From: Longimicrobiales bacterium
GTDB lineage: Bacteria > Gemmatimonadota > Gemmatimonadetes > Longimicrobiales > Gaopeijiaceae
Length of the DNA stretch: 33,177 nt
Direction: 5' to 3'
Assembly (NCBI GenBank): GCA_028278645.1
Contig: JANQDZ010000019.1
Location: forward strand, 1-33,177
A program made the translations under genes and the position numbers. Under the pieces are notes generated by a model. The model had not been told where the DNA came from. It saw nothing but the letters and a program-made list of their open reading frames with translations, and ran no database searches. Positions 1-33,177 of the stretch are shown here, in pieces (position 1 is the stretch's first letter; each line of letters opens with the position of its first letter).

Positions 1-228
1 GGGGGGGGCGCATCGACCCTCCATGAGGCGGCTTCCGCCGGGTTGGACACTCTGATCACGGGGGAGGCACCCCACCATGCCTATCACGAGTGCCTCGAGT
101 TGGGGGTGAATCTCCTTCTTGGCGGGCACTATGCCACGGAAACTTTCGGGGTTAAGGCCTTGGCCGCTCGTCTCTCCCAGGAGTTCGACCTGGACTGGGC
201 GTTCCTGGATTTCCCCACAGGGCTGTAA
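1..228 (+). CDS. Nif3-like dinuclear metal-centre protein, C-terminal fragment
   Basis: Only the last 75 codons are present; the frame is open from the first base, so the gene is cut by the window edge. The visible part has the Nif3/YbgI C-terminal signature: a TGEAPHH segment, then GGHYATE, and a closing FPTGL. In this family the Glu and His residues near these motifs help bind a two-metal centre, and the protein forms a toroidal hexamer. The biochemical role of Nif3 proteins is poorly defined, and the often-seen label GTP cyclohydrolase 1 type 2 is not secure. The gene ends 94 bp before the M14 peptidase on the same strand. The family call is confident; the function is not. Confidence 0.85.
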   Translation, partial: GGGASTLHEAASAGLDTLITGEAPHHAYHECLELGVNLLLGGHYATETFGVKALAARLSQEFDLDWAFLDFPTGL

Positions 229-310
229 GCCAGGCATAACACCAGCCTCAGAGCGGGTTGTAGATGGGTGTGGGCGCCGCCATCTTCCGGACTGTGAATC
301 TGATCCAGCC

Positions 311-316
311 AAGGAG
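311..316 (+). promoter_or_regulatory. Ribosome binding site of the M14 peptidase gene
   Basis: AAGGAG lies six bases before the ATG at 323. It fixes the start there, because the reading frame is open much further upstream and overlaps the nif3 end. The signal peptide begins at this same ATG. Confidence 0.7.
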
Positions 317-322
317 CCTCTC

Positions 323-2635
323 ATGTTTCGTCGCCGGATTGCGGCTCTCGCTCTTTTCCTGACCATCGTGCCCCCCGCCGGGGGCGCGGACGCTCAAGCC
401 ATTCCTGATCCCACGTCTCATTTCGGGTTCGAGTTGGGTTCCGACAGGAAGCTAGCCGACTGGGATCAGCTGACGGCGTACTACGAGCGGGTGGCTCAGG
501 CTAGCCCCCGGGTGCAGCTGGACACGCTGGGCTCCTCCACTTTGGGCAGACCCTTCCTCATGCTGATCATCACCAGCGCCTCGAATCAGGCCCGCCTCGA
601 GGAGCTCAAGGAGATCCAGCTGAAGCTGGCCGATCCGAGAACGGTGGAAAGCGAAGCGGAGCTGGACCGTTTGTTGGACCTGGGGAAGACTGTCGTGCTT
701 GTCACGCATGGGATCCATGCCACCGAAGTTGGAGGGCCGCAGATGGCCGCGCGGCTGATTCACCGCATGGCGTCGTCGGACGACGAAGAGGTCAGGGAGA
801 TCCTGGATAACGTCATTTTCCTGGACATTCCGTCGCTGAATCCCGATGGGCTCCAGTGGATCGTGGATTGGTACAACCGATGGATCGGGACTCAGTATGA
901 AGCGGCCCCCCTCCCCTGGCTCTACCATCCGTACACCGGGCATGACAACAACCGGGATTGGTACGCCTTCACTCAGATCGAAACCCAGCTCACCGTCCGG
1001 GAAGCACACAACGTTTGGCATCCCCAGATCGTTCACGATATCCATCAGACCGGTTCCAATGGGGCCCGGATCTTCTTCCCACCTTTCATCGATCCGTTCG
1101 AGCAGAACATCGATCCCGCCCTGATCAGCGGGATCAACCAGCTGGGAGCCTACATGGCTGCGGAACTGGCGGCGGAGGGTATGCCGGGGGTCGTGATCCA
1201 CAATCGGTATGACGGGTTCACTCCGGCCCGGGCCTACCAGCATTACCACGGGGGTGTCAGGATCCTGAGTGAAACGGCTTCGGTCCGGATCGCCACACCC
1301 ATCAACATTGGTTGGGAAGACCTGAGGGCCGGCCGGGGTCTGGATGCCACGGTTCCCACCTGGAACTTCCCTTGGCCATGGGAGGGCGGGGAATGGGGGT
1401 TGCCGGACATAGTGGACTACATGGAAGCCGGGGTGGTGGCATTACTGAACAACGCGGCCCGGAATCGCCGGTATTGGCTCGAGAATTTTTATCACATCAA
1501 CCGCCGTGCCGTGGAGGGTTGGGAAAGGTGGCCGGAAGCATGGGTGATCCCCGCGAATCAGACCAACGAGACGGGCCTCGCCTACGCTCTACGGATCCTC
1601 ACCACGGGGGACGTGGAGGTTCATCGGGCCGAGAGTGGGTTTACGGCCGACGGTGAGAGGTTCCCGGCCGGGAGCTACGTCATTCCCATGCGGCAGCCGT
1701 ACGCTTCCTTCGCCCAGACCATGCTCGAGATCCAGCGGTATCCCGACCTCAGGGAGTACCCGGGGGGTCCCCCCCTCCGGCCCTATGACGTGACGGCCCA
1801 CACGCTGGGGTTCCTCATGGAGATCGATGCCGTTCCGGTGGAGGACCGGATCACGGCGTCCCTGTCGGATCCAATCGGGATTCCGGACTGGGACTTCCGA
1901 CTCCCTGGGTCTCTTTCGGGACCCGAAGCCCCTCGGATCGGTATCTATCGATCCTGGGATGAGCCCATGCCGGAAGGGTGGACCCGGTGGGTCTTCGATC
2001 AACACGGTTTGGTTTACGATACCGTTCGGGACGCGAGGATAAGGGCCGGGGAGCTGAACGAGGATTACGATGTCATCCTGTTCCAGAGCCAGAGCCCTGC
2101 CTCCATCCGTGAGGGGCATTCGCCCGGGACCCTTCCCCCGGAGTACACAGGGGGGTTGGGTCCGGACGGCCTCAGGGGGCTTCAGGCGTTTGTCAGGAAC
2201 GGTGGGAGGGTCGTGGCGGTGGAGGAAGCCACCGAGTTCATGATCGATCTCTTCGACCTGGGAATCATCAACGCGGTGGAGCGGCTGCCAGCCCAGGACT
2301 TCTTTATCCCTGGATCGATCCTCAGCGTGGACCTGGTCGAAACCCACCCCGTGAACCGAGGGAAGGGCGATTCTACACCGGCTTGGTTCTGGCGGAGCAG
2401 TCGAGCCTTTGACGTGGACGACCCGGAGGTAGTGGTGGTGGCACGTTTTTCGGAAGGGAATCCCCTTCTTTCCGGGTGGTTGCTGGGCCCCGAGTACATC
2501 GGTGGCAAAGCGGCCGTCGTGGAAGCCCGCGTAGGGCAAGGGTCGGTGGTGCTATTCGGGTTCCAACCGGACTACAGGGGCCAAACGGTCACGACCTGGC
2601 CGCTATTGTTTAACGCCCTTTCGGGCGAAGAATGA
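323..2635 (+). CDS. Secreted M14-family zinc carboxypeptidase
   Basis: This 770-residue protein starts with a Sec signal peptide (MFRRR, a hydrophobic stretch, then a probable AxA site near ADAQA), so it should act in the periplasm or outside the cell. The M14 metallopeptidase zinc motif HxxE is visible as H132-A-T-E135, with a third histidine in HDIHQTG (about residue 241) and a likely catalytic Glu at about 317 in LSETAS. M14 enzymes remove C-terminal residues from peptides; the substrate here cannot be read. After the peptidase domain (about 40-400) there is a long C-terminal part, from about 530, that looks like a glutamine-amidotransferase-like alpha/beta domain seen in large M14 proteins. 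The upstream in-frame extension has no start signal and was excluded. The next gene starts 11 bp downstream. Confidence 0.88.
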   Translation: MFRRRIAALALFLTIVPPAGGADAQAIPDPTSHFGFELGSDRKLADWDQLTAYYERVAQASPRVQLDTLGSSTLGRPFLMLIITSASNQARLEELKEIQLKLADPRTVESEAELDRLLDLGKTVVLVTHGIHATEVGGPQMAARLIHRMASSDDEEVREILDNVIFLDIPSLNPDGLQWIVDWYNRWIGTQYEAAPLPWLYHPYTGHDNNRDWYAFTQIETQLTVREAHNVWHPQIVHDIHQTGSNGARIFFPPFIDPFEQNIDPALISGINQLGAYMAAELAAEGMPGVVIHNRYDGFTPARAYQHYHGGVRILSETASVRIATPINIGWEDLRAGRGLDATVPTWNFPWPWEGGEWGLPDIVDYMEAGVVALLNNAARNRRYWLENFYHINRRAVEGWERWPEAWVIPANQTNETGLAYALRILTTGDVEVHRAESGFTADGERFPAGSYVIPMRQPYASFAQTMLEIQRYPDLREYPGGPPLRPYDVTAHTLGFLMEIDAVPVEDRITASLSDPIGIPDWDFRLPGSLSGPEAPRIGIYRSWDEPMPEGWTRWVFDQHGLVYDTVRDARIRAGELNEDYDVILFQSQSPASIREGHSPGTLPPEYTGGLGPDGLRGLQAFVRNGGRVVAVEEATEFMIDLFDLGIINAVERLPAQDFFIPGSILSVDLVETHPVNRGKGDSTPAWFWRSSRAFDVDDPEVVVVARFSEGNPLLSGWLLGPEYIGGKAAVVEARVGQGSVVLFGFQPDYRGQTVTTWPLLFNALSGEE

Positions 2636-2646
2636 GGGAACGATCG

Positions 2647-3435
2647 ATGCAATGTCCGTCTTGTGGTGCGGAGGCTTCCGGGAACTTTTGTTCGGCCTGT
2701 GGAGCCGCCCTGAAGACCGAGCAGTGTCCCAAGTGTGGTGCGGAGGTGTTGGCCTCGGGCCGGTTTTGTACCGCTTGCGGATCAAGCCTTTCCAAGGGAG
2801 TCGGGGGAAGCAGCCCGGCGGACCCTCAAAAGGCCGCGTCGGCCAATGCAACTATGGCCTGGTGGGTGGCCGGGGCGGCCATGGTGATTGTCCTTCTGGT
2901 TCTCGGTTATCCAGCGCTCACCAGGGGCGAAGGTGCGGAGGGTACCGGTGGCGCTCCTCCTGGTATGGGAACGCCATCCGGCGGGGCAGGTGCCGTGGAC
3001 CTCACCACCATGTCTCTTGAAGACCAGAGCACCGTCCTTTTCAACAGGGTGATGACCTCGAGCAGCGCAGGGGACACCGCAGATGTGGCTTTCTTCCAGC
3101 CAAAGGCCCTTGTCATCTACGAGCAGTTGGCTCCCACCGACCCCGATGGGCTATACCACTTTGCGCTTCTCCATCAGGTCGGCGGGGACCATGCCGCCGC
3201 CGTGGCGAAAGCCCAGGAGGGTTTAGCCCAGGTGCCGACGTATCTGCTGTTGCTGGCCGTGGCCGCTGAGTCTTCGGCGGCTCTGGGTGACGCGGAGAGT
3301 GCCCGGTCCCTCTACAGCCGTTTTCTGGAAGTGTATGACGAAGAGATGGGCCTCCTGAGGCCGGGGTACGAGCACCACCAGCCCATCTTCACGGTGTATC
3401 GCTCGGAGGCCGAGGCGTTTCTGAGCTCAGGGTGA
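2647..3435 (+). CDS. Double zinc-ribbon, single-pass membrane protein with helical C-terminal domain
   Basis: The protein has 262 residues. The N-terminus carries two zinc ribbons, with Cys pairs at 3/6 and 15/18 and then 27/30 and 41/44, each of the CPxCG type. A linker and one transmembrane helix follow (about 71-88), then a Gly/Pro-rich stretch. The C-terminal half (about 120-262) is alanine-rich and helical and reads like TPR-type repeats, including an ALYHFALLH-like segment. The predicted topology is zinc ribbons in the cytoplasm and the helical domain outside. An in-frame ATG at 2632 overlaps the previous stop, but GAGGGA just before 2647 favours the later start. I do not recognise a named family or function; a scaffold or sensor is possible. 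It lies directly behind the M14 peptidase and may be co-transcribed. Confidence 0.75.
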   Translation: MQCPSCGAEASGNFCSACGAALKTEQCPKCGAEVLASGRFCTACGSSLSKGVGGSSPADPQKAASANATMAWWVAGAAMVIVLLVLGYPALTRGEGAEGTGGAPPGMGTPSGGAGAVDLTTMSLEDQSTVLFNRVMTSSSAGDTADVAFFQPKALVIYEQLAPTDPDGLYHFALLHQVGGDHAAAVAKAQEGLAQVPTYLLLLAVAAESSAALGDAESARSLYSRFLEVYDEEMGLLRPGYEHHQPIFTVYRSEAEAFLSSG

Positions 3436-3465
3436 ACCGAGCTTTTACCCATAAAGGAATCAGGG

Positions 3466-4266
3466 ATGAGTGAAATCGGAAAAGGAAGATCCAAAGGCCG
3501 TGGCGTCCGACCCCGGCTTACGGAAGACGAGCTTTTTCTCCGGACGGCGGTGGAACACCTGGAGGAATTGCCGTCGGTTGTGGCGAAAGGAGAGGCATGG
3601 AGGGTTTTTCGGATCATGGGGGAGTTCGTAGAGGGCTTCGACGAGCTCATGGGCCTCGGACCAGCCGTCTCCATTTTCGGATCTGCCCGGACTCAGCCCG
3701 AAGATCCCGGTTGGGGCCAGTGCGTGGAGACCGCCCGCCGTCTGGGAGAGGCCGGGTTCTCCATCATCACCGGTGGCGGCCCCGGTATGATGGAGGCCGC
3801 GAACCAGGGGGCCAGTGAGGCTGGGGTCCGGTCGGTGGGCCTGAACATCGAACTCCCCTTCGAGCAGGACCTCAATCCCCATGCGGACCTGAAGATCCAC
3901 TTCCGCTATTTCTTCGTTCGTAAGACCATGTTCGTGAAGTACGCCCAGGCGTTTGTCATCTTCCCTGGCGGGTTCGGAACACTGGACGAGCTCTTCGAAT
4001 CCCTGACCCTGATCCAGACCGGAAAGATCAAGGACTTCCCCCTTGTGTTGTTTGGCTCGGAGTACTGGGGTGGACTACTGGACTGGCTCAAAAAGACCGT
4101 CGAAGGCGAAGGGAAGATCTCCCCAGAGGATCTTGATCTGATCAAGGTCACCGACTCTCCTCGAGAGGCCGTGGAACATATCGTCGCCCGCTTCACGGAA
4201 GACCTGAAGCTGAGGGCGGAAAAGAACGGAGTCGCCCACCTGGGCTCCGAGCCCCCGGACGTCTGA
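3466..4266 (+). CDS. LOG-family nucleotide 5'-monophosphate phosphoribohydrolase
   Basis: This 266-residue protein has the two LOG (lonely guy; TIGR00730-type) signatures: GGGPGMME at 103-110 and PGGFGTLDE at 167-175. These bind the nucleotide phosphate and supply the catalytic Arg/Glu set. Family members split ribose-5-phosphate from nucleoside monophosphates; cytokinin nucleotides are the plant substrate, while in most bacteria AMP or modified purine nucleotides are more likely. The protein is cytoplasmic, with no signal or membrane segment. It has an N-terminal extension of about 60 residues before the Rossmann-like core, as in the longer bacterial LOG group. AAGGA precedes the ATG. It stands 30 bp behind the zinc-ribbon gene and 118 bp before lipA. 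Confidence 0.88.
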   Translation: MSEIGKGRSKGRGVRPRLTEDELFLRTAVEHLEELPSVVAKGEAWRVFRIMGEFVEGFDELMGLGPAVSIFGSARTQPEDPGWGQCVETARRLGEAGFSIITGGGPGMMEAANQGASEAGVRSVGLNIELPFEQDLNPHADLKIHFRYFFVRKTMFVKYAQAFVIFPGGFGTLDELFESLTLIQTGKIKDFPLVLFGSEYWGGLLDWLKKTVEGEGKISPEDLDLIKVTDSPREAVEHIVARFTEDLKLRAEKNGVAHLGSEPPDV

Positions 4267-4372
4267 GTCTCCATGAAGCGGTCCCCGCCTTCTTCGGGGA
4301 TCATCCCAAGTCTTCTGGGTTACCGTTGGGTGGATTAACTTTTTAAGCTTGCTCCCCTACCAGAGTCGAGGT

Positions 4373-4377
4373 GGAGG
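4373..4377 (+). promoter_or_regulatory. Ribosome binding site deciding the lipA start
   Basis: GGAGG lies seven bases upstream of a GTG at 4385. The frame is open to a TTG at 4349, but that codon has no comparable site, so the GTG is the better start. Confidence 0.65.
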
Positions 4378-4384
4378 TATAGAG

Positions 4385-5479
4385 GTGGCGGAAGCTGATA
4401 CAAAAGCTCCCGGAGGGTATGCCCCCGCCGGGAAGAACACGGGAGACGTGAAGCCCAAGGGCACGTCACGGATCCGAGCCCACGCCGATCTCCAGACGAT
4501 TGAGCTGAAGGCTCGGAAGCCGGGCTGGCTCAAGGTGCGGTCTCCCGGTGGCCAGAAGTACCTGAAGCTCCAGAAGCTCATGAGACACCAGTCTCTTCAC
4601 ACCGTCTGTGAGGAGGCTGCCTGTCCGAACATCGGCGAGTGTTGGGAGGCCGGGACCGCCACGTTCATGATCCTGGGGGACGTTTGCACCCGGGCCTGCA
4701 AATACTGTGGGGTTGCCCACGGGATGCCTACGACGCTGGACGAGGAAGAGCCTTACCGTGTAGCGGACACCGTCGCGGCCATGGAGCTGGAGCATGCCGT
4801 CATTACCAGCGTGAACCGAGACGAGCTTCCGGACGGCGGGGCCGGCATTTACGCGGAAACCATCCGGCAGATCCATGCCAGGGTGCCAGGGTGCTCCGTG
4901 GAAGTCCTGATCCCGGACTTCAAGGGTGACGAGGAGGCCCTCCGGAAGGTGGTGGAAGCGAAGCCCGAGATCCTCGGCCATAACCTGGAAACGGTCGAGC
5001 GTCTCCACCCCGAGGTGAGGCCGGGGGGCAGATATTGGCGGTCCATCTCCTACCTGGGTGCCGCTAAGCGCATGGACCCGAACACCCTTACCAAGACCGG
5101 GATCATCCTGGGCATGGGGGAAGAGGCTCAGGAGATTCGACAGGCCATGGCCGACGTCAGGGAGGCGGGAGTGGACATCCTCACTCTCGGCCAATACCTG
5201 AGGCCGTCCTCGGCCCATATCCCGGTGGCCCGGTGGGTCGGGCCGGAGGAGTTCGCGGACTGGAAACGGATCGGTGAGGACGAGATGGGGTTCTCCCATG
5301 TTGAGTCTGGGCCCCTGGTGCGCTCCAGCTATCACGCGAAAGAGCAGGCTCGGGAAGTGGAAGCAGGGGCGGCGGGGTCAATTCGAGAGGTCCTGGAGGC
5401 CGACATACCAGCGCCAGCGGAGGTGATGCCGTCTCTGGTTCGGCTGGACTTGAATCGCCCCGGTTCTGAGGGAGTGTGA
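4385..5479 (+). CDS. lipA: Lipoyl synthase
   Basis: LipA is a radical-SAM enzyme that inserts two sulfur atoms into octanoyl groups bound to lipoyl domains. The 364-residue product shows both iron-sulfur cluster motifs: the auxiliary cluster C75-x4-C80-x5-C86 (in CEEAACPNIGEC) and the radical-SAM C101-x3-C105-x2-C108 (in CTRACKYC). The C-terminal RSSYHA motif, whose serine ligates the auxiliary cluster, is also present. It starts with GTG behind a good GGAGG. The N-terminus carries about 25 extra polar residues with Gly, Pro and Lys before the conserved core. It ends two bases before the E1 alpha start, so the cofactor-making enzyme is co-transcribed with the complex that needs lipoate. No lipB or lplA is visible in the window. 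Confidence 0.96.
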   Translation: MAEADTKAPGGYAPAGKNTGDVKPKGTSRIRAHADLQTIELKARKPGWLKVRSPGGQKYLKLQKLMRHQSLHTVCEEAACPNIGECWEAGTATFMILGDVCTRACKYCGVAHGMPTTLDEEEPYRVADTVAAMELEHAVITSVNRDELPDGGAGIYAETIRQIHARVPGCSVEVLIPDFKGDEEALRKVVEAKPEILGHNLETVERLHPEVRPGGRYWRSISYLGAAKRMDPNTLTKTGIILGMGEEAQEIRQAMADVREAGVDILTLGQYLRPSSAHIPVARWVGPEEFADWKRIGEDEMGFSHVESGPLVRSSYHAKEQAREVEAGAAGSIREVLEADIPAPAEVMPSLVRLDLNRPGSEGV

Positions 5480-5481
5480 GG

Positions 5482-6567
5482 ATGGAGTCAGGCATGGCTC
5501 AGGCCAATATGTCGGGAATCCCGGAGCATCAGAATGATCCCTTCGATGATCCTTTGAAGGGTTTTTCCGAGGAGGAACTGTTGGGTTTCCTTAGGCAGAT
5601 GCTCCTCTTCCGACGCTTCGAAGAGAAGGCGGAGGAGGGATACGCCATCGGCAAGATCGGCGGGTTCTGTCATCTGCACATTGGCCAAGAGGGCTCTGCT
5701 GCGGGATGCATCGGTCCCCTGCGCCCGGACGACTATCTGGTGACGGCGTACCGGGAGCACACCCAGGCCCTGGCAAAAGGCGTGGGTCCCAAACAGGTCA
5801 TGGCCGAGCTCTATGGAAGGGCCTCGGGGTCGTCGTCCGGAAAAGGGGGCTCCATGCACATCTTCGGCGTGGACCAGGCTTTTATGGGAGGGCACGGGAT
5901 CGTCGGAGGCCAAGTGCCTTTGGCGACGGGGATGGGATGGGCCATCAAGTATCGCGGGGAAGATCGGGTGGCCATGTGTTTCATGGGCGAGGCCGCCGTA
6001 AACCAGGGCGCATTCCATGAATCTCTGAACATGGCAGCGATTTGGCAGTTGCCGGTGATCTTCGTGGTGGAGAACAACGAGTACGGCATGGGCACGGCGT
6101 TTCGCCGGGTGTCGGCCACCAAGGTGGAGGAACGGTCGGCGGCCTACCATATCCCGGCCAGTGTGGTGAACGGCCAAGAAGTCCTTGAGACTTTCCGGCA
6201 TTTCGAGGAGTTGGTGAAGGAGGTTCGGGAGGGTGGTGGGCCTCGCTTCGTCGAGGTGAGGACCTACCGGTTCCGTGGCCACTCAATGTCGGATCCGGTT
6301 TCGGGGACGTACAGGTCCAAAAACGAGGTCTCGGAGCAGACCGAAAAGAACGACCCCATCAAGATTCTTAGGGACCGCCTCTTTGAAGCTGACGTTCTGA
6401 GCCAGGAGGCGCTCGAGGTAATGGACCAGGAGGTTCGGGCCCTGGTGAGCGAGGCGGCGGAGTTCGCTGATGCAGCCCCGCTTCCTGATCCTTCCGAGCT
6501 CTACACCAACGTCTATTCGCAGATCAACGAACACGGCCGACTCTTCTTCGACGGAAGAGACCGCTAG
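5482..6567 (+). CDS. pdhA: Pyruvate dehydrogenase E1 component, alpha subunit
   Basis: This subunit of the thiamine-diphosphate-dependent E1 heterotetramer decarboxylates pyruvate (or another 2-oxo acid) and reductively acetylates the E2 lipoyl arm. The 361 residues include the thiamine-diphosphate motif, starting at G169-E-A and ending at N198-N199 in VVENNEYG. The usual GDG at its start is GEA here, a conservative change at the metal-binding Asp that is worth noting. The phosphorylation-loop-like YRFRGHSMSDP is also present. A GTG at 5476 is possible, but GAGGGAG sits seven bases before the ATG at 5482. The neighbours (E1 beta, E2 and lipA) support pyruvate as substrate, although a branched-chain 2-oxo acid cannot be excluded from sequence alone. 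Confidence 0.93.
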   Translation: MESGMAQANMSGIPEHQNDPFDDPLKGFSEEELLGFLRQMLLFRRFEEKAEEGYAIGKIGGFCHLHIGQEGSAAGCIGPLRPDDYLVTAYREHTQALAKGVGPKQVMAELYGRASGSSSGKGGSMHIFGVDQAFMGGHGIVGGQVPLATGMGWAIKYRGEDRVAMCFMGEAAVNQGAFHESLNMAAIWQLPVIFVVENNEYGMGTAFRRVSATKVEERSAAYHIPASVVNGQEVLETFRHFEELVKEVREGGGPRFVEVRTYRFRGHSMSDPVSGTYRSKNEVSEQTEKNDPIKILRDRLFEADVLSQEALEVMDQEVRALVSEAAEFADAAPLPDPSELYTNVYSQINEHGRLFFDGRDR

Positions 6568-6598
6568 GCCTTTTCCACTATCCGGAACAGCACACTGA

Positions 6599-7579
6599 AT
6601 GCCTGAACTCACCTACAGAGAGGCGTTGAACGAAGCTCTCCTCGAGGAGATGGAGCGGGACGACTGCGTTTTTCTCATGGGCGAGGAGGTGGCCGAGTAT
6701 GACGGCGCCTACAAGGTGTCGAAGGGTCTCTTGGATCGTTTCGGAGATCTCCGGGTGGTGGACACCCCAATCAGCGAATTGGGGTTTGCCGGCCTGAGTG
6801 TCGGTGCGGCCATGGTGGGACTGCGCCCGGTAGTGGAGTTCATGACCTTCAACTTCTCCGTCCTGGCGCTGGACCAGGTTCTCCACTCCGCGGCGAAGAT
6901 GCTCTACATGTCCGGTGGGCAGTTCAACATCCCGATGGTATTTCGGGGGCCCACCGGCGCAGCCCTACAGCTGGCGGCTCAGCACTCGCAGGCCCTGGAG
7001 AGTTGGTACGCCCATGCGCCGGGCATCAAAGTGGTGGCCCCGGGCACCCCGGCGGACGCAAAGGGTCTCCTGAAGTCCGCGATCCGTGACGACGATCCGG
7101 TCGTGGTCATGGAGGGGGAGTTGCTCTACAACATCAGGGGGGAGGTTCCCGAGGGAGAGCATCTGGTCCCCTTGGGTTTGGCGGACCTCAAACGGGAGGG
7201 CGATGACGTTTCCATCATCACCCATGGGAAGATGGTCCACCTGGCGCTGCAAGCAGCGGGGCGACTCCAGCGGGAAGGCGTGGAGGCCGAGGTCCTGGAC
7301 CTGAGATCCTTGAGGCCGCTGGATGTGGAGGCGGTTCTGGCCTCCGTTCGGAAGACAAACCGGGCGATCTACCTGGAAGAAGGCTGGCCATATGCAGGCA
7401 TCGGTGCCCAGCTCGTGGCCACGATCCAGGAAGAAGCCTTCGACCATCTGGACGCGCCGGTTCTCCGGGTCACTCAGGCGGACGTGCCGATGCCCTACGC
7501 TAAAAACCTGGAGCAGCTGGCCAAGCCCAACGTAGAGCGGGTGGTGGATGCCTGCCGCCGGGTCCTTTATAGGGATTGA
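6599..7579 (+). CDS. pdhB: Pyruvate dehydrogenase E1 component, beta subunit
   Basis: The 326-residue partner of E1 alpha. It begins with the typical MPELTYREALNEAL and continues with MGEEV, where the Glu activates the thiamine-diphosphate aminopyrimidine ring. It also has the conserved RGPTGAALQLAAQHSQ segment and ends with the transketolase C-terminal domain (about 200-320), including DLRSLRPLD and EEGWPYAG. Length and domain order are normal for PdhB. The gene follows pdhA after 31 bp with a weak GGAA-type ribosome site and is followed by E2 after 3 bp. It is cytoplasmic and has no unusual features. Confidence 0.95.
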   Translation: MPELTYREALNEALLEEMERDDCVFLMGEEVAEYDGAYKVSKGLLDRFGDLRVVDTPISELGFAGLSVGAAMVGLRPVVEFMTFNFSVLALDQVLHSAAKMLYMSGGQFNIPMVFRGPTGAALQLAAQHSQALESWYAHAPGIKVVAPGTPADAKGLLKSAIRDDDPVVVMEGELLYNIRGEVPEGEHLVPLGLADLKREGDDVSIITHGKMVHLALQAAGRLQREGVEAEVLDLRSLRPLDVEAVLASVRKTNRAIYLEEGWPYAGIGAQLVATIQEEAFDHLDAPVLRVTQADVPMPYAKNLEQLAKPNVERVVDACRRVLYRD

Positions 7580-7582
7580 GGA

Positions 7583-8941
7583 ATGGCTACCAAGGTCCAT
7601 ATGGAAGCGCTTTCCCCGACAATGGAGGAGGGGCAGCTGGTACGGTGGCTGAAGGCCGAGGGTGATTCCATCGCAAACGGCGATATCATCGCCGAGATCG
7701 AAACGGACAAGGCCACCATGGAGTTGGTTGCCCGGGGGGAAGGGATCCTCAGGAAGGTCCTCCTGGGTGAGGGTGGGACTGCCCCGGTGGGGGAAGTCAT
7801 TGCCGTCATCGCCGGTGCCGACGAAGAGATCGGCGAACTGGTGGGCGCCGCCGGGGATTCCCCCGAGCCGGTGGCGGACAGCCCGGTATCAGCGGACGGC
7901 CCCAAGTCAGCGCGCGGTCCCACGACACCGGGCAGCCCAGTGGCGTCAGCTCCCGCTGAGGACCCTCCCACAGCCACGGTGGGTGAGGCGGCGCAGGTAG
8001 GTGCCGAGTCGGAAGAAGCGGGCTTACCAGATCAGGGCGGCGAGCGTTTGAAGGCGTCCCCTCTGGCACGACGGTTGGCGGAGGAGAACGGGGTGGACCT
8101 GCGGACAGTTCCGGGATCCGGACCCGGAGGCCGGATCGTCGTTCGGGACGTGGAGGCGGCCAAAGTCGGCGCCGGGGCCGCCGTGCCACCCGCCACTGTG
8201 GGCACGACTGAAGCCCAGCCGTGGCACCCTGGAGTCCCATCGGAACCTGGCGTGGACTTCGAGGACCTCCCCCTTTCCCAGATGCGGAAGACCATCGCCA
8301 AGCGGTTGGTGGAGTCCCTGAGTCCCGTACCCCACTTTTTCCTCCGGATCACTGTGGACATGACCCGGACCCTGGCTGCCAGGAAGCGGGTGAACGCTCT
8401 CCTGGAGGCCCAAGGGGACAAAGTATCCATCAACGACTTCGTCCTGAAATCCGTGGCAGGGGCCTTGGGGCGCCATCCCGAAGCCAACGCCCAATGGATG
8501 GGTGATGCCGTTCGGCGCCATTACAGGGTTCACCTGGGTGTGGCGGTGGCGGTGGAGGACGGCCTGATCACTCCGGTCATCCGTGACGCGAACCAAAAAG
8601 GCCTGGCACAGATAAGCCGGGAGATCCGAGAGCTGGCAGGACGGGGACGAGAGAAGAAGCTGCAACCTGAGGAGTATACAGGTTCCACCTTCTCCGTCTC
8701 GAACCTGGGCATGTTCGGGATCCACGAGTTCACCGGGGTCATCAACCCGCCTGAGGCCAGCATCCTGGCCGTGGGGGCCATTGAGGAAACCCCGGTTGCG
8801 GAGGACGGCCAGGTTGTGGTGAGGCCCTTGATGAAGGTGACGATGAGCTGCGACCATCGGGTTATCGATGGCGCGACAGGCGCGCGATTCCTTCAGACGT
8901 TAAAAGAGATGCTGGAGGAGCCGGCGGCCATTCTGGTTTGA
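7583..8941 (+). CDS. pdhC: Dihydrolipoamide acetyltransferase (E2 of pyruvate dehydrogenase)
   Basis: E2 forms the core of the complex and transfers acetyl groups from its lipoyl arm to CoA. Domains in order: one lipoyl domain (about 1-78) with the lipoylated Lys43 in ETDKATMEL; an Ala/Pro/Ser-rich flexible linker (about 90-150); a peripheral-subunit-binding domain (about 157-192, from KASPLARRLA to GRIVVRDVE); a second linker; and the catalytic acyltransferase domain (about 225-452). The active-site motif is H425-R-V-I-D429-G. A single lipoyl domain is common outside the enterobacteria. The 452-residue length is normal. It begins 3 bp behind pdhB, so translation is probably coupled. The lysine is the target of the LipA product encoded at the head of the operon. 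Confidence 0.95.
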   Translation: MATKVHMEALSPTMEEGQLVRWLKAEGDSIANGDIIAEIETDKATMELVARGEGILRKVLLGEGGTAPVGEVIAVIAGADEEIGELVGAAGDSPEPVADSPVSADGPKSARGPTTPGSPVASAPAEDPPTATVGEAAQVGAESEEAGLPDQGGERLKASPLARRLAEENGVDLRTVPGSGPGGRIVVRDVEAAKVGAGAAVPPATVGTTEAQPWHPGVPSEPGVDFEDLPLSQMRKTIAKRLVESLSPVPHFFLRITVDMTRTLAARKRVNALLEAQGDKVSINDFVLKSVAGALGRHPEANAQWMGDAVRRHYRVHLGVAVAVEDGLITPVIRDANQKGLAQISREIRELAGRGREKKLQPEEYTGSTFSVSNLGMFGIHEFTGVINPPEASILAVGAIEETPVAEDGQVVVRPLMKVTMSCDHRVIDGATGARFLQTLKEMLEEPAAILV

Positions 8942-8959
8942 TTCGGCAAGGAGGAGATC

Positions 8960-9151
8960 ATGACCTGCAACATGGGAAAGGGTGACCGGATTTTCAGGGG
9001 GATCGTCGGCTTGGCGATTCTCGTGGCAGGCATCTATTTCCAGAGCTGGTGGGGGCTGATCGGTTTGATCCCCCTGGGGACGTCCATCTTCGCCTGGTGC
9101 CCGTTATACGTCCCGTTCAAGATCAACACCGGGGCGAAGACCGAGGGCTGA
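8960..9151 (+). CDS. Small DUF2892-type inner-membrane protein
   Basis: A 63-residue protein with the DUF2892 layout: a short N-terminus with Cys (MTCNMGKGDR), two hydrophobic helices (about 14-30 and 33-50), and a Cys-Pro at the end of the second helix (FAWCPLYVPF). DUF2892 domains occur alone or fused to rhodanese domains, as in YgaP, and have no settled function. The two cysteines, one near the start and one at the membrane edge, are typical of the family. AAGGAGG sits just upstream, a strong ribosome site. It is the last gene of the lipA-pdh operon, 18 bp behind E2 and followed by a strong terminator. A direct role with the dehydrogenase is not shown. Confidence 0.8.
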   Translation: MTCNMGKGDRIFRGIVGLAILVAGIYFQSWWGLIGLIPLGTSIFAWCPLYVPFKINTGAKTEG

Positions 9152-9196
9152 ATCCAAGCGGAGATCGGAAGGCCGGCACTAGTGCTGGGAGAAAAG

Positions 9197-9220
9197 AAGG
9201 GGGCCCTGGCGGGCCCCCTT
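9197..9220. terminator. Bidirectional intrinsic terminator
   Basis: A perfect 10-bp stem (AAGGGGGCCC / GGGCCCCCTT) closes a four-base loop TGGC. T-rich sequence follows on the + strand (TCTGATTTT), and the mirror strand also runs into T's (from GAAAAGAA on +). It therefore works for both the pdh operon and the convergent OmpA-lipoprotein gene. Confidence 0.88.
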
Positions 9221-9271
9221 TCTGATTTTGGCAGTAAGCTCGTCTTGAGCGGTACCCCGGACCGCCTCCCG

Positions 9272-9931
9272 TCAAGCTCCGTTGTGGTCGATGACCAGGG
9301 CTACGCGGCGGTTCTCCCATCCCTCGGGGCCCGGTCCGTAGCTGTCGGCAGCAACCAGCCGATCTGCCGCCTCACCGTAACTCACCGCCCTGATTCGATC
9401 GGAGCTCAACCCACCGTGGTTCACGAGGTACTCCATGACGGACATGGCCCGGCGCTGGCCGAGGGCCTTGTTGTACTCCACGGTCCCGACTTTGTCCGTG
9501 AACCCTTCCACTGTGACCGTGCTGGAGGGATAGTAACGGTTCACCACTTCTGCGAACCGGTCCAGGAATCCCATGTACTCCTCCGTCACCTCGTCCTCAT
9601 CGAACCCGAAGTAGATGGGGACGTCGAACCTGAGGGCCATGGCAAACTCTTCGATTCGCGCATCGAAGTCCGAGGCCATGGCAGCCAGGTCATCTTCCAG
9701 GCCGTCCATGCGGGCGGAAAGACCGTCCATCCGGCCGCTCAGTTCCTCGGCGACGCGGCGGTCCCCCTCTGCAATCTCGGCTCGCCGATCGGCTTCCATC
9801 TCGGCGCGCATGGCGGCCAGTTGGCCGTCCAGCTCGTCTTTTTTCACCAGGGAGCAACCCGAAAGGGCTCCCATGAGGACGACGGTAGTCCCCAGCAGGA
9901 GGGACTTGGTGCGGTCGAGTTTCCGAAGCAT
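9272..9931 (-). CDS. OmpA/Pal-family peptidoglycan-binding lipoprotein with coiled coil
   Basis: The 219-residue protein has a lipoprotein signal ending in LSGC (Cys26 becomes the lipidated residue), a charged heptad-like segment rich in Met, Ala, Glu and Arg (about 31-90) that should form a coiled coil, and an OmpA C-terminal domain (about 100-215). That domain shows the YFGFDEDE start, EGFTDKVGTVEYN, and the LSSDRIRAVSYGE to NRRV region that binds diaminopimelate in peptidoglycan. The likely role is linking the outer membrane to the cell wall. The frame is open far upstream, but AAGGAAGGAG at 9942-9951 and the signal peptide place the start at 9931. The gap of 257 bp to the upstream DUF2207 gene suggests it may have its own promoter. 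Confidence 0.88.
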   Translation of the reverse strand: MLRKLDRTKSLLLGTTVVLMGALSGCSLVKKDELDGQLAAMRAEMEADRRAEIAEGDRRVAEELSGRMDGLSARMDGLEDDLAAMASDFDARIEEFAMALRFDVPIYFGFDEDEVTEEYMGFLDRFAEVVNRYYPSSTVTVEGFTDKVGTVEYNKALGQRRAMSVMEYLVNHGGLSSDRIRAVSYGEAADRLVAADSYGPGPEGWENRRVALVIDHNGA

Positions 9932-10188
9932 GGCCCGGGTACTCCTTCCTTGGTCTAAGCGGTTTCCAGCGCAGTGTTGGCGCACTTTTCCGCCCCTCAC
10001 TCCTGCAGAAGGGGTACCAGATGTATAAGATGGGTAGAAAGACACCCGAAAAGGGCCGGGTTTGTTGAGGATTTCATTCCACCGTACCACTGGGCAGGGG
10101 TGGCAAGACCGGCTCGGAGGAGGTCTGATCCATCTCGTTCCGATGCGGACCAAAGAAGGGTTGATTCGTTTTGGCTCAACCGTAGCTG

Positions 10189-11940
10189 CTAAAAACCGCC
10201 ACCTCCGCCGCCGCCAAATCCGCCTCCACTGAATCCCCCGCCACCGCTGAAACCACCTCCGCTGAAGCCCGATCCTCCCGTGCTTCGGGGCTGGGATACC
10301 ATCACGGAGCCGGCTTGGGAGGTCATCATGGAAAGGTCGTTGACAAAAAGCCCCGTGCGGAACGCATGAGGGTGCCTGCCCACATACCATTGGGGAGGTT
10401 CAGTATAGATCTCCTCAAACGCCTTCGCCCATGTGTCTTCCACTCCTAGGGCCATAGCGAAAGGCAAGAAGGCTTCGAAAGACTCTGGGGACTTGATCAT
10501 CCGTCTGAACCGATCCGATTCGACCTTCTTGAGAAAGTCCTGGAAACCCAGGATACGCTCCAGCATCCGGGTGCCCGATACGGTCCGGGCCGGCATGAAG
10601 ATCCCGAATCCCAGGATCGGCAGACCAAACAAAACGCCTGCAATGACCGCGGAGAGGGGGGATGTGAGAAAAATCCTGGAAAGAACCTGGAAGCCCGCGA
10701 CGGCCAACCCTATCGAGACCACCCCGATGGCGATGAAAGCTCCCAGGACTTTGTCCGGCCGGTGCCGGTAGAAGTGCCCTGCCTTCAACCCTCTGAACAG
10801 GTCGGTCCGAATCTTGGTCATGGTTTCGTAGAACTCATTCTTCAGGTCGGAGAGGTATACCTCCCTCACCGACCCGGTCACACCAAAAATTCCTCTGAGG
10901 AAGATGCGTTCGTGGGATTTCAGGTCCGCCCACTCATCCTCCCCGGTGAGGCGGACGAACCGGTAGTCCGAGTCCTTTAAAAGACCGAATAACTGCTTGG
11001 TTTCCATCTCCTCGATGCGTATGTGCCCCCGGACAGCCAGGTCCACCAATGTGGCCGTGATGTCACGGGTGTCGGGGCGGTTGTCCACGAGGGTCCCCAC
11101 CTCCGCTGGGGTCATTCCGTCGGGGGGTTCGTATTGGGGGCTGATGCTCCTTCGGGTGGGGTCTTTCCCCCAGGTCTTCCAAACCAGAAACATCCCGAAA
11201 AAGCTGAGGAGAGGGAGAAAGAGGAGCCAGTTGGACCGAAGGAAGAGCCCGGCCTTCCGGACCACGCCAGGTCTCGTCACGGTTCCCGGATCCCAACCCA
11301 CCACCACCGTGAGGCCTTCGCGAAAGTTCAAGCCCCTTGTGGTTTCAAAATAGAATCCATGTTCTAGTTCATCGATCCGGGCGTCTTGAGCAGATGATCC
11401 ATAGGCTCCCGTGAAGGCGGTTGCACGGAGACCCGCGGCAGTCTGGGGGAGCTCCACCACGGCAGAAGCTTGGTGGATGGGCATTTCCCACTCGGTGCCG
11501 GTGACGTTCCAGTATAGCTCGTCGTGCTCCTCGAAAAATCTCAGGGCGTTGGGGACGGAGTAGCGTAGGGTAATGGTTCGGGTCACGTCCTGAGCACCCG
11601 GAACCCACATCTTGATCTTCCTGTTGTACCGTTCCCGGCTTACTTCCGTGCGGAGCTCCTGCCCTCTGTCGTCCCGAACCTCCTCCAGCTCCAGGAAGAG
11701 CCTGTAACTGAACCCACGGGGGTCTCGGTACTCCACAGGGATGGTGCGGTAAAAGCCCCGCCAGGATCCGTTGAACCGCACCGTGATGGCCTCCTGGACC
11801 AGGACTTCACCGTCCTCGGTTACCTCGACCGAAGCATGAAAATCCTCGATTTCCAGGCTTCGCTGGGCGAAACCCGGGAATGGAAGGGTGAAAAGGAGGA
11901 GCAGGGGAATCATCACCCAGGACTTCAAGAAGGCAGCCAT
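10189..11940 (-). CDS. DUF2207 membrane protein with glycine-rich tail
   Basis: This 583-residue protein starts with a Sec signal peptide ending near GFAQ. An extracytoplasmic beta-rich DUF2207 domain follows (about 23-230, starting at IEDFHASVEV), then one transmembrane helix (about 235-255), a cytoplasmic region, and a pair of hydrophobic helices in the middle of the second half. The last 30 or so residues are almost only Gly, Phe and Ser (GGGFSGGG units), as in the tails of DUF2207 and TPM-domain proteins. DUF2207 genes are often found beside lemA, as here, but the function of the pair is not known. It follows the glycosyltransferase gene after 21 bp. The upstream ribosome site is weak, which fits a downstream operon position. 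Confidence 0.85.
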   Translation of the reverse strand: MAAFLKSWVMIPLLLLFTLPFPGFAQRSLEIEDFHASVEVTEDGEVLVQEAITVRFNGSWRGFYRTIPVEYRDPRGFSYRLFLELEEVRDDRGQELRTEVSRERYNRKIKMWVPGAQDVTRTITLRYSVPNALRFFEEHDELYWNVTGTEWEMPIHQASAVVELPQTAAGLRATAFTGAYGSSAQDARIDELEHGFYFETTRGLNFREGLTVVVGWDPGTVTRPGVVRKAGLFLRSNWLLFLPLLSFFGMFLVWKTWGKDPTRRSISPQYEPPDGMTPAEVGTLVDNRPDTRDITATLVDLAVRGHIRIEEMETKQLFGLLKDSDYRFVRLTGEDEWADLKSHERIFLRGIFGVTGSVREVYLSDLKNEFYETMTKIRTDLFRGLKAGHFYRHRPDKVLGAFIAIGVVSIGLAVAGFQVLSRIFLTSPLSAVIAGVLFGLPILGFGIFMPARTVSGTRMLERILGFQDFLKKVESDRFRRMIKSPESFEAFLPFAMALGVEDTWAKAFEEIYTEPPQWYVGRHPHAFRTGLFVNDLSMMTSQAGSVMVSQPRSTGGSGFSGGGFSGGGGFSGGGFGGGGGGGF

Positions 11941-11961
11941 TGGACAATCTCTGAAAAGGTC

Positions 11962-13113
11962 CTACCTCGTCCACCGGCGGTTTGCCAGCGGCATCTGCAT
12001 TACGTCTTTCCCTGCGGCCACTCCCTCCAAGAGGCGGAGGAAGGTTTCGGGGGCGCTACGGACCCAATCCCGGTACTCGTCGAGGGCTTGATGGTCCCAT
12101 GTGTCCATGAGGGAGAGGAATTCCGTAAGGTCGAAGTCTTCCCGCCAAACTGCCAAGCCGGCTCGCTCCGCGTCGAGAGCGTTACAGAGTTGTTCGACGT
12201 GTTTTTTGGTCGGGACGACGGATACGGGCTTGCCCAGGAATGCGGCCTCACAAACCGATTCAAATCCGGCCGTACACGTGTATCCTCGACAGGACGTGAG
12301 GAACTCCAGGAAGTTTTCCGAGCTCAATTGGTGAAACGTCAGACCTTCGCTGGGGGAGTAGGTCGTGGGGGCGTCCGGCTTGTTCCAGAAGCAGTGTAAC
12401 TCCACGTCCGACTGCGTCTTGTGCCATTTAGACAGCTCGTCGGAGTACCCCGGATAAAGGATGTAGGCCAAGAGGTGCCGGCCATTGGTGGGTTCGGCAT
12501 CGAGGATGCTTTTTCTCAGGAGGGGTGGAACGACCCGTACCCGGCGATAGGGGACGGGGGGTAGCGGCGAAAAAGAGAGGGCGAGCCGGAGTTTGGCGTC
12601 CAGGGAGGTCAGAAGGTTATTGACCTTGATCATGTTCACCTGGAACGCCCGCTCCCGGGGGGTTTCGAATGCCTTGTGATGGAACAGGAAATGGTGTCCC
12701 ACGGCCACCACCGGTACCTGGGGCCGGAAAACGGCCGAGTAGAGGCCCCCGATGAGGTCGTAGAAGTTCACGATGAGATCGGGCCGGTATGACCGGAAGA
12801 GACGGTCCAGGTCAGGACCCTGCCTCCAGTACTGCGGTAACCTCCGAAGGGCTTGAAAGAGACTATCCCACGGCCGAACGCCTTTGTCTTCAGGATCGAC
12901 TACAAAAACAGGGGCCAAGTAGGTGTGAATGGGGCCTGCGAAAGCAGTGCGGAAGAACTCCGGGATAGTGCGAAGGGGGTTTTCACCCATGAAGGCTGCG
13001 ACGACCTCATGCCCGGCGTCCTCCAGAATCCGCTTCAGCGCCAGGGCCTGGGTCATGTGTCCCCGGCCCTCGCTCTGAACGAAGAAGACGACCCTCAAGG
13101 GACGGGCTCTCAT
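11962..13113 (-). CDS. GT-B-type glycosyltransferase (UDP-sugar transferase-like)
   Basis: The 383-residue protein begins RVVFFVQSEGRGHMTQ, the glycine-rich loop of MurG-like and PF13528-type GT-B glycosyltransferases. The N-terminal Rossmann half runs to about 190. The C-terminal half contains CTAGFESVCEAAFLGKPV, the donor-nucleotide loop of this group, followed by KKHVEQLCNA. No membrane helix is present, so it would act at the cytoplasmic face. Donor and acceptor are unknown; undecaprenyl-linked sugars or glycolipids are typical for the group. GGGAGGAG lies eight bases before the ATG. It sits between lemA (31 bp upstream) and DUF2207 (21 bp downstream), an unusual insertion in a pair that is often adjacent. 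Confidence 0.82.
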   Translation of the reverse strand: MRARPLRVVFFVQSEGRGHMTQALALKRILEDAGHEVVAAFMGENPLRTIPEFFRTAFAGPIHTYLAPVFVVDPEDKGVRPWDSLFQALRRLPQYWRQGPDLDRLFRSYRPDLIVNFYDLIGGLYSAVFRPQVPVVAVGHHFLFHHKAFETPRERAFQVNMIKVNNLLTSLDAKLRLALSFSPLPPVPYRRVRVVPPLLRKSILDAEPTNGRHLLAYILYPGYSDELSKWHKTQSDVELHCFWNKPDAPTTYSPSEGLTFHQLSSENFLEFLTSCRGYTCTAGFESVCEAAFLGKPVSVVPTKKHVEQLCNALDAERAGLAVWREDFDLTEFLSLMDTWDHQALDEYRDWVRSAPETFLRLLEGVAAGKDVMQMPLANRRWTR

Positions 13114-13144
13114 TTCGAGAACTCCTCCCGCATGCGTCTTCTAC

Positions 13145-13687
13145 TCAGTCGAAGCTGACGTTTGGAACTTCTGCCTCTCCCTCGTCGATCTCGAAGAATT
13201 CCCTGCTGGAAAAGTTGAAGGCCTTTGCGACGAGATTGGACGGCACCTGCCCGATCTTGGTGTTGTAGTCTCTCACCACGGCGTTGTAATACCGTCTCGC
13301 CTGCTGGATTCCGGTTTCCAAGTCGGTCAGGGTATCCTGCAAATCCTTGAAGTTGTCTGCTGCCTTTAGGTCCGGGTACGCCTCCGATAAGGCAAAGAGG
13401 CTTTTCAGGGCTCCGGTAAGCATGTTCTCCGCCTGGCCCTGTGCGACAGGGCCGGTGGCCCCCATGGCGGCAGACCGGGCGTTGACCACGGCCTCCAGGG
13501 TCTCTTTTTCATGCCCGGCGTACCCTTTGACGGTTTCGACGATGTTGGGAATGAGGTCGTGGCGGCGTTTAAGCTGGACGTCGATGTCGGCCCAGGCTCC
13601 ATCCACCTGGACTCTCATTTTCACCAGGCCGTTGTAGATCATGATGCCGCCGCCGAGCACGACAATGGGGATGATTAATTCCCACAT
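13145..13687 (-). CDS. lemA: LemA family membrane protein
   Basis: The 180-residue product has the classic LemA layout: an N-terminal membrane helix (about 3-22), then the conserved VDGAWADIDVQLKRRHDLIPN segment and a three-helix bundle ending with ARRYYNAVVRDYN and the PSNLVAKAFNF stretch. LemA proteins are anchored in the inner membrane with the bundle on one face, and their function is undefined. Family length and start are normal. It is the first gene of the minus-strand group that continues with a glycosyltransferase, DUF2207 and OmpA-lipoprotein genes, and it shares a 208-bp divergent intergenic region with lpdA. Confidence 0.93.
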   Translation of the reverse strand: MWELIIPIVVLGGGIMIYNGLVKMRVQVDGAWADIDVQLKRRHDLIPNIVETVKGYAGHEKETLEAVVNARSAAMGATGPVAQGQAENMLTGALKSLFALSEAYPDLKAADNFKDLQDTLTDLETGIQQARRYYNAVVRDYNTKIGQVPSNLVAKAFNFSSREFFEIDEGEAEVPNVSFD

Positions 13688-13745
13688 ACCAACGCTCCCG
13701 GTTCAAAGGGGATGGTGTCTTCGGGCTTCCGCCGATCCTGGAAGC

Positions 13746-13775
13746 AGAATAGGCAAGGACCCACCGGAGTGTAAA
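13746..13775 (-). promoter_or_regulatory. Predicted sigma-70-like promoter of the lemA group
   Basis: Read on the minus strand, TTTACA (5 of 6 to TTGACA) is followed after 18 bases by TATTCT (4 of 6 to TATAAT). Transcription would start near 13739, about 50 bases before the lemA ATG. This is a consensus match by eye only. Confidence 0.4.
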
Positions 13776-13895
13776 GAAAAAACGGGTAAAAGCTGGTAGG
13801 GCATCGGCTTCCGTTTGCTGCCCGGCTGGGGTAACTTTCTCTCTCTTTGTCACACTCCGTAGTGGACCCAAGCAATCGACCGGAAGAGGTGAAGC

Positions 13896-15308
13896 GTGTC
13901 GGAGACCGGAAACAGGTTCGATCTGATCATCATCGGCAGCGGCCCCGGCGGCTATGTGGCCGCCATCAGAGGAGCGCAGCTGGGGCTGAGTGTGGCTTGC
14001 GTCGAGACGGAAAAGCTGGGTGGCGTGTGCCTGAACGTCGGATGCATCCCGACCAAGGCTCTCCTTTCCAGTGCGGTATTCGTTCAGGAGATGAAGCGGG
14101 CTCAAGGGCACGGCGTGAGCATCGAGGGTGCTTCGGTTTCTCTTGGGCCAGCCCAGGAGCGGAGTCGGAAGGTGGCGGATCAGCTCAACAAGGGGGTTGG
14201 GCATCTCTTCAAGAAGAACCAGGTGACCCACTTGGAGGGCTTTGGACGCTTGGTGGGTGACGGCCGGGTCGAGGTGGAAAACCCCGAGGGCGCCAAGGCC
14301 GTTTACGACGCTGCCCACATCATCATTGCCACCGGGTCCCGTCCCAGGGACCTTCCCATGCTCCGCATCGATGAAGACCGGATCTGGTCGTCCACGGGTG
14401 CGTTGTACCAGAAAGAAGCCCCGGGCTCCCTGGCCGTGGTGGGTGCCGGGGCGGTGGGGATGGAGTTTGCGGACATCTACTCAGCCTACGGGTCCGAGGT
14501 CCACATCATCGAGATGCTGGACCGGGTGCTCCCCCTGGAAGACAAGGATTGCTCCCAGGCCGTGGCGCGCAGCTACAAGAAGCGGAAGATGAAGATCCGT
14601 ACGTCCACCTCCGTTCAATCCTCCGAGGTGACGGATCAGGGAGTGAAGCTCACTCTCCAAGACCGGAACGGAAACGTGGAGACGCTGGAAGTGGATCGAG
14701 TACTGTCAGCCGCGGGTAGGGTTCCGAATACCGAAGATCTGGGACTGGAAGCCGTAGGTGTCGCCGTCACGGACCAAGGTGGGTTCATTCAGGTAGACGA
14801 ACACCTCCGGACTACCGTGCCCGGTGTGTATGCTATCGGCGATGTGGCTGGTCCGCCCCTCCTGGCACACAAGGCCTCCCATGAGGGGATCGTGTGCGTC
14901 GAGCACATCGCCGGCGAGGGTCACGGGGCCGTGGACTACAAGAACATCCCCTCCTGTACCTACGCCCATCCCGAAGTGGCGTCGGTGGGCCTTACGGAAG
15001 AGCAGGCGGTTGAGGCCGGCCACGAGATCGAAGTTGGAAAATTCCCCTGGATAGGAATCGGCCGGGCTGTTGCCGCCGGAGACACGGAAGGGTTCATCAA
15101 GGTTATCCGCGACAAAGAGTACTCCGAAATCCTCGGAGCCCATATCGTCGGCCCCCAAGCCACCGAGCTCATTGCCGAGTTCGTTCTTGGGCGCCACCTG
15201 GAGGCCACAGTGGAGGAGATGGAAAAGGCCATGCACCCCCACCCGACCCTTTCCGAGGGTGTGGCCGAGGCGGCTCTGGCCGCCCTGGGCAGGGCGATCC
15301 ACGTCTGA
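13896..15308 (+). CDS. lpdA: Dihydrolipoamide dehydrogenase (E3)
   Basis: E3 reoxidises dihydrolipoamide on E2 and reduces NAD+. The 470-residue flavoprotein shows the FAD motif G14-S-G16-P-G-G19, the redox disulfide C45/C50 in GGVCLNVGCIPTK, an NAD-binding GAGAVGMEFA (about 187-196), the second FAD motif in YAIGDVAG, and the C-terminal catalytic HPHPTLSE. The start is GTG, six bases behind GGAAGAGG. It completes the dehydrogenase encoded 5 kb upstream but is separated from it by the minus-strand lemA group. Separate transcription is common for E3, which also serves other complexes such as 2-oxoglutarate dehydrogenase and glycine cleavage. The family call is certain. Confidence 0.96.
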   Translation: MSETGNRFDLIIIGSGPGGYVAAIRGAQLGLSVACVETEKLGGVCLNVGCIPTKALLSSAVFVQEMKRAQGHGVSIEGASVSLGPAQERSRKVADQLNKGVGHLFKKNQVTHLEGFGRLVGDGRVEVENPEGAKAVYDAAHIIIATGSRPRDLPMLRIDEDRIWSSTGALYQKEAPGSLAVVGAGAVGMEFADIYSAYGSEVHIIEMLDRVLPLEDKDCSQAVARSYKKRKMKIRTSTSVQSSEVTDQGVKLTLQDRNGNVETLEVDRVLSAAGRVPNTEDLGLEAVGVAVTDQGGFIQVDEHLRTTVPGVYAIGDVAGPPLLAHKASHEGIVCVEHIAGEGHGAVDYKNIPSCTYAHPEVASVGLTEEQAVEAGHEIEVGKFPWIGIGRAVAAGDTEGFIKVIRDKEYSEILGAHIVGPQATELIAEFVLGRHLEATVEEMEKAMHPHPTLSEGVAEAALAALGRAIHV

Positions 15309-15346
15309 CTGGCTTTCTTCCTTCGGGACGGGAACCGTTCAGCCCG

Positions 15347-15396
15347 GGTGGGGTTCTTGGATGGTTAGGCGGGGTGGAAACTCCGTTAGGCGGGGT
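15347..15396 (+). repeat. 21-bp-spaced direct repeats upstream of a MarR gene
   Basis: GTTAGGCGGGGT occurs exactly twice, at 15364-15375 and 15385-15396, with starts 21 bp apart. A partial third copy of its core (GGTGGGGT at 15347-15354) keeps the same 21-bp phase. The block lies in the 134-bp gap between lpdA and the MarR gene. A spacing of two helical turns would suit a protein binding one face of the DNA. Confidence 0.65.
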
Positions 15397-15442
15397 ATGA
15401 ACCCCAGTTTGCCGCCTTTCTTTTCCATCAGGGGGTGAGACA

Positions 15443-15952
15443 TTGGCGGACGACGCGATGCCGAACGGGTGGGCTGACGAACCTGTCAACAAGACCTGGT
15501 CCGACGAGGAGGAGAAGGCTCTCCGCCTTTGGATCAACTTGGCCCGGTGTTACGTGACCTTCTCCCGGGCCGTGGCCTGTAAGGTCGCTGAGTACGACCT
15601 CACGGCACCGCAGTTCGGTGTCCTGGAAGCCCTTTATCATCTCGGCCCCCTATCCCTGGGGGAGCTGGCGGAAAAGCTCCTGGTCACGGGCGGGAACGTG
15701 ACCTATGTCATGGACCGCCTTGAAGCCCAAGACCTGGTGGTCAGGGAGAGGTCCGGCGATGACCGTCGTGTCGTCAGAGCTCATCTCACGACGAAAGGCC
15801 GGGCTACTATCGACGCGGTTTTCCCCGGGCATGTGGACTTTGTCCGGGGACTGGTCCAGCCCTTGGAGCCCGACGACCGGGAGACTCTCAGAGACCTGCT
15901 GAAGAAGCTTGGAAAGGGAATCGCCGGCGGCGCGGACCGAGGGGAATGCTGA
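15443..15952 (+). CDS. MarR family transcriptional regulator
   Basis: A 169-residue winged-helix regulator. The helix-turn-helix lies at about 60-110 (LTAPQFGVLEAL, LSLGELAEKLLV, GNVTYVMDRLE), and the wing has the MarR hallmark D-x-R-x-x-x motif in SGDDRRVVRAHLT. MarR proteins are dimers that usually repress nearby genes and release DNA when a small aromatic ligand or an oxidant is sensed. The start is uncertain: the TTG at 15443 follows GGGGGTGAG closely, and an ATG at 15458 is the alternative. Direct repeats lie just upstream. Convergent ispH follows after 26 bp. Its targets cannot be read here; its own promoter is the first guess. Confidence 0.9.
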   Translation: MADDAMPNGWADEPVNKTWSDEEEKALRLWINLARCYVTFSRAVACKVAEYDLTAPQFGVLEALYHLGPLSLGELAEKLLVTGGNVTYVMDRLEAQDLVVRERSGDDRRVVRAHLTTKGRATIDAVFPGHVDFVRGLVQPLEPDDRETLRDLLKKLGKGIAGGADRGEC

Positions 15953-15978
15953 GGCGTTGACCTGCCCCCACCCGTTTC

Positions 15979-17211
15979 TTATTCGGGAACGTCCAGAAGC
16001 CCCTCGGGCAACTCCACCCCCTTCACTTCCAACACCCTCATGACCGCCTCTCCGATCTTGTTGTTGGGTGTAGAGGCGCCAGCGGTGATTCCAAGCTGGA
16101 AGGCTCCGTCCGGGAGCCAGTCGGTTTCCACCACCTCCGAAGCTTCCGGGTCCAACTCGGGCTTGTGTCGGATCGTTCCCTTTTCCACGTCGATGCAGAG
16201 TGCGTCTTCAATGTGGAAGGTCCGGGTGTGGCCTCTACACATGTGGGCCAGGTGGTTCGTGTTCGAGGAGTTGTAGCCCCCAATCACCACCATGACGTCG
16301 GGTGGGCATTCCATGAGCTCCATCACGGCGTCCTGCCGCTCCTGGGTCGCCGAACAAATGGTGTCGAAGGACCGATAGTGTTCCTCGGCGTGTTCTTCGC
16401 CGTACGCTTCAACAAAAGCTTCCCGGATCCTCTCGCCGATTGCCAGAGATTCGTTGGCGAGCATGGTGGTCTGGTTTGCGATTCCGATTTTCTCCAGCGC
16501 CCTGTCGGGATCAAATCCCTCGGTAGCCTTGGCTTTGAAGTGTGCGTAGAACTCGTCACGGGAGAGGTGGCCGGGGCCCTTGGTGATGTAGTCACAGACC
16601 AGCTCGGCTTCGTCCATGTTCTTGACGATCAGGTACTTCCCGCCGGGGTGCTTGTTTACCTGAGATGCCGTGGCTCGGGACTCCTCGTGGGTGTACTTCC
16701 CGTGGATGACTGCCGTGAACCCGTCTTTGGCGTAGCTCTCGACACGCTTCCAGACCACAAGTACGGAACCGCAGGTGGTGTCCACGAGGACACAACCGAT
16801 CTCCTTCAATCGGTTGAAGTCCCGGAGTCGTACGCCGAAGGCCGGGATAATCACCGCGTCTTCCGAAGTGACCTCGTCAAAGGAGAAGTGTCCGTCCTTG
16901 TCGGGGTAGATGAACTCGATGCCCATCTCCTGAAGACGGTGGTTTACGTGGGGGTTATGGATGATCTCCCCTACGAGGAAGATCTTCTTGTCCGGGAACT
17001 TGTGGCGGGTTTCATAGGCGTAGTCCACCGCCCGGTCCACGCCGTAACAGAACCCGAACTCTTTGGCGAGCCGGACTGTCACGTCGCCGAAGGTCTCCGT
17101 AAAACCCCGGGAGCGGATCAACTCCACCATACCCGATTGATATTCGGAGTCGATGAGGGGGCGAACTTCCGCCTTTAGGCCCAGACCGCTCCGGAAATAG
17201 GTCTTTTCCAT
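15979..17211 (-). CDS. ispH: 4-hydroxy-3-methylbut-2-enyl diphosphate reductase
   Basis: The last enzyme of the MEP isoprenoid pathway makes IPP and DMAPP from HMBPP using a [4Fe-4S] cluster. The three cluster cysteines are visible at C55 (FGFCYGVDRA), C147 (VDTTCGSV) and C286 (DTICSATQERQ). H85 in IIHNPHVN and H175-E in KYTHEES match substrate-binding positions. The product is 410 residues, longer than the E. coli enzyme (316) and like the long form of cyanobacteria and plants, with an N-terminal extension of about 45 residues and an insert around 210-240. The frame stays open upstream for another 217 codons across the divergent fxsA gene, but that part has no family similarity; the ATG at 17211 starts the conserved region. 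Confidence 0.95.
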   Translation of the reverse strand: MEKTYFRSGLGLKAEVRPLIDSEYQSGMVELIRSRGFTETFGDVTVRLAKEFGFCYGVDRAVDYAYETRHKFPDKKIFLVGEIIHNPHVNHRLQEMGIEFIYPDKDGHFSFDEVTSEDAVIIPAFGVRLRDFNRLKEIGCVLVDTTCGSVLVVWKRVESYAKDGFTAVIHGKYTHEESRATASQVNKHPGGKYLIVKNMDEAELVCDYITKGPGHLSRDEFYAHFKAKATEGFDPDRALEKIGIANQTTMLANESLAIGERIREAFVEAYGEEHAEEHYRSFDTICSATQERQDAVMELMECPPDVMVVIGGYNSSNTNHLAHMCRGHTRTFHIEDALCIDVEKGTIRHKPELDPEASEVVETDWLPDGAFQLGITAGASTPNNKIGEAVMRVLEVKGVELPEGLLDVPE

Positions 17212-17265
17212 ACGTACCCGAGACCCCGCCGGACCCTTCTTGTTCCCGGCTGGGTATCTCCCTCC

Positions 17266-17829
17266 ATGTCTATGCTGAGCCGCCTTTTTCTCCTGTTTGT
17301 CGGCGTCCCTCTCCTGGAGTTGTACATCCTGGTCAAGGTAGGTCAATACGTAGGTGTTCTGCCTACGATCGGCCTGGTGGTCCTGACAGGTGCCGCCGGG
17401 GCCGTCCTCGCCCGTCTGGAGGGATTGCGGACCATCTGGAAGTTGCGGAGTGAGTTGGCCCAAGGCCGGCTTCCGGGAGGCGCTCTCCTGGACGGGTTTG
17501 CGATTCTGGTGGGCGGAGCCCTCCTCCTGACCCCCGGAATCCTGACCGACGTGGTGGGATTCTCCTTCCTCCTTCCCCCCACAAGAAAGCTCCTCATGGG
17601 TCGAGTTCGGCGGGGGCTGGAAAAGCGCCTGAAGTCCGGGGCTATCCGCATTACCCATGTGGGTGGTTTTCCGGGCGGTGGTTTCGGGCCCTTTGGCCCG
17701 GGTCCCGGTGGCCCTCCCCAACCGGGAGAGCCCGAGAGCGAATGGAGCCCCGGTCCCTCCGAAGGCACGGAGGCCTTGGACCCTTCCGGCGAAATCGTCA
17801 TCGAGTCCGACAAAGGACAAGAGGACTGA
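17266..17829 (+). CDS. fxsA: FxsA family inner-membrane protein
   Basis: The 187-residue protein has the FxsA pattern: a short N-terminal helix with PLLELYILV, then VGVLPTIGLVVLTGAAGA (second helix), a cytoplasmic helical segment, and the LLLTPGILTDVVGFSFLLPPTR hydrophobic region shared by the family. E. coli FxsA was named for suppressing phage T7 exclusion by the F plasmid when overproduced; its normal role is unclear. The last 60 residues are rich in Gly, Pro and acidic residues and look disordered, a longer tail than usual. It is divergent from ispH, with a 54-bp shared promoter region. ATG codons at 17266 and 17272 are both possible starts. Confidence 0.9.
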   Translation: MSMLSRLFLLFVGVPLLELYILVKVGQYVGVLPTIGLVVLTGAAGAVLARLEGLRTIWKLRSELAQGRLPGGALLDGFAILVGGALLLTPGILTDVVGFSFLLPPTRKLLMGRVRRGLEKRLKSGAIRITHVGGFPGGGFGPFGPGPGGPPQPGEPESEWSPGPSEGTEALDPSGEIVIESDKGQED

Positions 17830-17941
17830 GGCGATGGTCTCCTGACTTCTGGTCTTCCACAAACATCTCTCCTACCTTCCCATCCTTCAGACTTTAAGGA
17901 CCTTCTCTTCGACCGATTACCCCAGGCACCGAGGTAGCGTC

Positions 17942-19009
17942 ATGCCCGACCACATCGACTTTCTCAAAACGCTTCTGAATGCTCACGGCCCTTCTGGTTT
18001 CGAGGTGAATCCCGCCAGGGAGTGGAGGGAGGAAGCAGAGGTGTTTGCGGACCGGGTGTGGACCGACGTGACCGGGAATTCCATGGCCGCCGTGAACCCC
18101 GAGGGGAGCCCACGGGTGATGCTCGCTGGGCACATTGACGAGATCGGTCTCCAGGTGACCCACATCGACGATGCGGGTTTTCTCTTCTTCGATGAGATTG
18201 GCGGTTGGGACTCTCAGGTCCTCGTGGGTCAAAGGGTAAAGGTTCTTGTAGGGGACGAGGGAGTTCCGGGTGTCATCGGCAAGAAACCCATTCACCTGCT
18301 GAAGAAGGAAGAGCAGGCCAAAGCCACCAAGACGAAGGACCTTTGGGTGGATCTGGGTTGCACCAGCTCAGAAGAGGTAACGAAGCTTGGCGTTCGGGTG
18401 GGGGACCCAATGGTTCTGGATGCCGGTCTGGTTGAACTGGCCGGGGACCGAATCGCTAGCCGGGCCATCGACAACCGCATTGGTGCCTATGTCGTCTTGG
18501 AAGCCCTGCGGATCCTGTCGGAGACTCCCCCTCCGGCCGCCACCATGGCGGTTGCGACGGTCCAGGAAGAGATCGCCTACTCCGGTGGCGGCGCCCGTTC
18601 CAGCGCGTTCGCCCTGGAACCGGATGTGGCGCTAGTGGTCGATGTGACCTTCAGCACCGACGTTCCCGATATCGAGAAAAAGGAATTGGGTGAGCACAAG
18701 ATCGGCGGCGGGCCGGTGCTCAGCCGGGGTTCGGCGGCCCATCCGGTGGTTTTCAGGCGTCTGGTGGAGGCTGCCGAGGCCGAGGGCATCGACTTCACCA
18801 TCCAAGCGGCGCCGAAGGCCACCCGGACCGACGCCGACGGCATTCACCTGGTGCGGATGGGAATCCCGACCGGTCTGATCTCGGTTCCCAACCGGTATAT
18901 GCACTCTCCCAACGAGGTCGTTAGCCTCGGGGACCTCCAGAGCACGGCTCAACTTCTGGCCGGATTCGTCCGTCGCCTTGACGCCGACACCGATTTTACC
19001 CCCCGCTGA
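17942..19009 (+). CDS. M42 family metallo-aminopeptidase
   Basis: This 355-residue cytoplasmic peptidase belongs to the FrvX/TET/PepA group, which forms large dodecameric tetrahedra. The two-metal site is complete: H64 (AGHIDEIG), bridging D177 (AIDNRIGA), catalytic E209 and ligand E210 (VQEEIA), D234 (VVDVTF) and H321 (MHSPNE). Family members trim N-terminal residues from peptides left by the proteasome or ATP-dependent proteases; cleavage specificity (Glu, Leu or Lys) cannot be read from sequence. GAGGT lies six bases before the ATG. It is 112 bp behind fxsA and 101 bp before the GAF gene. The family call is firm. Confidence 0.93.
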   Translation: MPDHIDFLKTLLNAHGPSGFEVNPAREWREEAEVFADRVWTDVTGNSMAAVNPEGSPRVMLAGHIDEIGLQVTHIDDAGFLFFDEIGGWDSQVLVGQRVKVLVGDEGVPGVIGKKPIHLLKKEEQAKATKTKDLWVDLGCTSSEEVTKLGVRVGDPMVLDAGLVELAGDRIASRAIDNRIGAYVVLEALRILSETPPPAATMAVATVQEEIAYSGGGARSSAFALEPDVALVVDVTFSTDVPDIEKKELGEHKIGGGPVLSRGSAAHPVVFRRLVEAAEAEGIDFTIQAAPKATRTDADGIHLVRMGIPTGLISVPNRYMHSPNEVVSLGDLQSTAQLLAGFVRRLDADTDFTPR

Positions 19010-19015
19010 GGCGCT

Positions 19016-19041
19016 TCCGGGCCCTTGATTCGGCGCCCGGA
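19016..19041 (+). terminator. Possible weak terminator after the M42 gene
   Basis: TCCGGGC and GCCCGGA form a 7-bp GC-rich stem around a 12-base loop, starting 7 bases behind the M42 stop codon. The following CTTGTGTTAGTTG is only partly T-rich, so termination may be incomplete. Confidence 0.3.
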
Positions 19042-19110
19042 CTTGTGTTAGTTGAAAGGCTACGCCGCGAGGTAGGAGAAGACGAAGGGCCATAACAGGA
19101 TAAGACTTTA

Positions 19111-19581
19111 ATGATCGATACGACGAAGCTGGTGACGGAACTCCAGGAGATGAGGGACGAGGGCTACTTGTCCGACGCCCTTCTCCGATATGCGGTCCGG
19201 AACGTGAAGGAGCTGGACGACCGGTTCGACTGGGTGGGTGGTTTCCTCCTGGACGAGGAAGGCAAAGAGCTCTGGCTGCACAACTATGTCGGGCCCCGGA
19301 CGGAGCACGCAAAGATCCCGGTGGGTGAGGGGGTAACCGGTAGGGCGGTAGCTGAGGCGAGTAACCAGAACGTTCCCGATGTCAGCCAGATCGACTACTA
19401 CATCGAAGACTCGTCGGGTATGTCTTCAGAGCTGGTGATCCTGATCCGGGCGGGCGACGACATCTTCGGCGAGATCGATATCGACTCCATGGAGCCGAAC
19501 GCCTTCACACCGGAAGATGAAGAGGCAATCGGCATGGTAGCCGACAAGCTGGCAGAGCAGATCGCGTCCGAGCGGCGCTAG
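19111..19581 (+). CDS. Single-domain GAF protein, fRMsr-like but without cysteines
   Basis: The 156 residues form one GAF domain. The order of motifs (FDWVGGFLL, KIPVGEGVTGRA, NVPDVSQID, SSELVILI, GEIDIDSM, FTPEDEE) follows free-methionine-R-sulfoxide reductase (fRMsr, E. coli MsrC/YebR) closely. That enzyme uses cysteines in its CxRIPxGRGVCG and HIACDAAS motifs; here these read HAKIPVGEGVTG and YYIEDSSG, and the whole protein contains no cysteine. It therefore cannot work as that reductase and more likely binds a small ligand or acts as a structural relic. No partner domain is fused. Its stop codon abuts the inverted-repeat element that follows. Confidence 0.85.
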   Translation: MIDTTKLVTELQEMRDEGYLSDALLRYAVRNVKELDDRFDWVGGFLLDEEGKELWLHNYVGPRTEHAKIPVGEGVTGRAVAEASNQNVPDVSQIDYYIEDSSGMSSELVILIRAGDDIFGEIDIDSMEPNAFTPEDEEAIGMVADKLAEQIASERR

Positions 19582-19943
19582 AAGAGTGTTGGGAAAAGGG
19601 GGCGAGCCGCGTTACGAGCGCCAGGGGGCCGCAGGCAAGGCGGGGCTTCGCTGGCATAGCCATGCGCTACGTCGAGAAGTCCCAACGATGCCTACGGTCC
19701 CGTGCCGCCGAGCCGAGCGGCCTGCCCGCTGGCAGGTTCGTGGTGGTCTTCCGCGAGACCGCCAAGCGAAGCGCAGGCGAAACCCGTGGGGCACAGGGAG
19801 GTTGCGCCGCTATACTGCGTCATGACTCCTCCCCGATGCTTCAGCATCGCATTCGTCGTCCTTCCTTGTCTAGCATCCGCAAGCCGGGCACCGCTGCGGA
19901 GCAGTGGTCGTGCGGGGCCGCACCCCCTCTTCGCAACACCCTT
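19582..19943. mobile_element. Structured inverted-repeat element (MITE-like or structured RNA candidate)
   Basis: These 362 bp fill the space between the GAF stop and the convergent PadR stop exactly. The outer 23 nt (19582-19604) and the reverse complement of 19921-19943 match at 19 of 23 positions around a TGTTG core. Inside are several hairpins: CCTGCC/GGCAGG at 19721-19736, CGATGCT/AGCATCG at 19834-19849, ACCGCTGC/GCAGTGGT at 19890-19908 (one G-T pair) and GTGCGG/CCGCAC at 19910-19923. A long-range pairing joins 19645-19654 with 19762-19772. No open frame here has a ribosome site or family motif. I see no target-site duplication. It could be a non-autonomous transposon, a repeat-family member or a structured transcript. 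Confidence 0.6.
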
Positions 19944-20267
19944 TTATGCCATCTTTTTGTGTGACGAAGGCAGGTCGCCCAGCAATTGCCTGACCTCCGA
20001 GAGCTTCTTCTCCGCGACGGGGATATTCTCCCACCCCTCATCCGTCAGCTCATACGTCCGGCGCCGGGGCCTCCCCTCGGCATGGGCCTCCGATGCCTGC
20101 TCCCACCGGGATTTGAGAAGCCCGGCCTTCTCGAGACGACGCAGGGCCGGATACACGGTCCCGCTCGGCAAAGCACATGCCTCCATTACATCAAAGCCGT
20201 AACGGTGACCGGCCGCCACGACCTTGAGCACCAGGGCCGTGATCTGTGTCATTCGCACCGAAGCCAC
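19944..20267 (-). CDS. PadR family transcriptional regulator
   Basis: A 107-residue winged-helix protein matching the PadR N-terminal domain. It has a helix with HRYGFDVMEA, the recognition region LPSGTVYPALRRLEKAGLL that is the family signature, and a wing with RPRRRTYELTDEG. The short C-terminus (about 85-107) gives the dimerisation helix, as in the small PadR-s2 group. These proteins often respond to phenolic acids or drugs and repress adjacent genes. The start is taken as GTG 20267, four bases behind GGGAGAG; an ATG at 20252 is the alternative. It is divergent from the PD40-FGE-MBOAT-SGNH operon across 224 bp, so that operon and its own gene are the natural candidate targets. Confidence 0.87.
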   Translation of the reverse strand: MASVRMTQITALVLKVVAAGHRYGFDVMEACALPSGTVYPALRRLEKAGLLKSRWEQASEAHAEGRPRRRTYELTDEGWENIPVAEKKLSEVRQLLGDLPSSHKKMA

Positions 20268-20480
20268 ACGACTCTCCCGTCGGGTTTGCAGTTTTCTACA
20301 TAGGGTAGTACGAGACCCGGGCCACTCAGGTTTCGCCCCGCCCGACCGGGCTCCAGGGGGAGGGAAGCTGATCAGGACCCAACCCGGGGACCCTTTCCGG
20401 GCCCTTACATATTCCTTTCCCCACCCTCAAATACCGGACAGGCGGAAAACGTATCTTCTAGGTGGAAAAGGACTTCAGCC

Positions 20481-20485
20481 AGGAG
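20481..20485 (+). promoter_or_regulatory. Ribosome binding site deciding the PD40 gene start
   Basis: AGGAG lies six bases before the ATG at 20492. It makes that ATG the better start than the in-frame GTG at 20462, and the signal peptide begins right there. Confidence 0.65.
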
Positions 20486-20491
20486 CCCAAG

Positions 20492-21568
20492 ATGAGCATC
20501 GAGCTGCTCGCACGACTCCGTCCCCTGGGATATGCAACCCTCCTGATCGGCATCCTCCAAGCCGGCCTCTTCGACTCCGCTGCATCACAGAGCCGCCGAT
20601 CCAACCGGGGTCGATCCAGTGAATCGAACTCCTCCCTTCCCGCCCAACGGACACCCCTGCCGAAATCCGAGATAAATCTCACCTCACTACCCTACCGGAT
20701 CGTCTACGAATCTCTCCAGGATTCAGGCGGAGACACCAACTGGGAGATCATGCTGGTCAACGCGGACGGATCGAGACGGGTGAACCTCACCAACACACCC
20801 AACATCGACGAGCACTATCCTCACGCCTCGCCCGATGGCACGAAGGTCCTGTTTGTGGCCATCGAAGGGGAGGGGAGGCGGGATCGAAAGAGGATCATCT
20901 ACTACATGAACCTGGACGGTACCGGAAAGACCAAGGTCGCCGAGAACGCATATCAGCCAACGTGGAGCGGCGACGGGCGCTCGATTGCCTATCTCAAGGG
21001 AGAATACGACCGGTTCAGCAGCAGTATGACCTCTAACGAAGGTTTGGCCGTCTACGACGTCGGGTCTGGGACCACCCGGGACCACCCGGAAGACGGATTG
21101 AGGATGTTGTACAACCTGACCTGGTCCCCTGACGGAGACTGGTTCATCGCCACGTCGAGGGGCGGTCGCCGCGGAAACGTACTGTTTGAGGCTGCCGACG
21201 CCGGTATCCGTTCCCTCTCCATCAGCGGATGTCGCCCGGACCTCAGCCCAGATGGTTCCCAAATCGCCTGGGGACGAACTGATCACGAGCTTCGTATCGG
21301 GACGTTCACCCCCTCATCCCGCGAGAACGTGGTAGATCAGAAACCCGTGGTTGCCGTGGGAAGAAGCGAGAAGGTATACCACGTGGATTGGTCCCCCGAT
21401 GGTCGGTATCTAGCTTTCAGCTACGGGTCATCGAGAGGGGGACAGGCCGTGGGTCAAAAGGCCTCGGGTTGGAACATCAGCATCCTGGAAATCGCGACGG
21501 GTAAGTGGGTCCAGATCACGACGGATGGAAGCCACAACAAGGAGCCGGATTGGGTCGCGGCGCGGTAA
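20492..21568 (+). CDS. Secreted TolB-like PD40 beta-propeller protein
   Basis: The 358-residue protein has an N-terminal signal peptide (hydrophobic core GYATLLIGILQAGLF, likely cleavage after SAASQ) and then a Ser/Arg-rich linker. From about 65 on it carries PD40 (WD40-like) propeller repeats, seen as the recurring S-P-D-G or S-G-D-G turns: ASPDGTKVLF, WSGDGRSIAY, WSPDGDWFIA, LSPDGSQIAW, WSPDGRYLAF. Five to six blades fit a TolB-type propeller in the periplasm. Such propellers bind proteins or sugars and are rarely enzymes. It heads a four-gene operon with an FGE-like protein, an MBOAT acyltransferase and an SGNH protein, so it may serve as a binding or scaffold component. The exact role is unknown. 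Confidence 0.83.
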   Translation: MSIELLARLRPLGYATLLIGILQAGLFDSAASQSRRSNRGRSSESNSSLPAQRTPLPKSEINLTSLPYRIVYESLQDSGGDTNWEIMLVNADGSRRVNLTNTPNIDEHYPHASPDGTKVLFVAIEGEGRRDRKRIIYYMNLDGTGKTKVAENAYQPTWSGDGRSIAYLKGEYDRFSSSMTSNEGLAVYDVGSGTTRDHPEDGLRMLYNLTWSPDGDWFIATSRGGRRGNVLFEAADAGIRSLSISGCRPDLSPDGSQIAWGRTDHELRIGTFTPSSRENVVDQKPVVAVGRSEKVYHVDWSPDGRYLAFSYGSSRGGQAVGQKASGWNISILEIATGKWVQITTDGSHNKEPDWVAAR

Positions 21569-21581
21569 ACGGTGATGGATC

Positions 21582-21589
21582 GGAAGGAG
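21582..21589 (+). promoter_or_regulatory. Ribosome binding site deciding the FGE-like gene start
   Basis: GGAAGGAG lies six bases before the ATG at 21596. The upstream in-frame GTG at 21572 would place this site inside the gene, so 21596 is preferred. Confidence 0.7.
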
Positions 21590-21595
21590 TTTCCA

Positions 21596-22507
21596 ATGTC
21601 CTGCCTCGATCGGCCTGAGTCTCGAAACTACCCCCGCCTGGCCGGGGCCCTCGCTTTGGTCTGCGCCTCGTGCTTCGCTTTCCAAGCATGCGGAAACGCC
21701 GATTCGGAAGCTGGCGAAGGCCGGGGAGACGCTCAAGCCGTTCTCATGTCCGCATCGGGTGTGGAGATGGTCTTCATCCCGGGGGGCTGGTTCGAAATGG
21801 GATCCGAAGCTGGAGACCCGGATGAGGCCCCCGTGCACCGGGTTTGGGTTGACTCTTTTGTGATGGACCGATTCGAGGTCACCCAGGACCAGTACCGGCA
21901 ACTTCAAATGTCAGACGCATCCCGTTTTCGTGGAGACCGGCTCCCAGTCGAACAGCGAACCTGGATCGACGCGATTCGGTTCTGCAACGAGCGGTCATAC
22001 GAAGAAGGTCTCGATCCGTGTTACGACGAGGAGACATTGGAATGCGATTTCGAGGCCAACGGATACCGCCTCCCGACTGAAGCGGAATGGGAATATGTAG
22101 CCAGAGCCGGCTCCAACACCCGTTACTTTTTCGGGGACGATCCTAGAAGGTTGGGCCAATACGCCTGGACCGAAGCCAATGCCGGGAACGGGACTCAAGT
22201 GGTTGGCACCCGCCGTCAGAATCCCTGGGGCGTATTCGACCTCTACGGGAACGTGGCCGAATGGGTCCACGACTATTACGGAGAGGACTATTACAGCTCC
22301 AGCCCTGAGCGGAACCCAACGGGACCCGAGTCAGGGGAATTCAGAGTCGTACGGGGAGGCGGGTGGAGCTCCGGACCCGAGGATGCTCGGTCTTCTTCCC
22401 GTGTCTTCAGCGCGTCCGTAGACGACGGCTGCATGGTGAGCGACGCAATCGGGTTCAGGTGTGTTCGACCACCCCTCCCATTGGAGTTGGAACAGGGATC
22501 ACAATGA
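21596..22507 (+). CDS. FGE/SUMF1-fold lipoprotein lacking the catalytic cysteines
   Basis: The 303-residue protein has a signal peptide with a possible lipobox ending FQAC (Cys32; Phe and Gln are atypical before the Cys). The formylglycine-generating-enzyme fold follows (about 55-300): MVFIPGGWFEMGS, FEVTQDQYR, YRLPTEAEWEYVARAG, NPWGVFDLYGNVAEWV, RGGGWSS and the closing IGFRCVR. True FGE uses two cysteines shortly after the GG(S/G)W motif to oxidise a sulfatase Cys; here that stretch reads SSGPEDARSSSR, with no Cys. It is therefore more likely a binding or other-function member of this broad superfamily. The PD40 gene ends 27 bp upstream and MBOAT starts 17 bp downstream. No sulfatase gene is present in the window. 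Confidence 0.83.
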   Translation: MSCLDRPESRNYPRLAGALALVCASCFAFQACGNADSEAGEGRGDAQAVLMSASGVEMVFIPGGWFEMGSEAGDPDEAPVHRVWVDSFVMDRFEVTQDQYRQLQMSDASRFRGDRLPVEQRTWIDAIRFCNERSYEEGLDPCYDEETLECDFEANGYRLPTEAEWEYVARAGSNTRYFFGDDPRRLGQYAWTEANAGNGTQVVGTRRQNPWGVFDLYGNVAEWVHDYYGEDYYSSSPERNPTGPESGEFRVVRGGGWSSGPEDARSSSRVFSASVDDGCMVSDAIGFRCVRPPLPLELEQGSQ

Positions 22508-22524
22508 GCCAGCTCTGGTGAGCC

Positions 22525-23901
22525 ATGCTTTTCCATAGCTGGGTTTTTTTCGTCTTCTTTCTCGTCTTTTACCCGGTGTTTCTCCTGTGCAGGAACACCC
22601 GGTTCAAGGATCCCTGGCTCCTCTTCTCCTCTTACGTCTTCTACGGGTGGTGGAATCCCCTCTACCTGATCCTGATCGCCTGGTCCACCACGGTAGACTT
22701 CTCGGTGGTGCGGATCATGGCGGGGGCCCGACGCCGGGGTTTCTGGCTTTCCTTGAGCGTAATCAACAACCTGGCGCTTCTGGGGTTCTTCAAGTACGGC
22801 GGCTTCGTTGCCGAGAACCTCAATAACCTCTTCTCATCGGCAGGCCTTTCATACTCCATCCCCCAACCCAATGTGCTCCTGCCGGTGGGGATTTCCTTTT
22901 ACGTCTTCCAATCCCTGAGCTACACCATCGACTTCTACCGGGGGAGGGTGGAAAAGGAGAAGAGCTTCGTCCGTTACGCGACGTTCGTTTCCCTCTTCCC
23001 TCAGTTGGTGGCGGGGCCGGTTGAGCGGGCTGGGAACCTACTGCCCCAGCTTCGAAAGAAGGTCGAGCTCACCTGGGAAGACATCTCCGACGGCCTTTCC
23101 CTTTTCCTCGTGGGCTTCTTCAAGAAGGTAGCGCTGGCGGACTACCTGGCCCTCTATGTGGACCGGATCTACGACGTCCCGGAGCAGTTCGCCGGAACGG
23201 CTCTGTTATGCGCAACGTTCGCCTTCGGGTGGCAGATCTACTTCGATTTCAGCGGATACACCGACATGGCCCGTGGGATAGGTCGCATGATCGGGATCCG
23301 GATCATGCTGAACTTCAATAACCCCTATCTGGCCAAAGGGTTGGGTGAATTCTGGAACCGCTGGCATATCAGCCTCTCCACCTGGTTCAAGGACTACCTC
23401 TACATTCCGCTGGGTGGAAACCGGAAAGGTCACTGGGCAACGTACCGAAACATGGCCCTGACGATGCTGATTTCGGGACTTTGGCATGGAGCCGCCTGGA
23501 CCTTCATTATCTGGGGAGCCCTACACGCCGCGGGCCGGTTCGCCACGAGAGAATTGGAGAGAACAGCTTTCTACCGAAACCGTGTACCGGGCTTGGCAAA
23601 GCAAGCGCTCGTATTCGCTTTCGTCACGTTCGCTTGGATCTTTTTCAGGGCAGCTAGCCTGGGGGATGCCCTGATCATCGTCACGAGAATCTTCACTGAA
23701 GGCTGGACCGACCCCGAGTTCCCCGTGCTCATGTTGGCGCTGATCCTCTCCGTCTGGGCGTACCAGTTCGCGTTGGAGTCCGGCTTGCGATCCCTGCTAA
23801 CAACGGCGCCGGTGAGGGTCGCCCTGGCCGCCGGGATGATTGTTTATCTCGTGGTGTTCCCGGGTGGGGACGGCCAACCCTTCATCTATTTCCAGTTCTG
23901 A
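22525..23901 (+). CDS. MBOAT family membrane O-acyltransferase (AlgI/DltB-like)
   Basis: The 458-residue polytopic membrane protein belongs to the AlgI/PatA/DltB branch of MBOAT enzymes, which pass acyl groups across the inner membrane to extracytoplasmic polysaccharides. It has the family opening (LLFSSYVFYGWWNP), VGISFYVFQSLSYTIDFYRG, the conserved FWNRWHISLSTWFKDYLYIPLGG block and the catalytic H321 in SGLWHGAAWTF. About ten hydrophobic helices can be seen. The acceptor is unknown. The SGNH-type gene directly after it (8 bp) is the usual partner that completes O-acetylation, as AlgJ/AlgX do for alginate and DltD for teichoic acid. Start: ATG 22525 with GGTGAG just upstream; spacing is short. 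Confidence 0.93.
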   Translation: MLFHSWVFFVFFLVFYPVFLLCRNTRFKDPWLLFSSYVFYGWWNPLYLILIAWSTTVDFSVVRIMAGARRRGFWLSLSVINNLALLGFFKYGGFVAENLNNLFSSAGLSYSIPQPNVLLPVGISFYVFQSLSYTIDFYRGRVEKEKSFVRYATFVSLFPQLVAGPVERAGNLLPQLRKKVELTWEDISDGLSLFLVGFFKKVALADYLALYVDRIYDVPEQFAGTALLCATFAFGWQIYFDFSGYTDMARGIGRMIGIRIMLNFNNPYLAKGLGEFWNRWHISLSTWFKDYLYIPLGGNRKGHWATYRNMALTMLISGLWHGAAWTFIIWGALHAAGRFATRELERTAFYRNRVPGLAKQALVFAFVTFAWIFFRAASLGDALIIVTRIFTEGWTDPEFPVLMLALILSVWAYQFALESGLRSLLTTAPVRVALAAGMIVYLVVFPGGDGQPFIYFQF

Positions 23902-23909
23902 GGACCGCG

Positions 23910-25004
23910 ATGAGTCACGGGAAAAAAGCGGATCGCCCTCTCTTCTCTAGTAACGTCGTGCGTTTGACGATTCGGGAATGGGTATGGCTCCTGGTGATCA
24001 TGACGGGCCTTGCCTACATCGCCGGACCGGTCTGGAAAAGACTCGAGCCCTTCGAGCCGTCTGCCAACTACCGAATCCCCTTCGACTCAAGTGAGAACTA
24101 CTGGCTTTTTGAGAGGTACTGCGGGGCGGTTGGCCAAACGGACAAAACCCTCCTTATCGGCGACTCGTTCATTTGGGGGCACTTCGTAACGCGACATAAC
24201 ACCCTGGCATCCTTTCTGAATTCGGAAGCCGGATCGGCCCGATTCGCGAACATTGGACTGGACGGGACGCACCCGCTTGCCCTGGAAGGCCTCATGAGAC
24301 ACCACTGTGGGGGACTCGAGGAGCAGAACCTGGTCCTTCACCTGAACCTTCTCTGGATGAGCTCTCCGGAAGCGGACCTGAACCTGGAGAGGGTGGCAAG
24401 GCTGAACCACCCTCGCCTTCTGCCCCAGTTCAGTCCTTCCATCCCCGCATTACAGGCAGATGTCTCAGAACGGATCGGCACCGTGGTAGGGAGGTACTTT
24501 CCGAGCTTCGGGTGGGCCAGGCATCTCAGGAGTGAGTACTTCCGGAACATGGACTTTCCCAACTGGACCCTGGAGCATCCATACAGGAATCCGCTCAGTG
24601 CGTTCGGCTTGTCCCGGTCGGCGGATGAAGACCCACTCCCCCCAAACGCCCAACCATGGTTTTCAGACGGCTCAAGACCCCAGAACCCGCCTTGGGTTGA
24701 GCTCGAGACTTCACGTCAGTGGCGGGCTTTCAAGCGCCTGGTGAGCGCTCTCAACGCACGAGCGAACAGCCTATTTGTTTTGGTCGGACCCTTAAATGAG
24801 CACATGCTCGAGGCTCCGGCCCGGGACAGGTACCGCCATATGGTATCTGAAGTCGAACTCTGGCTGCAGGGAGAAGGTGTTCCCTATCACATCCCTCCGG
24901 TGCTCCCAAGCGAGTTCTACGCGGACCTGAGCCATCCTCTGGCCGCGGGGTATGCCATCCTCGCTGGAGAGTTGTTCAGGGATCTTTCACGGGACCGCCC
25001 CTAA
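23910..25004 (+). CDS. SGNH/GDSL-type membrane-anchored acyl-transfer partner of MBOAT
   Basis: The 364-residue protein has an N-terminal membrane helix (about 25-45: REWVWLLVIMTGLAYIAG) and an extracytoplasmic SGNH-fold domain. The nucleophile block is G84-D-S86 in LLIGDSFIWG, and the C-terminal D339-x-x-H342 in DLSHPLAAGY supplies the other catalytic residues; the middle is poorly conserved. In AlgJ/AlgX, DltD and PatB-type systems such a protein accepts or transfers the acyl group after the MBOAT step. Its position 8 bp behind MBOAT supports that role here. A plain esterase cannot be excluded. Its stop codon lies within a 15-bp tandem repeat. Confidence 0.85.
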   Translation: MSHGKKADRPLFSSNVVRLTIREWVWLLVIMTGLAYIAGPVWKRLEPFEPSANYRIPFDSSENYWLFERYCGAVGQTDKTLLIGDSFIWGHFVTRHNTLASFLNSEAGSARFANIGLDGTHPLALEGLMRHHCGGLEEQNLVLHLNLLWMSSPEADLNLERVARLNHPRLLPQFSPSIPALQADVSERIGTVVGRYFPSFGWARHLRSEYFRNMDFPNWTLEHPYRNPLSAFGLSRSADEDPLPPNAQPWFSDGSRPQNPPWVELETSRQWRAFKRLVSALNARANSLFVLVGPLNEHMLEAPARDRYRHMVSEVELWLQGEGVPYHIPPVLPSEFYADLSHPLAAGYAILAGELFRDLSRDRP

Positions 25005-25036
25005 CCGAACCGCCCCTAACCGAACCGTCCTTACCG
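24994..25036 (+). repeat. 15-bp tandem repeat over two convergent stop codons
   Basis: ACCGCCCCTAACCGA occurs twice in perfect tandem (24994-25008 and 25009-25023), followed by a degenerate third unit ACCGTCCTTACCG (25024-25036). The SGNH stop lies in the first unit and the stop of the convergent acyltransferase in the third. A 15-bp unit keeps frame, so copy-number change would be nearly neutral. Confidence 0.85.
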
Positions 25037-26116
25037 GGTCCAGTGGTTGAAGCGGCTCCAGAGCCAAAGAGAAAGGGGCATCAACAGCAACAACATTAGG
25101 TCCAGGGGGAGGGACTGGAATTGAGCGTGCCAAATCACCAGGGCCACGACGTAAAGGATCGGGACCAGGAACATGGAGACCAAAAACCTCGCTCCCGGAA
25201 TCAAAGGCACGTCCCGCACGAAGATCCTGACCACGGCCAGCGCCCCCAGAGTCGCCGGGGCATGGAAAAACAAGCCGGGAAGGATCAGGACATGTCCGAA
25301 CGCCTTCCTCAAAACCCTCTGCGCCGGCGAGGGTAGCGGGGGTGCTTCTTCCTCCCCGCTCACGATGGCGAGGTCGGACCGGAACTGGTCCATCAGGTCG
25401 GAGTAGCGACCCTTGTTTGGCTTCCACCGCTCGATGGCCTCGGCGTACCCGTCATCGTCCGACGGAGGTACAACGACGAGGGGCCGCATTCCCTCGAATA
25501 CGGCCCCGGTCAGGCCCCGCTCGGCTTCCTTCGGGTTCTCGGCATGGGCCTCTTTGAAGCCCAGTGACGAGACTGGAGCCCCGAACTGGATCAGGAGGCG
25601 ACCGCCGATCCCCGTGTGGTCTTCGTACTGAATCCCTACAGGGATGATGGGGATTTCCTTAGACCACCCCTGAGCTTCCTGGGCTGCAAAAACGATGCGG
25701 GCGATCCCTTTTTGCAGCCGCCTGAGCGTGTAGCGAAGTTCATGGTTTCCCTCAGGGAAAATCAGAAGCCACTCGTCTCGCCCAAGGACCTCCACGAACC
25801 GGCGAAAGACCTCAGAGTTTTTCCGCATCTTCCCGAACCCGTCCCTGAACCGGTAGACGGGGATCATCTGGATGCTCTCGAAGAACGCCCGGGTGAACCG
25901 ATTGTCGAACAGGGATCCTCTCGAGAGGGTGTAGGGGACCCTGGGAGAGGAGCTTGTCAGGGTCATGGAATCCAGGATGGAATTCTGGTGGTTCCCGGCG
26001 ATGATGGCCCCGGCCTCCATGGGAACCGGCGCGTGGAATACCCATTGGATCTTCCGGAACCGGAACCAGAGAGCCATCTGGACCCACGCCTTGAGAATCC
26101 GCTGAGACACAGTCAT
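25031..26116 (-). CDS. PlsC-like lysophospholipid/glycerophosphate acyltransferase
   Basis: This 361-residue protein has the acyltransferase block I as NH43QNSILD49, a H-x5-D spacing as in the glycerol-3-phosphate acyltransferase-type group rather than the H-x4-D of classical PlsC, and block III as FPEGNHE (about 116-122). PxxPVG appears as IIPVGIQYE. It should transfer acyl chains to a glycerophosphate or another lipid or glycan acceptor at the inner membrane. The C-terminal third (about 260-361) has three or four hydrophobic helices not found in the minimal PlsC. Its ATG overlaps the stop of the upstream BASS gene by four bases (ATGA), so translation is coupled. Confidence 0.85.
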   Translation of the reverse strand: MTVSQRILKAWVQMALWFRFRKIQWVFHAPVPMEAGAIIAGNHQNSILDSMTLTSSSPRVPYTLSRGSLFDNRFTRAFFESIQMIPVYRFRDGFGKMRKNSEVFRRFVEVLGRDEWLLIFPEGNHELRYTLRRLQKGIARIVFAAQEAQGWSKEIPIIPVGIQYEDHTGIGGRLLIQFGAPVSSLGFKEAHAENPKEAERGLTGAVFEGMRPLVVVPPSDDDGYAEAIERWKPNKGRYSDLMDQFRSDLAIVSGEEEAPPLPSPAQRVLRKAFGHVLILPGLFFHAPATLGALAVVRIFVRDVPLIPGARFLVSMFLVPILYVVALVIWHAQFQSLPLDLMLLLLMPLSLWLWSRFNHWTR

Positions 26117-27042
26117 CCCGCCACCTCCTGGACGGTGGCCAGCCGTCTCCTATCCAGTTGAGAGAAGAACCGGGCGACCACCGCCCCGGCTATGATGTGC
26201 CAAATGCCCCACCACGCAGCGACCAGAGCCATCTCCCCGTAACCCGCAAAGAAGGTGAAGATCAGAATCAAGCCGAGACCCGAGTTCTGGATACCTGTTT
26301 CGATGGATATACTCCGACAGTTCTCGACAGATTGTCCCGTGGTCCGGGCCAAGAGATACCCGGAGGTCAGTGCGCTGCCGTTATGAAGGAACACCAACCC
26401 AAAGACCATGTGGATATACAGGACGAATTGGTCGGCGTTGGCGTAAAACGCCACCGAGATAAACGCCAGTAGCATCAGGAAAGACAGGTGCCGGATGGGT
26501 GGGGCAATTCGTTCGGTGAGCTCCGGAAAGGTCTTCGCGAAAAACAGTCCCAGGAGCACGGGGACGGTCAAAATCATCAGGATCTGAACGAGGATGTCCA
26601 GAAACGAGATATTAATCCGCTGAATCAGATCGGCAGTCGGGCCGTACATGTTCCCCCAGAACCGGAACACGAAGGGCGTAGCCACCACCGAGGCCAGGGT
26701 CGAGACCGCAGTGAGCGAGACCGAGAGGGCGACATTGCCCTTCCCGACCAGCGAGAAGTAGTTCGAGACGTTTCCGCCGGGGCAGGCGGCGATCAGAAAC
26801 ATGCCCAGGGCGATCCCCGGGGCCGGTTTCAGGAGGAGAACCAACAGGAAGGTGACAAAGGGAAGGACGATCCATTGACTGACAATTCCGGTCAGGATCG
26901 ACCCAGGCTGCTTGAGGAGAACTCGGAAATGTCTCGGCGCCAGGGATAAGGCCACGCCGAACATGATAAAGGCAATGCAGAAGTTCAGGACACGCAGGCT
27001 CGCCGGCGAAAAATTGAGCGCGATCTCGGTAGAAGGGTCCAT
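26113..27042 (-). CDS. BASS-family (bile acid:sodium symporter-like) transporter
   Basis: The 309-residue inner-membrane protein has about nine or ten hydrophobic helices and the two BASS signatures: AACPGGNVSNYFSLVGKGN in the first half and ETGIQNSGLGL in the second, which line the sodium and substrate sites. Family members carry bile acids, pyruvate (plant BASS2), pantothenate precursors or other small organic acids; the substrate here is unknown. The start is unsettled: ATG 27042 (MDPSTEIALNF) begins the conserved region, while the frame stays open to an ATG at 27093. Neither has a strong ribosome site. It is coupled to the acyltransferase gene and divergent from the Tat-tagged ThDP enzyme. 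Confidence 0.88.
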   Translation of the reverse strand: MDPSTEIALNFSPASLRVLNFCIAFIMFGVALSLAPRHFRVLLKQPGSILTGIVSQWIVLPFVTFLLVLLLKPAPGIALGMFLIAACPGGNVSNYFSLVGKGNVALSVSLTAVSTLASVVATPFVFRFWGNMYGPTADLIQRINISFLDILVQILMILTVPVLLGLFFAKTFPELTERIAPPIRHLSFLMLLAFISVAFYANADQFVLYIHMVFGLVFLHNGSALTSGYLLARTTGQSVENCRSISIETGIQNSGLGLILIFTFFAGYGEMALVAAWWGIWHIIAGAVVARFFSQLDRRRLATVQEVAG

Positions 27043-27184
27043 ATGAGGTGTCCAAGCTACGGGCACGGAACCGAACCGGCCACGGAGGACCATCGGGGAG
27101 AAGCACCTGCGCCCTCACTTTCCCCGAAACAGCGGAAAACCCAGATTTCCCAAGGACCAGATTCCCAGGACCTGGAGAGGAACC

Positions 27185-29029
27185 ATGCGTGATCTCGTCG
27201 ATGCCTTTATCGGCCACCGTGTCTCTCGCCGCGATTTCATGCGCTCCCTGGGAGCAATCGGGGTCAGCGCTGCCGGGATCACCACCACGGTCAAATCAGC
27301 CGAAGCGGTTGCCGTCGGCTCGGCGGGAACCGGCCAGAACATCTCCGGCACAGGTGGGGAGCTTCTCGTAGAACAGATGAAGGCCGCAGGGGTGAAGTTC
27401 ATGTTCACCAACCCCGGTTCATTCGAAGTCGGACTCTTCGACGCCTTCCTCGACCAACCCATGCAGCTCATCATGGGCCTTCACGAAGGCGTGGTGATCT
27501 CCATGGCGGATGGGTACAACAAGGTGACGGGGGAGCCGGCCTTCGTGAACGTCCACGTCATCGCGGGGACAGCCCAATCCGCCGGCCAGATGTACAACTC
27601 CAGCCGTGACGGATCGGCCATCGTCGTCACGGCAGGCCTCTTGGACAACGAGCTGGGAGACGACGAGATCCTTCTGGGGGCCCGCCCAGGCTTCGATCAG
27701 AAGGAGGTCAACCGCCAGTTCACGAAGACGTCCTGGGAGTGCCATGACGCATCAGGCATTCCCACGATGTTGAGGCGAGCCTTTAAGGTCGCCACCACGG
27801 CACCGGGCGGACCGGTCTACCTGGCTCTACCCGACCACGTATTGGAGGCCCGGAACGTCCGGGGCACCATCTTCCCCAGGGAAGGGTTCATTCTTCCCGA
27901 CGGGATCCCACCTAACGAGGCAGATGTCGATCACGTGGCTCGACTCCTCCTGGAATCCACCTCCCCCACCCTCCTCCTGGGCGACGAGGTGACCCGGGCC
28001 GGAGCCCAGGCAGAGGTGTTCGAACTAGCTGAGCTCTTGGGGATTCCCGTTGGCGACCAGGGGCTACCGGCGTTCCACAACTTCCCGCGCCAGCACCCGC
28101 TCTTCGCCGGGGGCCATTCGAGCGACGGGAAAGACCTGGTGATGTATGTCGGAGCCAGCGATACGCGGTTGGGATCCGATCCGTCTGATGCCACCGTCGT
28201 GTGTGTAGGCCTGAACACCACCGCCATGGGGACGGTGCGCCCCTTCGACTTGGCCATGGTGGCCAACGTCAAGCTCGCCATACGAGCCATAATCGACTCG
28301 ATCAAGTCCCAGGCAACCGCCGATCGACTGGCCAGCCTTGCCTCGGCCCGCGGCCAGCAAGGTAATCGGCGACGGGTGGTTCAGAGGAGCCGATTAGGGA
28401 TGTCTCCCATCCACCCCGACGAGCTCGGATGGGCCCTGGAGGAGGAGTTGGATAAGGACGCGATCCTGGTCTCGGAGAACCTGAGCGGATCCAACTCATT
28501 CTTCAGCACCGGACACCGGGAGGACGAGAAGATGTGGCTGTCCACGTCAGGGGCCGGGTTGGGCTGGGGGGTCGGAGCGGCTACCGGTGCCAAGCTCGGG
28601 CAGCCCGACCGTCAGGTTGCCTGCAACATCGGGGACGGATCGGTCATGTACAGCGCCGCCGGCTTCTGGAGCCAGGCACGGTACGGGGTCCCGGTCCTCA
28701 CGGTAGTCTGCAACAACCTCAACTATCAGACTGTCCGGAACGCCTACGTACGTTACGGCGGGAAAATGCAGGAAGCGAACCGCTTTACGGGCATGTACCT
28801 CGGAGACCCCGAGATCGATTTCTCCGGGCTGGCGAAAAGCCAAGGGGTGGACGGGGTCCTGGTGGAGAACTCCGCCGACCTGCGCCCCGCCCTCCGCCGA
28901 GGGATCGACGCCACCAGGGCCGGCGAGCCCTTCCTGGTGGACGTCCGGGTACAACGAACCGGTGGCGGGGCTGATTCCACCTGGCACCAGGAGTTCAGCC
29001 TGGCTGAAAAGAGAAGTCGAGAGGTGTAG
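27185..29029 (+). CDS. Thiamine-diphosphate-dependent enzyme with a twin-arginine signal
   Basis: The 614-residue protein belongs to the acetolactate synthase/benzoylformate decarboxylase superfamily. Its three domains are Pyr (about 58-225), with the activating Glu E101 in LHEGVV, a middle domain, and PP (about 410-600), with the thiamine-diphosphate motif G483-D-G485-S and closing N510-N511. In front of the Pyr domain is a Tat-type leader: S14-R15-R16-D-F-M, a hydrophobic stretch (GAIGVSAAGITTTV) and an A-E-A site near 41. This predicts export of the folded, cofactor-loaded enzyme, which is unusual for this superfamily. Substrate is unknown; 2-oxo acid decarboxylation or carboligation is typical. 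It is divergent from a BASS transporter. AGGAACC-type sequence precedes the ATG. Confidence 0.87.
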   Translation: MRDLVDAFIGHRVSRRDFMRSLGAIGVSAAGITTTVKSAEAVAVGSAGTGQNISGTGGELLVEQMKAAGVKFMFTNPGSFEVGLFDAFLDQPMQLIMGLHEGVVISMADGYNKVTGEPAFVNVHVIAGTAQSAGQMYNSSRDGSAIVVTAGLLDNELGDDEILLGARPGFDQKEVNRQFTKTSWECHDASGIPTMLRRAFKVATTAPGGPVYLALPDHVLEARNVRGTIFPREGFILPDGIPPNEADVDHVARLLLESTSPTLLLGDEVTRAGAQAEVFELAELLGIPVGDQGLPAFHNFPRQHPLFAGGHSSDGKDLVMYVGASDTRLGSDPSDATVVCVGLNTTAMGTVRPFDLAMVANVKLAIRAIIDSIKSQATADRLASLASARGQQGNRRRVVQRSRLGMSPIHPDELGWALEEELDKDAILVSENLSGSNSFFSTGHREDEKMWLSTSGAGLGWGVGAATGAKLGQPDRQVACNIGDGSVMYSAAGFWSQARYGVPVLTVVCNNLNYQTVRNAYVRYGGKMQEANRFTGMYLGDPEIDFSGLAKSQGVDGVLVENSADLRPALRRGIDATRAGEPFLVDVRVQRTGGGADSTWHQEFSLAEKRSREV

Positions 29030-29167
29030 CGGGTATCCAGCCGGAAGTCCGCTTCGCGCTTCCCAGGTCTTCTCCGGGAGAGCGGCAGAAGGTAGACTCG
29101 ACCGACGAAAAAACTCCTGCGGGGTTCCGTTCTTCATGCCCCCCACGGATCCCATAACCCCTGAACG

Positions 29168-31456
29168 ATGACCCGAAAACGACGACAAACCCTTACGGGA
29201 TTGGCCAGGCTAGGCGTGCTGCCGTTGGCCCTCTGCTCTCTTTTCCAGCCGTCTGCTGCGGCGGTAGCCCAAGGGCCCTCACAACCGGCGGATTCCGAAG
29301 ACGGAAGGCTCATTGCATACCGAATTCCGGGAAACATCGAGGTGAACCTCGACGGCCTCCTCAATGACCAGGCTTGGGCCATGGCCGCCCCTATCTCCGA
29401 CTTCACCCAACAAGACCCGGTGGAGGGGGCTGAACCCTCCGAGCGAACTGAAGTCAGGGTGATGTACGACGACGGGAACCTCTATATCGGGGCCATGATC
29501 TTCGATGACCCCGAGGGGATCCTGGCCTACCAGAAAGCCAGGGACGCGGACCTAGCCACGGATGACCGTTTCATGTGGATGCTCGACACCTTCCTGGACA
29601 ACCGGACCGGGTACGTGTTCGAGATCAACGCGGCAGGGCTGAAAGGCGATGCCCTCCTGGGGGCGGGCCGGGGAGGGAGAGCATGGGACGGGATTTGGGA
29701 GGTAAAAACGGCTCGACTCACGAATGGATGGTCCGCCGAGATCAAAATCCCGTTCAAGACCCTGAACTTCGACCCCACCCTGGATACCTGGGGCATCAAC
29801 TTCCAGCGGACGATCCGTCGAAAGAACGAAGAGCTCCTCTGGAGGGCTCATCGTCGGAACCAGGGACTCATGATGCCTGTTCATGCTGGGCGACTCTCCG
29901 GGCTTCAGGGCCTTTCCCAGGGCGTGGGCCTCGAGGCGGTTCCTTCGGTGGTAGCGAGCTGGAGGAACGTCCCCAGGAACGACGATCCGAACATCGATCC
30001 CACCACATATCCCAGGGACGTGAGCCTGGACCTGGGCTACAGCATCACACCCAGCATCCGGGCGGCCGTTAGCATCAACACGGACTTCGCTGAAACGGAA
30101 GTCGATCAGAGGCGGGTGAACCTCACTCGGTTTCCCCTCCGGTTCGAGGAGAGACGAGACTTCTTCCTCGAGGGATCCGGCGTGTATTCGTTTTCGGCAC
30201 GGAGCGGGCCGTCCCCGTATTTCAGCCGGCGGATCGGCTTGGAGGGAGGGGAGCAAATCCCCGTTACCTACGGGGCGCGACTTGGTGGCCAGGCAGGAAA
30301 ATACGAACTGGGGTTCTTCCAGGTGAGGACCGGATCACAGGAGCTTCTCAACCAGGACCGGACCGTCCCGGTGGAAGACTTCACAGTCGCTCGGGTGAAA
30401 CGCACCATCTTCTCCCAGTCGTCCATCGGGGCGATTTACACCCGGCGGAGTACGGCCAGGGACACCGAGGGATTACAACCCGAGGACCGGCACACCGCGG
30501 GGGTGGACCTCAACTACCAGACGGCCCAGCTCTTCGGAGACAAGAACTTCCAGTTCGAGGCCTTTTTTGTCTGGAACTCGAACCCCGAGCCATCGGTGGA
30601 TCGCTCCCTTTCCGATCTCACCGCCCGGGGGGTCCGATTTAACTTCCCCAACGACGTCTGGCAGGCCCATCTCTCCTACCGAGAGTTTGGCCACGATTAC
30701 GACCCCGCAGTGGGATTTGTGACCCGGAACGGGTTCCGCCGGGTCGAGCCGAACCTCACGTGGCGCCCCCGGCCCGGCATCGACTGGATCCGGCGGTTCG
30801 AGTTCTCGGCTCAGTACCGGTATCTGGTGGACCTGGGCAGTGGTATCGCCGAAGAAAAACAACTCCGCCTCTACCTGTTCGGGATGGAGCTGGAGAGCGG
30901 CGACGGGTTCCGGATTCAAGCCACACGACAGTACGAAAACCTGGACCGGGACTTCGAGGTCAGCGACGGCATCGAGATCCTGGAGGGTCGTTATACCAAC
31001 TGGGAGTACGCCCTTCACGGGGAGACGGCCGCGAGAAGGAAGGCGTCCGTCCGAGGGCAGATCATGAAGGGCGGATTCTGGGACGGGGATCGAAAACGGG
31101 TCTCGCTTACCCTCACCGTCAGGCCAATCCCTGGGTTACGGCTCTCCGGAACTATCCAGCACAACGACGTGGAGCTCCCTCGCGGGGACTTCCAGACCGA
31201 GCTCCTTCGCCTGGGTGGAGGTTGGGACTTCAGCCCGACCGTTTCCATGATCGGGAACCTGCAATACGACAACGTTTCGAAGATCGTGGGGCTCTTCGCC
31301 CGGGCCCGGTGGATTGTCCGGCCCGGCAGTGACCTGTTCCTGGTCTATACACACAACTGGCAGAATCTCGGACCGGGGCTCCTGGACCGGGACCGGGACC
31401 TCGTCACCCTGTCCAAGGGTGGGAGCATGAAGTTGAACTACACGTACCGGTTCTAG
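29168..31456 (+). CDS. DUF5916 outer-membrane beta-barrel protein with CBM9-like N-terminus
   Basis: The 762-residue protein has a signal peptide ending near AAVAQ, a carbohydrate-binding-module-9-like domain (about 50-230, including DGLLNDQAWAMA, EVRVMYDDGNLYIGA and WSAEIKIPFKTL), and a large C-terminal region of alternating beta strands that ends with tyrosines and a final Phe (NYTYRF), the signal for outer-membrane barrel insertion. DUF5916 proteins are common in Bacteroidota, Gemmatimonadota and related phyla; their function is not established, though substrate uptake or binding at the outer membrane is suspected. The 138-bp gap behind the ThDP enzyme gene holds no clear promoter or terminator. 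The DUF188 gene starts 4 bp later. Confidence 0.88.
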   Translation: MTRKRRQTLTGLARLGVLPLALCSLFQPSAAAVAQGPSQPADSEDGRLIAYRIPGNIEVNLDGLLNDQAWAMAAPISDFTQQDPVEGAEPSERTEVRVMYDDGNLYIGAMIFDDPEGILAYQKARDADLATDDRFMWMLDTFLDNRTGYVFEINAAGLKGDALLGAGRGGRAWDGIWEVKTARLTNGWSAEIKIPFKTLNFDPTLDTWGINFQRTIRRKNEELLWRAHRRNQGLMMPVHAGRLSGLQGLSQGVGLEAVPSVVASWRNVPRNDDPNIDPTTYPRDVSLDLGYSITPSIRAAVSINTDFAETEVDQRRVNLTRFPLRFEERRDFFLEGSGVYSFSARSGPSPYFSRRIGLEGGEQIPVTYGARLGGQAGKYELGFFQVRTGSQELLNQDRTVPVEDFTVARVKRTIFSQSSIGAIYTRRSTARDTEGLQPEDRHTAGVDLNYQTAQLFGDKNFQFEAFFVWNSNPEPSVDRSLSDLTARGVRFNFPNDVWQAHLSYREFGHDYDPAVGFVTRNGFRRVEPNLTWRPRPGIDWIRRFEFSAQYRYLVDLGSGIAEEKQLRLYLFGMELESGDGFRIQATRQYENLDRDFEVSDGIEILEGRYTNWEYALHGETAARRKASVRGQIMKGGFWDGDRKRVSLTLTVRPIPGLRLSGTIQHNDVELPRGDFQTELLRLGGGWDFSPTVSMIGNLQYDNVSKIVGLFARARWIVRPGSDLFLVYTHNWQNLGPGLLDRDRDLVTLSKGGSMKLNYTYRF

Positions 31457-31460
31457 AAGG

Positions 31461-31919
31461 ATGTTGCACATCTACGTCGATGGCGACTCGTGTCCCGTCA
31501 AAGACGAGGTGTACAAAGTCGCGAAACGCTATGGGTTGAACGTGACCGTTGTAGCCGCGTCTTGGTTTCGGGTGCCCAACGAATCCTGGATCCGCCTGGA
31601 GGTGGTGAAGGAGACCGGCGACCTTGATGACGCCGACGACTGGATCGTCGAGCGGATCGAAGCTGGCGATATCGTCGTATCCGAGGACATCATCCTGGCT
31701 TCCCGATGCCTCGAAAAGGACGCCAGGGCCCTGAACCCGAGGGGGCAGGTTTTCACTCCTGAATCCATCGGCGAGGCCCTGGCCACTCGGGAGCTCATGG
31801 CGGACCTGAGAGAGGCGGGAGCCATTACTGGCGGTCCCGCGCCCTTCGGGAAAGCCGACCGGTCCCGGTTTCTTCAGAGGCTGGACGAGATCATCAATTC
31901 GGTGAGGCGGGGCCGATAG
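31461..31919 (+). CDS. YaiI/YqxD family (DUF188) protein
   Basis: This 152-residue cytoplasmic protein has the DUF188 signature throughout: the IYVDGDSCPVKDEVYKVA start (a PIN-like acidic motif with D7 and D9), the EAGDIVVSEDIILASRCLEKDARALNPRG block, and the C-terminal GPAPFGKADRSRFLQRLD motif. The fold resembles PIN-type nucleases, but no activity has been established for the family. Length and start are standard. It follows the DUF5916 gene by 4 bp and probably shares its transcript; no functional link is evident. The convergent MFS gene ends 27 bp away. Confidence 0.93.
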   Translation: MLHIYVDGDSCPVKDEVYKVAKRYGLNVTVVAASWFRVPNESWIRLEVVKETGDLDDADDWIVERIEAGDIVVSEDIILASRCLEKDARALNPRGQVFTPESIGEALATRELMADLREAGAITGGPAPFGKADRSRFLQRLDEIINSVRRGR

Positions 31920-31946
31920 AGGCCCGTCCCCAGGCAGGCAAAGAGG

Positions 31947-33177
31947 CTAGCTCCCCCCCACCAACTGCATCTCGGCGTCTTCTGCCGCCGCGACCCGCCG
32001 GCCCTCTTCGATGTCCAGCTTGGAGAGGAAGTACATCCCAACGACAAAGAAGATCACCAGCGATGTAATGGCCGGTCGACTGCTACCCACCAGAAGACTC
32101 ACACCACCAAACACCAGCGGGCCGAAGATACCCGCGAACTTGGCACTCACGCTGAAGAACCCGAAGAACTGGGAGCTCTTCGACTTCGGGACGATCGTCG
32201 CGAAAATCGACCGGCTCAGCGCTTGGGCCCCGCCTTGGACGGTGGCGACAGCAAGACCCAAGATGAAGAAGTGGGTAGCCGTTGTAACGAAGAACGCGAA
32301 ACAACAAATCACTAGATAAACCAGGAGGGCAAGCTGAAGCCCACGCTTCGCGCCAATCCTCCCGGCGAGCCAACCAAACCCGAAGGTGAACGGGATCGCT
32401 AGAAACTGAACGGCCAGGAAGGTGAGAAGGATGTTTGGTCTTGAAATCCCGATGGTGGTGGCGAAAGCCGACGCGAGCTTGATGATGGACCCGATGCCGT
32501 CGTTGTAGAACCAAAACGCCAAGAGAAACAAGAACACCTGCTTGTGCTTCCGAAGTTCTTTCAGCGTTTCACCCACCCGATGAAAGCCCACCCGCAGCGG
32601 GTTTTCCCCCTCCCGCTCTCCCACCTCGAGGCTTCTTGGCGGCTCCTTGACCCTCCGGAGGATCGGGATAGAGAAGATGGCCCACCAAACCGAGACGCTA
32701 ACGAACGAAAGCCGGGTCGCGTGCCCAATGTCTCGGAGGCCGAATGTCTCTGGAGAGACGATCCATGCGAAATTCAGAGCCAGAAGAAGCCCACCCCCCA
32801 CATACCCCATGGCATACCCGGCGGTGGAAACCCGGTCGACTTCCTCGTCGCTGGCAATGATGGGCAGGAGGGACTCGTAGAAGACGTTCGCCGCAGCAAA
32901 CCCGACGTTGGCGAAAATGAAGACAATCGAGGTGAAAACCCAGTCTCCTTCACCCGAAAACCAGAGGAAAGAGGTGAAGAGGATCCCCAGGCCGGCAAAG
33001 AAGGCCAGGAACCTCTTTTTTGATCCTTTATAGTCGGCGATAGCCCCAAGAACAGGAGAAATCACCGCGATGATGAAGAGGGCAATGCTGGTGGTGAACG
33101 CGTAAAAGGAATCCCGCCAGTTCTCGGGAAGGTTGGACGCAGCCACCGCCACATAAAACGTCGGGAGCAATGCTCCC
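31947..33177 (-). CDS. UMF1/Atg22-type MFS transporter, N-terminus missing
   Basis: The coding frame continues to the last base of the window, so the first 30 to 50 residues (the start of helix 1) lie outside. The visible 409 residues show about 11 hydrophobic helices and the MFS motif between helices 2 and 3 (GAIADYKGSKKRFL), plus the NVGFAAANVFYESLLP and AGYAMGYVGGG segments of the UMF1 (vacuole-effluxer Atg22-like) family. A second loop motif reads AGRIGAKRG. The substrate of bacterial UMF1 proteins is not known; amino-acid export is suggested by the yeast relative. It ends 27 bp from the convergent DUF188 gene, with no clear terminator hairpin in between. Confidence 0.9.
   Translation of the reverse strand, partial: GALLPTFYVAVAASNLPENWRDSFYAFTTSIALFIIAVISPVLGAIADYKGSKKRFLAFFAGLGILFTSFLWFSGEGDWVFTSIVFIFANVGFAAANVFYESLLPIIASDEEVDRVSTAGYAMGYVGGGLLLALNFAWIVSPETFGLRDIGHATRLSFVSVSVWWAIFSIPILRRVKEPPRSLEVGEREGENPLRVGFHRVGETLKELRKHKQVFLFLLAFWFYNDGIGSIIKLASAFATTIGISRPNILLTFLAVQFLAIPFTFGFGWLAGRIGAKRGLQLALLVYLVICCFAFFVTTATHFFILGLAVATVQGGAQALSRSIFATIVPKSKSSQFFGFFSVSAKFAGIFGPLVFGGVSLLVGSSRPAITSLVIFFVVGMYFLSKLDIEEGRRVAAAEDAEMQLVGGS

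What the first reader, a model, noticed from the sequence alone, without database searches (positions are those of the whole stretch)
19582..19943. Non-coding element with terminal inverted repeats and a chain of hairpins, fitted exactly between two convergent stop codons
Seen: a 23-nt imperfect inverted repeat (19/23) bounds the block. At least four near-perfect short hairpins and one long-range pairing lie inside, and the ends touch the GAF and PadR stop codons with no spare bases. No frame in it has a ribosome site or recognisable domain. Known: MITEs and REP/BIME-type repeats favour convergent intergenic sites. Inference: it is either a non-autonomous mobile element or a structured RNA that also separates the two transcripts. 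The density of hairpins is much higher than anywhere else in the window.
Basis: partly seen in the sequence, partly recalled or inferred. Interest (0 to 1): 0.6.

Follow-up and report, generated by a model that had tools for sequence, protein, structure and literature searches.

The report
Small transposons with shared folded core
The block joins halves of two copies of a widespread, gene-less jumping DNA element whose interior carries a strongly conserved folding motif that is missing from the RNA-family catalogue and is shared by elements with unrelated ends, so an unknown functional RNA or DNA fold may be travelling with several kinds of bacterial transposon.

Summary
The block is real and non-coding. 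It belongs to a repeat family: 20 core matches in its own genome, present in 27 of 59 related genomes searched, and in named Gemmatimonadota MAGs plus a few MAGs labelled otherwise. Intact copies are MITEs: 275-390 nt, near-perfect terminal inverted repeats, inserted at TA. Alignable sites in two congeners are empty, most with a single TA. TA plus the element's first base (G or A) rebuilds TAG/TAA, which explains the exact fit to stop codons (9 of 16 copies).

In three relatives the same terminal repeats flank a full insertion sequence with an IS5/IS1182-type transposase. No such gene was found in the own genome.

The window copy is a chimera. Its left end matches a half-element at the end of contig C89, its right end one at the end of contig C3; both partners carry the neighbours expected from a congener. 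This is recombination or misassembly, so the convergent GAF/PadR arrangement may not be original.

Inside lie two inverted copies of an 86-nt core: 18 of 29 pairs show two-sided changes, internal-loop bases are nearly invariant, and mismatches are strand-specific. It is absent from Rfam. The same core occurs in elements with unrelated ends. Its role is unknown.

The parts
19579..19946 (.). whole element with its flanking TA on both sides; a chimera of the left half of copy E1 and the right half of copy E2
19581..19602 (+). left terminal repeat, GAAGAGTGTTGGGAAAAGGGGG; belongs to copy E1, partner end at the end of contig C89
19923..19944 (-). right terminal repeat, read on the minus strand as AAAAGGGTGTTGCGAAGAGGGG; belongs to copy E2, partner end at the end of contig C3
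19620..19706 (+). core domain 1, sense on the plus strand (R1, 82.6 bits)
19800..19884 (-). core domain 2, inverted, sense on the minus strand (R1, 25.8 bits, E 4e-8 for 501 bases)
19726..19786 (.). 61 nt of the central module that are identical to the end of contig C89; lies at or just left of the changeover from E1 to E2
19579..19581 (+). GAF stop codon TAG = target TA plus first element base G; a TAG stands at the same codon in congener G001
19944..19946 (-). PadR stop codon TAA = flanking TA plus terminal element base A

Best explanation
The block is the junction of two copies (E1 left half, E2 right half) of a non-autonomous transposon family (MITE) of Gemmatimonadota. Shown: intact copies are 275-390 nt with near-perfect 20-25-nt terminal repeats; they sit at TA sites that are unoccupied in congeners; and TA plus the first element base (G or A) restores TAG or TAA where a stop codon was the target. 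Inferred: they are moved in trans by IS5/IS1182-type DDE transposases of insertion sequences with the same ends, as still seen in three relatives; the source transposase is missing from this genome. Shown: the interior has two inverted copies of an 86-nt core that folds on its own strand, with changing stems and fixed internal loops, and the same core sits in single-core elements with different ends. Inferred: the core is a functional single-strand fold (RNA read from flanking transcription, or extruded DNA) that benefits the element, which is why active lineages and elements with different ends keep it.
For: Copies; matching ends; empty sites; stop codons shared with the element in 9 of 16 copies and a stop at the same codon in the relative; same ends on full insertion sequences in G031, G051, G017 (33, 57) with DUF772 transposases, two of them with DDE_Tnp_1; core covariation far above shuffled and slid controls and strand-specific mismatches; chimera.
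Against: No transposase of these families in the own genome; no transposition observed. Presence of the element and of IS1182-type hits is only weakly associated across relatives. The two-base TA duplication is short, and not every copy keeps TA on both sides. The end-identity is partly selected for by the way elements were picked. The core's benefit is pure inference.
Confidence: 0.88

Rival explanations
1. The core is needed for transposition itself: the displaced strand folds and the folded DNA is what the transposition machinery or a host factor recognises.
For: Strand-specific fold with tandem G.A mismatches, which DNA can also form; kept in mobile lineages (48, 67).
Against: Two-base TA target and DDE-type ends imply double-strand end recognition (general knowledge); the same core sits under unrelated ends; end-only remnants exist but may be immobile.
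Confidence: 0.25
2. The core is an RNA made by read-through or from its own promoter, acting as a small RNA or processing site.
For: G.U strongly preferred over A.C on the sense strand; each strand of long elements has one sense core near its 5' end; MITE-derived small RNAs exist in Coxiella (PMC5896051).
Against: No promoter or terminator match in the window copy; no expression data; no Rfam match.
Confidence: 0.45
3. The structure is a by-product of palindromic DNA: arms copied from each other, with no selection on folding.
For: Arms match within elements and differ between them.
Against: Arm copying predicts equal G.T and A.C and equal G.A and C.T; observed 18:2, 23:3 and 37:4. Internal loops are asymmetric and nearly invariant.
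Confidence: 0.05
4. A host regulatory or terminator RNA that separates convergent genes.
For: Position at gene ends.
Against: Multi-copy with empty sites, no T tract, position explained by TA in stop codons; GAF/PadR neighbours come from a chimera.
Confidence: 0.04
5. A decayed protein gene.
For: ORFs of 79 and 100 aa overlap it.
Against: Substitutions follow base pairing and not codons; insertions at TA leave a clean empty site.
Confidence: 0.01

Closest known systems
MITEs with TA ends: Correia/NEMIS, ERIC, RUP (PMC2229807)
   Same: Short, no gene, inverted ends, TA at the termini, intergenic, stem-loop interior; RUP shares ends with an insertion sequence (IS630-Spn1)
   Different: Family sequence differs (no match in E. 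coli genomes, where ERIC occurs); longer; two inverted copies of a covarying core; ends of IS5/IS1182 type; core shared across different end types
QMITE elements of Coxiella burnetii (PMC5896051)
   Same: MITEs whose transcripts fold strongly and can become small RNAs
   Different: Reported only in Coxiella; 2-4 or 7-9 bp duplications; no cross-phylum conserved motif described in the passages read
Caulobacter CIR repeats (PMC2229807)
   Same: Two stem-loop arms joined by a linker, conserved structure across genera
   Different: CIR lacks terminal repeats and carries a GANTC motif in one loop
IS110 bridge RNA (PMC11208160, title and abstract only)
   Same: A structured RNA with covarying stems and internal loops that travels with a transposon
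   Different: Here loops are fixed and stems vary, the ends are DDE-type inverted repeats with a TA target, and no recombinase gene is in the element

Membership tests
MITE | Short, multi-copy, without a transposase gene | tested here: met
MITE | Terminal inverted repeats | tested here: met
   near-perfect in intact copies; 19/23 in the window because of the chimera
MITE | Target-site duplication and empty sites | tested here: met
   TA; five empty sites aligned across the junction
MITE | Ends shared with an autonomous element | tested here: met
   G031, G051, G017; not met within the own genome
MITE | Typically AT-rich (PMC10969869) | tested here: not met
   67% G+C; not a defining feature in a G+C-rich host
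ERIC | Family consensus, present in E. coli | tested here: not met
   megablast against 5,426 E. coli genomes: no match; only near identity was searched
Rfam families (release 15) | Score above a family's model | tested here: not met
REP/BIME with RAYT transposase | Short GTAG-headed hairpins and a Y1 (RAYT) transposase | not tested
   no Y1 transposase search was made; the TA target and long matching ends argue against it (inference)
IS630 mobilisation of single-core elements | Same ends as an IS630 copy in one genome | tested here: inconclusive
   similar ends in relatives only

The most novel reading that the evidence does not exclude
The 86-nt core is a new class of functional RNA (or a structure-specific DNA module) that acts as a selfish passenger: it has been taken up by small transposons moved by unrelated transposase families, in Gemmatimonadota and other phyla, because it gives any carrier an advantage.
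Probability: 0.35. Interest if true: 0.85.

Novelty: new variant of a known kind. Interest (0 to 1): 0.62.

Why it matters
MITEs are usually seen as parasites defined by their ends, with filler inside. Here the interior is more conserved than the ends: the same strand-specific fold with nearly invariant loops sits in elements with several unrelated end types, in genomes of quite different base composition. That suggests an interior function that can be tested directly. The rebuilt stop codon is a simple, testable way for a TA-targeting element to sit harmlessly at gene ends of a G+C-rich genome. The chimeric copy also warns that 'fits exactly between two genes' in a draft genome can come from a join between repeat copies.

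Tried and rejected
IS630 as the mover of the own-genome copies: no DDE_3 or IS630 hit, and no IS1182 or DUF772 hit either. Phage or plasmid origin: no match. Known RNA families: none. A search of the fetched loci for full-length elements with the same ends gave only loose matches. RNAalifold on the MAFFT alignment A1 found helices P3 and P4 but not P2, because the arms were misaligned; an anchored, gap-free comparison recovered P2 (402 Watson-Crick cells against a shuffled mean of 265, largest 299). Literature searches for Gemmatimonadota MITEs, IS1182 MITEs, or MITEs with conserved RNA structure found no description of this family; only open-licence papers were covered.

Full report
OBSERVATION. 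It is also more stable than any of 91 equal tiles of the window, but only slightly more than the next best.

A REPEAT FAMILY. BLAST against the own genome (G000; the window is contig C24) gave full-length copies at 80-88% identity and many partial ones. Copies are either about 345-390 nt or about 275 nt, the shorter lacking a central module. Deletion remnants of 43-60 nt with only the two ends also exist. Nearly all hits are MAGs named Gemmatimonadetes, Gemmatimonadales, Gemmatimonadota or Longimicrobiales; a few are labelled Sediminibacterium, Bacteroidetes, Acidimicrobiia, Gammaproteobacteria or Proteobacteria (MAG labels can be wrong, but L092, L098 and L122 carry cores of 30-36% G+C). None was found in viral contigs, phages or plasmids or E. 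coli genomes.

ENDS, TARGET AND EMPTY SITES. Intact copies have near-perfect 20-26-nt ends, in most own copies flanked as TA-RAAGGG...CCCTTY-TA. Joined flanks of own copies were searched in two congeners. Five sites align across the junction without the element: L002, L003, L004, L005 and L007. In L003, L004 (G001), L005 and L007 a TA stands at the junction; a sixth, L010, aligns to a gene that ends there in TAG. Where the TA lies in a stop codon, TA plus the first element base (G or A) gives TAG or TAA again. Nine of 16 own copies share TA with a stop codon of a neighbouring ORF, and in the relative a stop sits at the same codon for the GAF gene, L003, L004, L005 and L010. This explains the exact fit without any regulatory purpose.

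WHO MOVES IT. In three relatives the same outer sequence borders a full insertion sequence and a core-bearing element in one genome: CTAGCAGGTCGCTGAAAAAG in G031 (L219 and L290), TAGGGAAGCTCTGCACA in G051 (L207 and L282), CTAGAAGGCTGTTGAARAA in G017 (L197 and L065). The proteins have DUF772, two of them with DDE_Tnp_1; two exceed the NCBIfam IS5 cut-off and the third scores best, below cut-off, with IS1182. The own genome has no DUF772, IS1182, IS630 or DDE_3 hit, so its source is lost or unassembled. Single-core elements have other ends, several similar to those of IS630 copies in relatives (CTAGTGTNNNGT); that link was not shown within one genome.

THE WINDOW COPY IS A CHIMERA. In congener G001 the GAF gene is followed by a different gene; its counterpart in the own genome lies at C89:5829-7327, directly beside a half-element that ends contig C89. 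That half is identical to window 19726-19786 for 61 nt; the next best of the own copies compared shares 16 nt. In G001 PadR is followed by another gene; its counterpart lies at C3:31293-32543, directly beside a half-element that ends contig C3. The window left end matches the C89 end (GTGTTGGGAAAAGGGGG) and the window right end matches the C3 end (GTGTTGCGAAGAGGGGG). So E1 (between GAF and its C89 neighbour) and E2 (between PadR and its C3 neighbour) are joined in the window, either by recombination in the cell or by the assembler. The present data cannot decide which.

THE CORE. Alignment of 34 diverse cores shows fixed AGGC/CAACG and CATAGC...GCTACGTCGAG with freely changing stems (most rows were collected with a pattern that requires these letters, so their fixity is partly by selection, whereas the stems were not selected). 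With a stated structure on 26 sequences, 91.1% of cells are paired (74.4% in shuffles), 18 of 29 pairs have two-sided changes, and covariation is 0.414 against 0.122; no shuffle and no slid version comes near. A second set of 21 cores, mostly not used for the model, gives 89.3% against 65.0% and 0.590 against 0.144 (that alignment was fitted to the model and so leans towards it). The changes are strand-specific: in helix P3, counted on anchored sequences without a model, G.U 18 against A.C 2; in the second set G.U 23 against A.C 3 and G.A 37 against C.T 4. A double-stranded palindrome or arm-to-arm copying would give equal numbers, so selection acts on a folded single strand, RNA or DNA. Tandem A.G/G.A mismatches recur at one place in helix P2. 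Long elements carry a second, inverted core, so each strand has one sense core near its 5' end (in the window 19620-19706 + and 19800-19884 -). Dispersed own-genome copies still keep about 96% of pairs (469 of 488 cells). The model finds the core in 27 of 59 relatives and 37 of 249 genomes sampled from the phylum, including other families of the class. Rfam has no match.

MECHANISM. Shown: mobile family, TA target, stop-codon rebuilding, same ends as IS5/IS1182-type elements in relatives, strand-specific conserved fold, chimeric window copy. Inferred: trans-mobilisation by those transposases, and an element-level benefit of the core. The insertion sequences tested had no core match, so the core is not simply part of the parent transposon. 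Whether it acts as RNA or as single-stranded DNA is open.

NOVELTY. The class (MITE with TA ends) is known (PMC2229807, PMC10969869), and MITE-derived structured RNAs are known (PMC5896051). New, as far as this search reaches, are the family itself, the conserved core outside Rfam, and its presence under different ends.

Noticed in passing
L002, L007, L008, L067, L148, L150 (inside element copies): A small hairpin of the form CCGGGCACC...GGTC(G) is inserted at different places in different copies, as if a still smaller palindromic repeat nests in these elements.
   Followed up: no
L302:1391-1548, and the centre of long copies such as window 19710-19782: A module like GAGCCGAGC...CGAGAC...AGCGAAGCG.GG occurs between the two cores of long copies and also inside the core of the C3 copy; it may be a movable guest.
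   Followed up: no
window 15979-17862 (-): A 627-aa ORF whose C-terminal part (residues 263-608) matches LytB/IspH, with about 260 further N-terminal residues that have no Pfam match.
   Followed up: no
relatives G003, G009, G023, G025, G029, G037: Many cores lie within about 150 bases of contig ends, which suggests recent near-identical copies that break assemblies and perhaps ongoing activity.
   Followed up: no
L092, L098, L122 (MAGs labelled Sediminibacterium or Bacteroidetes): AT-rich single-core elements with ATACCAA...TTGGTAT ends keep the loop bases while the stems have switched to A-T pairs; their transposase is unknown.
   Followed up: partly
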